From: Paenibacillus apiarius
GTDB taxonomy: Bacteria; Bacillota; Bacilli; Paenibacillales; Paenibacillaceae
NCBI RefSeq assembly: GCF_017052585.1
Contig: NZ_JAFFHZ010000001.1
Span: 5,208,001-5,272,000, forward strand
Direction: 5' to 3'
Length of the DNA: 64,000 nucleotides
Shown: positions 1-64,000 of the stretch, piece by piece
Layout of the letters: each line of letters begins with the position of its first letter
How positions within the stretch are numbered: the first letter of the stretch is position 1
Notes under the pieces: generated by a model
What the model was told of the DNA's origin: nothing
Seen by the model: only the letters and a program-made list of their open reading frames with translations
Databases searched by the model: none
Position numbers and translations under genes: made by a program

Positions 1-1
1 A

Positions 2-1633
2 TGGCGCAAATTCGAAGTCAATTGGAGCGCGGCTAATAAGCAGTTGACTTATCATTTGCAAGGCACCAATCCGATTACGATTCCGATTGATGTCCAGGAT
101 GTTTTCGGCGCGAACCAAGTCTATTGGGGATTTACCGGTTCAACTGGAGCTAAATATGCACAGAATCGGGTTGTATTCGAAAGCGTGCCGGGACTCGTCA
201 ATGGAGAAGCAACAGAAACGATAACGAGAAAAGGCGGTTATGCTGTCGAGCAAGGCGCCTCCGTCTATAAGGGGGAGGAATTAACCTACACCATCACGGC
301 GAAATACCTTTCCGGCAAACAAAATTGGAAAAATATAATCGCGCAGACATCGATTAATGATCATGTTGCCTATGTTCCGAATTCATTAACGTTGACCGAT
401 CGCAACGGCACGGCGCCTCTGGCTGACAGCAATTGGTCAGGGAACACGTTAGCCGTTCCTCTTCAGGACATGAGTGCCGATAATAACGAACAGATCATCT
501 CGTTCAAGGTAACAGTGAATGACGTAGCACAGCAAACTCGGGTTACCGAAAAAGCCGTTGTTACGGGAATCAACCATATTCTCCAAACTTCGCCCTTAGA
601 TTTTTTAATTCAATCTAACCAGGTGCCGGAAGTGACCATAAATGAAGCCGGGCCCGTTCATATCGCGGTCGGTGAAGATTATGAAGCGACAGGAACGTGG
701 AAAGATATGGACAACTCCACTAGTATGCTATATTATTCCATAGATGGGAAACTGCTGGCATCTGAAGTGCTGGACAATGGCGGAGCTGCAGAACCGATGG
801 CATGGAGTTACCGGATCGCGAGCGCTCAGTTGACAGTAGGCGAACATCAATTCCAAGTCATCGCAAGAGATGCCGATGGAGCTTATTCACTTGCCACATT
901 GACGATCATTGTCGGCAGTCCGCCGACTGTGGCGTTAACGGATGCCGGGCAAGTAATTCCCGTTGATGCCGGCACGGAATATACCATTACGGGACATTGG
1001 ATAGACCTGGATAGCAACGCCGTTGATTTGTATTATGCAATCAACGGGAATGTACCAGTGAACTTCGCTCTTCAAGCGGCTAATTCCGCCAACAAAGGGG
1101 AAGAAGTTGCCTATCAATACGCGATTCCGGCAGCTCAATTGCCATTGGGCACGTATCAAATCGAAGTCTATGCCGTAGATGATACGGGCCGGAAGTCAAA
1201 TGTTGAAATCGTAACGGCCAATGTTACGGGGAAATTAGTTTTCACTAGTGCAGCAGAAAATATAAGCTTTGAAAATGCAAAAATATCAAGTCAACCTTCC
1301 TTGTCAAAACGAAATCAGGATTGGGACATTCGCGTGAAAGATACCCGTGGCCTAGGCAGTTCATGGCGGCTCTCGGCGACTTTGGCCGAACCATTTACGG
1401 ATGACAAAGGAAATGAGTTGAAAGATGCATTGATATTTGTTGACGAGAATGGAAATGAAACAACGATGGAACCGGGAATGGCTGTGTATGTTTTTGGAAA
1501 GGTTACCCAGAAACAACAAGAGGTATCGATTAACTGGGAAACGAATCAAGGAATTTTATTGAAAATCAACCCTTATGCCTATGCAGGAAATTATAAGGGG
1601 CTGATTAGTTGGAATCTGGTTGATGCGCCTTAA
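2..1633 (+). CDS. WxL-domain surface protein, 5' truncated by the window
   Basis: The frame is open at the left edge, so only the last 543 residues are present. The visible part starts at the end of a bacterial L-type lectin fold (YWGFTGSTG at residues 41-49). It continues through a repeat-like beta domain (about 60-180) and two Ig-like domains (about 205-400). The C-terminus (about 405-543) is a WxL domain with both tryptophan motifs, SWRL at 454-457 and SWNL at 536-539, ending VDAP as in the family. WxL domains bind peptidoglycan non-covalently, so the protein is expected on the cell wall, probably binding sugars through the lectin part. The stop overlaps the start of the next gene. Signal peptide and true start lie outside the window. 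Confidence 0.85.
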   Translation, partial: WRKFEVNWSAANKQLTYHLQGTNPITIPIDVQDVFGANQVYWGFTGSTGAKYAQNRVVFESVPGLVNGEATETITRKGGYAVEQGASVYKGEELTYTITAKYLSGKQNWKNIIAQTSINDHVAYVPNSLTLTDRNGTAPLADSNWSGNTLAVPLQDMSADNNEQIISFKVTVNDVAQQTRVTEKAVVTGINHILQTSPLDFLIQSNQVPEVTINEAGPVHIAVGEDYEATGTWKDMDNSTSMLYYSIDGKLLASEVLDNGGAAEPMAWSYRIASAQLTVGEHQFQVIARDADGAYSLATLTIIVGSPPTVALTDAGQVIPVDAGTEYTITGHWIDLDSNAVDLYYAINGNVPVNFALQAANSANKGEEVAYQYAIPAAQLPLGTYQIEVYAVDDTGRKSNVEIVTANVTGKLVFTSAAENISFENAKISSQPSLSKRNQDWDIRVKDTRGLGSSWRLSATLAEPFTDDKGNELKDALIFVDENGNETTMEPGMAVYVFGKVTQKQQEVSINWETNQGILLKINPYAYAGNYKGLISWNLVDAP

Positions 1634-2285
1634 ACAAACGCTGCACATATATCCGGTGTTCCAGCCTATCGTTAATAAGCAGTTATCAGTCATCGGCTAC
1701 GAGTCTTTCATTCGGGGAAAGGATTCTAAAAAGGCATTGGCCATGCTCCTCGCCTGTTCACCCAAAGACGCCAAACGCATCCAAGAGATTGATCTGCAAT
1801 GCAAGATAGCAGCCTTGGGCAAATATACGAGCAACCTGCCACTGTTTCTCAATTCCCATCCGTTCTCTAGCGATCCGTTGCCGGAATACTTGCCATTCAA
1901 TAACCAGTTCCCGCTTGTTATAGAATTAACAGAACAAGCAGCATTGAGAGATGAGCAATTGACACTAAGCCATATCGCCCGACTCTCAGATGCAGGGGTT
2001 CAGTTTGCCATTGATGATTTTGGATTCGGAAACATGTCTCTTCCCTTTATTCTGCGGCTGGGACCAACGTATATCAAGCTGGCCAAGGAAGTCGTGCATG
2101 CCTGTGAAGACGACAGCGTCCTGAAATGTATAGAAAAACTGATGCAGCCTTTTCAGGATATGGGGATTCAGGTGATCGCTGAAGGTGTTGAGTCAGAATC
2201 GCACTTTCAGCGCATGCAACGGATTGCAGACGCATTTCAAGGCTATTGGATCTCGGAGCCCAAGACGTCATTTTTCTTGTCATAA
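1623..2285 (+). CDS. Stand-alone EAL-domain protein (c-di-GMP phosphodiesterase-like)
   Basis: A 220-residue protein made only of an EAL domain, with no sensor or GGDEF part. The signature EAL is replaced by ESF (E27), but the other usual catalytic and metal positions are visible: N77, E101/E104 in VIELTE, D131-D132 in IDDFGFG, K152, E187 in IAEGVES and Q206. It could therefore hydrolyse c-di-GMP or act as a binding relic. The start is ATG 1623; an in-frame TTG at 1620 is also possible. The start lies inside the WxL gene (11-bp overlap), which suggests translational coupling. That pairing is unusual, since one product is extracellular and the other cytoplasmic. A terminator follows directly. 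Confidence 0.8.
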   Translation: MRLKQTLHIYPVFQPIVNKQLSVIGYESFIRGKDSKKALAMLLACSPKDAKRIQEIDLQCKIAALGKYTSNLPLFLNSHPFSSDPLPEYLPFNNQFPLVIELTEQAALRDEQLTLSHIARLSDAGVQFAIDDFGFGNMSLPFILRLGPTYIKLAKEVVHACEDDSVLKCIEKLMQPFQDMGIQVIAEGVESESHFQRMQRIADAFQGYWISEPKTSFFLS

Positions 2286-2293
2286 CCCGTACA

Positions 2294-2328
2294 AGCAGGT
2301 CAAATCTAAGCTTTGGCCTGCTTTTTTG
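2294..2328 (+). terminator. Rho-independent terminator after the EAL gene
   Basis: An 11-bp stem (2294-2304 with 2312-2322, one G-U pair) closes a 7-base loop and is followed by a T run at 2321-2327. It ends the WxL-EAL transcript. Confidence 0.85.
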
Positions 2329-2362
2329 TTCATCATAGCGTGAGGTTGGAGGATGGAAGACA

Positions 2363-2767
2363 TTGATTCATGTCGAGCTGAATGGAGATACATACAAATT
2401 AGAGATGACGCAGTCCGGCAATGGCGAATGGATTGTAAAATACCAAAATAAAAAAATTGCAGTTTTTTTTCGAACTCCTTATGGCTGGAGAATGACAATC
2501 AGGCGAAAATGCGCCTTACAACCTGTCCTCGCAGAAGCGATTAAGCAACTTAACAAGCGCGATTTCGAGGAATTTCCAATGATGATCGACGGAGAGCGCA
2601 TTAACATACGAGTTATTTCTGAACGCAAATATGTGCTGGTGATCCAGGAGAATATCGAGTTGTTAGTCTACTATAATGGACTAAAATGGAAGGTTAGGGG
2701 GGACGGAGCGATAAAGTATCGGTACATTGCGGATGGTTATATCTCATTATTGGGGTATGCTACATAG
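2363..2767 (+). CDS. Hypothetical protein, 134 aa
   Basis: I do not recognise the family. The product is a compact soluble protein with beta-strand-like stretches, a central basic segment (WRMTIRRKCALQP) and aromatic pairs near the end (VYYNGLKWKVRG). No signal peptide or membrane helix is seen. The only sensible start is TTG 2363, about 10 bases after a GGAGG. The nearby ATG at 2353 is in another frame. It stands alone between a terminator and a decayed minus-strand gene. Confidence 0.55.
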   Translation: MIHVELNGDTYKLEMTQSGNGEWIVKYQNKKIAVFFRTPYGWRMTIRRKCALQPVLAEAIKQLNKRDFEEFPMMIDGERINIRVISERKYVLVIQENIELLVYYNGLKWKVRGDGAIKYRYIADGYISLLGYAT

Positions 2768-2963
2768 GTTCTTCCGTATCAACGGGATACCGGACCTAGG
2801 CTGTGTCATTTATTTCCAGTTATATTTCCATCTACTTGACAGGGGGAAGATGAGGAGCCGTTTTTTTATTGTCCATTAGCCCCTTCTCTCTCACTGCCGT
2901 ACATGCGGGACGATCCATATTAAGATTCCTTAGGTAAAAGGCTCTTATCCTGGTGGTTGCCGT

Positions 2964-3320
2964 TTAGTGGGCTTCTAATTGGAATCTCGTTTTGTACCTT
3001 TTATCTCCAGTTGCCGGGGTTAGATAGATCATGGTGTCTATATTGGCATTAATCGGCATGGAGTCCATCGTATGTTCAAAGGATCCATCAGGTTGTACAT
3101 TCACGATTTTATTATATCGAGGCTTTTTATCTAAATATATGCCGCCATGAGGATACCAAAATGACGGTTTTTGAATGGACCAATATCTATATGGATAAGA
3201 ATCACCTTGGTCTATACCTAGATAGGGGATCTTGTCTTCAAATGCTATCTTGTCATTTATATGAATGACCCTTCAATTTTTTACATCATATTGAATACCC
3301 GCATCTGGTAAAGGGAATAA
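2964..3320 (-). pseudogene. Decayed gene remnant (C-terminal part), unknown family
   Basis: Reading the minus strand gives about 115 sense codons that look like real protein (segments GIDQGDSYPYRYWSI, FWYPHGGIYLDKK, VNVQPDGSFEHTMDSMPIN, YLTPATGDKRYKTRFQLEAH), ending at a stop at 2964-2966. One in-frame TGA interrupts the frame near its upstream end and a further stop lies just beyond, with no start or ribosome binding site. It is best read as the C-terminal end of a secreted or enzymatic protein whose front was lost when the region joined the germination operon. The family is not recognised. The stretch 2768-2963 before it holds nothing I can support. Confidence 0.5.
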
Positions 3321-3365
3321 TTATTTCTGAATTGCTGGAAATATTTAAGTCGGGGAGGTATGAGC

Positions 3366-4700
3366 TTGATAACGATCGGCGAAATTACTCGCAGCGTGAA
3401 GGAAGCAGCACGCTCCAAGGATTTTAAAGTTCAACGTCTGGACAATGGACAACAGCAAGCCATTATCTATTTCTTCGAATCCTTGTGCGATACGGTATTA
3501 ATCAGAGAGCGGATTTCTGAGCCATTTGCCAAAAGTACGTCAGGGGAAGCTTTTTCAGGAGTGCTCCAATCTGAGCTATTATGCGAAGAAATTCGAGAAG
3601 TAAGCTCCATGTCTGTGAAACTGCTTACAGGTTACGCAATTGTGTTCTTCAATGACCGACTGTGGGCCCTATTCGCAGCGGATGTCAAGGTCAATCAACC
3701 GGGTGAAGCTACCGTTGAAGCCACTATTCAAGGTCCGGATAGCGGGTTGTCAGAGGACACTCATACGAATATCAATCTCATTCGCAACCGTTACCCGTCT
3801 TCACATCTCATTGTTGAAGAGTGCTTGGCAGGGCGTATTTCCCAAACCAAATTAGCCATCCTATATGACTCCACACGCGTAAATACCGAAGTATTACAAA
3901 GCATTCAGAATAAGATTGAGGCCGTTGATGCTGATATTGTTCAAGATGTGGGCCAACTCGAAGCGCTCATCACTCCAATGAAGTATCGATTGTTTCCCGT
4001 GATGCTGATTACGGAACGGCCGGATCGGATCGCATTGAATCTTGCTCAAGGCAAGGTAATTGTACTCATGCAAGGAACGCCTTTTGCCATAATTGCACCC
4101 GTTGTATTCTACGATTTTATGTCTGCAGTGGATGATGTTTATCATTCCTTCTGGGTTACTCGCGCTTTGGTAATCCTTCGGTACCTGGCGCTTGTCATCA
4201 CGATCATGTTACCTGCTTGTTATATTGCCGTTGTCTCCTATAATCCGGAAATTTTCCGCGTGCAGTTGGCCGTATCTATTGCCGGTAGTCGGGCTACCGT
4301 ACCGTATCCTTCTTTTGTCGAGGTCTTTATCATGTTGTTTATTATCGAAACGTTAATCGAGGCCAGTATCCGGCTTCCCAATAATATTGGCCAAACCGCC
4401 ACGACCGTTGGCGGTCTTATTCTTGGTCAAGCTGCGCACGAAGCTGGATTAGTAAGCAGCATCATGATTATTATTACTTCTGCCGTAGCCATTGTGAACT
4501 TTGTAATTCCGGTGAATGCCATGAGTTTCGCCATGCGTATTGTCAAATACCCTTTAATTATACTCGCGATTCTTTTTGGCATCACCGGAATCATAGTAGG
4601 CATGTTTTGCTTTACGCTTTATTTAGCAAGCATCACGAGCTTCGGGCAACCTTATTTCCGTCTCTATCGAAGTGAATATTCTCCCACTACCTATAAGTAA
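3366..4700 (+). CDS. gerAA: Spore germination protein, GerA/GerKA/GerBA (A-subunit) family
   Basis: A subunit of a Ger-type nutrient germinant receptor in the spore inner membrane. The N-terminal soluble half (about 1-250) carries family segments such as YDSTRVNTEVLQ and the region ending ERPDRIALNLAQGKVIVLMQGTP. The C-terminal half has four to five membrane helices with the conserved IRLPNNIGQTATTVGGLILGQAA-type segment. The protein is slightly short for the family (about 445 against 480-500 residues) at the N-terminus. An ATG exists at 3360, but the GGGGAGG at 3352-3358 touches it. TTG 3366 has an ideal 7-base spacer and is preferred. It is first in a three-gene ABC operon. Which paralogue (A, B, K or another) cannot be told. 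Confidence 0.88.
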   Translation: MITIGEITRSVKEAARSKDFKVQRLDNGQQQAIIYFFESLCDTVLIRERISEPFAKSTSGEAFSGVLQSELLCEEIREVSSMSVKLLTGYAIVFFNDRLWALFAADVKVNQPGEATVEATIQGPDSGLSEDTHTNINLIRNRYPSSHLIVEECLAGRISQTKLAILYDSTRVNTEVLQSIQNKIEAVDADIVQDVGQLEALITPMKYRLFPVMLITERPDRIALNLAQGKVIVLMQGTPFAIIAPVVFYDFMSAVDDVYHSFWVTRALVILRYLALVITIMLPACYIAVVSYNPEIFRVQLAVSIAGSRATVPYPSFVEVFIMLFIIETLIEASIRLPNNIGQTATTVGGLILGQAAHEAGLVSSIMIIITSAVAIVNFVIPVNAMSFAMRIVKYPLIILAILFGITGIIVGMFCFTLYLASITSFGQPYFRLYRSEYSPTTYK

Positions 4701-4711
4701 AGGAATTTGTC

Positions 4712-5785
4712 ATGAACCGGCATCAGTTCTATCTCGTTTTGCTGTGTATGTTAATAAGCCCCGTTCTCTACGTGCCAAGATTGCTGCTTGAAGCCCGATA
4801 CAACGGGGCAATAGCTGCGGTAGGCATGTCCATTCTGATTGGAGTTGTAGCAGCCTACCTGTTCAGGTGGAGCTTGAAGCCATTTCAAGAGTTGTCCCTT
4901 CCGGAAATTTTGGAACGATACGTGCCTCGTTCTATTCGCCTCTTCATTTTCAGCGTTTTTGGTTTGACTTGGTTTGCGGCAGGTGCATCTGTTTTAATTT
5001 CTATTTCCTTTGTCATCAAGGGATTTATTAATCCTACTATGGATATTCATGTGCTGCTCCTATGCTTCCTATTCGCCGGTTGTTGGGCTGCTCTGAGAGC
5101 TACAATGGCGATTCTGTACAATCTGGAGTTGTGGTTATTACTTACAACCCCGCTCATCCTGTTCATTTGGATAAAAGCAATTCAGAACGAAACGTTTTCT
5201 TGGGATGCAGTGCTCACAATGAGCGATTACTTGCTAAACGCTCCATCATGGGATCTAGTTGCTGTCGGCAGTTTTTTATTTACCGGATATATCTCATTAT
5301 CGATTTGCCAAGTTACCCATCATCCGAAAGGCAACAGCCATGGGCTATGGTTGATTCCGCTCATCGGCACTGTAGTGGTCAGCGCTACCTTCTTCATTCC
5401 TATCGGCATCCACGGCACTCAAGCTGTAGATAAATATGTATATATTTGGGTGAATACAGCCGATTCGATACAGATAAAGCATGGGCTGATTGAGCGTGGC
5501 GTGTTCCTGCATTTATTCAGCTATATCATTTTGTCATTGCTGTTTATCGCAATGAGTTGGCATGTGGCAACGGAATGGATGAGCGGTGCGATCACGCATC
5601 GCTCGGCACATGTCAAGCGTATCTTGATAGGAATCGTCGGCATTACCGTGTTTGTCGCCGGTTATTATGCAAGCGAGAAACAAGTAATGACTCTGACTCA
5701 TGGTTGGTTCTCGATACGCTTCATCGCAGAGCTTCTTCTGGTAGCGATCATGGTCGGGGTTCGAAGGAGGGTTGGATGTGAATAA
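4712..5785 (+). CDS. gerAB: Spore germination permease, GerAB family
   Basis: A 357-residue protein with about ten hydrophobic helices and the APC-superfamily-like layout of GerAB B-subunits, the proposed nutrient-binding and channel subunit of germinant receptors. It starts 11 bp after the A-subunit stop with the normal order A-B-C. Its last codons overlap the C-subunit start by 8 bp, which implies coupled translation. It is close to family length (about 365). No internal damage is seen. The germinant cannot be predicted from sequence. Confidence 0.88.
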   Translation: MNRHQFYLVLLCMLISPVLYVPRLLLEARYNGAIAAVGMSILIGVVAAYLFRWSLKPFQELSLPEILERYVPRSIRLFIFSVFGLTWFAAGASVLISISFVIKGFINPTMDIHVLLLCFLFAGCWAALRATMAILYNLELWLLLTTPLILFIWIKAIQNETFSWDAVLTMSDYLLNAPSWDLVAVGSFLFTGYISLSICQVTHHPKGNSHGLWLIPLIGTVVVSATFFIPIGIHGTQAVDKYVYIWVNTADSIQIKHGLIERGVFLHLFSYIILSLLFIAMSWHVATEWMSGAITHRSAHVKRILIGIVGITVFVAGYYASEKQVMTLTHGWFSIRFIAELLLVAIMVGVRRRVGCE

Positions 5786-6863
5786 AGGATTCATGATGTT
5801 GTTCGTGGCAGCATTAGTCTTTCTCCCGGGATGCGGGTTCAAGGATATTGACAAGCGTTTTCTTGTAGTGGCGATCGGAGTCGATCAAGGAGTGGAGAAA
5901 AAATATGACGTGACGTTAAAGCTCATCATCCCCACGACCTTGACAGAACCTGGGAAATCCAAATACCAATTAGTAAGCAAGGAGGCAGATAGTATCTCGG
6001 AAGCATTAGAACTGATGAGATCCGATGTGGACAAGCAATTAGATCTGGGCCATGCGAAAGTCACGATTTTCGGTAAAAAGCTTGTACAAGAGGATATCAC
6101 GAAACATATTGATTGGTTCATTCGCCGCCGCGGCGTTCAACGGATAGAGTATGTAGCTGTAGCTGAATCTTCTGCCAAAGAAATACTCGCGCTTAGTCAG
6201 AAGTCGGAACGGTTGGCTGGAAATTCCTTGATTCTGAGCTTTGGCCGTGAAGGAACGGAATCCCCGTTTATCATTACGGAATATCTGTATGATTTTTATG
6301 AACGACTCTTAGAAAAAGGAAAAGATCCTTTCATGCCCATCATTAGAATCAGAGAGAATACGTATGAAATTAATCGGGTCGCATTATTCGATAAGAAAAG
6401 ACTGAGATTGATACTTGAACCGCAACAAACCCGAATCCTCAACCAATTGATGTATAAACATCCTCGATTCGAAGCAAGAGTTACGGAAGAGAATCTACGT
6501 TATTCCCTGACCGTGCATAAATATAATTATCGCTACAAGATCAATACTTCTAATCAAGGACGGCCTTCTATAGATTTCGTTGTCAACGTCAAAGGGACGG
6601 CAGAAGAGTCAGAAGAGATTTTTTTCAATCGAAGCTGGGGAGAAATCGAGCAGGCTGCGGAACGCTCGATTGAAAAATCTTATCTTGAGCTATTGAACAG
6701 CATGAAAAAAAGGCAACTGGATCCACTTGGATTCGGGCTTCGATATATCGCGACACGGCATGGGGGAGACAAGGACTGGGAAGAGTGGCGGAAGCTTTAT
6801 CCTCTCGTTGAATTCAACGTAAAGGTGAATGTTACTTTGGAAGGAACGGGTGAGATTAAGTGA
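5778..6863 (+). CDS. gerAC: Spore germination lipoprotein, Ger(x)C family
   Basis: The C-subunit lipoprotein of the germinant receptor. A short signal sequence ends in a lipobox with Cys19 (FLPGCG), so the mature protein should be lipid-anchored in the spore membrane. The body shows the usual Ger(x)C opening (DIDKRFLVVAIGVDQG) and the C-terminal half ending in a basic/aromatic domain. GTG 5778 is chosen because AAGGAGG (5764-5770) lies 7 bases before it. The TTG at 5772 is only one base from the same site. This completes the A-B-C operon with no fourth (D) subunit. Confidence 0.88.
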   Translation: MNKGFMMLFVAALVFLPGCGFKDIDKRFLVVAIGVDQGVEKKYDVTLKLIIPTTLTEPGKSKYQLVSKEADSISEALELMRSDVDKQLDLGHAKVTIFGKKLVQEDITKHIDWFIRRRGVQRIEYVAVAESSAKEILALSQKSERLAGNSLILSFGREGTESPFIITEYLYDFYERLLEKGKDPFMPIIRIRENTYEINRVALFDKKRLRLILEPQQTRILNQLMYKHPRFEARVTEENLRYSLTVHKYNYRYKINTSNQGRPSIDFVVNVKGTAEESEEIFFNRSWGEIEQAAERSIEKSYLELLNSMKKRQLDPLGFGLRYIATRHGGDKDWEEWRKLYPLVEFNVKVNVTLEGTGEIK

Positions 6864-6919
6864 AGGGAAGCGGCGTGATCTATATCATAGCCACATCCGT
6901 AATTGAACCGTAAACTAAA

Positions 6920-6939
6920 AAGCAAGTAAGTACTTGCTT
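6920..6939. promoter_or_regulatory. Perfect inverted repeat, probable TetR-family operator
   Basis: AAGCAAGTA and TACTTGCTT (9 + 9 bp) are separated by two bases and lie 23 bp before the GTG start of the TetR-family gene. The size and symmetry match operators bound by TetR dimers, so autorepression and control of the downstream P-type ATPase are likely. Binding is inferred. Confidence 0.7.
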
Positions 6940-6962
6940 GATGAATGAGGAGGAGGATATTC

Positions 6963-7538
6963 GTGAAACAGACGATCAGAGAAAAAATGATGTCGGCGGC
7001 ATTGGAAAATATGGCGGTGCATGGATTCAAGGGCACAACAACCAAGTGTATCGCCCAGCAAGCAGCTATTAATGAAGCGACCATATTTAAGCATTTCAAA
7101 GGCAAAGATGATTTGATTCATGAAGCGTTGGAACAACAAATGATGATGATGAAAACAAAGATCGATACCTTTTTTCACGCCGATCACGAAAACATTCGCG
7201 AACTGCTGCTGGCCAAGATTCAATTTATAAACGATATTTATGAAAGTCATAAAGATTTCTTTTTAATCACCATTAAAGAAATGGGCAGCAAAGAGCTGGA
7301 ATTTATGTATCCCTCGATATTTGAATATATTACCGAGGAGCTTGAAAAAGAGATTGCAACCATGGCGGAAGATTCCATCACCGAGGATGAAATCAAAGGG
7401 ATCGCCATGATCGCGAACAGTGTGCTGCTGACCATTATTCTTGAAAAAGTGAAGGCAGAATGTTTTGGGCATCCGGTTAGACTGGACATGAAAAAGGAAT
7501 TGCTCGTTGAATTTTTGATTCGAATTTGGGGAAGATAG
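6963..7538 (+). CDS. TetR/AcrR-family transcriptional regulator
   Basis: A 191-residue one-domain repressor type. An N-terminal helix-turn-helix (about residues 22-46, TTTKCIAQQAAINEATIFKHF) is followed by a helical ligand domain. GTG 6963 is taken as start because AGGAGG at 6950-6955 lies 7 bases before it. An ATG at 6945 would overlap the ribosome site. A perfect 9+9 palindrome sits just upstream, and the P-type ATPase begins 27 bp downstream, so the pair is probably one operon controlled by this repressor. The ligand is unknown; Ca2+ stress or another metal or drug is possible. Confidence 0.85.
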   Translation: MKQTIREKMMSAALENMAVHGFKGTTTKCIAQQAAINEATIFKHFKGKDDLIHEALEQQMMMMKTKIDTFFHADHENIRELLLAKIQFINDIYESHKDFFLITIKEMGSKELEFMYPSIFEYITEELEKEIATMAEDSITEDEIKGIAMIANSVLLTIILEKVKAECFGHPVRLDMKKELLVEFLIRIWGR

Positions 7539-7565
7539 ATTAAGGAAAAAAGAGAGGTGCATCGA

Positions 7566-10223
7566 ATGAAATGGATGGAGAGGAAACTGGAAGACATCTT
7601 TAAGACGCTTCAAACGAACAAAGAGAACGGCCTAAGCAGTAAGCAAGCATCGGAGATGCTTCAGAAAAATGGCTATAATAAGTTTGAAGAAGAGAAGAAA
7701 GAGAGCATATGGGCGAAGCTATTGCACCAGTTATCAGAGGTTACGACGTTAATCCTGATCGCAGCGGCCATCATTTCCACTTATCTTGCGGTGACGGCGG
7801 GTCATGACTATGCAGAGCCTATCGTTATCATCGCCATCGTTGTATTGAATGCGGTGCTTGGCATCCGTCAGGAGCTTAGCGCGGAAAAGGCTTTAGATGC
7901 TCTTAAAAATATGAATACTCCTGTGGCAAAGGTTGTGCGTGATGGAATATTGCAGCCAATCGATGCTAAAGAGCTCGTACCTGGCGATATTATCGTGGTC
8001 GAAGCTGGAGATATGGTTCCAGCGGATGCCCGTATTATAGAGAGTTCCAACTTGCTTGTTGAGGAATCTGCCTTAACGGGTGAGAGCGTTCCATCGGAGA
8101 AAAATGCAAATGCGGAGGTGAAAGACTCCGCACCTCTCGGAGACCGGGTGAATATGCTCTTCTCTGGCTGCTTGGCCACCAATGGACGCGGCAGAGCGGT
8201 TGTCGTAGCAACCGGGATGGAGACAGAGATGGGGAAGATCGCTTCCCTTCTGAACAATACGAAGAAGAGCAAGACTCCACTTCAGAATCGTCTCATGGAG
8301 CTCGGGAAGAAGCTAAGCGTCGTTGCTGTTGTATCCGGTGTGATTGTCTTCGCGATTGGTCTCATGCATGGCGAGACGATGATGGAAATGTTGATGACGG
8401 CTGTATCCTTGGCGGTAGCTGCCGTACCGGAGACGTTGCCTGTTATCGTAACGATCACCCTTGCTTTTGGCATTCAGAATATGGTGAAGAAAAATGCAAT
8501 CATTCGCCGCATTCCAGCAGTAGAGGCACTTGGGAGCGCGTCGGTTATCTGTTCAGATAAGACGGGAACATTGACCCAGAATCAGATGACGATTAAACAG
8601 ATCTGGGCCGTATCTCATGAGCCGAAGGAAGCTGCTTCCGTATTTAATGACACAGAGAACGAGCTTCTCACGTTATTCAGCCTTGCAAGCAATGCATCCA
8701 TTGAAGTAAAGGATGGCGAAGAAACGATTATCGGTGATCCAACCGAGTCCGCGCTTATTCGTTTGATGCAGAATAAAGGGATGACAAAGTCAGAGCTTGA
8801 AGCGAAGTATCCGCGTGTGCATGAGCTTCCATTTGATTCTTCACGGAAGCTGATGACGACGGTACACCGTACAGCAGATGGCTACATCTCCATCACCAAG
8901 GGGGCATTCGACCGTATTCCGTTGGATCCGAATGCAGCATGCACGAATCAGTATCAAGCACAGGCGAATCAAGTTCACGATCGATTCGCAGAGCAAGCCC
9001 TCCGCGTTCTTGCGCTGGGATACAAGCACTATGATGAGCTGCCTGTGAAGCTGGACGCAGAAGAATTGGAGCAGGGTCTTCGCTTTGCCGGTCTCGTGGG
9101 GATGATTGATCCGCCGCGTCCGGAGAGTAAAGCCGCGGTACAAGCCGCGAAGGATGCAGGAATTAAGACGGTCATGATAACTGGAGACCATATGGCAACG
9201 GCCTCGGCCATTGCCCGTGAGATTGGCATTCTGGAAGAGGGAGACCTCGCGATATCCGGCGCAGAGCTTGAGCGCATGTCGGATGAGGAGCTCACGCGCA
9301 AGGTTAAAGATATTGCCGTATACGGCCGTGTATCTCCAGAAGATAAGATTCGTATCGTAAAAGCTTGGCAGGCTAATGAAGCTGTAGTTGCGATGACAGG
9401 CGACGGGGTCAATGACGCTCCTGCCTTGAAGGCTGCAGATGTCGGGACGGCAATGGGAATCACCGGTACAGATGTGGCGAAGAGCGCCTCGGACATGATA
9501 TTGACCGATGATAACTTCGCAACGATTGTCGATGCCGTTGGTGAAGGAAGACGTGTTTACGAAAATATTCGCAAGACGATCTACTTTTTGCTAAGCTGTA
9601 ACTTCTCTGAGATCATGATCATGATAATTGCTATTATGCTAGGTTGGGGAGCACCGGTTATCGCGATTCAATTGCTCTTGATCAACGTCGTAGCCGATGG
9701 TATCCCAGGCTTCTGCTTGAGCCGCGAGAAGATGGAGCCTGATACAATGCGCCAGAAGCCGATAGCGAAGAATGCAGGCATATTCTCGAATGGTTTAGGC
9801 AAGAAGATTGCCCTTCAAGCAACGCTTTACACGGTCCTGACGTTAATTGGCTTCTATGTAGGGAACTTTGTGCAAATCTCTGATCAAGTTGGGCCGTCCT
9901 ACGAAGTAGGGCAGACGATGGCATTTGTCATCTTGGGCTGGTCCTCTGTCGTTCATATCTTCAATGTGCGAAGCAACACCTTGTCGATCTTCACGATCGG
10001 GTTCATGTCCAATCGTCCGTTGTTCTGGTGTGCGATGTTGTCACTGGCTATCGTATTTGGCGTGGCGGCTATCCCGGCGCTGATGGACATCTTCCAGCTC
10101 GTGCCGCTTAGCTTGGCGCACTGGGCATTGATTACGCTTCTGTCCATTGTCCCGCTTGTCGCTGTCGAGCTTATGAAGCTAAGAAAGCGTGCGCAGCTAA
10201 GAGCGCAATCACAACCAATCTAA
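7566..10223 (+). CDS. P-type Ca2+-transporting ATPase (SERCA/PMCA-like, P2)
   Basis: An 885-residue cation pump. It has an N-terminal cation-ATPase domain, helix pair M1-M2, an actuator loop with TGES (171-174), and M4 with PETLP (288-292, matching PEGLP of SERCA). The phosphorylation motif is DKTGTLT with D331, the hinge is TGDGVNDAP (611-619), and six C-terminal helices follow. Ca2+ ligands are recognisable: Glu in PETLP, Asn and Glu in CNFSE (M5), and Asn and Asp in INVVADGIP (M6). The M6 Thr of site I is Ala here, so a one-ion stoichiometry is possible. ATG 7566 sits 9 bases from AGAGAGG; the GTG at 7557 touches it. It likely exports Ca2+ and is controlled by the TetR gene before it. Confidence 0.85.
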   Translation: MKWMERKLEDIFKTLQTNKENGLSSKQASEMLQKNGYNKFEEEKKESIWAKLLHQLSEVTTLILIAAAIISTYLAVTAGHDYAEPIVIIAIVVLNAVLGIRQELSAEKALDALKNMNTPVAKVVRDGILQPIDAKELVPGDIIVVEAGDMVPADARIIESSNLLVEESALTGESVPSEKNANAEVKDSAPLGDRVNMLFSGCLATNGRGRAVVVATGMETEMGKIASLLNNTKKSKTPLQNRLMELGKKLSVVAVVSGVIVFAIGLMHGETMMEMLMTAVSLAVAAVPETLPVIVTITLAFGIQNMVKKNAIIRRIPAVEALGSASVICSDKTGTLTQNQMTIKQIWAVSHEPKEAASVFNDTENELLTLFSLASNASIEVKDGEETIIGDPTESALIRLMQNKGMTKSELEAKYPRVHELPFDSSRKLMTTVHRTADGYISITKGAFDRIPLDPNAACTNQYQAQANQVHDRFAEQALRVLALGYKHYDELPVKLDAEELEQGLRFAGLVGMIDPPRPESKAAVQAAKDAGIKTVMITGDHMATASAIAREIGILEEGDLAISGAELERMSDEELTRKVKDIAVYGRVSPEDKIRIVKAWQANEAVVAMTGDGVNDAPALKAADVGTAMGITGTDVAKSASDMILTDDNFATIVDAVGEGRRVYENIRKTIYFLLSCNFSEIMIMIIAIMLGWGAPVIAIQLLLINVVADGIPGFCLSREKMEPDTMRQKPIAKNAGIFSNGLGKKIALQATLYTVLTLIGFYVGNFVQISDQVGPSYEVGQTMAFVILGWSSVVHIFNVRSNTLSIFTIGFMSNRPLFWCAMLSLAIVFGVAAIPALMDIFQLVPLSLAHWALITLLSIVPLVAVELMKLRKRAQLRAQSQPI

Positions 10224-10317
10224 CTCGTTTCAACCGTAAAACCATCGGATGGGCACAGTTGTTGTGATCATAATCTCAGTTATTTCATGTGAATAATCAT
10301 ATTAATCATCTTAGCAG

Positions 10318-10353
10318 CCGTCTCTTGAATCCAACATTCGGGAGACGGTTTTG
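10318..10353 (+). terminator. Terminator after the P-type ATPase
   Basis: A 13-bp stem with two G-U pairs (10318-10330 with 10336-10348) and a 5-base loop is followed by a T-rich tail. It ends the tetR-ATPase transcript before the convergent chitinase gene. Confidence 0.8.
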
Positions 10354-10373
10354 TTGTGTGCTTTTTTAAGGGG

Positions 10374-10401
10374 CAAAAAGGACTGACCCATGCTGGGTCA
10401 G
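10374..10401 (-). terminator. Terminator of the chitinase gene (minus strand)
   Basis: CTGACCC (10383-10389) pairs with GGGTCAG (10395-10401) around ATGCT. On the minus strand the stem is followed by a T tract (complement of 10375-10380). It lies just beyond the chitinase stop. Confidence 0.7.
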
Positions 10402-10429
10402 CCCCGGTAGATACAGCTTCGCCTTGCTA

Positions 10430-13400
10430 TTATTCTGCAAGCTTCCAGGAGTCGTCGCTTCCCGGAATGCTCTGCGTCCACCACTTGGCTTGATAGAGCT
10501 TGCCTTCATAGCGGACCAAGTCGCCTTCTACATATACATTGCCCGGCACGTAATCCACACTGCCGTCTGCATTTGGAATCACTTCTTTTTGCCATGCTTG
10601 CGAGGTATCTGGCGCTTGGCCTTGTACCCACCATTTCGCCGTGTATTTCTCTCCTTTGTAGATGACAGAATCACCTTCGTAGTAGATCTTCTTCGGATCA
10701 TACGTATCCGCAAGTCCATCGATAACGGTAATCTGGCGCTCCGCAGAGGCTTGCAGGCCTTGGCTGTCTTCTACGGTGTATACCAACTCATATGTTCCTG
10801 GAGCAGAATCAACCGTTCCTTCGATCACGATGCGATCGGTCAGGTCGCCATCCTCTTCATCCGTAGCGGTAACCCCTTCTCTCGGATCGAATTGCTCGCC
10901 AACGAGAATCGTTTTATCCGTTGCGCCATGGATCACAGGCTTGTGATTCATCTTTTCTGCAACGGTGATAGTACGTTCAGCAACCGCTTGCTGCCCTTGG
11001 CTGTTTTCTACGGTGTACACCAGCTTATATGCTCCTGGAGCAGAGGAATCAACCGTTCCTTCGATCACGATGCGTTCGGTCAGGTCGCCGTCCGTTTTGT
11101 CCGTAGCGGTAACTCCTTCACTCGGATCGAATTGCTCGCCAACGAAAATCGTTTTATCCGTTGCGCCATGAATCACGGGTTTTGAAGCTACCGGCGGGGT
11201 GCTTCCATTTCCGAATGTTTTGAAAATATCGGTAAATTGATATTGCGCCGTTACGCCAATATTATTTTCCAGCATCGCATCCCGGTTCATGGACCAGAAG
11301 GAGGTCATGGCCAACCCTTTGTCGATCGCATGATCCACAACCCATTGCGACCACTCTGTCGTAAAGATCGGATGAGCCTCGCCCTCAAAGCCAATAGATG
11401 GCGTTGTTCCGATGATTCCATAAGCCTCTTGCTCGGTTAGATCCATGTTTGCAAATTGCTTGAAGTATTGCTTCACTTGATTCTTCGTCGAATCGACGGC
11501 TCTCACAGAAGCGGATCCATAGTTTTCACCAGGCAGGAGTGTTCCGTTTCCATAACACATCGTCATGATGTTCACGACTTTGACATCCACGCCGGCAGAC
11601 AAGTAAGCTTCCAACACATCCAATTGAACAGAAGTCAGACCGCTTGGCAGTACAGGGAGGGTTAATACGATATCGACTCCCGTTGCATCTTGCAGCTTCT
11701 TAATCGCCTTCGCATTGGCGATATTCAGGGCTTTGTTCTGAGCGCCGCCCTCAATATCTAGGTCTAATCTGGTCAGTCCATAGCCTTGAACAAGCTCCAT
11801 ATACGTATTGAAGAGCGTATCTGTGTCTTGAGTCACTTCCCAGAACGTAACGCCGTTCAAGCCGCCTAGCGAGATCGTGACATCGCCGCCCATCTCGCGC
11901 AGTTCCCGGATAGACTGCTTAATTCCTTGATATTGGGCGTTGTCTGCATTCTTTTCATTCAGGACAGAATATCCTCCCCAGCCCCATTGCACTTTACCGT
12001 CAACGATTTGCTTCGAGATGGATTGAATAAAGCCGAGATTGAAGAATTTCACGCCTGTATCCTCTGAAATTCTGACGAGGTTAGGCGCACCGTTGTTGGA
12101 ATAGCCTGGCTTAGTAACCCATGCAACCATATCCATGAACGGAGAATTGACTTGCTTCGGCCACTCGATTCCTTCACCCACGCCAAAGTTATACGCTGGA
12201 GATACCGCCGCTTCGACAACCGTAATCGTGCGTGCTTTTTCTGCCGTTAATCCTTGTGAATCCGTTACGGAATACGTCAGCTGATACTTGTCAGCCAGAT
12301 TGGTGTTTACTTCTCCCGTCACTGCAATGCGCGACGTTAGATCTCCGTCTTCTGCGTCCGTAGCGGTTACGCCGGCCAGCTTATCGAAGACATCGCCGAC
12401 TTGAATCGTCAGGTCTGCTACGCCATGCAATACAGGCGGTTGATTCTTGCTTGGAGCTTCATCACCCAGAATGAGTTGTCTGTTCATTTCCGGGCTGTTA
12501 TTCGACACTCGCTGAACAAGCTCCATGCTTGCAATCTCGGCATCTCCCTTAAGTTTGAACGTGTAGGAAGCGCCAGGTTCAATCGTTTTTGCGTCATAGA
12601 CCGATTTCAAATCGACGACTGTATAACCATTCTCATTGGTTACGGTTCCAGCCAAATAATCGCCGGAAGCCAACGGTCCATCGGCTTGGATGTAAAGCTT
12701 CGGCAGCTTAACCGTTTTTGCGCCTCTTTCCACGGCTCTCAATACTTGATTCGATTCGGTCAAAGACTCGTTATTGACGAGGGTAATTTCATACCCTTTA
12801 TTGTTGCCCCAAGGCTCTGTATACGGTTTCATAGCAGCCGTCACGTCCAGCTTGGCATATTGGATCTCATGTGTTTTCAACGGCTGGCTTCCAAAGAGGC
12901 CTTCTTTCGTCGCCTTTGTTAATTTGTCACGCTTGGCAGGGTCCGTAGTAGGGGCATCATTGGAAGCCATCCAAGCAATGACGCCGCCTAGGCCGCGCTC
13001 AAGCACATATTTCGTTTTCTCTTGAATCGATTTTTCATTGTCATACGTGTAGAATACGCCAGTTGTGTCATCATACAGATAGGGAGCTTTTGCAAAATCA
13101 TCCCAGTATTCTTTGAGATTCGGGTATGTGGCCTTCAACTTGTCGAGATTGCGATAAGACCAAGTCCCTGTTCGGCGGCCGCCGTCCCCAAGGACGAGAG
13201 GGGATTCGCCAACCGCGCCGCGGGATGGAGTGTAATCCGCATCCTTGGCAGATAGTGCGGCTTCACCGAATAGTCCCGGATAATTCGGATCGGATCCTTG
13301 CGACACTTTATCCCAGCCGCGAGTATAGTAAGCCGCTCCGATGACAATCTTGCTCGGCTCGGCACCTTGCTGAATCAAATAGTTCACGCTCTCGTCAATG

Positions 13401-14302
13401 GATAGATTGTTGCCGGTGAGCGGGTCATTTGGATTCGGATACAAGCCGGTGTGATGGCCGCTTACCTCATCCCATGCGCCGCGCATGTCATAAGTCATGA
13501 TATTGGCAAAATCTACTATGTTAAATAACTTAGGCACATCAATGCCGATATCAATCTTCTTTTTGGGAGCGGGCAGGGCAACAGACAGTTCATACGCTTT
13601 ACCAAGCTCGGCTCCTTGTTTATTCAATGCGTTTTTCAAGTCTTGCAGGAGCAAAATATAATTATTTTTATCCTCCGGCGTGGCGTATTTCGTGCCTTCA
13701 TCGTTTTTATTATCCACCAGATCTGGCTGGCGAACTTCAGCCGGGAACTCCCAGTCCACATCAACGAAGTCCATGTTCGTGTATTTGATGAACTTCATGA
13801 CATTCTGAACCAGATTCGCCCGCTTCGAAGCATCTGCCGTTACAACGGAGAAGTCACCTGATTTGGACCATCCGCCAAGAGAGATGCCGATTTTCAGATT
13901 CGGATTGTCTGCGCGCAATTGCTGCAGGGCGATAAGTGCGCCGGCATTGGCTGCATCCCATTGTACGCCATCCTGGCCGACAGGCGCGCCTACAGCCGCA
14001 TCCTTGTCCGTAAAGACGAGGTTGCCTTGGGCATCAAAATCGAGGAACGCATAGTTCAAGTGGGTTAATTGATCCGCGGGAATATCCTTGGGATAAAAGT
14101 TCCCTTGTCCTCCCCAAATCGACCAATCGCCATAGTACATGACATTCCGGATTTCCTGTGTCGAGTTCTTAACCACAGGTTCCTTTGCTGCGGGAACAGC
14201 CGTTCCTGCATAGGCCGGCGCCAATGAAGATACGAACATCATGATGGTCATCACCGTCATTGCGAATAACCTTCGGCCACTCTGCTTTCTCCTTGTCTTC
14301 AT
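10430..14302 (-). CDS. Secreted chitinase with two GH18 catalytic domains, Ig-like and chitin-binding domains
   Basis: A 1290-residue exoenzyme. Order: signal peptide (1-32, cut after PAYA); GH18 domain one (about 48-470) with SLGGW (141-145) and the catalytic DFVDVDWE (E185 acid); a linker domain (475-610); a DUF5011-type Ig-like domain (625-697); GH18 domain two (about 703-1030) with SLGG (811-814) and DLDIE (E851 acid); two more near-identical DUF5011 domains (1040-1115 and 1120-1193); and two CBM5/12 chitin-binding modules (1199-1241 and 1249-1290) with paired tryptophans (AKWW). Two different GH18 domains suggest complementary exo/endo cutting of chitin. AGGAAG precedes ATG 14302, and a TATAAT lies at 14326-14331 on this strand. 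The gene stands alone with its own terminator. Confidence 0.92.
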   Translation of the reverse strand: MKTRRKQSGRRLFAMTVMTIMMFVSSLAPAYAGTAVPAAKEPVVKNSTQEIRNVMYYGDWSIWGGQGNFYPKDIPADQLTHLNYAFLDFDAQGNLVFTDKDAAVGAPVGQDGVQWDAANAGALIALQQLRADNPNLKIGISLGGWSKSGDFSVVTADASKRANLVQNVMKFIKYTNMDFVDVDWEFPAEVRQPDLVDNKNDEGTKYATPEDKNNYILLLQDLKNALNKQGAELGKAYELSVALPAPKKKIDIGIDVPKLFNIVDFANIMTYDMRGAWDEVSGHHTGLYPNPNDPLTGNNLSIDESVNYLIQQGAEPSKIVIGAAYYTRGWDKVSQGSDPNYPGLFGEAALSAKDADYTPSRGAVGESPLVLGDGGRRTGTWSYRNLDKLKATYPNLKEYWDDFAKAPYLYDDTTGVFYTYDNEKSIQEKTKYVLERGLGGVIAWMASNDAPTTDPAKRDKLTKATKEGLFGSQPLKTHEIQYAKLDVTAAMKPYTEPWGNNKGYEITLVNNESLTESNQVLRAVERGAKTVKLPKLYIQADGPLASGDYLAGTVTNENGYTVVDLKSVYDAKTIEPGASYTFKLKGDAEIASMELVQRVSNNSPEMNRQLILGDEAPSKNQPPVLHGVADLTIQVGDVFDKLAGVTATDAEDGDLTSRIAVTGEVNTNLADKYQLTYSVTDSQGLTAEKARTITVVEAAVSPAYNFGVGEGIEWPKQVNSPFMDMVAWVTKPGYSNNGAPNLVRISEDTGVKFFNLGFIQSISKQIVDGKVQWGWGGYSVLNEKNADNAQYQGIKQSIRELREMGGDVTISLGGLNGVTFWEVTQDTDTLFNTYMELVQGYGLTRLDLDIEGGAQNKALNIANAKAIKKLQDATGVDIVLTLPVLPSGLTSVQLDVLEAYLSAGVDVKVVNIMTMCYGNGTLLPGENYGSASVRAVDSTKNQVKQYFKQFANMDLTEQEAYGIIGTTPSIGFEGEAHPIFTTEWSQWVVDHAIDKGLAMTSFWSMNRDAMLENNIGVTAQYQFTDIFKTFGNGSTPPVASKPVIHGATDKTIFVGEQFDPSEGVTATDKTDGDLTERIVIEGTVDSSAPGAYKLVYTVENSQGQQAVAERTITVAEKMNHKPVIHGATDKTILVGEQFDPREGVTATDEEDGDLTDRIVIEGTVDSAPGTYELVYTVEDSQGLQASAERQITVIDGLADTYDPKKIYYEGDSVIYKGEKYTAKWWVQGQAPDTSQAWQKEVIPNADGSVDYVPGNVYVEGDLVRYEGKLYQAKWWTQSIPGSDDSWKLAE

Positions 14303-14907
14303 CCGTGTTCACTTCCTATCAATGTATTATATTAATAGGCAGCTAGGGTGTTTTTTACCATGAGCAATTCATAAATAACGCATACGACTAATAGGGATTG
14401 GATTCTATTAATCGGCAACTGGCTGGCATAGAATTTCTTCTTTAGCCCCTTTAGCTTTGCGTCACTAGATTCCCTAGCTTTGCCTAGTAATACCTGTGTA
14501 AAAATGCATGCGCTTTCACTTTTGCTCCGCACAGGTGAACACAATGTTTTGACTATTCACTTTGTATGCAGAACGATGCCTGTTTGTATCGTTTAATATA
14601 CAGTAAATTTTCGCTTATTTAATGGGACTTAAGACTTAATTGTGAACATATGTACATAGTTCGATTTTATTATTCATTTGAAATGCCAGACATGATAAAA
14701 CGGCTGTGATAGAGGAGTTCATTTTTAGACCAACTTGTTTGATAATAGGCCTCAGCCCAGTAACCGTGCCATTCTCCTTGCATTCCTTGTTATGCATTTT
14801 TACATATTTCAGGTATGCAGAAATGTTTGGGCAATAGGTCATAGGAAGGGGATGGAATTACAATATAAACCATAAAATGGTGTGAATTAACTGGTGCTTT
14901 TTCGTTG
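14303..14907. other. Gene-free stretch upstream of the chitinase gene
   Basis: About 600 bp of AT-rich sequence. Apart from the chitinase promoter region (TATAAT on the minus strand, 14326-14331) I see no gene with a ribosome binding site. Short open frames on the minus strand (14332-14544, 14636-14842) lack start signals and recognisable content. Confidence 0.4.
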
Positions 14908-15090
14908 TATGCAAAGTGCATGCTTTCGAAGCGGGCTTTGCTTCGCTAATCATTCAGGAAGAACACCATGATGAACAAAACCATTTTAAGACAGGAGAGA
15001 CGGGTTCTTGGGGAGGGGAGTTGATCAGGCAATTGATGGCTTATCATCAGCCCTGAGAATTTCGCATCTTTCGCGCAATGAAGCAGCAGA
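14908..15090 (+). pseudogene. Fragment of a capD-like epimerase gene, duplicate of the copy at 31.9 kb
   Basis: This stretch aligns with 31853-32056, including about 55 bp before the start (GCATGCTTTCG block), the start (ATGATGAACAAAACC at 14968) and the first codons of a nucleotide-sugar epimerase/dehydratase (TGSWGGELI). It differs by substitutions, an early stop and a 20-bp deletion between two AATGAAG repeats. The fragment ends after about 40 codons, so it cannot encode an enzyme. It shows that an ancestral capD-like gene was once duplicated, or that the accessory island moved. Confidence 0.7.
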
Positions 15091-15269
15091 ATTTATCAAC
15101 CTTGAGACTGAATGATGATAGAGCCAATGCGATGGGTTTAATAGAGATGTTGAAAATGATAGAGAAGGAGTTGGCAACAATGGAAAAACCGAAGCAGCCG
15201 GATTACGTAGGTCATTGAGCAGAGGTGGCGGTTATTCTGGATCGTCTGCTGAAAAAGCTGGGGAAATAA
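15078..15269 (+). pseudogene. Small gene remnant with an internal stop, unknown family
   Basis: From ATG 15078 an open frame gives 46 residues (including MGLIEMLKMIEKELATME, helix-like and charged) to a TGA at 15216-15218. The same frame then continues with another 16 plausible residues (VILDRLLKKLGK) to TAA 15267-15269. A hairpin follows at 15304. The composition looks coding. The TGA suggests a broken short helical protein. The front was created by the deletion joining it to the capD fragment, so the original start is lost. Confidence 0.4.
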
Positions 15270-15303
15270 GGGCTTGGGCTGAGTCTGCTTCCTGTTGAAC
15301 GAT

Positions 15304-15333
15304 AAGAGCCGTGGGATTATTCCCGCGGCTCTT
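15304..15333. terminator. Strong hairpin without a T tract
   Basis: A 13-bp stem (15304-15316 with 15321-15333, one G-U) around TTAT. Neither side has a clear T run, so it may be an intrinsic terminator relic or an RNA-stability element at the end of the broken gene before it. Confidence 0.5.
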
Positions 15334-15490
15334 ACCTTGAAAAGGAGGAATTATTGGCATCAAATGAGTGCGTGTATGAATATCACCTTTATAGAAAGAA
15401 ACCTTGAGAGGCTTGAGGCCAATCAAGGTTTAATCCCTATTATTTTACAGATAAGATTTCAATCGATTCAAAGTTGAACTTTAGAGTTGA

Positions 15491-15877
15491 TTACAACTGA
15501 AGAGATATACTCTCACCTCCATTCACTCTTTTAATTGTTTCTTTTTGTTTTATCAATACACCATCATTATTAAATGCACCAACCCAAAATCTGAAATCAT
15601 TACCACTTGTCAGGCCACTTGCTGAATAATTAGTATCATAAAGGTGCGTGACATCAATTCGTTCGTTGGAATTTAAATCTCTGATGGCAACCCGATAATA
15701 AGCAGCACCGGTTACTCTGTTCCACTTAACATGGGCGGTTACAGTGCTTACTGCGGCTTGACTCACTGCTTTTGCCTCAACAGCAGAGGCTTGAAGCGGC
15801 TCCGCAAGAACTGCACCAGAACTAGCAGAGAACAACGTAGTTGCTGCAAGGATTGAGATAGAAAGCTCTTTTAACAT
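15491..15877 (-). CDS. Small secreted protein with a fibronectin-III-like domain
   Basis: 128 residues. A signal peptide (about 1-25, hydrophobic LSISILAATTLFSASSGAVL, cut near VLAEP) is followed by one beta-sandwich domain with FN3-like features: VKWNRVTGAAYYRVAI, then SGLTSGNDFRFWVGAFN. GGGAGG at 6-7 bases before ATG 15877 fixes the start; a longer reading from 15892 would place the ribosome site inside the gene. No enzyme motif is seen, so a surface-associated binding role is a guess. It is a single gene with AT-rich flanks, unlike the GC-richer chitinase gene nearby. Confidence 0.7.
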   Translation of the reverse strand: MLKELSISILAATTLFSASSGAVLAEPLQASAVEAKAVSQAAVSTVTAHVKWNRVTGAAYYRVAIRDLNSNERIDVTHLYDTNYSASGLTSGNDFRFWVGAFNNDGVLIKQKETIKRVNGGESISLQL

Positions 15878-16075
15878 AGTATTACCTCCCAAAAAATGAT
15901 AAGTTTAATTCACCATTTTTTAGTTAGATTGCTATGTGTCTGTATGATGAATTACCCTAATATTACCTATAATATTATATTATGTCAATGCATTTTGGAT
16001 ATTATTATATATATAACTATTTATATCCCATAATTGTAAAACAAAATTAGAAAAAAATATCAAGAAAGGTGCTGT

Positions 16076-16296
16076 TTATACTTTAATCCGGCGTTGCCGA
16101 AACTCCCGTCGAACCTCAGAGAGCACCTTTGTCGCACAGTCCATTGCACGTGTAATCATATCTGTATACGGCCCCGGAGTCTTCAGGAGTCCATTATTAT
16201 TTTTGAATCCCTTTCAAACACCGTGAGTATCATCGGGAGGAGCAGGTAAGACTTTATTAGCTCGAGCTCCTCTACAGTCGCACCTACAGGGGACAT
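16076..16296 (-). pseudogene. Small SOS-controlled gene with a frameshift
   Basis: ATG 16296 follows GAGGTGG at normal spacing and opens a frame (VEELELIKSYLLLPMILTVF) that stops after 37 codons. The second half (YTDMITRAMDCATKVLSEV then FRQRRIKV) continues in another frame to a stop at 16076-16078. Joined, they give one helical protein of about 72 residues. The distance from start to stop (221 bp) is not a multiple of three, which confirms an indel near 16190. The promoter carries a LexA box, so it was a damage-inducible gene. The family name is not known to me. The frameshift may be a real mutation or a sequence error. Confidence 0.6.
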
Positions 16297-16314
16297 GTTA
16301 ACCACCTCGTAAAT

Positions 16315-16359
16315 AAGAACATTTGTTCTTGTTATATTCACGTTGTTGGAATTTATCAA
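16315..16359 (-). promoter_or_regulatory. Promoter with LexA/DinR (SOS) box on the minus strand
   Basis: Minus-strand -35 TTGATA (16354-16359) and -10 TATAAC (16331-16336) are separated by exactly 17 bp. Directly after the -10 lies the palindrome AAGAACAAATGTTCTT (16315-16330), which contains GAAC-N4-GTTC, the Firmicute SOS box. LexA bound here would cover the start of transcription. The controlled gene is the frameshifted small gene at 16076-16296. Confidence 0.75.
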
Positions 16360-16411
16360 TATTGTGCTTCATGCCATAAATACTTAATCTCAGGCAACCT
16401 GGTCCCCAGTT

Positions 16412-16468
16412 CGGTCCCCCATTTAAGAGTAAATTCACTGTGAAATGGGGAAAAGTGAATGGGGACCG
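16412..16468. repeat. Nested inverted repeats
   Basis: CGGTCCCC (16412-16419) pairs with GGGGACCG (16461-16468), and ATTCACT (16433-16439) pairs with AGTGAAT (16454-16460). The arms can form one bulged hairpin. Its function is unknown; it lies between the divergent SOS gene and the XRE-TPR regulator. Confidence 0.5.
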
Positions 16469-16601
16469 ACTCTAAGTCATGGTATAGAAAATAGGGAATC
16501 AAAAGGCAAGACAAAAATAAAAAGCCCTTGATATACAAGGACTTTGAGAATATAGGGGATAGAAGTGATAGAAGGGAAAGCATGTTATAATTTGAGATGT
16601 A

Positions 16602-17909
16602 TTGAAATTGTTAGAGGGAGACAAAAAATTTGAGGTTTTATCTAAGTTTGACTGTAACAAGCGTTGTATTGAAATATCGTCCATTGGGGAATTAATACAG
16701 CACTACAGGCGTGAAGCGGACTTCACATTATCACAACTATCAGAGTTGACGGGGGTACATAAGGGTACGATATCAAAAATCGAAAACGGTGACGTTAAAA
16801 GGCCGGAATATATGACAATCCGTCCACTTGCAGACACATTAAAAATACCGTTAGATACCTTGGTCGAACTACACATGAATGTTGACAAAAGGGCAGACAC
16901 CCTCCTATTTGTATTACAGGATGTGATTCAGCAGTCGGGTACTACTGATCTGGTACGAAAAGTAGGGACAAAATTTTTGGAGTCACCTAGTGATGATAGC
17001 CAGTCCTTGACTGAAGGGTTATATGCCTTCGTGGACAGTGTTGAAAATAAGGAAATTAGACTAGCCTTGTACGAACTAATCGTTGACTATTCTCGTGACC
17101 ACGGAATCATGCCATTTCTGGCAAAGGGGTTATACCAAGTTTACCTCATCGAACGAGACGACTTTACCAAGCTTAGGGCCGTTTACGACAGCGGCAAGCA
17201 TATCGTTCAGTACTCCAATTTTTTAACATGCGAAGACAGAATCGCATTATATTACAAATTGGCTATTCACGCATTCAATTTATTTCTTTACCAGCAAAGC
17301 ATTGAACTCTGCCTCCATGTACTTCAGAAAGCAGATGCAGACAATTGGTACCATATAAATGCGCTCGGCATATTGAGTGATTCTTATTTTTACAGCGAGG
17401 ACTACGAAAAGTCTGAATATTACTCACGCCTCTATACACAATATGATTACCCTCACATCAAGACCTATGCAGTGCTTATGGAAGCAGCGCTCAACGCGAA
17501 AAAAGGAAACTCCGATGTAGCTGTTGAACAGCTTACATCATTTCTGGAAACGTGCAACCAAGATGATGCTCTTCTTGCAATCAATCAGTTAATGCAATTA
17601 TATTTGCAGGAAAACCGGTTAAATGAAGCAGAACAATTGCTTGCATACCCAATATGTCCGCAATCTATCAGCACGAACAACCCCAACATCATCTCGCAGC
17701 TAGCCGAATATTATTTTCATCGAGCTGAATATTTCGTTGCAGTTGGCGACCTTCATAACGGTATATCCGATTTCTTGGAAAGCGCGTTACAGTTCTCAAG
17801 AATTAATGATACGGATCAGGAAAAAGAATGCATTAACCAAATCGTGCGCAGCCATCTGCAACAAAACACTGTGATGAGCGTATCCACATTAGATAAACTG
17901 AATAAGTAG
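16602..17909 (+). CDS. XRE-HTH/TPR regulator, probable peptide-sensing (RNPP-like) receptor
   Basis: 435 residues. An N-terminal XRE helix-turn-helix (about 28-91, with FTLSQLSELTGVHKGTISKI) is followed by a long all-helical tail of about 330 residues with TPR-like repeats (for example NALGILSDSYFYSEDYEKSE). HTH plus TPR is the layout of RNPP receptors (PlcR, NprR, AimR and the AloR family in Paenibacillus). The next gene is a 36-residue secreted-type propeptide, which is the usual partner arrangement. The start is uncertain: only TTG codons (16602, 16608) lie upstream of the HTH, and a TATAAT at 16586-16591 would give a nearly leaderless message. GAGGGAG at 16614-16620 has no in-frame start after it. 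It probably regulates its own operon and other genes in response to the processed peptide. Confidence 0.85.
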   Translation: MKLLEGDKKFEVLSKFDCNKRCIEISSIGELIQHYRREADFTLSQLSELTGVHKGTISKIENGDVKRPEYMTIRPLADTLKIPLDTLVELHMNVDKRADTLLFVLQDVIQQSGTTDLVRKVGTKFLESPSDDSQSLTEGLYAFVDSVENKEIRLALYELIVDYSRDHGIMPFLAKGLYQVYLIERDDFTKLRAVYDSGKHIVQYSNFLTCEDRIALYYKLAIHAFNLFLYQQSIELCLHVLQKADADNWYHINALGILSDSYFYSEDYEKSEYYSRLYTQYDYPHIKTYAVLMEAALNAKKGNSDVAVEQLTSFLETCNQDDALLAINQLMQLYLQENRLNEAEQLLAYPICPQSISTNNPNIISQLAEYYFHRAEYFVAVGDLHNGISDFLESALQFSRINDTDQEKECINQIVRSHLQQNTVMSVSTLDKLNK

Positions 17910-17953
17910 TATGAACGCAGCGCAGCTAAAGATGATAAACTGGAGAGATTCAT

Positions 17954-18064
17954 GTGAAGCGTTTAATGGCAAAGCTATACAGCAGTCTCCTTTGCTCTGT
18001 AATCATCGGGGTAACTACGATTGTGGCGGCAATGGGAAATAATAATGGCCATCATCCGTGGTAA
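17954..18064 (+). CDS. Short secreted propeptide, candidate quorum-sensing signal
   Basis: A 36-residue product starting at GTG 17954, six bases after GGAGAG. It has a basic N-terminus (KRLMAK), a hydrophobic core (SLLCSVIIGVTTIVAA) and a short polar tail ending NNNGHHPW. This is the classic Phr/AimP/AloP-like plan, in which the peptide is exported by Sec, trimmed, and the last 5-8 residues are re-imported to bind the cytosolic TPR receptor. It lies 44 bp after the HTH-TPR gene and directly before a strong terminator, so the two form one transcript. The predicted active peptide is within the last eight residues. Confidence 0.75.
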   Translation: MKRLMAKLYSSLLCSVIIGVTTIVAAMGNNNGHHPW

Positions 18065-18090
18065 GAGTACCTATATGGTACTCTTTTTTT
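18064..18090 (+). terminator. Terminator of the receptor-propeptide unit
   Basis: AGAGTACC (18064-18071) pairs perfectly with GGTACTCT (18077-18084) around TATAT, followed by six T. The stem begins at the last base of the propeptide stop codon. Confidence 0.9.
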
Positions 18091-18158
18091 GTTCCCTTCG
18101 TTTCCTGAAATACTATTTATTGGGATTTGTACGACTCATAGTATAATAATTGTAAAGA

Positions 18159-18353
18159 GTGGGTGCCCACCATTTAAGCTGTTATAAAATACGAAAGGGT
18201 GTTCCAACAATAGAACCATTTTATTTTTGCTACGAAAAACATGATTATTTAATTGAAAGAATCGAAAGTATCCGATACCAATTAATAAAAACAGCAAAAG
18301 AAAAAAGAGCTTTACAGACGAAAGTGTTACGCAGCACTGCTAAATTATTATAA
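18159..18353 (+). CDS. Possible small helical protein, Spo0E-like but lacking the signature
   Basis: A 64-codon frame (GTG 18159) ends in a helical segment ESIRYQLIKTAKEKRALQTK that resembles the two-helix plan of Spo0E aspartyl-phosphate phosphatases. The family signature SQxLD is absent (the matching place reads STAKL) and the frame stops early. No good ribosome site precedes the GTG. It may be a decayed Spo0E-type gene or not a gene. Confidence 0.3.
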   Translation: MGAHHLSCYKIRKGVPTIEPFYFCYEKHDYLIERIESIRYQLIKTAKEKRALQTKVLRSTAKLL

Positions 18354-18590
18354 TGATTTAACTTCGTCAGTACAGAACATCTCTTCGCAAAATGTCAGTA
18401 TGGCAAGCAACTATGACACGTATACAACTAAACACGAAAAAACACTGTGAATGTGAACAGTCAAAAAACGGGCGGGAACGCGAACATCGTCGGGGATTTA
18501 AGTCTTGTTCTTATCATTGATGGAATTGGTACTATTGATACAAAAGAACTTTATTGTTACATGACTTTTTAATCTTTGGCATAAGTATGA
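18354..18590. other. Stretch with broken coding-like frames
   Basis: Two frames that look coding, one ending at about 18449 (NISSQNVSMASNYDTYTTKH) and one continuing to the stop at about 18572 (NSQKTGGNANIVGDLSLV), abut through a frame change. Neither has a start signal. This is likely debris of a small gene. A terminator follows at 18591. Confidence 0.3.
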
Positions 18591-18622
18591 AACGGGTAAC
18601 CTTTATAAGTTGCCCGTTTTTT
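18591..18622 (+). terminator. Rho-independent terminator
   Basis: AACGGGTAAC (18591-18600) pairs with GTTGCCCGTT (18609-18618, one G-U), followed by T6. It stands before the 46-residue small membrane protein gene and closes whatever was transcribed from 18.1-18.6 kb. Confidence 0.85.
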
Positions 18623-18653
18623 ACTTAGTCCAACCTAAAGGAGGAGATTGTAA

Positions 18654-18794
18654 ATGGGTAAGAGGAATGAGGATGGTACAAAAAAGAGTAAACGGAAATT
18701 AATAATTGGGATTGTCATTGCTTTTGTATTGCTATGGATAGGTATCGGCGTTGTTCAGCATCTTCTCGCTACGTCTTCGCCAGCCACATTATGA
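18654..18794 (+). CDS. Small membrane or exported peptide, 46 aa
   Basis: ATG 18654 is preceded by an excellent AAAGGAGGAGA site. The product has a very basic N-terminus (KKSKRK), one hydrophobic helix (about 16-36, IIGIVIAFVLLWIGIGVV) and a short tail ending SSPATL. It could be a single-span membrane protein, or a second signal-like propeptide near the receptor gene, since its plan is similar. No family recognised. No gene follows it in the same direction for more than 1 kb. Confidence 0.6.
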   Translation: MGKRNEDGTKKSKRKLIIGIVIAFVLLWIGIGVVQHLLATSSPATL

Positions 18795-18934
18795 GCGGTT
18801 GACTCGTAGTGACACAAAGCCACCCTTATTCTACTAATTAGTTCTAATCAGAGATACCTGTACGGTAAATACTATAACACCATTATTATGGGAAGATTTA
18901 ATGAATGATTCCTTATAAAACTGTCGGGTCGATC

Positions 18935-18972
18935 AATTCATATATAAGTCAGAGAATTGATATATATGAATT
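18935..18972. repeat. Perfect 12-bp inverted repeat
   Basis: AATTCATATATA (18935-18946) and TATATATGAATT (18961-18972) are exact reverse complements, 14 bp apart, inside a gene-free stretch (18795-19040). It has no T run, so it is more likely a protein-binding site or recombination relic than a terminator. Confidence 0.5.
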
Positions 18973-19040
18973 TCCTATACTATTTCCTAAAATCAATTTA
19001 GACGTTGAACATAGCTGCAAAAAAAGCAGCCTGTATACAC

Positions 19041-19313
19041 TTAGTATTGGCTGCTTTGATAACAAATTACCTTATTAAGCTTTTTCTTTAGTCTTATTTG
19101 CTGCAAAATAAGCCCGATTAACATCACCGTTAACAGTAAGGATTGAATGCTGTTGTCCGCATCTACAAACAAAGTTGTATAATACGACACCAGAACTGCA
19201 ACTGTTGCTATTCCCAGAAAGATATCACACTCAAATTCACTACCTCTCTCTCCTTCACATTTTCCCCTTGTTATAACACGATGTGGCAAAAATTCCCATA
19301 GGCTTGTTGTCAT
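19041..19313 (-). CDS. Small two-helix membrane protein, 90 aa
   Basis: Two hydrophobic segments (IFLGIATVAVLVSYYTTLFV and SLLLTVMLIGLILQQI) are followed by a basic tail. The ATG at 19311-19313 overlaps the stop of the upstream 59-residue frame as ATGA, suggesting coupled translation. An alternative is GTG 19240, which has a better site (AAGGAGAGAGG) and would read NLSVI before shifting frame into FLGIATV. If that is the true start, the gene carries a frameshift. The role is unknown. A small hydrophobic protein after a short gene would fit a peptide plus immunity or holder pair, but this is only a guess. Confidence 0.5.
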   Translation of the reverse strand: MTTSLWEFLPHRVITRGKCEGERGSEFECDIFLGIATVAVLVSYYTTLFVDADNSIQSLLLTVMLIGLILQQIRLKKKLNKVICYQSSQY

Positions 19314-19489
19314 GAATTTGTTGTCACTCCCAGTAAGGCAAAGGAAGCTCCACTACTAATACTAGCCACCGTTGACGCTGTATATCGACTATCTTTAGTT
19401 AATGCCGTATATGGGTTGGGAAGGATCAATGATTGTAAAATATGCTTCCCTTTTATATCCGTTAGCTTGACACTTATTTTCTTATCCAT
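19310..19489 (-). CDS. Short Ser/Thr-rich protein, 59 aa
   Basis: ATG 19489 opens 59 codons: a charged front (DKKISVKLTDIKGKHILQSL) and a Ser/Thr-rich hydrophobic tail (TASTVASISSGASFALLGV). The stop overlaps the start of the next gene by ATGA. No strong ribosome site is seen. Upstream in the same frame a coding-like membrane segment (GRILLGCGLAWIGCC) ends in a stop, so this may be the back half of an older gene. The front/tail division resembles a leader plus core of a small secreted peptide, without cysteines. Confidence 0.4.
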   Translation of the reverse strand: MDKKISVKLTDIKGKHILQSLILPNPYTALTKDSRYTASTVASISSGASFALLGVTTNS

Positions 19490-19751
19490 CTTATTTTCAC
19501 AAGGTCATAAACAACATCCTATCCATGCTAAGCCACACCCTAAAAGTATTCTCCCGCCCCCTTTAAAGACTCTTTTGATGTACCTTAGAAAGAACCACGC
19601 AGTACAATAAATTAATCTATATCTTTATTGGAAATCATCCCTTTAATTAAAAATATATCCCAAATCGGTTTCTCAGGTTCATTGATCCAGCTCCAATCTT
19701 AGAGCTACAAGAGAGACAGATAATTTGGGGATGGTCCTCCACTTTCGATTA

Positions 19752-20010
19752 GGATGTTCAGTTGCTAATCGCTGTCCGCAAGGAAAGCTCCGCGTATTAT
19801 CAACGGCTGCAGCCACCGCGAGTGGTGACGAGCGAAGGGGAGAACATCGAGGGCAGGCTGGACGGAGGCGATACACCGGAAGGAGCCTTAATTGGAACGC
19901 CAGTATCTCCTGGTATCGTCGAAGGGAGAGCTAGAGTCGTGACGGATCCGAGCACGGCCGCACTCAAGGAAGGTGAAATAAAAACAACTATGGATATTAG
20001 AGGAAAATAA
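19752..20010 (+). pseudogene. Fragment of a rifampin phosphotransferase / PEP-synthase-like gene
   Basis: About 85 codons match the region joining the central part to the phosphohistidine (swivelling) domain of Rph/PPS-type PEP-utilising enzymes (PPRVVTSEGENIEG, then GTPVSPGIVEGRARVVTDPS). The piece is cut on both sides: a stop lies just before it, and the frame leaves the family after ALKEGEI, before the catalytic histidine. There is no start. It is a remnant of a deleted antibiotic-resistance or PEP-synthase gene. Confidence 0.75.
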
Positions 20011-20111
20011 AGGTATTATTATGGTTGGTTTCTAAAATAAAGGAGGAAGGCGATGGAGCTATAGTTTAACGAAGTGGGGCTGTATTTTATCCAGAAAGGT
20101 GGGGTTGGAAA

Positions 20112-21833
20112 ATGAAAAAAAAGATTGCTTTTATTTTTATTCTAGCAGTTTTTTTGGTATCTAGCGTCAACGCTTATGACTCGGAGTACAGTTATGATGA
20201 GAATGGAAACGTAAAGAATATCACGAATGATGATACGGATATCACGTATCAGGCAGATAAGAATGGCAATATGACAAGTAGAAGTGTGAGCAAGAAGGTA
20301 TACGAAAAGATGACAAACGGTGATTTTAAAAACGTAAACAATGCCGGCAAGGCGATTGGCTGGTCCTATGTGACGGATAGTGAAGCGGTATCCAGTTATG
20401 GCATTCAAAAGATTGGATCGAGAAATCATCAGCAAATTCAAGCTTCTAATATGCCTATTGGAAGTTCGATTGGCATTCAGCAAACGATTTCTATTTCTCC
20501 AGATTCAAATAAATACCTACGAGGTATGAAAAGTTCTTTGAAGATTGAACATCTGCAGAATGCGGAGGCAATAATGGCGCTCGATTTTGTGGATGACAAT
20601 GGCAAGGTTATCGAAAGAGTTGCCAAAAAAAGCACGTTAACGAGCAATTTTTTTTATACAATAAGTAAGAGATTGGGTAATGCTCCCTATAATGCAAAAA
20701 AAGCAGTCATTCAATTAGTGATTCACGCAACGGGAAGCAATGCCGCCGGCGCGATAACAATTAGGGGTGTTGATGTTGCTTATGATTACGATCCTTTCTT
20801 TAATCTACTCATGAACTCTGATTTCCAAGGGGAGGGAATCTCAACGATAGGAGGTACAATCTCAGATTACTGGGATGACGCCGACAACTCCTATTCTTCT
20901 AGGTTCTCTATCAAAGGGGATAAAGGCGGTAAAAGAAGCCAGGTTGTAGGCCGCCATCATGACAGCGGAAGCAAAGAAATATATATAAGCCAAAATATAC
21001 TGCTGGATGATACAAGAAAATATCAGATAAGAGGGATATCCCACCGAGTAGGAGACGCGAAATCGCATTTACGCATTTTGTTTTTTAATCAGCATGGTAC
21101 TTTAATGGGAACCAATTATACTTCATCCGATAGTCTTACTAATATGACCGATTCAATAAGAGGAAGCATTCCAAAGGGTACTGTTTATGCAACCATTTTT
21201 GTGGGGGCACGCTTTGATAGTGATCGTGGTTTCGGAAATGTTCATATTGATGGTGTCACGTTTGAGTATAGTATTGAGCCACAGGCATTATGGAACTCGT
21301 TCTTTACCATATTTGATAAGAATAGCGATATAGCACAAGGCTGGGAAAAAATAATTAGGCGTAATATTAAGGAAGTGGGGATTTATGGGGAGGGCGATAG
21401 AGTTAGAGGGCAAAAAATTACTGTACCGCTGGGACAATGGGGGAAAGATAGTTCGGCAGGAATTTTGCAAAAAATCACAGGATTTGATGATACTTTTTCA
21501 AGCAAATTCTCATTAAGAGGCGAAATCTCTATCCAAAGCAGTAAAAATGCTAAATTGGAAGTTAAAGTTGAACTATTTCGAAAAAAAATTAATATGCGCG
21601 TACCCACACACACCGAAACTTACATGTTAACTCCAGAAAACCATGGGCAGGTTGTTAGTACAGAGGGAGAAATACCGCCGGGCATAGCCGAGGCATGGAT
21701 CTCCGCACGCCTAGTCCCGATAAATCCTGACGAGCCGTGGGAAGCAAGTGTAGTGGTTCATGATTTACGCTTTAATCCTTTCTACAACCCTTCAGGGCCG
21801 GTAGAAATGTTCCTGCCGGAAGGGATGGAATGA
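20112..21833 (+). CDS. Secreted protein with a YD-repeat and three carbohydrate-binding-like domains
   Basis: 573 residues. A signal peptide (1-21, FIFILAVFLVSSVNA) is followed by a short YD/RHS-like stretch (YSYDENGNVKNI, about 26-60). Three beta-sandwich domains follow at about 68-225, 230-400 and 410-565, each opening with an N/F-x-D/N pattern and WSY/W-aromatic features (NGDFKNV, MNSDFQGEG, WNSFFTIF). This looks like CBM-type jelly rolls. It directly precedes the Rhs toxin gene, so it may be an accessory or the separated N-terminal part of an Rhs system that helps surface or target binding. RBS GGTGGGG lies before ATG 20112. Confidence 0.65.
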   Translation: MKKKIAFIFILAVFLVSSVNAYDSEYSYDENGNVKNITNDDTDITYQADKNGNMTSRSVSKKVYEKMTNGDFKNVNNAGKAIGWSYVTDSEAVSSYGIQKIGSRNHQQIQASNMPIGSSIGIQQTISISPDSNKYLRGMKSSLKIEHLQNAEAIMALDFVDDNGKVIERVAKKSTLTSNFFYTISKRLGNAPYNAKKAVIQLVIHATGSNAAGAITIRGVDVAYDYDPFFNLLMNSDFQGEGISTIGGTISDYWDDADNSYSSRFSIKGDKGGKRSQVVGRHHDSGSKEIYISQNILLDDTRKYQIRGISHRVGDAKSHLRILFFNQHGTLMGTNYTSSDSLTNMTDSIRGSIPKGTVYATIFVGARFDSDRGFGNVHIDGVTFEYSIEPQALWNSFFTIFDKNSDIAQGWEKIIRRNIKEVGIYGEGDRVRGQKITVPLGQWGKDSSAGILQKITGFDDTFSSKFSLRGEISIQSSKNAKLEVKVELFRKKINMRVPTHTETYMLTPENHGQVVSTEGEIPPGIAEAWISARLVPINPDEPWEASVVVHDLRFNPFYNPSGPVEMFLPEGME

Positions 21834-21997
21834 AACGAGTGACATAAACTTTTAAAACGAGTACTCCGCAGGCCTCTGCTTTTAACATTTTAGCTGCTCA
21901 ATTATCTGAATGGTAAGCGGTCTCTTGACGAAAACGACGGTCTTTATGCCAAATGCAAAATAATAAGAGTAAGGAAAGATAATTGATAGGGGAGATC

Positions 21998-24900
21998 ATG
22001 TTGAGAAGATGGTTATCACTAATTCTCGTATGTGTATTATTGATTACAAGCGTGCCTCTCGCGTCTGCACAAGAAGCTTTTGCACTTGAAAATTCAGACA
22101 TAGAGAAGTATCCGACAGTAACTTCCAGTGTGTATGCTCCGCAAGCAACCTTTGCAGATTTTGACCCAGACGAGCTGATTACCGTCACGTCCCTTACCGA
22201 GACATTCGGCGTGACAAGGGATTGGGTGCAGGAGGAGCTGCTCAAAGGCTATGAACTCCATCAAATCTATCAAGGCCTGCAAGCTCAGCGGCAGGGCAAA
22301 GACTACGAAGAGTTCATGAACCATACCTATCCGAAGCCTTCACCAGATCCCCTTATAGCTCATCAGGAACAAGTGAAGAGTGTATCGGAGGCTGTATATC
22401 AAGCTAGTGTAACGGAGCAAGTATACGGCAAGAAGGAACGGTCCGTAACGGATCTGGTGTACGGATTGCGGATGTTCTCCGGCAGCGAGCCTTATGATGA
22501 AATCGCCCTGCGCAATAAGCCGATTCGGATGGATCAAGCTCCTTACTCCGTTGGGTCTGTGAACGATCATATTTCAACCGTAGATGGATCGCTGCGCGTG
22601 GAAGAAACGGATCTGGTCATGCCGGGCCCGAACGGCTTGGACTTTGCGCTGCGGAGAATTTATGACAGCTCTTTGGCGAAGGACGATATTTATGTGGACA
22701 GATGGAATGGGAAGAACAGTACGCAGGAAACACAAGAGGAACAAATATTCCATCTCGGCAAAGGGTGGATCTGGGATATTTCGTATATTAAGAAGGTCAA
22801 CAACAACCGCTATATCTACATTTCGGGCCTTGGCGCCTACAGCTTATCCGAAAATGACCGGCTGCTCGGATATCCATTCCGCGATTTGGACTTTAGTGAT
22901 ACGGACAAGTACCTGCAGACAGGAGATAGAGCCTCCTATGAACTCCATAATCTGAAGACGGGAATCACGCAGTATTTTAACCATGCCGGCAAACTGATAT
23001 TAATTGAAGATAAATACGGCAATTGGATTCAATTTTCGTATAAGTACGAACCGGATGTTGGAGAAGTTCTATATCGGATCCAAAGCTCGGCCAGGGATCA
23101 CCGGTACACGAACGCAATGTATATTTCCTATCATAGAGACCATACAATTTCCATTGAAATCGGGGATCGGAAGGTCACCTATAAGAAAAAGAGAGTCAGT
23201 AAAATAAAGAATGATGTGCTCTCCCGGGAGCAAGATATTTTAACGGAAGTCATCGATCCGCTTGGGCGTTCGACCAAATATGATTACGGCGTGTGGAACT
23301 GGCTGAATTTTAATCTGGTTGATTCCTACAAATATCTGACTGGCAATGATCGCAACATTTTCTGGGGAAAGAACGAGACCATCGCGCTGGGGGTAATTGA
23401 ACACCCAACCAAGGCCATTACGGAATATGGATTCGATAGTGTCATTTACCGGAAGATCGGGGAGTATGCAGAAGAGCAGGTTATAAGGTACAAAGCACGT
23501 CGTAACTACTATAGCTCACAGCAAAATACGAAGAAGAATGAGCTGATATTGAGATATAACAATGGGGATGTAGGGCAGTATTTCGATCAAAACTTCACGT
23601 TTTCTGTAGAGGTGTACGACAAATTTAAGACCGTAATCTATACGTATGACAAACAGTATACGGATTACCTCTCTCCTTCGGTCGTATATAACACGAGGAA
23701 GGCTATTGCAGACCAGCAAACAAACAATAGTCAGGTGTTTACGTACAGGTACGATACAGCTCGGAGAAATCCGAACCCGATCCGCATCGAGGAGACGAAT
23801 TATCAAGGAGGGGCTTCATCTGCTACCCGTGTTACAACACGGACGTATGATCGCAATGACTGGGGCTTTATTGAATCCGAGACGAATCCGCTCGGGGCAA
23901 CAAGCCGTTACGAGTACGCCATCGTGTCGCTGAGGAAGTTCGGCTTGATGAACAGTGTCCTGCCGATAGATCGGGACAAGAACCTGCGCTCCGAGTATGA
24001 ATATGATGAGGATCGCGGAGGATTAATGCAGGCGATCTCCAAGAATAACAAGGGAGAGATTGTTCAGCAGCTAAATTATGAGTATGACTATGCCGGCAAT
24101 CCGCTCAAGATTCGAATCAAGGGAGATACTTCCGAGACCGTTGTTTATCAGCAATTCAGCCCTGATTTCAAGCGATTCTTTTTAAGCGGGCAAATCGTAG
24201 GCGTTAAGAACGTTGACGGCAGCAATGAAGTGGTCGAAAGCAGTATGGACTATATTCCCGAGACAGGGCTTCCGACGAAATTTACAGACGGCAATGGAAA
24301 CAGCACTTCCTATACGTATGACAAGCTGGGGCGAATTACGGCCGAAATCAATCCGGATGGAACGAAGACAACAATCGTTTATGATGATCAAGCAAATAAG
24401 ATGTTCATCACCGATCCGAATGGGCTGCGAATCGAGAAGCATTTCGATCCGCTCGGCAATCTGATCGCCGAAACCAACGGGCGTGGTATTGCCGAACATG
24501 CGTATGATGAGAACGGTCGGATCATTCGCAAAGGGAACTTTAACGGATCCGGATTTCAATATGAGTACGATGCCTGGGATCGAGTTATCAAGGAAAACTT
24601 CCTTCATGGTATGAACCGCATCGTTTATGACGATGCAGCCAATACGAAGACAACTATCGATGGGGCTAACAACGCGAGTCGTGAAACATACGACATCATG
24701 AATCGGGTTATAAAGAAAGAGGAAATCAAGCCGTCTGGTCAGGCGGTGGTATTGGCCCGTTACGAATACGACTATGCAGGTAACGTCAAGGTTGCGTATG
24801 ACGGGAACAACAACGCAACGAAATATGAGCACGATGTATTGGGACACGTGATCGCCGTAACGGATGCCGAAGGGAAAACGACGCGCTACCGGTATAATAT

Positions 24901-27355
24901 GGCTGGAAATGTGATCGAAGTCAAATATGCGGACGGAAATACGGTGCAGAAGCGGTATGACGATATCGGCCGTCTGCTGGAGCAAACCGATCCGAAGAAG
25001 CAGAGCAAACGTTTCTATTATGACGGCAACGGTAACTTGATTAAGAGTATCGATCGGAAAGGTCAGGTTCAACAGTACGTATATAACAACTGGAATTTCC
25101 TTATAACCAGCATCGCACCGGACGAGACGATTTCCTACAGCTATGACGCAGCAGGAAACCGTACGGCCATGACCGATCAGACGGGAACGACAAATTATGC
25201 GTACTATCCATCAGGAGAACTAGCATCCATCACCTATCCGGATCAAACGCGTATTGGTTACGATTATGAGATTCGCGGGCTGCGCACGGAACAAGCAGTA
25301 GCGGTTGGCGGCAATCGGATCGTTCAGCAGACGGGATATCATGCAGTTCTGCCAAATCCAACGAGTCTGAGCGTCTTGGATGGCAGCGGTACGCAGTTAT
25401 CGCAATTCGAGTATAAATATGACGGATCATACAAACGCTTGGCCGAGTTGAAATCTGCGCAAGGCTGGAATGAAGCCTATACGTACGACGGCTTCAACTT
25501 GTCCGGCATCCAACAGACTCAGAACAATGCACCTTCCGCACAATATACGTACCAGTATGACAATAACCGTAATATCGTAGCGAAAACTGACAACGGAGCA
25601 GCCTTCCAATTCAGCTACGATCCATTGAACCGGATTAAGACTTCAAGTCAGTTCAATGAAGCCTATACCTACGATTTGCGGGACAACCGCAGCACCCTGT
25701 ACAGCGATCATGCGCTGGACATCAAGGGAGCAACCTACACATACGATAGCCGCAATCGTTTGACTCAAGTAACGACAGAGGATGGCAAGGTGGTTAGCTA
25801 CCGCTATAATGGGGATAACCTTATGGTTGAACGAACCGAGGGTGGCACAACAACCCGTTATTACTATGACGACCGAGCGAAGATTGTAGCCGAAGGCAAG
25901 GTAGAAGCGATCGGCAGCGTCACCATTACGGCAGCGCATATCCATGATCTGAACGGCAAGCTGTTGGCCCGTCAGGTTCCGGGGCAGAACGCCTTGCAAT
26001 ACTACGTATCCAACGGACACGGCGACATTACGGAGATTCGGGATGCCCAAGGAAACGTACTGAACCGCTACACGTACGACATCTGGGGTAATCCATTAAC
26101 CCAGGAGGAGCAAGTTCCGAATATCTTCCGCTACTCGGGAGAGTACTGGGACGCAGATACGAATCTGCAATATTTGCGCGCAAGATGGTATGATCCAAGT
26201 ATCGGGCGATTTATTAATGAGGATACGTATGAAGGGGATCTAGGGAATCCACTGAGCTTGAATTTGTATACGTACGTGGCCAACAATCCGTTGAAGTTTA
26301 TTGACCCTAGCGGGAACCGATATATACCTTCAGAAATGAAGCTCATAATAGAAGCGGCAATGAAAATAAACTCGACGAATGATGAACGGTACTTGAAAGC
26401 CCATTCATTAATAGGCGCCCAGTTTGAGGCGGTGTACAATGAAAGTGACAATAATACGTTTAATTACTTGTTTGGATTGCTTACACAAACAAGCAGCTAT
26501 TCGAACAGTGCAGGAAATGCAGACTGGGCAAGAGGACAGTTAATAGAGGCATATAATAAATGGCATCAGGAAATATCCTTTGCTGAATCCTTGGCCATGG
26601 GGGCTGCAGCTTTGCGTGTTGAACGCGGGGGAGCGAAGGGACAGGCCCGCGGATGTAACTGTTTTACTGCTGGAACCAAGGTTCAAACAGACGAAGGGGA
26701 TAAACCTATCGAAGACATTGAGGTCGGAGATATGGTTCTTGCCAAAGACGATGAGACAGGCGAGATGGCTTACAAGGAAGTGGAATGGCTCTTCCAACGG
26801 GACGTTGAAGAAACGTATAATATTACTGTTGGCAGCGAGGACATAACGACAACCGATGAGCATCCATTCTGGCTTGTCGGTAAAGGTTGGGTGGAAGCAC
26901 AGTACCTAGCGGTGGGCGATGTTCTGACAACCTCGGATGGCAAGGAATTAGCCATTGCGAAGATTGAGGTTAAGAAGGAACATGCTACAGTTTATAATTT
27001 CAAGGTGAAGGACTTCCATACGTATTTTGTCTCGAACCTTGGGATTTGGACTCATAATGCCTGTTTGAGTGTTTCTGGGAAAAAAGGATGGACATTACAT
27101 CATGGTTCTGTGGATGACTTTACAAAGAAAAATGGTTATACCATTGGAAGCCCGAAAGATACTTTTGATATGAAGAAGAGTATTGTTTATAACAAAAATG
27201 GAAAGGCAATCGGCGAGATTCATTATGGCCAGCCCCAATACGTTGGGAATAATACTAAAAACGCTCAAACTGGTAACTATTTCCCTGATCATTTTCAAAA
27301 GTATAAGCCCGGAACAACCGAACTCATGAATGAGCACATTTATTTTAAGTATTAA
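21998..27355 (+). CDS. Secreted Rhs polymorphic toxin with HINT domain and C-terminal toxin
   Basis: About 1785 residues. A Sec signal (LSLILVCVLLITSVPLASA) is followed by a long RHS/YD-repeat shell (many YxYDxxGN units, about 380-1380). The RHS core ends near 1400-1430 (RARWYDPSIGRFINEDTYEG, DPSGNRY). A linker follows, then a pretoxin HINT domain that starts at Cys1555 (CFTAGTKVQTDEG) and ends HNAC (Asn1687). The toxin tip is the last ~96 residues (GEIHYGQPQYVG and NYFPDHFQKYKPGTTELM). In Rhs proteins the shell encases the toxin and autoproteolysis frees it. The tip family is not known to me. A short gene follows at once and is the likely immunity partner. ATG 21998 is chosen; TTG 22001 fits GGGGAG spacing slightly better. 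Confidence 0.9.
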   Translation: MLRRWLSLILVCVLLITSVPLASAQEAFALENSDIEKYPTVTSSVYAPQATFADFDPDELITVTSLTETFGVTRDWVQEELLKGYELHQIYQGLQAQRQGKDYEEFMNHTYPKPSPDPLIAHQEQVKSVSEAVYQASVTEQVYGKKERSVTDLVYGLRMFSGSEPYDEIALRNKPIRMDQAPYSVGSVNDHISTVDGSLRVEETDLVMPGPNGLDFALRRIYDSSLAKDDIYVDRWNGKNSTQETQEEQIFHLGKGWIWDISYIKKVNNNRYIYISGLGAYSLSENDRLLGYPFRDLDFSDTDKYLQTGDRASYELHNLKTGITQYFNHAGKLILIEDKYGNWIQFSYKYEPDVGEVLYRIQSSARDHRYTNAMYISYHRDHTISIEIGDRKVTYKKKRVSKIKNDVLSREQDILTEVIDPLGRSTKYDYGVWNWLNFNLVDSYKYLTGNDRNIFWGKNETIALGVIEHPTKAITEYGFDSVIYRKIGEYAEEQVIRYKARRNYYSSQQNTKKNELILRYNNGDVGQYFDQNFTFSVEVYDKFKTVIYTYDKQYTDYLSPSVVYNTRKAIADQQTNNSQVFTYRYDTARRNPNPIRIEETNYQGGASSATRVTTRTYDRNDWGFIESETNPLGATSRYEYAIVSLRKFGLMNSVLPIDRDKNLRSEYEYDEDRGGLMQAISKNNKGEIVQQLNYEYDYAGNPLKIRIKGDTSETVVYQQFSPDFKRFFLSGQIVGVKNVDGSNEVVESSMDYIPETGLPTKFTDGNGNSTSYTYDKLGRITAEINPDGTKTTIVYDDQANKMFITDPNGLRIEKHFDPLGNLIAETNGRGIAEHAYDENGRIIRKGNFNGSGFQYEYDAWDRVIKENFLHGMNRIVYDDAANTKTTIDGANNASRETYDIMNRVIKKEEIKPSGQAVVLARYEYDYAGNVKVAYDGNNNATKYEHDVLGHVIAVTDAEGKTTRYRYNMAGNVIEVKYADGNTVQKRYDDIGRLLEQTDPKKQSKRFYYDGNGNLIKSIDRKGQVQQYVYNNWNFLITSIAPDETISYSYDAAGNRTAMTDQTGTTNYAYYPSGELASITYPDQTRIGYDYEIRGLRTEQAVAVGGNRIVQQTGYHAVLPNPTSLSVLDGSGTQLSQFEYKYDGSYKRLAELKSAQGWNEAYTYDGFNLSGIQQTQNNAPSAQYTYQYDNNRNIVAKTDNGAAFQFSYDPLNRIKTSSQFNEAYTYDLRDNRSTLYSDHALDIKGATYTYDSRNRLTQVTTEDGKVVSYRYNGDNLMVERTEGGTTTRYYYDDRAKIVAEGKVEAIGSVTITAAHIHDLNGKLLARQVPGQNALQYYVSNGHGDITEIRDAQGNVLNRYTYDIWGNPLTQEEQVPNIFRYSGEYWDADTNLQYLRARWYDPSIGRFINEDTYEGDLGNPLSLNLYTYVANNPLKFIDPSGNRYIPSEMKLIIEAAMKINSTNDERYLKAHSLIGAQFEAVYNESDNNTFNYLFGLLTQTSSYSNSAGNADWARGQLIEAYNKWHQEISFAESLAMGAAALRVERGGAKGQARGCNCFTAGTKVQTDEGDKPIEDIEVGDMVLAKDDETGEMAYKEVEWLFQRDVEETYNITVGSEDITTTDEHPFWLVGKGWVEAQYLAVGDVLTTSDGKELAIAKIEVKKEHATVYNFKVKDFHTYFVSNLGIWTHNACLSVSGKKGWTLHHGSVDDFTKKNGYTIGSPKDTFDMKKSIVYNKNGKAIGEIHYGQPQYVGNNTKNAQTGNYFPDHFQKYKPGTTELMNEHIYFKY

Positions 27356-27367
27356 GGGGGGATTTAG

Positions 27368-27850
27368 TTGGCGGAATCAGCTATATACTACTTGAAAAAC
27401 GTTTATGGCTATGGAGGAACTGAAAAGGTAATTGAAATTCTTTCAGCTTTTCCGAATATAAACCAGACAATTCATTTTGCATATATTGAGAGCAATATGG
27501 ACTCGGAAAAGCAAGAAACAATAATGTATCTACAAAAAAATAAATCAATAGTTAGCAGAGAATGGCTGTTTCCATATCAGGCCCCTAAAGCTGTACCGAG
27601 TATACTATGGTATAAAACAACAGAAAAAATAGATATTAGAATCGCAATAAGTATCGAATCATTATTCAGATGTATCGTGCTTTCTAACGAGAAACCGATA
27701 CATGAAGCAGCATATGTCTTTTATGTGATTGAAGATGAATACAACCAAGTTTTATGTATTTATGCCAAAGATAAAGAAGATTTTAACAACAGGGTACTTC
27801 CTGCTATTTTGAGGTTAGACGCCTCTATAGCTATTAGCAAAGAATTATAA
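27368..27850 (+). CDS. Probable cognate immunity protein for the Rhs tip
   Basis: A 160-residue cytoplasmic-looking protein without signal or membrane segments, starting at TTG 27368 after AAGGGGGGAT, only 12 bp after the toxin stop. The position is that of an immunity gene in polymorphic toxin loci. The AT content is much higher than in the rhs gene, as is usual for exchanged tip/immunity pairs. No domain recognised (features: VEKVIEIL-like helices and a KEDFNNRVLPAILRLD tail). Confidence 0.7.
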   Translation: MAESAIYYLKNVYGYGGTEKVIEILSAFPNINQTIHFAYIESNMDSEKQETIMYLQKNKSIVSREWLFPYQAPKAVPSILWYKTTEKIDIRIAISIESLFRCIVLSNEKPIHEAAYVFYVIEDEYNQVLCIYAKDKEDFNNRVLPAILRLDASIAISKEL

Positions 27851-27858
27851 TAATTACT

Positions 27859-27890
27859 AGATCTGGGGAAATTTCTTCCGCAGGTCTTTT
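27859..27890 (+). terminator. Terminator after the first immunity gene
   Basis: AGATCTG and GGAA on the left (27859-27865, 27867-27870) pair with TTCC and CAGGTCT on the right (27876-27887, one G-U), followed by T4. Confidence 0.75.
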
Positions 27891-27900
27891 CATTTATAAC

Positions 27901-27967
27901 CACCCAGTGCGGAATAAATCGGGCGGCTAATCTAAAACGAACTTAACACCCATCAGCCCCGTGAGAT
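27901..27967 (+). repeat. Linker repeat, unit 1
   Basis: 67 bp similar to 29767-29833 (shared CACCCAGTGC, GGCGGCT, ACTTAAC, CATCAGCCCC). It lies just after the terminator of an immunity gene and before an orphan Rhs tip module, the same place as unit 2. It may mark the junctions at which cassettes were added. Confidence 0.6.
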
Positions 27968-27974
27968 ATGTCCT

Positions 27975-28169
27975 TTATCTAGATCAAACGCGATTTATAC
28001 TCGAAGCTCGAGACCTGTGTTCCGCTGCATCCAAGACCGTAAGACTTTGTGGCTTTTCCAGAATTTCATGATGTCTCGTCTGCTGAACGACCTTATAGCC
28101 ACCAACCGTCACTGGTGCGAAGCACACGATCCTCATAATAGTAACAAAATATGACGGATATACAATCGC
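27975..28169 (-). pseudogene. Rearranged rhs fragment with a central inverted segment
   Basis: 27975-28010 resembles rhs 25235-25280 in direct orientation (LDQTRFILEA for YPDQTRIGYD). 28010-28140 matches rhs 25265-25400 in reverse orientation (minus strand GGYKVVQQTRHHEIL against GGNRIVQQTGYHAVL, then SLTVLDA for SLSVLDG). From about 28148 the match is direct again (KYDG, later QAWNEA). This is an in-place small inversion inside a decayed copy of the rhs shell, now non-coding. Confidence 0.6.
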
Positions 28170-29456
28170 TTGACTATGTTGAAAGCTGCTCAAGCCTGGA
28201 ATGAAGCTCAAGAGGAGCAAGCCCCGAGCATTTTCCGCTACTCGGGAGAGTACTGGGACGCGGCAACGAATTTACAATATTTGCGCGCAAGATGGTATGA
28301 TCCAAGTATCGGGCGATTTATTAATGAGGATACGTATGAAGGGGATCTAGGGAATCCACTGAGCTTGAATTTGTATACGTACGTGGCCAACACTCCGTTG
28401 AAGTTTATTGACCCTAGCGGGAACCGATATATACCTTCAGAAATGAAGCTCATAATAGAAGCGGCAATGAAAATAAACTCGACGAATGATGAACGGTACT
28501 TGAAAGCCCATTCATTAATAGGCGCCCAGTTTGAGGCGGTGTACAATGAAAGTGACAATAATACGTTTAATTACTTGTTTGGATTGCTTACCCAAACAAG
28601 CAGCTATTCGAACAGTGCAGGAAATGCAGACTGGGCAAGAGGACAGTTAATAGAGGCATATAATAAATGGCATCAGGAAATATCCTTTGCTGAATCCTTG
28701 GCTATGGGGGCTGCCGCTTTGCGTGTTGAACGCGGGGGAGCGAAGGGACAGGCCCGATCGGTTGGAGGATGTAACTGTTTTACTGCTGGAACCAAGGTTC
28801 AAACAGACGAAGGGGAGAAACCTATCGAGGAAATTGAGGTAGGAGATAAAGTCCTAGCCAAAGACGATGAAACAAGCGAAATGGCATACAAGGAAGTGGA
28901 ATGGCTCTTCCAACGTGATGTTGAGGAAACGTATAATATTACTGTTGGCAGCGAAGTCATAACGACTACTGATGAGCATCCATTCTGGATTGTCGGCAAA
29001 GGTTGGGTGGAAGCACAGTACCTAGCGGTCGGCGATGTTCTGACGACTTCAGATGGCCAAGAATTAGCCATTGCGAAGATTGAGGTTAAGAAGGAACATG
29101 CTACAGTTTATAATTTCAAGGTGAAGGACTTCCATACGTATTTTGTCTCGAACCTTGGGATTTGGACTCATAATGCCTGTGGTGTTAATAAATGGGGTAA
29201 CCAAAAGACGTTACAAGACCATTTTGATAGGCATGGTGCTGATTTTGGTGCAAAGACCCCTGATGAATATGCTAAGAAGGCAAATAACTTCTTTAATAAC
29301 AGACGTAAGTACCAGATTAAAACTGATACTGATGGAACAATCAGAGTGTATGATTCGAACACCAATACATACGGTTCATACAATGCTGACGGTACAACCA
29401 AAACTTATTATAAGCCAACATCGCCAACTTATTGGAGCAGGCAACCAGGGAAGTGA
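28170..29456 (+). CDS. Orphan Rhs C-terminal cassette: core end, HINT domain, RNase-like toxin tip
   Basis: 428 codons almost identical to the end of the full rhs gene from the core (RYSGEYWDA) to the HINT end (HNAC near 29169-29180), then a different 91-residue tip. The shell is missing and no ribosome site precedes TTG 28170 or ATG 28176, so the module is probably silent until recombined onto the full gene. The tip has an H-rich start (LQDHFDRHGADFGAKTPDEY), an Arg-rich middle (NNFFNNRRKYQIKT) and a TYYKPTSPTYWS end. This pattern resembles small BECR-fold RNase toxins of CDI/Rhs systems; that is an inference. A TCGGTTGGA insertion before the HINT cysteine separates this copy from the full gene. 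Confidence 0.8.
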   Translation: MTMLKAAQAWNEAQEEQAPSIFRYSGEYWDAATNLQYLRARWYDPSIGRFINEDTYEGDLGNPLSLNLYTYVANTPLKFIDPSGNRYIPSEMKLIIEAAMKINSTNDERYLKAHSLIGAQFEAVYNESDNNTFNYLFGLLTQTSSYSNSAGNADWARGQLIEAYNKWHQEISFAESLAMGAAALRVERGGAKGQARSVGGCNCFTAGTKVQTDEGEKPIEEIEVGDKVLAKDDETSEMAYKEVEWLFQRDVEETYNITVGSEVITTTDEHPFWIVGKGWVEAQYLAVGDVLTTSDGQELAIAKIEVKKEHATVYNFKVKDFHTYFVSNLGIWTHNACGVNKWGNQKTLQDHFDRHGADFGAKTPDEYAKKANNFFNNRRKYQIKTDTDGTIRVYDSNTNTYGSYNADGTTKTYYKPTSPTYWSRQPGK

Positions 29457-29463
29457 GGTAAAT

Positions 29464-29721
29464 ATGAAGAATCGATGTTTTGTATGCATTTATGACGGAC
29501 TTTATGAACCTCCGTATGATGATAGAGGAGTCTCCTCTGACGAAATATGTCCATGTTGTGGATTTCATTACGGTTACGATGACGATGACGTAATTGATAA
29601 AGAGTTTGTTTACAAAGAATGGAGAGAAAAGTGGATTAGTAATGGTTGTATATGGTTCTCAAAAGGACGAAAACATCCTAAAGATTGGAATCCTACCGAG
29701 CAATTGAAAGGACTTAAATGA
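29464..29721 (+). CDS. Probable immunity protein with CxxC/CPCC zinc-site cysteines
   Basis: 85 residues from ATG 29464, seven bases after the orphan tip stop, with GTGAGG upstream. It holds CFVC and ICPCCGF cysteine pairs (likely Zn binding), an acidic patch (YDDDDVIDKEF) and W-rich helices (WREKWISNGCIWF). Small CPCC proteins are common next to polymorphic toxin tips, so a neutraliser of the preceding RNase-like tip is likely. It would have to be expressed for self-protection if the tip is ever used. A terminator follows. Confidence 0.7.
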   Translation: MKNRCFVCIYDGLYEPPYDDRGVSSDEICPCCGFHYGYDDDDVIDKEFVYKEWREKWISNGCIWFSKGRKHPKDWNPTEQLKGLK

Positions 29722-29729
29722 TTAATATC

Positions 29730-29764
29730 AACCTTGAGGGAATATTCCTTCAAGGTTTTCTTTT
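29730..29764 (+). terminator. Terminator after the second immunity gene
   Basis: AACCTTGA (29730-29737) pairs with TCAAGGTT (29750-29757), extended by GGAA/TTCC, then a T-rich tail. Confidence 0.8.
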
Positions 29765-29766
29765 CC

Positions 29767-29833
29767 CACCCAGTGCCGAATGAATTTGGCGGCTTTGTCA
29801 AAGATAACTTAACCCTCATCAGCCCCATATGAG
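29767..29833 (+). repeat. Linker repeat, unit 2
   Basis: 67-bp diverged copy of 27901-27967, again directly after an immunity gene terminator and before an rhs tip module. See unit 1. Confidence 0.6.
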
Positions 29834-29892
29834 TTTTTCCTAATTCGGATGTACGCACATTATTTGTTTCAAGTGTTGAATATTTTACCCCA

Positions 29893-30498
29893 CCTGGTCA
29901 GATGGTATGATCCAAGTATCGGGCGGTTCATTAATGAGGATACGTATGAAGGGGGATCTAGGGAATCCACTGAGCTTGAATTTGTATACGTACGTGGCCA
30001 ACAATCCGTTGAAGTTTATTGACCCTAGCGGGAACCGGTATATACCTTCAGAAATGAAGCTCATAATAGAAGCGGCTATGAAAATAAACTCGACGAATGA
30101 TGAACGGTACTTGAAAGCCCATTCATTAATAGGCGCCCAGTTTGAGGCGGTGTACAATGAGAGTGATCATAACAGGTTTAATTACTTGTTTGGATTGCTT
30201 ACCCAAACAAGCAGCTATTCGAACAGTGCAGGAAATGCAGACTGGGCAAGAGGACAGTTAATAGAGGCATATAATAAATGGCATCAGGAAATATCCTTTG
30301 CTGAATCCTTGGCTATGGGGGCTGCAGCTTTGCGTGTTGAACGCGGGGGAGCGAAGGGACAGGCCCGATCGGTTGGAGGATGTAACTGTTTTACTGCTGG
30401 AACCAAGGTTCAAACAGACGAAGGGGAGAAACCTGTCGAGGAAATCGAGGTAGGTGACAAACTCCTAGCCAAAGACGATGAGACAAGCGAAATGGCAT
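29893..30498 (+). pseudogene. Third Rhs cassette, frameshifted and cut off by an IS element
   Basis: The sequence restarts within the rhs core (RWYDPSIGRF) and runs into the HINT domain, near-identical to the orphan cassette. An extra G in GAAGGGGGATC near 29950 shifts the frame, and the match stops inside the HINT domain at ATGGCAT (30498), where the IS3-family element begins. The tip and immunity gene are lost. It shares the TCGGTTGGA insertion with cassette two, so those two are closest relatives. Confidence 0.8.
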
Positions 30499-30572
30499 GG
30501 TGCTAGACTCAATATTGGACACGGAGAACCGAGAATGCGAAAATAAAATCATTCTTAATCGAGGTGTCCGAC

Positions 30573-30860
30573 ATGACGAAAAAGTACGACAAAGAATTCA
30601 AGTTGCAAACTGTTCGACTCATTCAAGAAGAAGGAAAGTCGGTGGCGCAGGTAGCTCGAGAAATGGGCTTGCATGAAAATACGATTTACAGATGGATCGC
30701 CGAGTTTAAACAAGACGGCAATCAAGCGTTTCCCGGTAGCGGGCAACTGAAGCCAGAAGAAAAGGCCATGCGTGATCTTCAGAAGCGGATTCGTGATTTG
30801 GAAGAGGAGAACGAAATCTTAAAAAAGGCGATGCACTACTTTGCAAAAGACCGGCGCTGA
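30573..30860 (+). CDS. IS3-family transposase OrfA (HTH)
   Basis: 95 residues from ATG 30573 (an in-frame GTG at 30564 is less well placed). It has a helix-turn-helix (SVAQVAREMGLHENTIYRWI) and a leucine-zipper-like coiled coil at the end (LQKRIRDLEEENEILKKA). An A6G slippery run at 30821-30827 near the end allows the -1 shift that makes the OrfAB fusion transposase. In the -1 frame the sequence runs without a stop into OrfB. Confidence 0.9.
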   Translation: MTKKYDKEFKLQTVRLIQEEGKSVAQVAREMGLHENTIYRWIAEFKQDGNQAFPGSGQLKPEEKAMRDLQKRIRDLEEENEILKKAMHYFAKDRR

Positions 30861-30907
30861 TCTATCAATTTATTCATGATCACCGCTTCAAGCTCCGTGT
30901 CGCGAAG

Positions 30908-31724
30908 ATGTGCACCGTATTTGGAATCTCCCGAAGCGGTTATTATGATTGGACTCGGCGAAAAGAAAGCAAGCGTAGCAAACGCCATGAGTGGCTGAAA
31001 AAGAAAATTCGCCGCATTTTTCTTGACAACAGGCGTCTTTACGGGAGCAGGAAAGTCTGGGAAACCCTAAAGAAGCAAGGGATAGAGGTAACCGAGAAAA
31101 CTGTTGCTCGTATCATGAAGGAACTGGACCTTAAATCTCGTACGGTCAAGAAATATAAAGCGACAACGAATTCCAAACATAACTTGCCGGTCGCCGCAAA
31201 TGTGCTGAACCAACAGTTTCAAGCGAGTGCGCCTAACCAGATCTGGATGACAGACATCACTTACATCCCAACCGATGTGGGGTGGCTTTATTTAGCCAGT
31301 GTCATGGACTTATACAGCCGTAAAATCGTAGGATTTCATATGGATGAACGAATGACCAAGTCACTTGTGATCAAGGCGCTAGATCAAGCCTACCGAGTTC
31401 AAAAGCCACGCGGCGAAGTCCTCCATCACTCTGATCGCGGAAGCCAGTATGCTTCTCAGGAGTACCAGGAGCGGCTTAAAACGTATAAGATGAAAGGCAA
31501 CATGAGCCGTAAAGGGAATTGCTATGATAACGCTTGTATCGAGTCGTTCCAAAGTGTACTGAAGAAAGAACTCGTTTATTTAGAGAAGTTCAAGACCCGC
31601 AAAGATGCTAAGGCTCGGATTTTTGAGTACATTGCTTGCTTCTACAATGGGAAACGAATCCCATTCCTCAATTGGGTATTTTACACCCAATCAATACGAA
31701 TGTATCTACCGTTCAGCTGCGTAA
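30908..31724 (+). pseudogene. IS3-family transposase OrfB (DDE), frameshifted near its end
   Basis: An integrase-core protein with the three acidic residues in context: WMTDITY, HSDRGSQY and NCYDNACIESF. It is normally made by -1 frameshifting from orfA (the first in-frame ATG is 30908). After FYNGKRI an extra C in the CCC at about 31660-31662 moves the frame. Without it the protein would end HSSIGYFTPNQYECIYRSAA with a stop at 31722-31724. With it the frame runs on to 31813 as unrelated sequence. The catalytic residues are before the shift, so activity may be reduced, not lost. Confidence 0.8.
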
Positions 31725-31905
31725 ATCTCTCGATTCTTTGTGTCCAATCTATTGACAGTAGTCCAATAATCCTTCGTTCTATCAATCTTTTCCTCTTTGT
31801 CATATTGGCGTAACATAGCCAATTTATGATGGCTTTGTAAGCACCCATGTACAAAGCGCATGCTTTCGCAGCGATCCTGCTCGCTAAGCATTTAGGAGGA
31901 ACACC

Positions 31906-32536
31906 ATGATGAACAAAACCATTTTAATTACCGGAGGGACAGGCTCTTGGGGAGGGGAGTTGATCAGTCAACTCTTGACCTATCATCAGCCGCAAGAAAT
32001 TCGTATCTTTTCGCGCAATGAAGCGCTGCAAGTGACAATGAAGCAGCAGCTCAATGACCCTAGATTGACATTCATCATCGGAGATATTCGCGACAAGCAA
32101 GAAATCACCCAAGCTTGCCAAGGAGTCGATGTGGTCTATCATCTTGCTGCGTTGAAGCGTCCTCATGCTGATCGTTGCAACGGAGAACAGCAGGGGCGGT
32201 GAAACCTTCGTCATGAATATGCCATCCTGCAAAATTATAGATATCGCGCAGGTCATGATTGAACAATACGGGACGGGAGATGTGCCAATCAAGCAACTGG
32301 GCATGCGTCCCGGCGAGAGACTCCATGAGACGTTAATCTCGGAAGATGAAAGCGGCAGGTCCATCCATTTTGACGGTCAATACTTTGTTATATTGCCAGC
32401 CTTTTCTATCGAAGGGCTTCAGGAGCATTATGCCAGCTGCCCTCCGGTGTATTTTTCAAGCTATCATTCCGAGAGATCGCTCATGACCAAAGATGAAGTG
32501 AGAAGGATGCTGCAAACGGGCGGTTTCTTGGCATGA
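31906..32536 (+). pseudogene. capD/UDP-sugar 4,6-dehydratase-like gene with a large internal deletion
   Basis: The start (RBS GGAGG, ATG 31906) encodes the Rossmann front TILITGGTGSWGGEL, up to VVYHLAALKR. The sequence then jumps, with a frame change near 32155, to the C-terminal end of the family (ATENSRGGETFVMNMPS, GMRPGERLHETLISEDE). About 200 residues with the catalytic YxxxK part are missing. The original enzyme belongs to the PseB/CapD type that starts modified-sugar synthesis. The end overlaps the following murG-like frame by ATGA, so the two were an operon. A shorter fragment of the same gene lies at 14908-15090. Confidence 0.8.
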
Positions 32537-33625
32537 GCAAAAGAATCATGTTCACGGGAGGCGGCTCTGCCGGTCATGTTGCCGTAAATCTTGTTCTCAT
32601 TCCCACATGTATACAGGAGGGATGGGACATTCATTATATAGGCTCCGAGCACGGGGTTGAAAGACAGCTTGTGGCTGAGTTCGAGCAGGTTCATTATCAT
32701 GCCATCTCAACCGGGAAGCTGAGAAGATATTTTACTTGGGCCAATGTCACTGATGTATTTAAGATTATTCGGGGCGTGTTTCAAGCTTGCGTTTTGATGA
32801 AAAAGCTGAAGCTCGATCTTATTTTTTCTCAGGGCGGTTTTGTGGCGGTTCCGGCCGTACTCGGGGCAAAATGGAACGGTTGCAGCGCTCCTTCACGAAT
32901 CGGATGTTTATCCCGGACTTGCCAATAGGATTTCACTGCCGTTTGCCGCAACCATGTGCCACAACCTTTGCGGAAACGCAGAACTATGTCCGTCCGGGCA
33001 ACACGATACCTGTCGGTGCCATCACAAAGGAGGCGCTGAAGATGGGCAATCGCGAGCGCGGGCTTGCTGCCTGCCATTTCAGCGACAAGCAGCCTGCGCT
33101 GCTCATTATGGGAGGGAGTCAAGGAGCGCAACGGATTAATAACCTTGTTAGGAGCGTGCTGAGGGAATTATTGGCGCACTTTCAAGTGATTCATATTTGC
33201 GGCAAAGGAAAAACGGATGCATCCATCGCAGATCAAGGTTATAAGCAATTTGAATATGTGAGCGCTGGTTTGCCGGATCTTTTGGCAGCGGCCGATGTCG
33301 TCGTGTCGCGCGCAGGCTCGAATTCCATCCATGAATTGCTTATGCTGCATAAGCCGATGCTGCTCATCCCGCATGCGAGCGGCGGTGCCCGGACTGGCCA
33401 GATCCTGATGCCGAGAACTTTCAACAGGCTGGGTACGCCAAAATGCTGCTTGAAGCGCATTTGACCGACGAAAATTTTATGGAGAGTCTATTCGATGTAT
33501 ACCAACACCGTGAAGCTTATATAAGGCAGATGAAATCAAGGGATGCCGAAGAAGCTTCAGCCGTGGATACAATCATGGCGTTAATCAGAAAAACGGCAGA
33601 AAAGAGCAGCCGTCATGAGGCATAA
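32533..33625 (+). pseudogene. murG-like glycosyltransferase with several frameshifts
   Basis: The pieces together give one MurG-type GT28 enzyme (UDP-GlcNAc-lipid glycosyltransferase): FTGGGSAGHV at the start, SQGGFVAVPAVLGAKWNG, then in another frame VAALLHESDVYPGLANRI, then IMGGSQGAQRINNLV, SRAGSNSIHELL, and an end LLEAHLTDENF. Frame changes occur near 32879, 32963 and 33405. The chromosome's main murG would be elsewhere, so this was a paralogue paired with the capD-like gene, perhaps for a surface glycan. Both partners are dead. Confidence 0.8.
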
Positions 33626-33698
33626 TATCGAAAAGTGGTTGTTGGTTGCTTTTTTCGCTATAGTGATTATACTCTTCTTTTACGGGAAAACACGGTAG
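33615..33698 (+). CDS. Very small membrane protein, 27 aa
   Basis: ATG 33615 overlaps the end of the murG-like frame. The product is a single hydrophobic helix (WLLVAFFAIVIILFFYG) with a charged front and KTR at the end. It may be a true microprotein coupled to the preceding gene, but there is no separate ribosome site. Confidence 0.4.
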   Translation: MRHNIEKWLLVAFFAIVIILFFYGKTR

Positions 33699-33738
33699 TG
33701 AAGATCCGATTCTTAATCCAAAAGGAGCGGGCTTAATA

Positions 33739-34311
33739 ATGAAATTGCTTCAATTTGCCCAAGAAAATTGTCCTTTGCATCTTAGAAAGCAGATTATAGG
33801 GTTAATGCGGCAGCAGTGGCCTCAAGCATTCGAAGGCAAGGGGGAGAATATAGATTGGCCGGAGAATCCGGGAACTCATCCAACATCGTTTGTATTGGTC
33901 GAGAACGATATCGTGATTAGTCATGTTGCCGTCCCATGGAAATACATTACACATGGGGGAGTGACGTACAAAGCCTACGGCCTAAGCGAGGTCATGACCA
34001 ATCCTCCTTACCGCCATCGAGGATTCGGGGTAAAGCTTGTAAAAGAAGCAGCTTCATATATAGAAGAAAATGAACCGGATATCGGCATATTTACTTGTGA
34101 ACCTTCTTTAGTCAGCTTTTACACGCAAGGCGGATGGGAATATCAAAAAAATACATGCCTTGTTGGCGGCACACGCAGCAAGCCTTTCCGCAGCGATTCT
34201 TTAGGGTTGTCTACGATGATCCGTTTTTTCTCGGATAAAGCGCAAAATAATCGTAGCGCTTTTGATGGAACAGACGTTTATCTGGAGTTAGGTGAAGAGA
34301 TGCTATGGTAG
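33739..34311 (+). CDS. GNAT-family N-acetyltransferase
   Basis: 190 residues with the GNAT fold. The acetyl-CoA loop is seen in PPYRHRGFGVKLVKEA (about 94-109), preceded by the beta4 strand YGLSEVMTNP. SFYTQGGWEY is the typical end motif before the last strand. The substrate is unknown; the layout resembles acyl-CoA transferases of antibiotics or amines. RBS AAGGAG precedes ATG 33739. It stands alone between the decayed glycan genes and a convergent small gene. Confidence 0.8.
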   Translation: MKLLQFAQENCPLHLRKQIIGLMRQQWPQAFEGKGENIDWPENPGTHPTSFVLVENDIVISHVAVPWKYITHGGVTYKAYGLSEVMTNPPYRHRGFGVKLVKEAASYIEENEPDIGIFTCEPSLVSFYTQGGWEYQKNTCLVGGTRSKPFRSDSLGLSTMIRFFSDKAQNNRSAFDGTDVYLELGEEMLW

Positions 34312-34553
34312 GCTGTGCCGGGGCAAGCCGAAGCCGGATCCGCACCACAGCATGTATAAAGTAAAGGCAGTCAAAACGTATGTGAACGAGTGCCCCTCAC
34401 TGTGGCTTGGCGCTGCAACATTCTTGTCACATTGTGGAATATGATGGTACAATCAATAAATGAATTGCGAGATAAAATGCGAGCGAGTCAAAGCAGCATA
34501 TGGAGAATGATGCGGGAAATGAGAAGGGCTCAATCGAGCCCGACTGCTATAGA

Positions 34554-34787
34554 TTATGACTTTTTCTTTCTCTTATTTTTGTCCTTGTCATCGCCCTGAT
34601 CGTCTTCTTCTTCCTTGTCTTCCTTCTCTTCGTGGAATTCGACGGCGGAATGTCCGGTAATGTAGTCGAACGGCGTGTAGTTGCTGTCTGGAAGGCCTTT
34701 GCCGGCAATGATCTTGGAAGAGATGATGCCCAGGAGCACCAATATAGGGATAAGCAAGGAGAATATCATTATCGCACCGACGTCCAT
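34554..34787 (-). CDS. Small membrane protein, DUF3951 family
   Basis: 77 residues. One N-terminal helix (IFSLLIPILVLLGIISSKI) is followed by the family segment PDSNYTPFDYITGHSAVEFH and a long acidic-then-basic low-complexity tail (EEKEDKEEEDD, then KNKRKKK). Proteins of this type are short inner-membrane proteins of Bacillales of unknown role. AAGGATG lies 8-10 bases before ATG 34787. Confidence 0.75.
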   Translation of the reverse strand: MDVGAIMIFSLLIPILVLLGIISSKIIAGKGLPDSNYTPFDYITGHSAVEFHEEKEDKEEEDDQGDDKDKNKRKKKS

Positions 34788-34886
34788 ACGGATACATCCT
34801 TTCCTCTCAGTTTGTAGCTAGTACGAACTGGGCTCTTAAATGTTTCAAAAAAATGAGTATTACATAAGAAAAATGGTGAATGACAG

Positions 34887-35369
34887 ATGACGCAGCAGGA
34901 AGTAAAATATGGCATGTACACGATGTGCCTGGTGCAAGACGGCGATCGTGTGCTGTTGATCAATCGCCCCAATGAACGCGGATTTCCCGGTTATTTGGGA
35001 CCTGGAGGGAAGGTGGATTTCCCGGAAAGCTTATCGGAAGGCGCTATTCGAGAAGTGTATGAAGAGACGGGGCTTCGCGTTAAGAACCTGATTTATAAAG
35101 GGCTCGACGAGTACGTTGTCCCGCAAAAAAACTATCGGTACATGGTGTTCAACTATGTAGCAGATTCGTATGAGGGAGAACTGCTGGCCAATCCGCCGGA
35201 GGGCGATCTGCTCTGGGTATCGATCGAAGAAGCGATGGAACTGCCGATGCAGCCTTGGTTCAAGAGACGGTTTCCTTTGTTCTTTGAACAAGGCACATTT
35301 GAAATTTCGGTCGTGTGGGATGAGGATGCCAATGAGCCGATAGAGGAGAGCATTAAAATATTAAAGTAG
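34887..35369 (+). CDS. Nudix hydrolase, MutT / 8-oxo-dGTPase-like
   Basis: 160 residues with a complete Nudix box: GGKVDFPES, then GAIREVYEETGL (G x5 E x7 REVxEE). The start CLVQDGDRVLLINRPNERGF matches the MutT-type subgroup that cleans oxidised nucleotides. The C-terminal part (WDEDANEPIEES) is slightly longer than in plain MutT. It is followed after 23 bp by a small gene, so it is possibly the first of a short operon. Confidence 0.85.
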   Translation: MTQQEVKYGMYTMCLVQDGDRVLLINRPNERGFPGYLGPGGKVDFPESLSEGAIREVYEETGLRVKNLIYKGLDEYVVPQKNYRYMVFNYVADSYEGELLANPPEGDLLWVSIEEAMELPMQPWFKRRFPLFFEQGTFEISVVWDEDANEPIEESIKILK

Positions 35370-35392
35370 ATAAACGATCAGGAGACACCTCT

Positions 35393-35557
35393 ATGCATAT
35401 TTCGATCGTTACATTCGTATTTTCTCTCTTGTTTTGGCGGGATCATCGCCTGAATGACGAATTCTCCGACTGGATTGTCGAGAATCGGGAACGGTTGAAG
35501 CAAGACGGGTTGATGTTAAACGGTATTATCGTAAATCGCATGAAACCAAGTGCATGA
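35393..35557 (+). CDS. Small protein, 54 aa, truncated paralogue of the next gene
   Basis: ATG 35393 follows AGGAG at 9 bases. The segment FSDWIVENRERLKQDG with LMLNGIIVNR matches FEVWLLTNREQFMMSS and ELIYDGIRLD in the next product, so this is a shortened relative without the membrane parts. A short hydrophobic start (IVTFVFSLLFW) is present. The function is unknown. Confidence 0.55.
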   Translation: MHISIVTFVFSLLFWRDHRLNDEFSDWIVENRERLKQDGLMLNGIIVNRMKPSA

Positions 35558-35594
35558 AAGGATTCGACAAACCATATAAACAGGTGATGGACAG

Positions 35595-36113
35595 ATGCAC
35601 AAATTATTGCTTTTCATATGTTTCCTCTTCCTGCTTGGTTTAGGCAACAGCATATATCGGCAAGATATGAGCAATGCGATATTCCAGATCGTTATCGCAA
35701 TTATCCTATTTCTATTATATGTAATCTTTCGCCGGAATGCCCGGAAAAAGGCTGATTTTGAAGTCTGGCTCCTGACCAATCGGGAACAGTTCATGATGTC
35801 CTCCGAGCTCATTTATGATGGCATTCGGCTCGACAAGGATTCGGAACTCGTCCAGTATGAAGTTTGTTTTTCGTTCGGTCTTATTAGCATACGGAGCAAA
35901 ACCCGCCATTACGTGAAGGGCTACCACTATACGCCGCTCTTGAATTTGATGTTTACGGCGTACACGTTCCTCTTCGGCTGGTGGGCCTTGCCATTTGGCC
36001 CTATTTATACATTGCGATCCATCGGATATAATCTGTTTTCCAAGCCGAAGCTGCTGCACACGGTGGTGGGGGAACTGGCTCTGGCCCAGACGGCGGAATC
36101 AAAGGATACATAG
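35595..36113 (+). CDS. Membrane protein of unknown function, 172 aa
   Basis: Two helices at the front (FICFLFLLGLGNSIY and IFQIVIAIILFLLYVIF), a soluble middle (about 50-115) with FEVWLLTNREQF, and one or two helices at the end (LMFTAYTFLFGWWALPFG). The middle shares a motif with the short protein before it. Not a family I can name. A terminator follows at 36129. Confidence 0.65.
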   Translation: MHKLLLFICFLFLLGLGNSIYRQDMSNAIFQIVIAIILFLLYVIFRRNARKKADFEVWLLTNREQFMMSSELIYDGIRLDKDSELVQYEVCFSFGLISIRSKTRHYVKGYHYTPLLNLMFTAYTFLFGWWALPFGPIYTLRSIGYNLFSKPKLLHTVVGELALAQTAESKDT

Positions 36114-36128
36114 GTTGCAACACAGAAG

Positions 36129-36153
36129 CGAGCCGGGACTAGGCTCGTTTTTT
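36129..36153 (+). terminator. Terminator after the membrane protein gene
   Basis: CGAGCC (36129-36134) and GGCTCG (36142-36147) around a 7-base loop, then T6. Confidence 0.8.
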
Positions 36154-36644
36154 ATTTGCGCGCAGGCAGGAATGGCAGCAGCCCCCCCTGCCTTGGAAAC
36201 GGCAATATGGTTGCAGGCCTCTATAGAAGAGTCCTTAGTTCCATTCACCCTTACGGTCAGGAACGATTACGAGCAGGTGTAATAATTGGGGGACATCATT
36301 CTGCAGGTTGCCGTTTGGCAGCTAATAAAGTAGGCGAGGATCCGTTTCAACCCTGGTACCCTGGTCTTATACTCATACCCTAAATGGAATAGGGAGGGAT
36401 GAAAGTATGGCAAGCAACGGATCGCTTTGCAGGCAGTACGGCCATTCGCAATCAAGGAATCAAAGTTACTTCTATACACAACGAATGGCTATTCGAGCGC
36501 CCTCGTTTGATTTATGTCAACATCGAAGCGGTTGAAAAATCGCTTGTTTTCGCAAGAAAAGTCAGGAGAGCGCTTGATGTTATTTAATGAAGGGAATTCT
36601 GTAGATAAGATTGAAGTTTAAGGCTCCACCAACATTAACTATGT
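36154..36644. other. Mostly gene-free stretch with a doubtful short frame
   Basis: About 490 bp. GGGAGGG near 36390 precedes two overlapping short frames, one of 62 codons (ATG 36399, ending FARKVRRALDVI) and one of 42 codons in another frame with the better spacing. Neither product resembles anything known. I see no other structure. Confidence 0.3.
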
Positions 36645-36670
36645 AACGTCTGGGAAACCAGGCGTTTTTT
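36645..36670 (+). terminator. Rho-independent terminator
   Basis: AACGTCTGG (36645-36653) pairs with CCAGGCGTT (36658-36666, one G-U) around GAAA, then a T run. Confidence 0.8.
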
Positions 36671-36825
36671 GTTTTTGGGAAGAAAATCGCCCTGCCCAAT
36701 GATGACGGACAGACCGGAATTCGTTCATTCATCTTCAGGACTTCCTCAGCTCCTTCCAGGTCTGCCCTTCCTGCGCCCACCGATTTACTTTTGGCGTAAT
36801 TTACAGTTTTCTTTCATTTAGCCCT

Positions 36826-36853
36826 TTGATCAGGCTGCATTATTAAGTAAGAT
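36826..36853 (+). promoter_or_regulatory. Probable promoter
   Basis: TTGATC (36826-36831), 16-bp spacer, TAAGAT (36848-36853), about 32 bp before the next start codon. Confidence 0.45.
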
Positions 36854-36884
36854 ATGGAATAGAGGCTGGGAATAGGAGGCAATG

Positions 36885-37427
36885 ATGAAAAAAACGATGT
36901 GGTTAGCCGTGCTCCTCCTTCTTACAAATGCAGGCTGGGGGATATTCTATGCTTATCAGCAGGGACAACAGGGACATCACGACAACAAAGGGACAGACAT
37001 CTATACGTTAGCAGGCAACGGTGTCAATTGGCGGGTGGACAATTATCGAATTGTAGTGACTCCCGATAACATACAACGGGGCAATGCCAGCTTGACTTAC
37101 TTGGGCAAAGCAGACGACGTTGCCGACAGCGACTATTTTTCGGTCCATTTTTATGAACCTGATCCGAAGTTCGGATATCAGACAGTGTTAAGTAAAAGCG
37201 CAAGCTCGCAGGGCGGTACAGTGAGTATGCTTGTCAATGTGAACAAGATAGGGACTATTACGGGGCCTTATGAGTACGGTGAAACAGCGAAGTCGAAGCA
37301 AGATTATGAGAATACGTACGTTGAAATGATCTGGAAGGATAATGACGGAAAGAAAAACAAGGAAACGATTCAGCTGCAGCTCGTCGATCATCTTGATGTG
37401 AGCCGCATGGGAGCCGCAGCGGAGTAG
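36885..37427 (+). CDS. Exported or membrane-anchored protein, 180 aa
   Basis: An N-terminal signal anchor (TMWLAVLLLLTNAGWGIFYAY) is followed by a glycine/histidine-rich spacer (GQQGHHDNKG) and a beta-rich domain of about 135 residues (WRVDNYRIVVTPDN, GNASLTYLGKADD, YVEMIWKDNDGKK). The likely start is the second of two ATGs, five bases after AGGAGG. No family recognised; a cell-surface lipocalin-like or stress protein is possible. A promoter-like pair lies just upstream. Confidence 0.65.
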   Translation: MKKTMWLAVLLLLTNAGWGIFYAYQQGQQGHHDNKGTDIYTLAGNGVNWRVDNYRIVVTPDNIQRGNASLTYLGKADDVADSDYFSVHFYEPDPKFGYQTVLSKSASSQGGTVSMLVNVNKIGTITGPYEYGETAKSKQDYENTYVEMIWKDNDGKKNKETIQLQLVDHLDVSRMGAAAE

Positions 37428-37496
37428 ACTGCTTATGTTTACCAATGGATCTGACTTCGGCTGCATAGATATAATATTGCATACAAGAGGTGAACA

Positions 37497-38189
37497 ATGA
37501 TGGAGAGTGAGGCATTTAAGACGCTGCGAGGAATAGGAAAGAAACCGGTGAAAGCACAGATAGGCGGATTCCGTCCGGAGGATGGCAGACGGAGCTGGTT
37601 TGGCGGACATTTTTACATAGATGCAGAATCGGGATGGCCTAGGGATGAAGATGGCTATATGATTCCCGTACTGCAAGCGTATGTGCCTGAAATACCCGGC
37701 GGTATAGAAGGCGTGGGAAAGTCCGGCATGATTCAAGTATTTCTGAACAGGAAGCAGTTGCCGCTCGAGCCCGCGAAGAACGGAGACGGATGGAAGCTGA
37801 TCGAGCATCGATCCGTGGACGGATTGCAGTTGGTTGACACGCCGGAAGAGGCGAGAGGATTAAGGGAATTTCAGATGAAATGGCACTTGTCCGAAGAATG
37901 TGATTATCCGTGCTGGGAAGAGGCGTGGGATTACGCCGATTTGACGGAGGTTAATGAGGATGACGAATTAAGCGACCAATTCTTTGATGAATTCACGCGC
38001 TATACGTTTACTAAAATCGGCGGTTATCCATCCTACATCCAATCTCCGGTCTCGCTCGCAGACTGCCAATTCGTCATGCAGATCGCATCCGAGGAGAAAC
38101 CGCGCTTCATGATCGGTGACAATGGAAATCTGTATCTTTACAGATCGCGTGTGGACGGCGAGTGGTATATGTACTGGGATTGTTATTAA
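37497..38189 (+). CDS. DUF1963 (YwqG-like) protein
   Basis: 230 residues with family features: SWFGGHFYIDAESGWPRDED near the start, an acidic middle (YADLTEVNEDDELSDQFF) and KIGGYPSYIQSPV near the end, followed by GDNGNLYLYRS. DUF1963 proteins are cytoplasmic and often near immunity or toxin genes, but their role is unknown. RBS GAGGTG lies 5 bases before ATG 37497. It is a single gene followed by a Nudix gene 54 bp later. Confidence 0.8.
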   Translation: MMESEAFKTLRGIGKKPVKAQIGGFRPEDGRRSWFGGHFYIDAESGWPRDEDGYMIPVLQAYVPEIPGGIEGVGKSGMIQVFLNRKQLPLEPAKNGDGWKLIEHRSVDGLQLVDTPEEARGLREFQMKWHLSEECDYPCWEEAWDYADLTEVNEDDELSDQFFDEFTRYTFTKIGGYPSYIQSPVSLADCQFVMQIASEEKPRFMIGDNGNLYLYRSRVDGEWYMYWDCY

Positions 38190-38243
38190 GGGTGAAGACG
38201 GAATTATTTCATGGTTCGTTATTTATGTAAAGAGAGGGTGGTT

Positions 38244-38624
38244 ATGCTGAGATCTCAAGCTATCATCGTTAGAAACAATAATCAGATTCTGATGGTTAGG
38301 CAGCGTACGGATCGCGGGAAATTGGTATGGAGTTATCCCGGCGGAGGTATCGAGCAAGGAGAAACGCCTGAAGAAGCGTGTATTCGCGAAGTCAAGGAAG
38401 AAACAGGATATGAGATTACACTTCACGAGCGAATGACAGAGGTTAAACATAAGCACACGTACTGGGCGGAGATCATCGGCGGGACGTTATCATTAGATAA
38501 GACGAAGCCATATAATCAAGAAATCGTAGAGGTTGACTGGATTGACTTGCAGGATGAAGCCAAGTTCGATTCCATAACGAAGCAGATCCGTGATATCGTG
38601 ATGCAACGCTTGGCGAAGGAATAG
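38244..38624 (+). CDS. Nudix hydrolase
   Basis: 126 residues with a full Nudix box (GGGIEQGETPEEACIREV then KEETGY). The start QAIIVRNNNQILMVRQRT is the usual first strand. A longer frame begins at ATG 38211, but AGAGAGGG stands 5-6 bases before ATG 38244, which is therefore preferred. The substrate (nucleoside di/triphosphate or sugar nucleotide) cannot be told. Confidence 0.85.
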   Translation: MLRSQAIIVRNNNQILMVRQRTDRGKLVWSYPGGGIEQGETPEEACIREVKEETGYEITLHERMTEVKHKHTYWAEIIGGTLSLDKTKPYNQEIVEVDWIDLQDEAKFDSITKQIRDIVMQRLAKE

Positions 38625-38928
38625 CGGACAATGTCTGATCAAGAGAATTCGTTCCAAGCAATGCATGCAGTGAGATTAGACAGCGCTTTCTCTGGGAGAG
38701 ATCGCAGATAGTCACATGTCGTGAAAGGATTGAACTTGTTGCATCATCCAGCGATTTTAACAAAACCTACACCATGAGGGCGGTGTACAAGTGAAACCAT
38801 AGACGGCATGTTATGTCGTGCCAAATAGGCGGCATGTTCAAGTATTGCTTGATCCATCGAAAAGTGACCTCCACCTGTGGTATTATCCCCTTTAAGCAGA
38901 CACTCAACAAAATGGAAAGGGTATCGAT
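38625..38928. other. Gene-free stretch before the AraC-GH39 gene
   Basis: About 300 bp with no supported gene, terminator or clear promoter. It should hold the promoter of the sugar-use unit. Confidence 0.35.
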
Positions 38929-41424
38929 ATGCGCTATCATTATGAGTTTATCGAGCATCAAGAAGACTTGCCGATTCGGCTGTTTGTCAATAGCGTTGCA
39001 CATATTCCTTTTCATTGGCATAAGGAAATTGAAATTATTTATGTGTTGCAGGGCACCATCACCATCTATTTGGATCAGCGTCCGTACACATTGAAGCAGG
39101 ACGATATTATTGTCGTGAACAGCATGTCCATCCACCAGATCGAGCGCACAAGCCAAGACAATGTGCTGCTGACTCTCCAGTTTAATCCTGACCTTCTGGA
39201 TAATCATACGTTCGTGGAGTGCAACTCTTTGAACCAGACGCCCGGCGACCGCGACCGTTATGATCGGATTCGCCGGTATCTTGCGGAATTGGCATGGGAG
39301 GCAAGCAAGAAGGCGCCAGGCTGCCGGAATTATTCAATGGGCGCGCTTCAACTGCTGGCTGGCCATCTGCTGCGTTATTTCTCGACTGGCTTGAACGAAG
39401 CGTCTCTAGAGAATAACAAGGCATACGATTACAAGCGGCTCAATCGCGTGCTGCAATTCGTCGATCGTAATTATAGCCAGAAAATAACGCTGCAAACAAT
39501 CGCCGATGAGGAGCATCTAAGCTTGCATTACTTCTCCCATTTCTTTAGCGATAAAATCGGCATCCCGTTTCAGAAATATTTGACTTCGGTCCGTTTGGAG
39601 AAGGCGGAAGCCGAGTTGACGGAGTCCGACAAAAGCATAACGCAAATCGCCTTGGACTGCGGTTTTGCGAACGTGAAGCTATTCAACAAATATTTCAAAG
39701 AGAAGTACGATTGCACGCCAAGCGCTTTTCGAGACGCGGCAATAACCGAGACGCCAATCAGTCCGGCGAGGAAGCCGCTCACTTATGCTGAATCGTCAAG
39801 CGGCGATTATTATGAAACCGATACGATACAAGCGATGGAGTCGTTATACCGTTATTTGGAGCGAACTGAAGAGGATACGACTGCCTTTGACAGAAGGAGT
39901 ATCGTTCATGACCGGATTGATATTCAAATACACGCAGACCATTCAGGTCTTCCTTATGAGCAGCATTGGAATCGGGTGACAACCGCCGGCAGGGCCGCTG
40001 AAGGGCTCCGAGCGGATTGGCAGGAGCAATTGCTGGACCTGCAGCGAAGCCTTGCTTTCACCCATATCCGATTCCATGGCATATTCAATGACGAGATGAT
40101 GGTATATAGCGAAACGGAGGACGGCCTGCCTATCTATAACTGGTCTTATGTAGACAAGCTGTATGACTTCTTGTTGCAAGCGGGGTTACGCCCATTCGTG
40201 GAACTGAGCTTCATGCCGACGCTGCTGCGCCGCTCGAACGAGACGATTTTTTGGTGGAAGGGCAATATTTCCCCGCCGGCGGTCCAGAGCAAGTGGGATG
40301 CGCTTGTGCGCGAATTTGTTTGTCATTGCCTGAATCGGTACGGATTGGATGAAGTGAAGAAGTGGTATTTCGAAGTATGGAACGAACCTGATCTGGCAGG
40401 CGTTTGCTGGGCAGGCACGAAGGAGCAGTATTTTGAATTTTACAACTCCACCGCGCGTACGATCAAGTCGGTTTCTGCGGAACTGCGTGTAGGCGGACCT
40501 GCGCTCGGCTACGGCTCGCTGTGGAATGACAGCTGGGCGAAGGATTTTATGGTTTATTGCCGCGACGGGGATGTGCCGATTGACTTTTTTTCGTTTCATG
40601 TGTACTCGGAATATCCGAATCTGAAGGAAGAGGCCAACAGGCTGACGGAGATCATGCCGCCATCCTTCTACCTTGAGAGCATAGAGCGGCTAAGAGCTCA
40701 AATTGGCGAGAACGAAGCGCCGGGCCTTGAGCTGCATATGACAGAGTGGAACTTCTCCCTCTATGACCGCAATTTGGTTCACGATACGATGTTTATGGGA
40801 CCCTTCGTCATTCATCATGCGCTCCGAACGATAGGAACGCTGACGTCAATCGCATTCTGGTCGTTCACTGATGTTTTCGAAGAAAGCCAAGTCCCGCAGC
40901 CGCTGTTCTACGGCGGGTTCGGCTTAATGAATCGCAACGGCTTAAAGAAGCCGAGCTTTTATGCATTCGAGCTGCTGGCCAAGCTGGGAGAGAGACTTGT
41001 CGCTCGCGGGGACGGCTATATCGTAACGAGCCGGAACGACGGAAGCCTGCAGCTATTAATGTACCATTACACGCATGTGGATCAGCTGTTCGCAAGCGGC
41101 GATTGGTCGGGGTTGACGGAAACGAGCAGGTACACTATTTTTGAGGAGAGAGGAAACAGAGCCTATCATCTTAAGCTGGATGGCTTAAGGGGCAATTATA
41201 AGCTGACGAGCTACCGGATTGATCGCGAGCACGGATCCGTGTTCGACGAATGGATTCGGCTGGGTAAGCCGGCTTCTCCGTCGGAGGAAGAAATAGCGTA
41301 TTTACGAAATAAAAGCGGCCCCGAATTGCGGACGGAACAGTTGACCGATGCGCAAAGCTATGAGCAGACCTTTATTATTCCGTCTCATGGCGTCCTGTTG
41401 ATTACATTGGATAAACAATTTTGA
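38929..41424 (+). CDS. AraC-type regulator fused to a GH39 glycoside hydrolase
   Basis: 831 residues in one frame. A cupin sensor (about 15-110, HIPFHWHKEIEIIYVLQGTI) is followed by an AraC DNA-binding domain with two helix-turn-helix units (about 170-268, ITQIALDCGFANVKLFNKYF). After a linker comes a GH39 (beta-xylosidase/iduronidase) domain (about 325-830). The acid/base E486 is in WNEPD (484-488) and the nucleophile E606 is in MTEWN (604-608). No signal peptide, so the glycosidase domain is in the cytosol. It may serve as a sugar-sensing or sugar-trimming module on the regulator. The neighbouring PTS and GH3 genes are the obvious targets. A terminator ends it. Confidence 0.9.
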   Translation: MRYHYEFIEHQEDLPIRLFVNSVAHIPFHWHKEIEIIYVLQGTITIYLDQRPYTLKQDDIIVVNSMSIHQIERTSQDNVLLTLQFNPDLLDNHTFVECNSLNQTPGDRDRYDRIRRYLAELAWEASKKAPGCRNYSMGALQLLAGHLLRYFSTGLNEASLENNKAYDYKRLNRVLQFVDRNYSQKITLQTIADEEHLSLHYFSHFFSDKIGIPFQKYLTSVRLEKAEAELTESDKSITQIALDCGFANVKLFNKYFKEKYDCTPSAFRDAAITETPISPARKPLTYAESSSGDYYETDTIQAMESLYRYLERTEEDTTAFDRRSIVHDRIDIQIHADHSGLPYEQHWNRVTTAGRAAEGLRADWQEQLLDLQRSLAFTHIRFHGIFNDEMMVYSETEDGLPIYNWSYVDKLYDFLLQAGLRPFVELSFMPTLLRRSNETIFWWKGNISPPAVQSKWDALVREFVCHCLNRYGLDEVKKWYFEVWNEPDLAGVCWAGTKEQYFEFYNSTARTIKSVSAELRVGGPALGYGSLWNDSWAKDFMVYCRDGDVPIDFFSFHVYSEYPNLKEEANRLTEIMPPSFYLESIERLRAQIGENEAPGLELHMTEWNFSLYDRNLVHDTMFMGPFVIHHALRTIGTLTSIAFWSFTDVFEESQVPQPLFYGGFGLMNRNGLKKPSFYAFELLAKLGERLVARGDGYIVTSRNDGSLQLLMYHYTHVDQLFASGDWSGLTETSRYTIFEERGNRAYHLKLDGLRGNYKLTSYRIDREHGSVFDEWIRLGKPASPSEEEIAYLRNKSGPELRTEQLTDAQSYEQTFIIPSHGVLLITLDKQF

Positions 41425-41455
41425 TTGTTCATTATATACCACGCGAAGGATGAAG

Positions 41456-41483
41456 CACCTCTAACAGCCAAGAGGTGTTTTTT
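41456..41483 (+). terminator. Terminator after the AraC-GH39 gene
   Basis: CACCTCT (41456-41462) pairs perfectly with AGAGGTG (41471-41477) around an 8-base loop, then T6. Confidence 0.85.
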
Positions 41484-41648
41484 GCTGTATACGTTACTTC
41501 GCGGAGGCCAATCTATATGGTAAGGGGCTTCGATAAGGCAAAAAGTGAACCAACACGCGGCAAATAACAACAAGAAAGCGGTAACAAAAGATTTTATACT
41601 AAACAAGCAATCGAAAAGCGCTAAACAGAACGCAGGGGAGGAAGGATA

Positions 41649-42896
41649 ATGGATCGTCTGATGAAGTGGATGACGGAAAAATTCGCGCCGCGGCTGGAAG
41701 CATTCACGAAAAATGTCTGGGTGGACTCCATTCAAGAAGCGATCATGGTCGCGTTGCCGATGATCTTCATCGGTTCATTGATTACGCTGGTATCGATTCT
41801 GAATAATTATTTTCCGGGAATGCCTGATTTGACACCGATTACAACGTTCAGCTTTGGTCTTCTCGGCATATTTATTGCCTTTCTGACGCCATATATGGTC
41901 ATGCAGAAAAAGGATCGGCACAAAATCAAGCTGATTGCGGGAGCAACAGGCTTGTCCTTGTTTATGATGCTGTTGAAACCGAAGATTAGCGATGACGGCA
42001 CGATTCAGTTTCTATTGGAGCGGTTTGGACCGTCCGGCATGATTACTGCGCTGCTTGTCGGTATCCTTGTAGCGCTCGTCATGAATATGTTTAACCGCTT
42101 CTCTTGGTTCAAGAAAGATACGAAGCTGCCTGAGTTTATCGTGGACTGGTTTGACTTTCTCGTTCCGATCGGTCTGATTCTGATGTTCGGCTGGGTGCTT
42201 ATCTATCAGCTTGATTTTGATATTTTCGAACTTATCGTCAACGTATTCAAGCCGCTTAACACGATCAGCCAAAGCCTCGCCGGCTTCGTATTGTTTAATT
42301 TTATCGGCGTTGTGCTTTATTCCTTCGGCGTCAGCCCTTGGGTGATGACCCCGATCTTTTATTCGATATGGATTCCCGCGATCGAGGAGAATGCCGCTTT
42401 GGCCTCGCAAGGCTTGGAACCTGTCAACATTAATACATTCGAAACGTTTTTCTCCGGTTGGGTAGGCGTTGGCGGACTAGGCGCGACGCTGCCGCTCATC
42501 ATCTGGTTCCTGTTCGCGAAGTCAAAAAAATTGAACTCGATCGGTAAAGCGACGATTGTTCCCTCGCTGTTCAATATTAACGAGCCGGTCATTTATGGGG
42601 CGCCGATCGCTTTCAATCCCATTTTAATGATTCCGATGTGGATTAATGGTCTCATCACGCCAATTATTGTCTACATGGTGCTCGATTCCGGTCTTGTCGA
42701 CATACCGGCCAAGGTGTACCAGCTGTGGTATACGCCAATTGGATTGTCAACCTATATTTTATCCGGATTGAAGGGATTGATTTTGCTCGCGGTAGTATTG
42801 CTCATTATTTTCGTCGTATGGTTTCCATTCTTTAAAGTGTATGACTTGCAGGAGCTGAAGAAAGAAAAAGAGCGGGCCGATCTGCAGGAAGGGTAG
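41649..42896 (+). CDS. PTS EIIC permease, lactose/cellobiose family
   Basis: 415 residues with about ten membrane helices and the family signature FNINEPVIYGAPIAFNPIL (about 308-327, substrate-binding loop). It imports a beta-glucoside-type disaccharide with phosphorylation, but no EIIA or EIIB gene is in the window, so it must borrow them from elsewhere. RBS GGGGAGGAAGG precedes ATG 41649. It is followed after 18 bp by a GH3 gene: one operon. A weak cre-like stretch (AAAAGCGCTAAACA, 41613-41626) lies in the leader. Confidence 0.88.
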   Translation: MDRLMKWMTEKFAPRLEAFTKNVWVDSIQEAIMVALPMIFIGSLITLVSILNNYFPGMPDLTPITTFSFGLLGIFIAFLTPYMVMQKKDRHKIKLIAGATGLSLFMMLLKPKISDDGTIQFLLERFGPSGMITALLVGILVALVMNMFNRFSWFKKDTKLPEFIVDWFDFLVPIGLILMFGWVLIYQLDFDIFELIVNVFKPLNTISQSLAGFVLFNFIGVVLYSFGVSPWVMTPIFYSIWIPAIEENAALASQGLEPVNINTFETFFSGWVGVGGLGATLPLIIWFLFAKSKKLNSIGKATIVPSLFNINEPVIYGAPIAFNPILMIPMWINGLITPIIVYMVLDSGLVDIPAKVYQLWYTPIGLSTYILSGLKGLILLAVVLLIIFVVWFPFFKVYDLQELKKEKERADLQEG

Positions 42897-42914
42897 AACG
42901 AGGAGGAATGCAAA

Positions 42915-45188
42915 ATGAAACATGCAACAGAAGATTTATTGAAAGCGATGACACTGGAAGAAAAAGCCGCGCTGTGCGCCGGTCTGAATATGTGGATGAC
43001 GAAAGGAGTCGACCGCCTGGGCGTTCCGCCGATTCATATGTATGACGGGACGAACGGCATTCGCAAAACGAACAGCGATGAGGAACTCGGCATTACGGGG
43101 GAAAATATGCCGGCTACATGTTATCCGACCGGATCGGCGATCGGCTCATCGTGGAACACGGAGCTGCTTCATGAGGTTGGAGTCGCTCTTGGCGCAGAGG
43201 GCAGACAGATGGGCGTTCAGCTGCTTCTGGGACCAGGCATCAACATGAAGCGCACCCCCCTCGGCGGTCGAAATTTCGAATACTATTCTGAGGATCCTTG
43301 CTTGTCGGGCGAGCTTGGCGCTGCTTTCGTGAATGGCTTGCAAAGCCAAGGCGTCGGCGCTTCAGTCAAGCATTACGCTTGCAACAATCAAGAGTACGAG
43401 AAGATGATCACAAGCTCGGAGGTAGACGAGCGGACGCTGCGTGAAATTTATTTGAACGCCTTCGAACGAATTGTTAAAAAAGCGAATCCTTGGACCATCA
43501 TGTGCTCTTATAATCTCGTGAACGGTTCCTATGCCAGCGAGAACGAACATTTGCTGAATGATATTTTGCGCGAGGAATGGGGATATGAAGGCGTTGTCCT
43601 GTCCGATTGGACTGCCGTCAACGACCGTATAAGCGGACTCAAGGCCGGCCTCGATTTGGAAATGCCGGGACCGGCTCATTACAACACGAAGGCGATTGTG
43701 GAGGCGGTGGAAGCCGGGCAGTTGGAGGAGGCGCAGCTCGATAAGATTGTGCGCCGCATTCTCGAACTCGTGCGTAAAACAACCGCTTCGCAGGACAATC
43801 GCGGGCAAGCCGCCATCGATTACCATGAGCTGGCAAGGAAAGCGGCGTCCGAAAGCATGGTGCTGCTTAAAAACGACAATTGCATTCTTCCGATTGACGC
43901 CGCCAAGGTAACGTCCGTCGCCGTCATCGGAAAATTCGCGAAGCAGCCGAGAATTCAAGGAGCGGGAAGTGCCAAGGTAACGCCGACCTGCATGGATATT
44001 CCGTGGGAAGAGATGAAGAAGATCGCGGCCGATTCGATTGCGCTGACCTATGCGGAGGGTTATCCTCAGGATGACCGCGAGGATGATCTCCTCATCCAAG
44101 AAAGCGCGGCGCTGGCAGCGAAGGCGGATATGGCTGTGCTGTTCGTCGGACAGCCGGAGTCTGCGGAATCGGAAATGCATGACTTGACCGGCATCGAGTT
44201 GCCTTTGCACCAAGTGAAGCTCATTGAAGCGGTAGCAGCGGTTCAGCCGCGCTGCGTCGTCGTCACATGCAGCGGCACAGCGCTTGCGATGCGTCCTTGG
44301 GTGCAGCATGTGCCGGGCGTCCTCCATTCGTGGCTCGCCGGACAAGGCAGCGGCAGAGCGATAGCCGACATTTTGTTCGGACGTGTAAATCCGTCAGGCA
44401 AATTGTCCGAAACGTTCCCGGTCAAGCTGTCGGACAATCCATCGCATATGCGTCTGCGCGGCGAGAACGGAAAGCTGTATTACCGGGAGGGAATGTTTGT
44501 CGGATACCGGTATTATGACAGGAAGGAGCTTGCGCCGCAATTCCCGTTCGGGCACGGCTTATCGTATGCGAGGTTCGCTTATTCGAATTTGAAGGCTGTA
44601 CAGCATAGCGGACAAGTGACCGTCACATGCAGCGTAGAAAATACAGGCGACGTGTTCGGCAAAGAAGTTGTGCAGTTGTACGTGCATGACGAGGAGTGCA
44701 AATGGGTGCGTCCGGAGAAGGAGCTCAAAGCGTTCGCTAAGCTCGCGCTTGAGCCCGGCGAGAAGAAGGAAGTCCGTTTTGTTCTGGAAGAACGGGACTT
44801 TGCGTATTACAACACGAAATATAACAAATGGGTCGCGGAAACGGGCTATTTCCAGCTCATGATCGGAAGCTCTTCGCGGGATATCCGCATTTGCGAGAGA
44901 TTGCACTGCCATTTCGGAGACGAAGAAATTTCCTTTCATAAGTTCAGCTTATTAAGCGATTGGCTTAGCCATCCGATTGCAAGAGCCATCCTTGAAAGCT
45001 GCCTGGAAGAAATGAATGCTCACGTGAGCGACAAGATTCGTCTTGATGACGAGTTTATCGGATTCTGGGGCGACTTCCCGGCGATCAAGATTATTCAAAT
45101 GTTCGGGCAAAGCTGGCTGATTGACAGATCGCCCGATCAGGTCATGGAGCAATTGATTCAAAAGTTCGATCGCGAGCGGCATGCTTAG
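42915..45188 (+). CDS. GH3 beta-glucosidase
   Basis: 757 residues, cytoplasmic. The GH3 N-domain has the nucleophile D231 in GVVLSDWTA and the substrate lysine-histidine pair VKHY (151-154). An (alpha/beta)6 domain follows (about 310-520), then a FN3-like C-domain (about 580-680) with an extra tail. It splits terminal beta-linked glucose or xylose. GH3 enzymes act on free, not phosphorylated, sugars, although the partner EIIC should deliver phosphorylated ones; this mismatch is worth noting. RBS GAGGAGG; 18 bp from the EIIC gene. Confidence 0.9.
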   Translation: MKHATEDLLKAMTLEEKAALCAGLNMWMTKGVDRLGVPPIHMYDGTNGIRKTNSDEELGITGENMPATCYPTGSAIGSSWNTELLHEVGVALGAEGRQMGVQLLLGPGINMKRTPLGGRNFEYYSEDPCLSGELGAAFVNGLQSQGVGASVKHYACNNQEYEKMITSSEVDERTLREIYLNAFERIVKKANPWTIMCSYNLVNGSYASENEHLLNDILREEWGYEGVVLSDWTAVNDRISGLKAGLDLEMPGPAHYNTKAIVEAVEAGQLEEAQLDKIVRRILELVRKTTASQDNRGQAAIDYHELARKAASESMVLLKNDNCILPIDAAKVTSVAVIGKFAKQPRIQGAGSAKVTPTCMDIPWEEMKKIAADSIALTYAEGYPQDDREDDLLIQESAALAAKADMAVLFVGQPESAESEMHDLTGIELPLHQVKLIEAVAAVQPRCVVVTCSGTALAMRPWVQHVPGVLHSWLAGQGSGRAIADILFGRVNPSGKLSETFPVKLSDNPSHMRLRGENGKLYYREGMFVGYRYYDRKELAPQFPFGHGLSYARFAYSNLKAVQHSGQVTVTCSVENTGDVFGKEVVQLYVHDEECKWVRPEKELKAFAKLALEPGEKKEVRFVLEERDFAYYNTKYNKWVAETGYFQLMIGSSSRDIRICERLHCHFGDEEISFHKFSLLSDWLSHPIARAILESCLEEMNAHVSDKIRLDDEFIGFWGDFPAIKIIQMFGQSWLIDRSPDQVMEQLIQKFDRERHA

Positions 45189-45318
45189 CAAACAGATGAA
45201 ACAATTGCGCAGACGAAGGAGCACGACGTTGAATACGATCGATAAGGCTGTTATCCGTCATTGGGTGAACTTCGACAACGAGGACATTCAAGCAGCATCC
45301 CTCTGGCTCCATAACTGA
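45181..45318 (+). CDS. Possible small protein at the operon end, 45 aa
   Basis: ATG 45181 overlaps the GH3 stop by 8 bp and runs to a TGA just before the terminator. It has a basic start (KQLRRRRSTTLN) and a helix-like end (NFDNEDIQAASLWLHN). Position suggests coupling, but there is no ribosome site of its own. Confidence 0.3.
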   Translation: MLSKQMKQLRRRRSTTLNTIDKAVIRHWVNFDNEDIQAASLWLHN

Positions 45319-45319
45319 A

Positions 45320-45365
45320 AAGCTGCTAAACACAAGGATTTTTGTTGTGTTTGGCGGCTTTTTTT
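45320..45365 (+). terminator. Terminator of the EIIC-GH3 operon
   Basis: A 16-bp stem with two G-U pairs (45320-45335 with 45345-45360) and T7. Confidence 0.85.
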
Positions 45366-45498
45366 CTGTCTTTTTTTCTCTGAAAAATGGAAGCCGTCTG
45401 ACGTTTGCAGCTGAGAAGTCGTTATTCCATCCCCCGGAAGCTTCGGATAAACAGCAGTTCAAGATAATGACTCTCTATTTTTTTATTTTCGACACTAA

Positions 45499-45512
45499 TG
45501 AAAGCATTTTCA
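45499..45512 (+). promoter_or_regulatory. Near-consensus cre-like site upstream of gapB
   Basis: TGAAAGCATTTTCA matches the cre consensus TGWAANCGNTNWCA at all fixed positions except G8 (A here). It lies 67 bp before the -35 box. If used by CcpA it would switch the gluconeogenic pair off when sugar is present. Confidence 0.45.
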
Positions 45513-45578
45513 AAATGACGTCATAAATAATTGAATATCGCCAATATGTTTTTATATATTGCGTATTATTTAATGATA

Positions 45579-45606
45579 TTGTACATTAATTTCGTAAGGA
45601 TAATAT
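45579..45606 (+). promoter_or_regulatory. Probable gapB promoter
   Basis: TTGTAC (45579-45584), 16-bp spacer, TAATAT (45601-45606), 28 bp before the ATG. Confidence 0.5.
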
Positions 45607-45633
45607 ATACAATTCATATTTGGGGGAGACAAG

Positions 45634-46659
45634 ATGAATCAAGGAATCGGTATTAGCGGAATGGGGAGGATCGGCCGCCTATTAATAAGGAAGCTTATGT
45701 CGGAGACGCCATACCATTTGAAAGCTATTAACAGTATGTATCCTATCGAGACCATTGCCCATTTGTTGAAATACGATTCGGTTCATGGAATTTGGGATGC
45801 AACCATTTCGGGAAAGGATAATTTGCTTGTGATTAATGGACATTCCATACAGGTGGTGTATGAGCGCGATCCATCCCGAATTCCATGGAAAGCTCTTGGA
45901 GTTGATATTGTCATAGACGCAACCGGAAAATTCAATGATCGTGACGGTGCGCAGAAGCATATGACAGGAGGAGCTTCAACGGTCATTATTTCGGCGCCGG
46001 GAGACAGGATGGATCTGACGGTTGTCATGGGGGTCAACGATGATAAATATAATCCCCGGAAGCACGCGTTGCTGTCAGCGGCATCCTGTACGACGAACTG
46101 CTTGTCTCCCGTATTGCACATTTTAGATCAAGCATACGGCGTGGAGCGGGGATGGATGACCACGATTCATTCGTTCACCTCCGATCAGAAGCATCTGGAT
46201 AATCCGCACAAAGATTTACGGAGAGCAAGGGCCTGCACGCAATCCATCGTCCCGACTACGACCGGCGTCGGCAAAGCATTGAGCGATGTGCTTCCTCATC
46301 TGTCCGGGTGTGTCGAAGGAAGCTCAATCCGCGTTCCTACGCAAAATGTATCGTTAATCGATTTGACCTTGAAGGTCTCGCGGGAAATGAGTACGGAGGA
46401 CGTTCAATCCGTGTTGCGCAAAGCGGCGGCGGGTCCTTTTTCGGCTTATGTGGATTATACGGAGGAGCCGCTTGTTTCAACTGATTTTATAGGAAATGAC
46501 AAGTCGGCGGTTGTCGACGGTTTAACCGTAAACGCATCGGACGGATTTATCAAATTGATGGCTTGGTATGATAATGAGTGGGGATATTCAAGCAGAGTCA
46601 TAGATTTGGCTAACCTGGTGCAAGTGAGGATGAGCGAAGCAAGAACGATTCAATCATGA
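45634..46659 (+). CDS. gapB: Glyceraldehyde-3-phosphate dehydrogenase, gluconeogenic GapB type
   Basis: 341 residues with the Rossmann start GISGMGRIGR, catalytic C152 in AASCTTNCLSP, and the family block NPHKDLRRARACTQSIVPTT. After the second beta strand the NAD-selecting Asp of glycolytic GapA is replaced (KAINSMYP, N33/S34), as in NADP-preferring GapB. It would run the step from 1,3-bisphosphoglycerate to glyceraldehyde-3-phosphate. pckA follows after 30 bp, so the pair is a gluconeogenic operon. Confidence 0.9.
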   Translation: MNQGIGISGMGRIGRLLIRKLMSETPYHLKAINSMYPIETIAHLLKYDSVHGIWDATISGKDNLLVINGHSIQVVYERDPSRIPWKALGVDIVIDATGKFNDRDGAQKHMTGGASTVIISAPGDRMDLTVVMGVNDDKYNPRKHALLSAASCTTNCLSPVLHILDQAYGVERGWMTTIHSFTSDQKHLDNPHKDLRRARACTQSIVPTTTGVGKALSDVLPHLSGCVEGSSIRVPTQNVSLIDLTLKVSREMSTEDVQSVLRKAAAGPFSAYVDYTEEPLVSTDFIGNDKSAVVDGLTVNASDGFIKLMAWYDNEWGYSSRVIDLANLVQVRMSEARTIQS

Positions 46660-46689
46660 ATTTTGTAAGGTAGGAATAGGAGGATAACC

Positions 46690-48270
46690 GTGATCGCGAA
46701 TACGAAGGGAAGAACTCAAAATGCCGGATCAAATGTGGAAGTATCTCATAGAAACCTGCCGGTTGCTAAGCTTGTTGAGTCCGCTCTCCTCCACGGAGAA
46801 GGGCAACTGACTTCTACAGGCGCGCTGCAAATTACGACAGGCAAGTATACAGGACGTTCTCCGAAGGATAAGTTCATCGTTAGGGAGCCCCAGTCGACAG
46901 ACCATATTGCTTGGGGGAAAGTAAATCAGGCTCTCACTCCCGAACAATTTGATTCGCTTTATGAGAAAACGATGAATTATATGGAGAGCCGCAATCTATT
47001 CGTTTTCAACGGTTATGCAGGAGCGGACCAAGCCTATCGCCTGCCTATCCGAATTATTAACGAATATGCATGGCAAAATTTATTTGTTCATCAGTTGTTC
47101 ATTCGTCCTACTGCGGCTGAACTGCAGTCTCATGAACCCGAATTTACCGTTATTGCGATGCCTGGCTTGAAAGCGGATCCGGCCACGGACGGTACGAATT
47201 CCGAGACCTTCATTGTCATTTCATTCGAAAGAAAGACCGTACTGATCGGCGGAACCCACTATGCGGGCGAGATGAAGAAATCGATTTTCAGCGTGATGAA
47301 CTATTTGCTCCCATTCCGCGGCGTAATGCCAATGCATTGTTCGGCTAATGTAGGGGAGGCTGGAGACACGGCTTTGTTCTTCGGATTATCGGGAACAGGC
47401 AAGACGACCTTGTCGGCTGACCCGCATCGCAGATTAATAGGCGATGACGAGCATGGCTGGTCTGACACAGGCGTATTTAACTTCGAAGGCGGATGTTATG
47501 CCAAATGCATAGGGCTGACACAGGAGAAAGAGCCGCAAATATGGAATGCGATCCGGTTCGGCTCCGTCTTGGAGAACGTGGTGATTGACGCCGTTTCCGG
47601 CGAAGCAGACTACCGTAATAATGAATTGACGGAGAATTCGCGGGCCGCATATCCGATTGAATATATTCAAGGCTCGGTCATACCCGGAGTCGCCGGCCAT
47701 CCGAACGTCATTTTCTTTTTAACCGCAGATGCCTTTGGTGTGCTGCCTCCTGTGTCCAAGCTGACGAAGGAACAAGCGATGTATCACTTCCTGTCGGGCT
47801 ATACCTCCAAGCTGGCGGGTACGGAACGCGGCGTAACCGATCCGGAAGCCACGTTTTCGGCATGCTTTGCAGGCCCCTTCCTTCCGCTTAGGCCGGGTGT
47901 TTACACGGAAATGCTCGGCGACAAAATAACGAAGCACGGCGCGCGCGTCTATTTGGTCAATACAGGATGGAGCGGCGGCCCTTACGGGATTGGCGAGCGG
48001 ATGAATCTGTCGTACACAAGAGCTATGATTACGGCGATTATGAATGGGAGTATTGAGAATGCGTCATTTACTCCTCATTCCGTGTTCGGGATGCTCATCC
48101 CGGATGCCATTCCGTTAGTTCCCCATGAACTGCTCGATCCGAGAAACGTATGGGCGGATAAATCGGCCTATGATCGACAAGCGAGACAGCTTGCGAAGCT
48201 CTTTGCTCAAAATTTTGAGAAATTCAGCGATGTATCTGACGCAATCAAGCTCGCTGGTCCGCAACTATAG
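46690..48270 (+). CDS. pckA: Phosphoenolpyruvate carboxykinase (ATP)
   Basis: 526 residues, normal length. It has the kinase P-loop GLSGTGKTT (232-240), the metal site [11 protein letters not shown], and the oxaloacetate-binding start [13 protein letters not shown]. It converts oxaloacetate plus ATP to PEP, the first committed step of gluconeogenesis. GTG 46690 has AGGAGG 7 bases before it. It shares the gapB promoter region and ends at a long hairpin at 48336. Confidence 0.95.
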
Positions 48271-48335
48271 TTGCCGTGTGCTCTAGCGGTGTCGAAAATC
48301 CAATTTAGAAAGATTTATAACGGTTCTATGAAAAA

Positions 48336-48378
48336 GGGGCTGTCTCAGAAGTCATGAAAATGACTTAGAGATAGCCCC
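48336..48378 (+). terminator. Long hairpin after pckA (terminator, possibly mobile-element derived)
   Basis: GGGGCTGTCTC (48336-48346) pairs with GAGATAGCCCC (48368-48378, one G-U), and AAGTCAT with ATGACTT inside, giving a 40-base near-perfect hairpin. The tail is only GTTTCG. The GGGGCTGTCTC end resembles terminal repeats of IS1182-type elements, so a tiny MITE reused as terminator is possible. Confidence 0.6.
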
Positions 48379-48555
48379 GTTTCGACATAAAGTGGAATGC
48401 CTGATAGTGATTCTAACGAATTTTCCTATTGGTGGTTGCGAGCGGCTAGTTCTTTTCGTATGAAAAGTCAGGGGAGCGCAGGTCTTCATAAAAGCAAACC
48501 GCGGTCCAGCGGCAATCAAGCCAGTCTGAACGGAAACGAATTGAAACGAATGTTC

Positions 48556-48586
48556 TTGGAATTGTGTGGGGTAAGGATGGTATAAT
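48556..48586 (+). promoter_or_regulatory. Possible promoter of the ATPase-HAD gene
   Basis: TTGGAA (48556-48561) and TATAAT (48581-48586) with a long 19-bp spacer. The -10 is perfect, the -35 weak. Confidence 0.4.
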
Positions 48587-48658
48587 AGGAGGGCGAGAGG
48601 TATTTTGAAGCAATCCGTCCGTTAGCGGATGGCGGATGGCTGATATGGAAGTGATAGG

Positions 48659-50011
48659 ATGTTGCGTGAAGTAAAGAAACTCGCCGATCGGATTGACAAG
48701 GAAGACCGATATCCTTTTCATGTTCCGGTGATTCAACATTTGGATACCTTGCAAATCAGAAAAAACGTTACGTTCTTCGTGGGCGAGAATGGCTCTGGCA
48801 AGTCGACGCTGGTAGAGGCAATTACCTATCAATGCGGCTTCAATACCGCTGGCGGCGGACGGAATAATCAATATGAATTAGAGTCTTCTGAAGCTAGGCT
48901 TGGCGATTATATCAGGCTGTCTTGGATGCCTAAGGTGAATCAGGGGTTCTTTTTGCGAGCGGAGTCATTCTATCATTTCGCATCGCATATCGATGAAGTG
49001 GCTCGAGAGGATCGGAGCATTTATCAATATTATGGCGGCCGTTCCTTGCACGAGCAATCGCACGGAGAGTCGTTCCTGGCGTTGTTCAAGAACCGATTCG
49101 GCCGCAAAGGCATCTATTTGCTGGACGAGCCTGAGGCGGCTTTGTCTCCAGCGCGTCAATTGGCGTTTCTTAGCATTATCCATGAGATGCAGAAGAACGC
49201 ACAGCTTATCATTGCCACCCATTCCCCCATTCTGCTCGGGTATCCCAACGCGGACATCTATAATTTCGATGTGCTGCCGGTTCAACCGGTAGCTTATGAA
49301 GATACTGATCACTATCAGGATAAGAGACAAACTAGGAGAGTGAATAGAATGATACAAGCCCTTGTTTTCGATTTTGACGGATTAATTATTGATACGGAAA
49401 CCCCTTGGTATTATGCGTTCCAGCAAGTATATCAGCGATATGGATTTGAACTGCCCTTGTCCGTATATGCGCAATGCATCGGCACGACATTCCATGATTT
49501 CAACCCATATGCGAATCTGGCTGAACAAGCTGGTGTCGATGTGGAAGTGATTACACGCGAGTGCAAAACAGCGCATGCCGCTTTAATGGAGCGTATTGAG
49601 CTAAGAGCGGGTGTACGGGATTATTTGAAAGAAGCGAAACGGCTCAACTTGAAGGTCGGGATCGCATCGAGCTCCGAATATGCATGGATCGAGCCGCTCT
49701 TGAAGAAGCATGACATCTACCATTATTTCGATACGGTACAGACTGCAGACGTCGTGGCCAAGGTGAAGCCGGATCCAGAGCTATATGTAAAAGCATTGGC
49801 GGCATTGGAGGTCGAGGGCAAACAGGCCATTTCCTTCGAGGACTCATTGAACGGCTTTACGGCTGCCAAGGCAGCGGGATTGAATTGCGTCGTCGTCCCG
49901 AACGAGGTAACTCGCCATCTGCCATTCACAGAACATGATCTGATGCTGACTTCCATGTCGGATATGCCACTTGCGGAGGTCATCACCAAGCTGAGCGGTG
50001 CAACAGGTTGA
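48659..50011 (+). CDS. AAA/ABC-type ATPase fused in frame to a HAD-IA phosphatase
   Basis: 450 residues in one frame. Residues 1-220 are a small ABC-like ATPase with Walker A GENGSGKST (42-50), Walker B IYLLDEPEA (152-160) and the H-loop ATHSP (186-190), the kind annotated as AAA family ATPase. It lacks the usual last 15-20 residues after EDTDHYQ (220). Residues 231-450 are a complete HAD-IA hydrolase of the beta-phosphoglucomutase/YhcW type: DFDGLIIDTE with both Asp, SSSEYA, and KPDPELYVKA. The HAD part has its own ribosome site and ATG (49349), so two genes were probably joined by a deletion that removed the ATPase stop. Both a fusion and a free HAD protein may be made. Confidence 0.8.
   Translation: MLREVKKLADRIDKEDRYPFHVPVIQHLDTLQIRKNVTFFVGENGSGKSTLVEAITYQCGFNTAGGGRNNQYELESSEARLGDYIRLSWMPKVNQGFFLRAESFYHFASHIDEVAREDRSIYQYYGGRSLHEQSHGESFLALFKNRFGRKGIYLLDEPEAALSPARQLAFLSIIHEMQKNAQLIIATHSPILLGYPNADIYNFDVLPVQPVAYEDTDHYQDKRQTRRVNRMIQALVFDFDGLIIDTETPWYYAFQQVYQRYGFELPLSVYAQCIGTTFHDFNPYANLAEQAGVDVEVITRECKTAHAALMERIELRAGVRDYLKEAKRLNLKVGIASSSEYAWIEPLLKKHDIYHYFDTVQTADVVAKVKPDPELYVKALAALEVEGKQAISFEDSLNGFTAAKAAGLNCVVVPNEVTRHLPFTEHDLMLTSMSDMPLAEVITKLSGATG
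49334..49351 (+). promoter_or_regulatory. Internal ribosome binding site and start for the HAD part
   Basis: AGGAGAG (49334-49340) is 8 bases before ATG 49349, which starts MIQALVFDFDG, a normal HAD N-terminus. This supports separate translation of a 220-residue phosphatase (49349-50011) inside the fused frame. Confidence 0.65.
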
Positions 50012-50053
50012 ATGGATAGTTAGTCTGTGTGTATAAGCTAAGGTGATATAACG

Positions 50054-50374
50054 ATGAGAATTGAAGTGACAAATCAATGTTTTACGATAACTGACGACCA
50101 AGGGCGTTCTATATCCAATGAATGGGATGAAGTGTGCCGAGTTCATGTCTATGTGATAGACTGCGTGCTTTGGACCAACCGCTGCATTGAACTTGAATTT
50201 GAATATGGCAAGTTCGCCGAAGTGCATGATGATTATGAGGGATGGGAGGAGTTGGTCAATCAACTGGATCATTATCTTCCGATTACCGATCACTCGTGGA
50301 GAGAAAGGCTGATGAACTGCGGCCCCGATGACAAAGTGGATACAATATTCGAGAGAATGGCAAGCAATCGATAG
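50054..50374 (+). CDS. Hypothetical acidic protein, 106 aa
   Basis: A small cytoplasmic protein rich in acidic residues and tryptophan (ISNEWDEVCRVHVYVID, HDDYEGWEELVNQLDHYLP). No family recognised. RBS AAGGTGA before ATG 50054. The style is like immunity or adaptor proteins, but no toxin is adjacent. Confidence 0.6.
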   Translation: MRIEVTNQCFTITDDQGRSISNEWDEVCRVHVYVIDCVLWTNRCIELEFEYGKFAEVHDDYEGWEELVNQLDHYLPITDHSWRERLMNCGPDDKVDTIFERMASNR

Positions 50375-50489
50375 AATTCATCCTTGCTTTGCTATCGTCA
50401 CGCGATAGAACTGAGTTTAACAACAATGGAGTAATGGAGGGAATATGTAAACGCTGTTTGATTGAACACCCTCTTGAAGGAGGCAAGCC

Positions 50490-51095
50490 ATGGGATCCAG
50501 AATCATGCACTTTACGATCGCAACGATACTGGCCGGTAAGCTAGGCATCCATGATGAGAGCTTTCTGGTGGGAGGCATCGCTCCCGATGCCAGTAAACAT
50601 ATAAACGCTCCCAAGCAGAAGTCGCACTTTGTATACAAGGATGCGGAGGGGCACAGCTTCGTCAATCATGAGCGGTTCTGCCGCAATTATTTGTCGGAAC
50701 AAGCTCGTCCGTTTCATTTAGGATATTACTGCCACCTCATCGCGGATAACATATGGCTGCAGGATATTTACTATCCCAAAGTAAAGTGGCTGGAAGCGAA
50801 CGAGAAAAAAGAGACACAGCAGCGATATTACAATGATTTTAGACGGCTGAACGGCATTCTCATTGATCATTATCATTTGGAGTGGAAAGACATGAACCCC
50901 ATTGCAGAGGAAATCGATGAGATCGACTGGGCTTGCCTGCCAGCGCTTATTGCCGATTTGAAAGATGACTTCGAGCGAAAAGACGATACCCGAGGGGAAG
51001 CGTTGCAGTTTTTCCGGCTTGAGGATATTTTTAGATATATCGAGAAATCCGTTCATCTAAGTATGGAGGCGATTGCAGATAAGGTGACAGTGTAA
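50490..51095 (+). CDS. Zinc-dependent phospholipase C-like hydrolase family protein
   Basis: 201 residues with the histidine/aspartate pattern of the Zn-phospholipase C/nuclease fold: MHFTIATILA at the start, GGIAPDASKH, SFVNHERF and GYYCHLIADNIW. Members are cytoplasmic in Bacillales and their substrate is unknown. AAGGAGG lies 6 bases before ATG 50490. It is not followed by a related gene. Confidence 0.75.
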   Translation: MGSRIMHFTIATILAGKLGIHDESFLVGGIAPDASKHINAPKQKSHFVYKDAEGHSFVNHERFCRNYLSEQARPFHLGYYCHLIADNIWLQDIYYPKVKWLEANEKKETQQRYYNDFRRLNGILIDHYHLEWKDMNPIAEEIDEIDWACLPALIADLKDDFERKDDTRGEALQFFRLEDIFRYIEKSVHLSMEAIADKVTV

Positions 51096-51478
51096 CTCGT
51101 CATTCATCATTAGCTATATAAATGGAACGAAAGAAAGATCACTTTTCCAGCCAATAACGATATGCTGCCAAGTACTTCTCTGCACTCTCCCTCTGGTTCA
51201 GAAGGGTCATCTCTTCGTAGGGGAAGGTTAACCTTGGGGTGCATGCTCTAGTAACCTTGCTTATCAAACGATTGAGCAGCATCACCGTTCGATCGCACCG
51301 CTTAGCGCTTAAGACATGCGGGAATCGATTGTTACTGATTGAAGGGGAGAGTGTGAGGAAGTGCCGAACGTAGACAGTATCGCCGCCCAATATTTTGAGA
51401 TAACTAACGAAACTGTATCCAACTCTTATCAAGAAATTAAATAGTTCAACTTACATGGCTTCATAGCGGGAGGGCAAT
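51096..51478. other. Stretch without a supported gene
   Basis: About 380 bp. A 97-codon minus-strand frame (51139-51432) lacks a ribosome binding site and any recognisable content, so it is not called. No hairpin with a T tract is seen. Confidence 0.35.
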
Positions 51479-51763
51479 ATGAACAAGTTGAGAGAACTCA
51501 TTCATCAGCCGATACCGGTTGAACGAATCGAAGATATGCCGGCCGAAGCATTGATAGAGCACGTAAGCCTTCGTATGTACAATCCGGAAGTGGCTTCACT
51601 GCGCGAAAGGGAGACGTTGGAGCGTATCAATGCTCTCCAGGATTATGAGATCATGAGCGGCATCAGGCGTATTTCAGTCAAATACGGGATGACGGCGCAG
51701 CAATTGCGCGATAATGTCAACTTGCAAGCGCCCTGCGAAATCTCACAGCTGGCGGAATTATAA
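51479..51763 (+). CDS. Hypothetical protein, 94 aa
   Basis: A soluble helical protein (ALIEHVSLRMYNPEVASL, then IRRISVKYGMTAQQLRDNV, which looks like a degenerate helix-turn-helix). GGGAGGG precedes ATG 51479. It ends 57 bp before the sensor kinase start and may belong to the same transcript. No family known to me. Confidence 0.55.
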   Translation: MNKLRELIHQPIPVERIEDMPAEALIEHVSLRMYNPEVASLRERETLERINALQDYEIMSGIRRISVKYGMTAQQLRDNVNLQAPCEISQLAEL

Positions 51764-51820
51764 GTTATGAAGATAAGCCCCGGAATACCGAAGATTCTCC
51801 TGCATCGAGGAGAACATACC

Positions 51821-53422
51821 GTGCCGCACTATGAATTTCGGTTCAGTCTGCAGGCAACCATCATGTGGCTTGTGTGCGGAGTGGTGGCATTGGCTTTGAT
51901 TGTAACCGGTTACATGATAGAGCGGGAAACGGCGAAGAATACGGAGTATCTTGTCAAAGAAAAGGCGAGAGCCATCGCCCGCGCGATTGCGACGACGCCT
52001 TTGGTGGCGGATGCGCTCAGCCGCAAGCTGCCGGAGGAGGGCATACAGCGCTATGCCGACCATATTCGCGAGCAGACCGGGATGCAGTACGTGGTGGTCA
52101 TGGATATGAACGGAATCCGCAAGTCGCACCCAGAGCCCGCTAACATCGGCAAGCCATTTGCAGGAGGAGACGAGAAGGCAGTATTGCGCGGCAATGAGTA
52201 TGTGTCGTACGGGGAAGGGACGCTTGGAACATCACTGCGGGCATTCATGCCTGTCCGCACAGATGAGGGGACGCAGGTAGGCGCAGTAGCGGCAGGAATA
52301 TCGCTCTCAAGCGTCGAGCAGGCGGTCATGAAGAACCGATGGATTATTTACGTCGGGATGGTATTGGGCGGTGTGGCGGGAATCGGCGGCGCGCTATTGT
52401 TGGCACGGAAAATAAAGCGGATATTGTTTGGCCTCGAACCGTCGGAGATCGCCCGTGTGCTGGAGGAGCGCAACGCCATGCTGCAATCGGCCCGGGAAGG
52501 CATCGTCGCCGTCGATCAAGAATGCCGCATTACCTTGATTAACGAAGAAGCGCGCAGGTTGTTGGATAAGGCAGGCTTGATGAAGGAAGGCGCAAGCAGC
52601 GAGGGCGATGGCTGCGTCCTCGAATTGCTTCGCAAGACGCTGCGTACGGGAGAGCCGATTCTGGATGCCGAGCTTCAAATGCAAGGTCTTACCGTCTTGG
52701 CGAACAGCGTTCCGATTCGGGTGCATGACACGACGGTCGGAGTCATTGCCACGTTCCGCGATAAGACGGAGATTCGACGGTTAGCCGAGCGGTTAACGGG
52801 CGTGCGATTATACTCGGATGCTCTGCGGGCGCAAACCCATGAATTTATGAACAAGCTGCATGTCATTTTGGGATTGGTGCATATCAGAGCGTATGAGCGC
52901 TTGGAAGGATACATCAGCGAAGTGGCCAGCCGGCACCAGAAGGAATCCGGTATAATGATGCATTGTGTGAGTGATCCGGTTTTAGCCGCTTTTCTATTAG
53001 GCAAAAAGAGCAATGCGAGAGAACGCGGCTTGACGTTGGAAGTGAACGAGTTGAGCAGCCTGCCTGAGCCCGGGGATGCGGGGGTGACTCATGAATTAAT
53101 AACCATCTTGGGCAATCTGATCGACAATGCCATGGATGCGTTGTCTATCATAGAACAAGGAAAGATTTTAATCGGCATATATTATGAAGCTGGAACGATG
53201 ACGCTCCGGGTTGCCGATAACGGCCCGGGAATAGACGGGGAAGCAAGCGCGCGGATCTTCGAGCAAGGGTTCACCACGAAAGGCGGAGACCGCGGATTTG
53301 GGCTCTCGCTCGTCCAGCAGTCTGTTCAACGGCTTGGCGGAAGCATCGAAGTGGAGTCGGAGCGGGGGACGGGCGCCGTTTTTATGGTTACGATTCCATA
53401 TCATATCAAGGGGGAAACGTAA
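51821..53422 (+). CDS. Sensor histidine kinase, DcuS/CitA family
   Basis: 533 residues. Helix one (about 12-34), an extracytoplasmic Cache/PAS-type sensor (about 35-170), helix two (about 173-193), a cytoplasmic PAS (about 215-320), a phospho-His domain with His340 in THEFMNKLH, and a HATPase domain with the N box around N436 (LIDNAMDAL) and G boxes DNGPGID and GDRGFGLSL. This layout senses di- or tricarboxylates such as citrate or malate. A longer frame starts at ATG 51767 without a ribosome site; GTG 51821 has GAGGAGA 7 bases before it. The partner regulator (broken) and a 2-hydroxycarboxylate transporter follow. Confidence 0.88.
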   Translation: MPHYEFRFSLQATIMWLVCGVVALALIVTGYMIERETAKNTEYLVKEKARAIARAIATTPLVADALSRKLPEEGIQRYADHIREQTGMQYVVVMDMNGIRKSHPEPANIGKPFAGGDEKAVLRGNEYVSYGEGTLGTSLRAFMPVRTDEGTQVGAVAAGISLSSVEQAVMKNRWIIYVGMVLGGVAGIGGALLLARKIKRILFGLEPSEIARVLEERNAMLQSAREGIVAVDQECRITLINEEARRLLDKAGLMKEGASSEGDGCVLELLRKTLRTGEPILDAELQMQGLTVLANSVPIRVHDTTVGVIATFRDKTEIRRLAERLTGVRLYSDALRAQTHEFMNKLHVILGLVHIRAYERLEGYISEVASRHQKESGIMMHCVSDPVLAAFLLGKKSNARERGLTLEVNELSSLPEPGDAGVTHELITILGNLIDNAMDALSIIEQGKILIGIYYEAGTMTLRVADNGPGIDGEASARIFEQGFTTKGGDRGFGLSLVQQSVQRLGGSIEVESERGTGAVFMVTIPYHIKGET

Positions 53423-53425
53423 GGC

Positions 53426-54134
53426 GTGATTAAAGTCATGATCGTGGAAGACGACCCAATGGTCACGGAATTCAATAAGCACTACTTGAGTCAAATCGAA
53501 GGATTCAAGCTGGCGTCAACGGCATCGACAGGGGATGCCGCGTTGGAGCAGCTGCAGACTATGGAGGTCGATTTGATTCTGCTGGATATATATGCCTGGA
53601 ATTAACGGTCTCCAGCTGCTGGATCGCATCCGCAAGAGCGATCACGCCGCAGACGTTATCGTCATTACGGCCGCAAGCGATATTTCCAGTATCAAAATGG
53701 CGCTCCGGCTGGGTGCCGTCGATTATTTAATCAAGCCGTTTGAATTCCACCGTTTTCATGCGGCTCTGTCCACTTACAGGGAAGACTTGAAGTTGATGGG
53801 AACGCAGCAAGCCTTAAGCCAAGCGGATCTCGACAGGCTGTTGTTCCACCATTCGGAAAAGGCGACGGCCTCGGCCGTGCTGCCCAAGGGGGTCGCCCGC
53901 AATACGATGCAGCTGGTCTGGGAGTGTGCGCTCGCGATGAAGGGGAGGAACTTCTCGACGGAGGAGCTTGCCGCCGAAGTAGGTATTTCCCGTGTGTCGA
54001 TGCGCAAATATTTGCAGTTCATGAATGAAATCGGGGTGTTGGGTGTTGAGATCGAATACGGCTCCGTAGGCCGTCCTGTATACAAGCACCGGATTGCTCC
54101 GGGCCAAGAGAACGTCATTCAATCTTATTTATAG
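53426..54134 (+). pseudogene. DcuR/CitB-type response regulator split by a 2-base frameshift
   Basis: GTG 53426 starts a receiver domain (VMIVEDDPMVTEFN) that runs to LLDIY and then stops at 53605 after YAWN. The frame starting at ATG 53592 continues the same protein exactly: MPGINGLQLLDRIRK, TAASD, LIKPFEF, and a C-terminal winged-helix (LAAEVGISRVSMRKYL). The break is in GATATATATGCC; one more AT unit would read D-I-Y-M-P-G. The phosphorylated Asp of LLDIY is in the first piece and the DNA-binding domain in the second. As written the system has no working regulator, unless slippage restores it or the base count is an error. Confidence 0.85.
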
Positions 54135-54241
54135 AGGGGGCTCAAAAAGTTTACGTTACAGCAAGCAGCGATCTTCTTTTAGGCAGTAGAACTGGTTTGC
54201 TTACTTTACTTACAAAATGAATGCTTAACTTTCAAAATCTA

Positions 54242-54255
54242 TAAAAGCGTTTACA
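54242..54255 (-). promoter_or_regulatory. cre-like site before the carboxylate transporter
   Basis: On the minus strand TGTAAACGCTTTTA matches TGWAANCGNTNWCA except for one position (T for C13). It lies about 48 bp before the transporter start, consistent with catabolite repression of carboxylate uptake. Confidence 0.5.
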
Positions 54256-54302
54256 ATCCCGTTATGATGGAGCCGTAACTTATATGACGGAGGTGTTGGC
54301 CG

Positions 54303-55655
54303 ATGGAAAACGCCCAACAATATGAGACGGGTCCATTGAAGCAAACGGAAGCAAACAGGGAGAGGAAGCCCGGCCAAAGGTCGAAATGGTTCGGCCTGAA
54401 GGTGGGGGTCATTCCTCTGCCGCATTATATCGGGCTTGCGTCTATCCTATTACTGGCGTCATATTTCAGCAAGCTTCCGTCGGATATGATCGGCGGCTTT
54501 GCCGTTATTATCATTTTGGGAATGCTGCTTGGGGATATCGGACTGAAGGTGCCGATTCTGAAGGATATAGGCGGTCCGGCCATCTTATCCATATTCGTGC
54601 CGTCTGTGCTGGTGTTCCTGAATGTGTTTAACCCGTCTGTTATGGATGCGGTCACTGCACTCATGAAAGAAGCGAACTTTCTGTACTTCTATATTTCATG
54701 TCTCGTGGCCGGCAGTATCCTCGGCATGAACCGTACCGTGCTGGTCAAAGGCTTCGTCCGGATGTTCGTGCCGCTCGTGGCTGGCACGCTTGCTTCGGTC
54801 GGCATGGGGTTGCTGACGGGCATGCTGTTCGGCTATACGCCTTACCATACGTTCTTTTACATTATCGTGCCGATTATCGGCGGGGGAATCGGCGAAGGCA
54901 TTCTGCCGCTATCCATCGCTTACTCGCAAATTCTTGGCGAGCCATCGAGCGTCTATGTGTCGCAGATGATTCCAGCGGCTATTATCGGCAACATGGCAGC
55001 CATAGTTTGCGCAGGCTTGTTGAAGCGTCTCGGCGAGAAGCGGCCGCACTTGAGCGGCAACGGCATGCTGATTAAGTCGGGCGCGGACAACGATATTCTG
55101 AGCGCGAGAGAGGAAGAGAAGAAGATCGACTTTGCATTGATGGGAGGGGGCTTGCTTCTAGCCTGTTGTTTCTTCATCCTTGGAGGATTGTTGTCCCAAT
55201 TCGTTGGCATTCCCGGCGCCATCATAATGATTATCGCGGCGACGATCGTCAAATATGCGAAGCTGCTGCCCGCCAAGCTGGAACACGGCGCATTTCATAT
55301 GTACAAATTCATTTCCACTTCATTAACCTGGCCCCTCATGGTCGGACTGGGCATGCTGTACGTGCCGTTGAATGATGTAGTCAATGTGATCAGTCCGGGG
55401 TATGTATTGGTGTGCGCGTCCGTCGTATTGGCGATGGTCGGATCTGGTTTTTTCGTTGCGCGCTGGATGAATATGTACCCGGTGGAATCGGCGATCGTGA
55501 CAGGTTGCCATAGCGGTCTTGGTGGGACGGGCGACGTTGCAATTCTGTCTGCATCCAATCGGATGGGCATGATGCCGTTCGCTCAAATTTCCACGCGGCT
55601 TGGCGGAGCGGCGACGGTCATCGCGGCTGCGCTGCTGATGAAAATGTTCAGTTGA
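54303..55655 (+). CDS. 2-hydroxycarboxylate (malate/citrate) transporter, 2HCT family
   Basis: 450 residues with about eleven helices and the two family GGxG loops: IIGGGIGEGILPLS (about 197-210) and GLGGTGDVAIL (about 409-419). It is a Na+- or H+-coupled carrier of malate or citrate. The adjacent DcuS/CitA-type kinase and regulator fit control by the same substrate. GGAGGTG lies 8 bases before ATG 54303. A cre-like site upstream points to repression by sugar. No citrate lyase or malic enzyme gene is next to it. Confidence 0.9.
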   Translation: MENAQQYETGPLKQTEANRERKPGQRSKWFGLKVGVIPLPHYIGLASILLLASYFSKLPSDMIGGFAVIIILGMLLGDIGLKVPILKDIGGPAILSIFVPSVLVFLNVFNPSVMDAVTALMKEANFLYFYISCLVAGSILGMNRTVLVKGFVRMFVPLVAGTLASVGMGLLTGMLFGYTPYHTFFYIIVPIIGGGIGEGILPLSIAYSQILGEPSSVYVSQMIPAAIIGNMAAIVCAGLLKRLGEKRPHLSGNGMLIKSGADNDILSAREEEKKIDFALMGGGLLLACCFFILGGLLSQFVGIPGAIIMIIAATIVKYAKLLPAKLEHGAFHMYKFISTSLTWPLMVGLGMLYVPLNDVVNVISPGYVLVCASVVLAMVGSGFFVARWMNMYPVESAIVTGCHSGLGGTGDVAILSASNRMGMMPFAQISTRLGGAATVIAAALLMKMFS

Positions 55656-55821
55656 AAAAACGATAACAGTTACTTTAAATGGACGGAGTGAGTTGATTCA
55701 AGAAAGAAATACGGGTGGAGATGCTTTTTGATTTGATTTTTACGATATTTTTGTTAGGATTAAGCATGTAACCCTTTTCATTTCTTTGAAAACATCATCT
55801 TACGAAGTGAGGTACTGTTCG

Positions 55822-58635
55822 ATGGATTCGAAACCAACATCTGTTGTGAACAACACGAAGAGCGTCAAGAAGGATGCGTTGAATTGGGCGGCAGCCGCAG
55901 AAACGCCGCGCGGACCGGGGCAGCCTTATCTGCATGGGTATAATGCGCGGGAGATAAGAGAATGGTCACCGGAGACGGACCCATATGCGCCGTACTTCCG
56001 ATCAAGAGTGCCGCTGGCTGAGCGGATCGAGCCGTTCCAGCCAGCGCAGGCCCGCCCGGAGTTGACTGATGCGGCGAAGGTGATGAACCTGTCTGCCGAC
56101 TATGACAAGGAAGAGTGGTTCGGCTCCTACCGGTACAATGACAGCTTCAGCCGCAATATTTTGAAGTTCTGGCAGTATCAAGACATCTATGCATCCTGGC
56201 ACGGACTGCCGGTGTACGGATCGCCGACAGAAGAAGGGAAGCATGAATACGGAGTCGTGAACATCCCTAACCCGGCCTACACGGATGCGGCGCACCGCAA
56301 TGGCGTAATCAGCCTGGGCTGCTGGTTCTGGCCGCGCAGCATAGACTTCGGCGAACTGGTTGAACTGACGGAAGACGGGCGTTTCCCGATTGCTGACAAA
56401 ATGGTGGAGATGGCGCATTACTTCGGGTTCGAGGGCTACTTCATCAACCAAGAAGCCGCCATTAGCCAAGAGCATGCCGTCAAGCTGATGGAGATGCTGA
56501 AATATTTGCGTGATCGTGGCATGTATGTCAGCATTTATGACTGCTTGAGCCCAACAGGGGAATTGCAGTACATTAACTATTTCAATGAAAAGAATGCCCC
56601 TTGGGTTATGGAACAGCAAGATGGGCGCAATGCGAACGACAGCATTTTCATCAACTACGCATATACGCCGGAACGATTGGAGAACAGCAATGCCTATGCC
56701 CGGGAGATCGGCCTGAATCCATTCGAAGCGCTGTACTCGGGCATCGAGAACGATAAGTTCCGCTTTGAACGCGGCAACGAGTTGAAGACGGTGTTCCGTG
56801 AAGGTGCATCCCGTACGCCGCGCACCAGCTTGGCCTTGTTCGGCACGGATATGGTATGGCACAGAGCGCCGAATCCGTCGGATCCGAACATGCAGAAATA
56901 CGTCGAGCATCGGGAGCGTTTGTATTGGTCCGGAGGGAACGGCAATCCTGCGCAGAGCGGGCGGGCCATCGGGGCTGAATCCGAGAGCTGGGACGGAATC
57001 GCGCACTATATCGCGGAGCGTTCTGTTATCGGTAACTATCCTTTCGTGACGCGATTCAACAACGGTCATGGCCTCTCCTTCTTCTTGAACGGACGGGCGG
57101 CATCCGCCAAAGGATGGAACAACATGAGCGCGCAAGATATTTTGCCGACATGGCAGTGGTGGACTGCATCGGAAGGGGAACCGCTGGCGGTTGATTACGA
57201 TTATGGAACGGCATGGAACGGAGGTTCCTCTGTCAAGGCCGAGGGAGTACTGAGCGCCGACATGACAACGGATATCCGTTTATTCAAGACCGATTTGCCG
57301 GTTCGGCCGGATGTGGAACTGGCTTTCACGTACAAGACAGAAGCAGCGGCTCAAGGATGTTCCAGCAAGATGAATGCGGTTGGCGTGCAGGCACTGTTAT
57401 TTTTTAAAGACGAACCGTCCACTCCGGTTGTTGTCGATTGCGGTGCAGGCCGCAGCGAGGAATGGACGACAGTGACAGCTAACATTGGGGCGTATGAAGG
57501 GCGAAGCATTGCAGCCATCGGCATTCGTATCGCTTCCACATCGAGCGCGGATGCAGAAGTGAAGGTCAATCTTGGCGAGTTGAAGCTGACGGCGGGCGCG
57601 GGAATGCCGGCACCGCAGGCTCCGGCTCAATTTAAGGTTGATCGGGCTTTCTTTGATGACAAGCAAGCCTCTTTCTATCTGTCGTGGTATTTTGACGAAG
57701 GATGCGATACCGATAACATATGGTATTATGATTTGTATCGTGTCCGCGATGGGGAACGGGAAGCGATCGGCCGCATTTTCGATGGCGTCTACTATGTGAA
57801 ATCAATCGACCGCCATGGGGAAGAGATGATTACGCTGGAAGCGGTGGCTGTGAACGCAGAGGGCGCGGAGAGCGCAGCCTCTGTCATCACTTGGAAGTGG
57901 GGAGACGGGGAACGGGCGGAATACAGCTATGAACCGATTCCGGCTGAGCACATCGTGCCGCAGTTCAATGCGGAAGAAGACCTCGTGTTAGAGGCCGGCT
58001 GGTCCCGTTATTTAAATGTCCGTGTTACGCCTGCTACGGCATCCAACCTGGCGTTGACCTGGAGCTCCAGCGACGAGAAGGTTGTAGAGGTAAATGAACG
58101 CGGACAGCTTACGGCTATAGCGCCAGGAACCGCAACTGTCACTGCGCACACTGGAGACGTGAATGGCGAAGCGGGCATTTCGTTCAGCGCCGACGTCAAG
58201 GTTGTCGCGCCTGTTGCGCCACCGGAGCAAGGCGTATCGCTGCAAGCTGAACAGTACGACCGTTCCAACGGCCTGTACATTCCGGGCAACTACGTTCATG
58301 TGCGGGACTTGCATTTTGCCGATTGGATGGCATTCGATGAGGTTGACTTCGGAGAGCAAGGCGTAAGCCGGATTACAGTTCGTGCTGCGGTATTGACCGC
58401 AGATACGCGCTTGCACATGCTGCTTGGCGGACCGGAAGGCAAAGCCGTAGTGGACATGGAGCTTCCGTTGGAAGCCGGCAAGCTGGCTCCGTTCTATAAG
58501 GAATACACGGTTGAACTGACGGAACGGCTGACAGGCAAGCAGCAGCTGCACATCTCGTTTACGAACCCGAATATCCGTAAATGGCAAGTGCGCGATACCG
58601 GTATTTGCGATATCGATTGGATTCATTTTGCATAA
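55822..58635 (+). CDS. GH85 endo-beta-N-acetylglucosaminidase with Ig-like and CBM domains
   Basis: 937 residues. The GH85 domain (about 35-370) has the catalytic pair N209/E211 in GYFINQEAAIS; these enzymes cut between the two GlcNAc of N-glycan cores. A beta-sandwich follows (about 430-600), then a FN3-like part (about 600-700), a BIG2 Ig-like domain (about 710-795, LTWSSSDEKVVEVN) and a CBM6/35-type module (about 800-937). Unlike most such enzymes there is no signal peptide: the start (MDSKPTSVVNNTKSV) is polar. Either the front is lost or export is unusual. ATG 55822 is taken over the TTG 55786. Confidence 0.88.
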   Translation: MDSKPTSVVNNTKSVKKDALNWAAAAETPRGPGQPYLHGYNAREIREWSPETDPYAPYFRSRVPLAERIEPFQPAQARPELTDAAKVMNLSADYDKEEWFGSYRYNDSFSRNILKFWQYQDIYASWHGLPVYGSPTEEGKHEYGVVNIPNPAYTDAAHRNGVISLGCWFWPRSIDFGELVELTEDGRFPIADKMVEMAHYFGFEGYFINQEAAISQEHAVKLMEMLKYLRDRGMYVSIYDCLSPTGELQYINYFNEKNAPWVMEQQDGRNANDSIFINYAYTPERLENSNAYAREIGLNPFEALYSGIENDKFRFERGNELKTVFREGASRTPRTSLALFGTDMVWHRAPNPSDPNMQKYVEHRERLYWSGGNGNPAQSGRAIGAESESWDGIAHYIAERSVIGNYPFVTRFNNGHGLSFFLNGRAASAKGWNNMSAQDILPTWQWWTASEGEPLAVDYDYGTAWNGGSSVKAEGVLSADMTTDIRLFKTDLPVRPDVELAFTYKTEAAAQGCSSKMNAVGVQALLFFKDEPSTPVVVDCGAGRSEEWTTVTANIGAYEGRSIAAIGIRIASTSSADAEVKVNLGELKLTAGAGMPAPQAPAQFKVDRAFFDDKQASFYLSWYFDEGCDTDNIWYYDLYRVRDGEREAIGRIFDGVYYVKSIDRHGEEMITLEAVAVNAEGAESAASVITWKWGDGERAEYSYEPIPAEHIVPQFNAEEDLVLEAGWSRYLNVRVTPATASNLALTWSSSDEKVVEVNERGQLTAIAPGTATVTAHTGDVNGEAGISFSADVKVVAPVAPPEQGVSLQAEQYDRSNGLYIPGNYVHVRDLHFADWMAFDEVDFGEQGVSRITVRAAVLTADTRLHMLLGGPEGKAVVDMELPLEAGKLAPFYKEYTVELTERLTGKQQLHISFTNPNIRKWQVRDTGICDIDWIHFA

Positions 58636-58805
58636 TGGAGTCAAGATTTCGAAAAAGGCTGCTTTATTACGTGATATCGATGAAAGCCGTATATGTATGT
58701 TGAACTAGATTGGCGGTTTCCAGTCGAAGCAAGCTCGAAGAAGCGGGCTCTATTGGAAAAGATACAGTCAAATATGCGGATTAAACGGTTGGATGGAACT
58801 ATATC

Positions 58806-58848
58806 CAAAAAGCAGGCGAGGCCAGCCTGAGAACGGCGGTCTCGCCTA
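58806..58848 (-). terminator. Terminator of the minus-strand regulator unit
   Basis: On the minus strand AGGCGAGACC and GGCCTCGCCT (one G-U) form a 10-bp stem around a longer loop, followed by GCTTTTT. Confidence 0.65.
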
Positions 58849-58857
58849 ATAATCGAT

Positions 58858-58965
58858 CTAACGCGCCAGGATCGTTTGTATTTCGGCGCGCAATGCTTCA
58901 TTACCGGCAATGATGCCGGAAGCCCCCCAAGTAAACGGCTCTCCCTTCATAGCCCAAATAAGCAC
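58858..58965 (-). pseudogene. Short C-terminal remnant after the regulator
   Basis: A 35-codon minus-strand frame (GTG 58965) reading LIWAMKGEPFTWGASGIIAG, then a helix to a stop, lies 5 bp after the regulator stop and directly before a terminator. The sequence looks like the last residues of a larger protein, so a deleted downstream gene is likely. Family not recognised. Confidence 0.4.
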
Positions 58966-58970
58966 CTAAT

Positions 58971-59753
58971 TTACTCAAGTAATTCCCTGTAAGGATTGAT
59001 GATCTTGTCATAGTGTCTTCCATATTTCTCTGCTAATTCATTGCCGAAATCCTGCTCAATCTGTTCCATGATGACATCATGATAGAATCCGTTTTGCAGC
59101 AGCTCGACTACGGAAGGATGGTCGGTTTCCAGCGCGGACAGCTTGACGGATTTGCCAAAGCTGCCAATGAGCGCGGAACGGGAGTCGCAGAGAATGGAAA
59201 ATCTTCTGGAATCGATATGCTTCCATTCGTCGCTGCGCCTGTGCACCAAGACATGCTGCAGTCGAGTATGGCATTCGCCGATGGAAATAACCGTCACTGC
59301 AACGCCCCGCCGCTCCGCTTCTAGCAGAGCTTCTTCGAACCAGCCTGCATCTTCCGCCCATATGTCTGCCACGATGCTTGTATCTGCATTGGACACCAGA
59401 CGCCTGATGGTCGTTTCCAACGCTTTATCGCCCTGCCAGTTATAGAATGACGCGGACGTCCGCGGAGGGGACTGCAATTGTTCCAGCAGCGTACGGGACG
59501 TTTGTTCAAAATCGGTCTTCAACAGCCGAACGAGCTGCTCTATCGGCACAGCGTCGTATAACACGGGTTCGGCCTCTACCGCCCGGCACATTCCTTTGTC
59601 TGTCAAAGACCGGAGCGCCGCATACACATTTGAGCGAGACACGGATACTTTTTTGGCAACCTCGTAACCCGATATCTTCGGTTCTTCATGCAGTGCTGAG
59701 TAGCATCTTGCTTCCAGATCGGATAAACCGATTTTCCGAAGTTGATCGATCAA
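58971..59753 (-). CDS. TrmB-family transcriptional regulator
   Basis: 260 residues. An N-terminal winged helix (IGLSDLEARCYSALHEEP, then VAKKVSVSRSNVYAALRSL) and a phospholipase-D-like effector domain (about 110-250, DTSIVADIWAED, FSILCDSRSALIGSF) as in TrmB sugar-responsive regulators. TTG 59753 has GGAGG 8 bases before it. Its targets may be the divergent GH85 gene or nearby sugar genes (tagatose-bisphosphate aldolase); this is inferred from position. Confidence 0.82.
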   Translation of the reverse strand: MIDQLRKIGLSDLEARCYSALHEEPKISGYEVAKKVSVSRSNVYAALRSLTDKGMCRAVEAEPVLYDAVPIEQLVRLLKTDFEQTSRTLLEQLQSPPRTSASFYNWQGDKALETTIRRLVSNADTSIVADIWAEDAGWFEEALLEAERRGVAVTVISIGECHTRLQHVLVHRRSDEWKHIDSRRFSILCDSRSALIGSFGKSVKLSALETDHPSVVELLQNGFYHDVIMEQIEQDFGNELAEKYGRHYDKIINPYRELLE

Positions 59754-59832
59754 AAGAGGTACCTCCTTTCTGTAATGCTTAATATAGTGTTATTTTAAAA
59801 TACTACTCAAATCTTGTCAATGCGTTATTCGC

Positions 59833-60114
59833 TTAGCCGGGAGATAAAAGCCAGCCAAAAAAGACGAAAAGCAATAAATATTGAAGCAGAATGAGGCAAT
59901 AAACACGTCGCCAAGCTTTTCGCTCGTGCGGAGTCAAACGTTCAAAACCATAACCTGCGCGCTGTTCTAATTTCACTATTTGATAGACATACATATTAAG
60001 GCCAAAGAACAGAATAAACCCGATGCAGCCCCACAGCACGGATTTTTCATAGCGATACAACTGGATGGACACGTAAACTTGAGAAGTAATCATCACGGCG
60101 CTTATCGTGATCAT
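59833..60114 (-). CDS. Small membrane protein, 93 aa
   Basis: Three hydrophobic segments: one at the front, one (VLWGCIGFILFFGLNMYVY) in the middle and one (LILLQYLLLFVFFGWLL) at the end, with a basic loop (RLTPHERKAWRRVY). No family known. The start is uncertain; no clear ribosome site precedes ATG 60114. It lies between the regulator and a DUF1361 gene on the same strand. Confidence 0.55.
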   Translation of the reverse strand: MITISAVMITSQVYVSIQLYRYEKSVLWGCIGFILFFGLNMYVYQIVKLEQRAGYGFERLTPHERKAWRRVYCLILLQYLLLFVFFGWLLSPG

Positions 60115-60147
60115 CCATAGTGTAAACTAACCAAGTGTGAGTGTCAT

Positions 60148-60687
60148 TCATAACGAATTCCGCCTTGAATCTAAAAATAGCCACCCCATGATCAACTGCA
60201 ACATACTCATCCAGCTTATAAATAATATAGAATCTCCGTTAATTGAATCCAACAGCTGACTGGCTAACGAGAATGGTTCAGTAAATAAATGAATGGAGTG
60301 AAAACGAAGAAATCTCCCTATGTAGACCCCAATGCTGCCCAGGATTACGAAAACCAATAAAATCGTCTTGTACCCCTTTATATGTAAGATAAGACTGCGG
60401 ATCTGCCTTAACATGAGGATGTAAAAATAAATCCCCAATAATACTCCGTTTATTAAAACAAAAAAATTCCACCATTCCTTATGAATCAAACCTTGTTTGT
60501 AGTTGAATTCAAACATGTTGAGGTGAATCAGATCCGTTATGACGTAAAACACATTGGGGGACAGCAGTACAAAGACAATATAAAAAGCGATACTGACGGG
60601 CAGTTCCCGCTTGCTCTTCACTTTAAACAAAGGCAATAAAAAGGAAAGCTCCAAAGCGGCAAACGCAAGAAACATATTTAAAATCAT
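60148..60687 (-). CDS. DUF1361 membrane protein
   Basis: About 179 residues with five helices and DUF1361 features: FLLPLFKV, LLSPNVFYVITDLIHLN, WWNFFVLINGVLLGIYFY, and GVYIGRFLRFHSIHLF. These are integral membrane proteins of unknown role. A longer frame exists to 60909, but its first 74 residues are antisense to the aldolase gene and its leader. ATG 60687 (or 60675) is the likely start, though no strong ribosome site is seen. Confidence 0.7.
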   Translation of the reverse strand: MILNMFLAFAALELSFLLPLFKVKSKRELPVSIAFYIVFVLLSPNVFYVITDLIHLNMFEFNYKQGLIHKEWWNFFVLINGVLLGIYFYILMLRQIRSLILHIKGYKTILLVFVILGSIGVYIGRFLRFHSIHLFTEPFSLASQLLDSINGDSILFISWMSMLQLIMGWLFLDSRRNSL

Positions 60688-60807
60688 AAATGAATAGGCC
60701 GGACTGCGCGATACGCAAATATTGTAGCAGGGTGGCTCCAAATTGATATTGATGAACCTTGCAGGACACTTACACTTTTGTAATGTGTACCGAGCGACGT
60801 AGCTAAG

Positions 60808-60830
60808 CCCCTGTCCAGCACGGACAGGGG
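60808..60830. terminator. Perfect 9-bp hairpin after the aldolase gene
   Basis: CCCCTGTCC (60808-60816) pairs with GGACAGGGG (60822-60830) around AGCAC. The T tail is poor on both strands. It lies 28 bp beyond the aldolase stop and probably ends that transcript or protects its end. Confidence 0.5.
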
Positions 60831-60857
60831 TTTCATGTACTATCGCTCTACTCTTGA

Positions 60858-61892
60858 TTATGATTCGGCAACGACGATCTGTTCCTTGCCGCCATACACC
60901 GTCCACCAAGGCTTCGCTGACTTCTGCAGCACTCGATTCAGATGCTCCATGCGCTTAACGCCTTCGTCCTTCAGCCATGCGCGCAGGCCCTCATCGCCAT
61001 CCTTGCCGTACACGGCTATGCCGTCTTGCCAAGTCGCGCGGCCGCACAGCACGCCTGAGAACGGCACGCCCGCTTCGCCCGCGAATTCCAGCGTCTCGAT
61101 GAAGTCCTCGTTCGAGACGCCGCCGCTCAAGTAAATAAACGGAACCGTCGCAATCGATGCCGTATCCTTGAAGTGCTGCAGCGCTTCTGCGCGCGTATAT
61201 ACCGCTTCCGCTTCGTGGCCGCGGTTCGCCGCCGTGCCGGACACGTATGTCATATTGACCGGCACTTCCACCTTAAGACAGTCAAGGTGATACTGCGGCT
61301 TCGTGAATTCGCGCATGCTTTTCTTTACTTTGTCCGGTTTCACCTTGGCGTATTCCGGACCTTTCGCATCGGCTATATCGTCACAATAGGTGACCGGCTC
61401 GAAGAAGAACGGAATATCGTTCGCCTTGCACTCGGCGCCGACGCGCTCGATGAACGCATGCTTCTGGTCGTTAATATGCGCGGCATCGTCCGGATCGTAG
61501 TACATCAATATTTTGATGGCGTCCACGCCTTTCTCCAGGTACCGGCGCACGGACCACTCGGGCAGCAGGTCGGGGAGGCGGCCTTGGACGGTCGCATCAT
61601 AGCCGGTCTTCTCATAGGCGATAAGCAGACCTGCTTGCTTGTCACGCGCTTCCGCCGCGCTCCAGCCGTATTCCGGATCAAGCAGGATCGCCGTGCTGTA
61701 AGGCGTCAGCTCTTCGGTAACGGCCACCTTGAATTCCTCCACTTGCTTCACTTCGGCCTCTTGGCCGATCGCCTTCGTCAATGATTTCTTCAACGAGCCG
61801 CGTTGGTCGAGCGCAGTTGCAATAATCAATCCGTGTTCATCCGACAAGCGCGTCAGCGCCTCGTATTTGCCTTTTGTCATGTTGACTGTCAT
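60858..61892 (-). CDS. lacD: Tagatose 1,6-bisphosphate aldolase
   Basis: 344 residues of class I LacD type. It has the start MTKGKYEALTRLSDEHG, ATALDQRGSLKK, the Schiff-base lysine in DAIKILMYYDP, FFFEPVTYCDD, and the phosphate-binding end LSGGVSNEDF and GVLCGRATWQ. It splits tagatose-1,6-bisphosphate into glyceraldehyde-3-phosphate and dihydroxyacetone phosphate. ATG 61892 follows GGGGTG; a GTG at 61901 is less likely. The other tagatose-pathway genes are not in the window, so it serves a galactose or GalNAc route encoded elsewhere, or a general aldolase role. GC is higher than its neighbours. Confidence 0.92.
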   Translation of the reverse strand: MTVNMTKGKYEALTRLSDEHGLIIATALDQRGSLKKSLTKAIGQEAEVKQVEEFKVAVTEELTPYSTAILLDPEYGWSAAEARDKQAGLLIAYEKTGYDATVQGRLPDLLPEWSVRRYLEKGVDAIKILMYYDPDDAAHINDQKHAFIERVGAECKANDIPFFFEPVTYCDDIADAKGPEYAKVKPDKVKKSMREFTKPQYHLDCLKVEVPVNMTYVSGTAANRGHEAEAVYTRAEALQHFKDTASIATVPFIYLSGGVSNEDFIETLEFAGEAGVPFSGVLCGRATWQDGIAVYGKDGDEGLRAWLKDEGVKRMEHLNRVLQKSAKPWWTVYGGKEQIVVAES

Positions 61893-62109
61893 ATCAAGCA
61901 CCCCAATCGCACAATTTTCCTACTCTACATCATTACATCAATATTCCCATCATGAATCGTTTCATGAAGAAAAAATTACAAATTTTAAACATTCATGAAC
62001 GATTTTTAACAAAATTCAGGTGCGTCGTTGCGATTCACTTGGATATAAAAGGCAATATTAACAAAAAAATTAAAATGATTCGAGCGAGAATCCATGTTAC
62101 GATCTGGAC

Positions 62110-62240
62110 GTACCAAAAATAAGGCCGAAGCTCATCTGAGCACGGGGGAACCACACATTGGGGTGAAGTCGCAATGATGCGGCAGGGGTAATCCTCTTTG
62201 ACCCGAACCCGTCAGCTAACCTCGTAGGCTGCAAAGGGAG
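62110..62240 (+). ncRNA. Cyclic di-AMP (ydaO/yuaA-type) riboswitch
   Basis: The leader before the CAP gene carries the class hallmarks in order: AAGGCCGAAGCTC, a GGGGGAACC segment, GGGGTGAA, CAGGGGTAATC, GACCCGAACCCGTCAGCTAA and CCTCGTAGGC. These motifs and their spacing fit the two-site c-di-AMP riboswitch common before cell-wall hydrolase genes. It is normally an OFF switch at high c-di-AMP. Start and end are approximate. Confidence 0.88.
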
Positions 62241-62251
62241 AGATTTATAGA

Positions 62252-62977
62252 ATGAAAAATACGTTCAAAAAAGTCGTAATTACGGGAGCCCTCGTTCTGG
62301 CACCAGTCGTGGCAGCAGGCTCGGCAATGGCTGCTCCGTTGAATGTTGCTGCTCAAGCTCCTAACCAAAATGTAACGAACATCGATTTCTCCGGCTTCGA
62401 CTTCAACAAGTTGCTGCAAGGCAATGAGCAGAACAACCAGAGCTTGTCGGATATGTTGAACAAGCTGTTTTCTAATAAGAAGCCTGTTGCTACTCAACCT
62501 GATGTTGCAGCACCGGACAAGAGCAAACCTGCAACTCCAGCGCCTAGCAAGCCAGCGCCAACAGCACCTGCCACAGGAACGGCAAATCAGAATCAAAGCG
62601 TAACGGCTAACTCTGATTTCGCGGCGCAAGTCGTTGATTTAGTGAATCAAGAACGCGCCAAAGCAGGGCTTCAGCCTTTGAAATCCGATGCGGCGCTTAC
62701 TGATGTCGCTATGGTGAAGGCGAAAGACATGTACGACAATAATTACTTTGATCATAATTCGCCAACTCTTGGCTCTCCGTTTGATCTAATGAAATCCAAA
62801 GGCATTCAATACCGTACCGCTGGCGAAAACATTGCCAAAGGGCAACGCACACCGGAAGAAGTAATGAATGCGTGGATGAACAGTGAAGGCCACCGTAAAA
62901 ACATTCTGAACGCAAGCTATACTTCGATTGGCGTTGCTTACTACAATGGTGAGTGGGTACAAGAATTTACGGGATAA
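62252..62977 (+). CDS. Secreted CAP/SCP-domain protein (YkwD-like)
   Basis: 241 residues. A signal peptide (1-27, ending GSAMA) is followed by a linker rich in Pro, Ala and Gln (about 30-120, PATPAPSKPAPTAP) and a CAP domain (about 125-241) with the family motifs VDLVNQERAKAGLQPL, NNYFDHNSPT, AGENIAKGQRTPEEV and NSEGHRKNILN. CAP proteins of Bacillales are secreted and wall-associated; their activity is unclear. Control by a c-di-AMP riboswitch fits a cell-wall or turgor role. A terminator follows. Confidence 0.92.
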   Translation: MKNTFKKVVITGALVLAPVVAAGSAMAAPLNVAAQAPNQNVTNIDFSGFDFNKLLQGNEQNNQSLSDMLNKLFSNKKPVATQPDVAAPDKSKPATPAPSKPAPTAPATGTANQNQSVTANSDFAAQVVDLVNQERAKAGLQPLKSDAALTDVAMVKAKDMYDNNYFDHNSPTLGSPFDLMKSKGIQYRTAGENIAKGQRTPEEVMNAWMNSEGHRKNILNASYTSIGVAYYNGEWVQEFTG

Positions 62978-62996
62978 TGACGAACTAGTAAGCCGA

Positions 62997-63025
62997 AGCC
63001 TGCAGAACAATCTGCAGGCTTTTTC
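62997..63025 (+). terminator. Terminator of the CAP gene
   Basis: AGCCTGCAGA (62997-63006) pairs perfectly with TCTGCAGGCT (63011-63020) around ACAA, then T5. Confidence 0.92.
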
Positions 63026-63191
63026 ATTGTGCCGCAACAATTGCGGTGAATTACGGCTCTAAATCGTACTGAGTCAGCTTAGGGCTAACATGCGCAAAAG
63101 CGGACGAGCAGCGGCAAGTTTCTGTGCTGATGCCCAAGATTAGCGCATATGGTGAAGTGTATCTCATTACAGTATGAACGGAGGTCCTCCC

Positions 63192-63491
63192 TTGCACAAT
63201 CCTGTTCAGCAGCAATTGGTCTATCAAGCAGACCCCGCGACGGTTCAAGCCATGCAAACGGCCAGGGAAAAGATTCACCATGTCGGCAATATGTATAAGC
63301 ATCGGTATGTGCGGGTTCAGACGATGGATGGCCAGGTATATGACGGGGTTATCGTCAATGTCGATAGAGATCATATTTATTTGCAGACCCAGCATCCCAT
63401 GCAGCAGCGCTCTTTATACGGTTCGTTTTATTATAATGATGTCATTTTACCATTGGTGTTATATAATTTACTGGTCATTTCATTATTATAG
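63192..63491 (+). CDS. Small protein with an Sm-like core, 99 aa
   Basis: The middle reads HRYVRVQTMDGQVYDGVIV then DRDHIYLQT, which looks like the beta-strand pattern of Sm/Hfq-like folds. The C-terminus is hydrophobic (DVILPLVLYNLLVISLL), so a membrane link is possible. TTG 63192 is chosen because GGAGG is 8 bases upstream; an in-frame ATG at 63174 precedes that site. Proteins of this kind occur in Paenibacillus and Bacillus with no known role. Confidence 0.65.
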   Translation: MHNPVQQQLVYQADPATVQAMQTAREKIHHVGNMYKHRYVRVQTMDGQVYDGVIVNVDRDHIYLQTQHPMQQRSLYGSFYYNDVILPLVLYNLLVISLL

Positions 63492-63524
63492 TCAGCAGAC
63501 GGCGTCTGCTGCACGGTTGAAAAG

Positions 63525-63556
63525 AGTCCTTGCACTTGCCGTGCGAGGGCTTATTT
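63525..63556 (+). terminator. Terminator
   Basis: AGTCCTTGCAC (63525-63535) pairs with GTGCGAGGGCT (63541-63551, two G-U), followed by TATTTG. Confidence 0.6.
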
Positions 63557-63745
63557 GTGCGCCGGTCTCATAGGTTGATACCAATGGACACAGGCATGAC
63601 GGCTGGCTGCATGCGCTATTCTTGGCCTGATGCTTGATACAGGCAGACTTGCCGTATACAATAGGAAGGTGCTTCTGCTCTATATAGATAGAGAAGGAGT
63701 AAGCGATAATGAAACGTCATATTATGAATCGAAGGAGGGGTGGCT

Positions 63746-64000
63746 GTGGCATTTGGCGCCAGAGTATTGAAGACAGGGATCGCGGTTACCCTGTCGTTAT
63801 ATATCAGCATGTTCCTGCAATTTAAGACACCGGTCATTGCCGCGGTAGCTGCCATCTTCGCGATGCAGCCGTCGATCTACCGTTCCTGGCGTTATTTTCT
63901 GGATCAATTCCAGACCAATACGGTTGGAGCAGTAGTTGCATTATTGGCAGGGATGGCCTTTTCCAATGCGCCGATCGCGGTAGGCATCGTCTGTATTCTG
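63746..64000 (+). CDS. Aromatic acid exporter / FUSC-like membrane protein, 3' truncated by the window
   Basis: The frame is open at the right edge; 85 residues are visible. GTG 63746 follows AAGGAGGGG. Hydrophobic segments (about 10-25, 28-42 and 58-85) include VIAAVAAIFAMQPSIYRSW, followed by NTVGAVVALLAGMAF, the N-terminal pattern of the ArAE_1/YgaE-like exporter family. The soluble C-terminal part lies beyond the window. Confidence 0.75.
   Translation, partial: MAFGARVLKTGIAVTLSLYISMFLQFKTPVIAAVAAIFAMQPSIYRSWRYFLDQFQTNTVGAVVALLAGMAFSNAPIAVGIVCIL

Follow-up and report, generated by a model that had tools for sequence, protein, structure and literature searches.

A probably decaying receptor-propeptide-spo0E module in Paenibacillus apiarius and the tryptophan-containing tails of its receptor family

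Introduction

A stretch of 64,000 nucleotides from Paenibacillus apiarius (contig NZ_JAFFHZ010000001.1, positions 5,208,001 to 5,272,000; referred to here as the window) carries a gene for a protein with an XRE helix-turn-helix (HTH) and a TPR-like tail, followed by a very short gene for a propeptide. An earlier note, made from the sequence, read the two as a new peptide-signalling pair with the arrangement of RNPP systems. The locus raises the questions of which receptor family it belongs to, what the peptide might control and whether this copy still works.

Anatomy of the locus

The following features, all on the forward strand, are referred to throughout.

16583..16591, +, extended -10-like sequence TGnTATAAT; a tentative reading by eye, absent from the promoter scan list
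16602..17909, +, receptor ORF of 435 codons; XRE HTH at about residues 28-94, then 18 helices; the TTG start is doubtful
16656..16682, +, ancestral start region; orthologs have a Shine-Dalgarno sequence and ATG or GTG, and in the window an 8-nt alignment gap removes the start codon
17907..17951, +, premature receptor stop and in-frame C-terminal remnant; orthologs are 9-16 codons longer
17954..18064, +, propeptide gene of 36 codons with a GTG start; basic start, hydrophobic core, tail NNNGHHPW
18038..18061, +, codons of the NNNGHHPW tail
18063..18085, +, terminator-like hairpin of 9 pairs with a T tract, directly 3' of the propeptide gene
18120..18147, +, promoter-like TTGGGA-16-TATAAT, between the terminator and the Spo0E remnant
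18156..18353, +, remnant of a Spo0E-like phosphatase gene, frameshifted

The receptor and propeptide ORFs are as the earlier note had given them, and its terminator is borne out by the hairpin, which recurs in the aligned orthologs; three terminator-like sites were found in 16300-18900, compared with 1.5 +/- 1.4 in shuffled sequences. The Sec-type shape of the propeptide was judged with a hydropathy rule alone, and the mature signal would probably be its last 5-8 residues. Promoter-like sites in the scan show no excess over chance (seven found, 8.0 expected); the one at 18120..18147 lies in a block that is similar in the orthologs, and its position makes it a candidate receptor-controlled promoter.

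The HTH claimed for the receptor scored above the Pfam cut-offs for HTH_3 and HTH_31. Its TPR part is weak in Pfam with the single protein as query; the signal is clearer when 11 relatives are combined in a profile, whose matches include designed consensus TPR proteins, and a TPR-like superhelix is likewise clearer in the AlphaFold2 model, so that this part of the earlier description also holds. Among the matches of a PDB sequence search were HTH domains as well as TPR proteins, both designed ones and others. The model has five helices in the HTH region and 18 more, i.e., nine pairs, where pairs were counted as helices only, and residues 1-22 have pLDDT values below 50. When the model was searched with Foldseek, general TPR proteins came out on top and PlcR at rank 35; NprR became the best solved structure only after VIA realignment, with general TPR proteins close behind, and the AimR matches ranked lower, mostly with high rmsd. 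Together, sequence and model support an RRNPP-type receptor-propeptide pair with a predicted peptide receptor.

Assignment to a known receptor family

Membership of the AloR family was the first idea. The Alo13 system of P. polymyxa (Voichek et al. 2020, PMC7425212), as described in the accessible text of that study, has the same order of receptor, propeptide and spo0E, many paralogs per genome, and a host in the same bacterial family, but the AloP13 signal is SHGRGG and the receptors align at best over the HTH. AloR13-type receptors were recovered through the published P. polymyxa cloning primer, with the SHGRGG propeptide end in two genomes, and the window receptor matches them significantly over the HTH alone (24% identity over about 55 residues, E 0.001). 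This falls below the 30% identity over 80% given as a criterion in the available text of Bernard et al. (PMC10075063), and AloR membership was dropped; the pair is RRNPP-type by sequence and fold, as the earlier note had it, but its AloR-AloP comparison stands as an analogy and not as the family.

The assignment was instead made by elimination. On plasmid pBRLA33 of B. laterosporus LMG 15441, one encoded protein matches AloR13 along its length at 45% identity, and another is related to the window receptor (30% over 94% of the query, E 7e-64). According to the accessible text of PMC10075063, the plasmid of LMG 15441 has a single AloR-AloP system together with a single, novel one of cluster 8; since the other pair of pBRLA33 is AloR, the window family would be cluster 8. 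The same number is borne by subfamily 08 of Moi et al. (2025), described in the available text of PMC12700828 as a nine-TPR sister of AloR in Paenibacillaceae, with a DPG tail motif that is widespread and shared with AimR peptides. The window family resembles cluster 8/subfamily 08 in its HTH, its occurrence in Paenibacillaceae on chromosomes, plasmids and phages, and the published DPG motif in the tails of some relatives, and the nine helix pairs counted in the window model may correspond to the nine TPRs; it is unlike them in that the tails of this genus mostly have Trp, often as PW, and in that the window copy is damaged. AimR-AimP shares the HTH-TPR receptor and propeptide, and the DPG motif with subfamily 08 (PMC12700828, in the text available), but controls phage lysogeny.

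Two further systems also differ. NprR has 7% identity to the window receptor in the structural alignment (rmsd 6.2) and NprX is a different peptide, while Rap-Phr differs from the receptor fusions described below, in which the Spo0E domain is a separate one. Rap proteins have no HTH and target Spo0F or response regulators.

An AloR-type receptor (L199:1501-2754, 38% identical to an AloR13-type protein) is also present in the window's genome, which thus has both of the Paenibacillaceae receptor families. Phage SecTim467 carries an AloR-type receptor as well (38%).

Size and spread of the family

The pair had been called new; it proved to be one of 12 full receptors of this kind in its own genome, in a subfamily which, given the assignment by elimination, had already been predicted in the accessible text of the published accounts. 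The other 11 are 33-52% identical to the window receptor, and all but one of the 12 are on the 5.97-Mb contig. Relatives were detected at 175 places in 17 of the 19 genomes of the genus (E 1e-30), on seven plasmid records and on the Brevibacillus phages Sundance and SecTim467, and the full-length relatives come from Paenibacillus and Brevibacillus records and from phages. Close orthologs with a name are those of Paenibacillus sp. 2.1 (two loci) and P. profundus. In both phages the family receptor (L057 in Sundance, L058 in SecTim467) has an annotated Spo0E gene adjoining it.

The counts below refer to 150 distinct receptor ORFs, drawn from some 140 of the 175 genome places and from the plasmid and phage records. 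Of these, 133 are full length and 17 were left out as partial or broken; L013 and L014 (HTH-only matches) and L046-L055 (primer loci) had been left out before counting.

Tails of the propeptides

Propeptides were called by ribosome site, hydropathy and position, and Trp was no criterion. The rule misses some, for instance in L058 and L060, where DPG tails were seen by eye, and in L005, where the score of a candidate was insufficient. The search for homologous pairs that the earlier note had proposed found many, with a called propeptide beside 103 of the 133 full-length receptors.

Trp occurs within the last ten residues in 99 of these 103 and is the last residue in 50, compared with Trp frequencies of 0.17% in the receptors and 0.48% in the remaining part of the propeptides; PW occurs within the last twelve residues in 68. 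The four called tails without Trp in the last ten residues end in DYDPGY, TDNPGY, SVHPF and VVHFP. DPG is found in 3 of the 103 called tails and [DN]PG in four, and the window tail is without it; more DPG tails are found in plasmid, phage and viral-contig relatives.

Sixteen other receptors are at least 60% identical to that of the window: eight have a called propeptide, five are Spo0E fusions and three (L015, L025, L039) are without a call. All eight called propeptides have a GTG start and a PW end, and the propeptide of a ninth pair outside that set, L198, starts with ATG and likewise ends in PW; the pairing thus exceeds chance. The eight orthologs (63-79% identity) end in GHHPW (L018, L019, L023), GIHPW (L017, L059), VIPW, GIFPW and GIMPW. 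The tail pointed out in the earlier note is thus real, and its form is conserved beside related receptors, but NNNGHHPW is no one-off: the whole family has endings with Trp, of which this sequence is one variant.

A paralog with an extended C-terminus, L005 (reverse strand, a frame of 478 aa), has a PPWIIPT tail in another frame, and may be another decaying copy.

Association with Spo0E

Among the 133 full-length receptors, 76 are followed within 900 bp by a separate Spo0E-like frame and seven carry a fused Spo0E domain, while 50 have neither in the stretch examined. The Spo0E domain (PF09388) occurs at 11 places in the window's genome: seven within about 1 kb downstream of a receptor, two fused to one and two elsewhere.

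Across the 19 genomes of the genus there were 171 PF09388 matches, and among the matches listed ten lie in frames of at least 440 aa, all of them receptors (L004:1390-2694 and L011:1483-2808 in the window's genome, L024, L035, L036, L066, L067, two in L202, and L203). The C-terminal domain scored over the PF09388 cut-off in L004 (31.3 bits), L011 (43.0) and L035 of a sister genome (41.6), and also in the two L202 fusions and one of L203. The S-Q-x-L-D residues are kept in all eight aligned fusions, and pN/pS of the HTH, TPR and Spo0E parts of five related fusions was 0.08-0.30 in 27 of 30 comparisons, the remaining three ratios (0.40-0.49) having few changes behind them. The HTH of some fused receptors looks worn; loss of the HTH is not claimed, as two of the three scanned pass the HTH Pfam cut-off and L203 lies just below it. 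Four Spo0E matches in frames of 324-383 aa, among the matches listed, look like broken fusions, two of them in L194 and L206.

None of the seven fusions in the 133-receptor set has a called propeptide. Six of the ten listed fusions, in five loci, lie downstream of an intact module in the same orientation: in L193, L194 and L198 the fused receptor comes after an intact receptor-propeptide-spo0E module, in L203 the distance between the two is about 1 kb, and L202 has two fused receptors behind one module. The two fusions of the window's genome (L004 and L011) stand alone. The tree shows six label changes, and a single clade of the ten fused receptors was rejected (p-AU 5e-9); because the members of a group share junction sequence and recombination is likely, three junction types are claimed (L004; L011/L202/L203; L024/L035/L036/L066/L067) and not six events. 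No report of receptor-Spo0E fusions was found in the literature, mostly that outside subscription journals; as to main texts, the word 'fusion' is absent from that of PMC7425212 and 'fused' from that of PMC10075063. A tentative reading, falling a little short of probable, is that the fusions arose repeatedly in this genus from duplicated modules, through loss of the propeptide gene and intergenic DNA, and act as pheromone-gated Spo0A~P phosphatases, convergent with Rap, which would hear the peptide of the adjoining pair.

Decay of the window copy

Alignment of the window with seven orthologous loci revealed lesions that the earlier note had missed, among them the premature receptor stop and the frameshifted Spo0E-like gene at 18156-18353. 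At the front of the receptor gene, the ribosome site of the ancestral start region is not conserved in the window, and the alignment with the orthologs breaks off about 60 bases upstream. The ancestral start was probably a codon other than the TTG at 16602, given that the ATG/GTG stretch of the orthologs is missing and that residues 1-22 are modelled at such low pLDDT. At the other end, the overlap of receptor stop and propeptide start present in five of the seven aligned orthologs has been lost. Further downstream, the Spo0E remnant is 74% identical to the P. profundus gene over 65 residues, after which the frame and the SQxLD motif are lost; the 64-aa frame at 18159-18350 has no Pfam match, its homology being N-terminal only, and PF09388 with SQxLD was not found in it. 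The propeptide ORF is undamaged, and shows fewer non-synonymous than synonymous differences per site against all seven orthologs. These alignments indicate a copy that is probably failing, with the receptor start and C-terminal tail lost, spo0E frameshifted and the propeptide intact.

The substitution pattern of the receptor counts against decay. Pairwise dN/dS was 0.11-0.18 against six orthologs (the seventh was saturated) and no higher than among the orthologs themselves, so either the damage is recent or the receptor is still made. The pair could then be fully functional, with a receptor whose translation begins at the TTG further upstream, or at some other codon, and which acts in trans on other promoters. 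Its frame is open for more than 400 codons and constrained, L018 and L019 lack the stop/start overlap yet have an intact spo0E, and the Alo13 peptide affects distant genes, according to the accessible text of PMC7425212. The TTG, however, has no conserved ribosome site ahead of it, the poorly modelled N-terminal residues and the unalignable upstream DNA speak against it as well, and full function appears unlikely.

Less probable still, and decidedly so, is that the propeptide serves as a signal only, the strain emitting an HHPW pheromone that related species hear, without a response of its own. An intact propeptide beside a damaged receptor and spo0E would fit, as would the GHHPW tail in three other genomes, but a small ORF next to decayed genes may simply be unhit so far. 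The reading we favour, and consider likely, is that the window holds a recently decayed copy of a receptor-propeptide-terminator-spo0E quorum-sensing module of subfamily 08, whose working copies would function as proposed below.

Genomic neighbourhood

Six of seven fetched ortholog loci (L193, L194, L196, L197, L198 and L015) have no non-receptor ORF in common with the window by BLAST, and L195 shares RHS genes with it. As its neighbours differ from those of most ortholog loci, the window locus has been moved or rearranged. These differing neighbours, and the occurrence of relatives in two Brevibacillus phages, Sundance and SecTim467, and in seven plasmid records, would suit the earlier suggestion of a phage or island decision system. 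For the window copy this is unsupported and very improbable: no phage genes were recognised around the pair when the ORF list was inspected by eye, the neighbours being a P-type ATPase, a chitinase-like protein (both by eye) and RHS genes, and the receptors are found in nearly all genomes of the genus, with almost all own-genome copies on one 5.97-Mb contig. Peptides of the propeptide's size can be toxins, and this ORF is short, hydrophobic and Sec-like, but a membrane-active toxin or bacteriocin-like peptide with the HTH-TPR protein as its regulator is scarcely credible when what recurs among the propeptides is a short tail with Trp at their C-terminal end, the receptor is similar in fold to peptide receptors and the recurring genomic partner is Spo0E.

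At 20112-27355, 2.2 kb downstream of the pair, lies a gene starting with YD-type repeats (by eye), followed by a large RHS-type protein that has RHS repeats and a pretoxin-HINT domain. A YD-type-repeat gene and then a large RHS-type protein were also seen by eye directly downstream of the fused receptor L011 (L204:10109-15686); the RHS genes behind the two may represent a quorum-linked RHS locus, or a coincidence. Two more partial RHS C-terminal modules lie behind the main RHS gene (28170-30506, by eye), the first of which resembles RHS frames of L195, and a transposase-like frame is found just past the array (30908-31813, by eye). In Paenibacillus sp. 2.1 (L015:4454-5470), a transposase-like gene (by eye) lies behind the receptor at the expected position of the propeptide, which was not called.

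Proposed mechanism and significance

In the Alo13 system, AloR turns on the promoter of the neighbouring spo0E gene, and the peptide turns this promoter off (PMC7425212, in the text available). By analogy with Alo13 and other RRNPP systems, the propeptide of a working subfamily 08 module would leave the cell via Sec and be trimmed outside to its last 5-8 residues, here a peptide ending in HHPW, which oligopeptide permease would re-import. The peptide would then bind the TPR groove of the receptor, and the bound receptor would alter transcription of the adjoining spo0E-like gene, whose product would set Spo0A~P and hence the timing of sporulation. In the window strain, this module would be in recent decay, with the propeptide alone intact. 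The likely role of the family would be density control of Spo0A~P through Spo0E, and its pairs would probably time spore formation. Anatomy, family, tails, Spo0E association and lesions are read from sequence, while export, processing, import, binding, promoter control and its direction, and the sporulation effect are carried over from the systems named.

Subfamily 08 is a prediction based on sequence and modelled structure, and no experimental report was found in the accessible text of its published accounts. It would now gain a testable output, Spo0E and hence sporulation timing, and the genus a signal rule: Trp among the last residues, often as Pro-Trp. The intact HHPW receptors of sister genomes offer a ready comparison with the damaged one of the window. 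The interest lies at the level of the family, in a Trp-based code, in 9 of the 11 Spo0E domains of one genome being tied to receptors, and in the receptor-phosphatase fusions. The fusions are independent evidence for receptor and phosphatase working together and, if the tentative reading of them is true, evolution would have arrived in them by a second route at a Rap-like phosphatase under peptide control.
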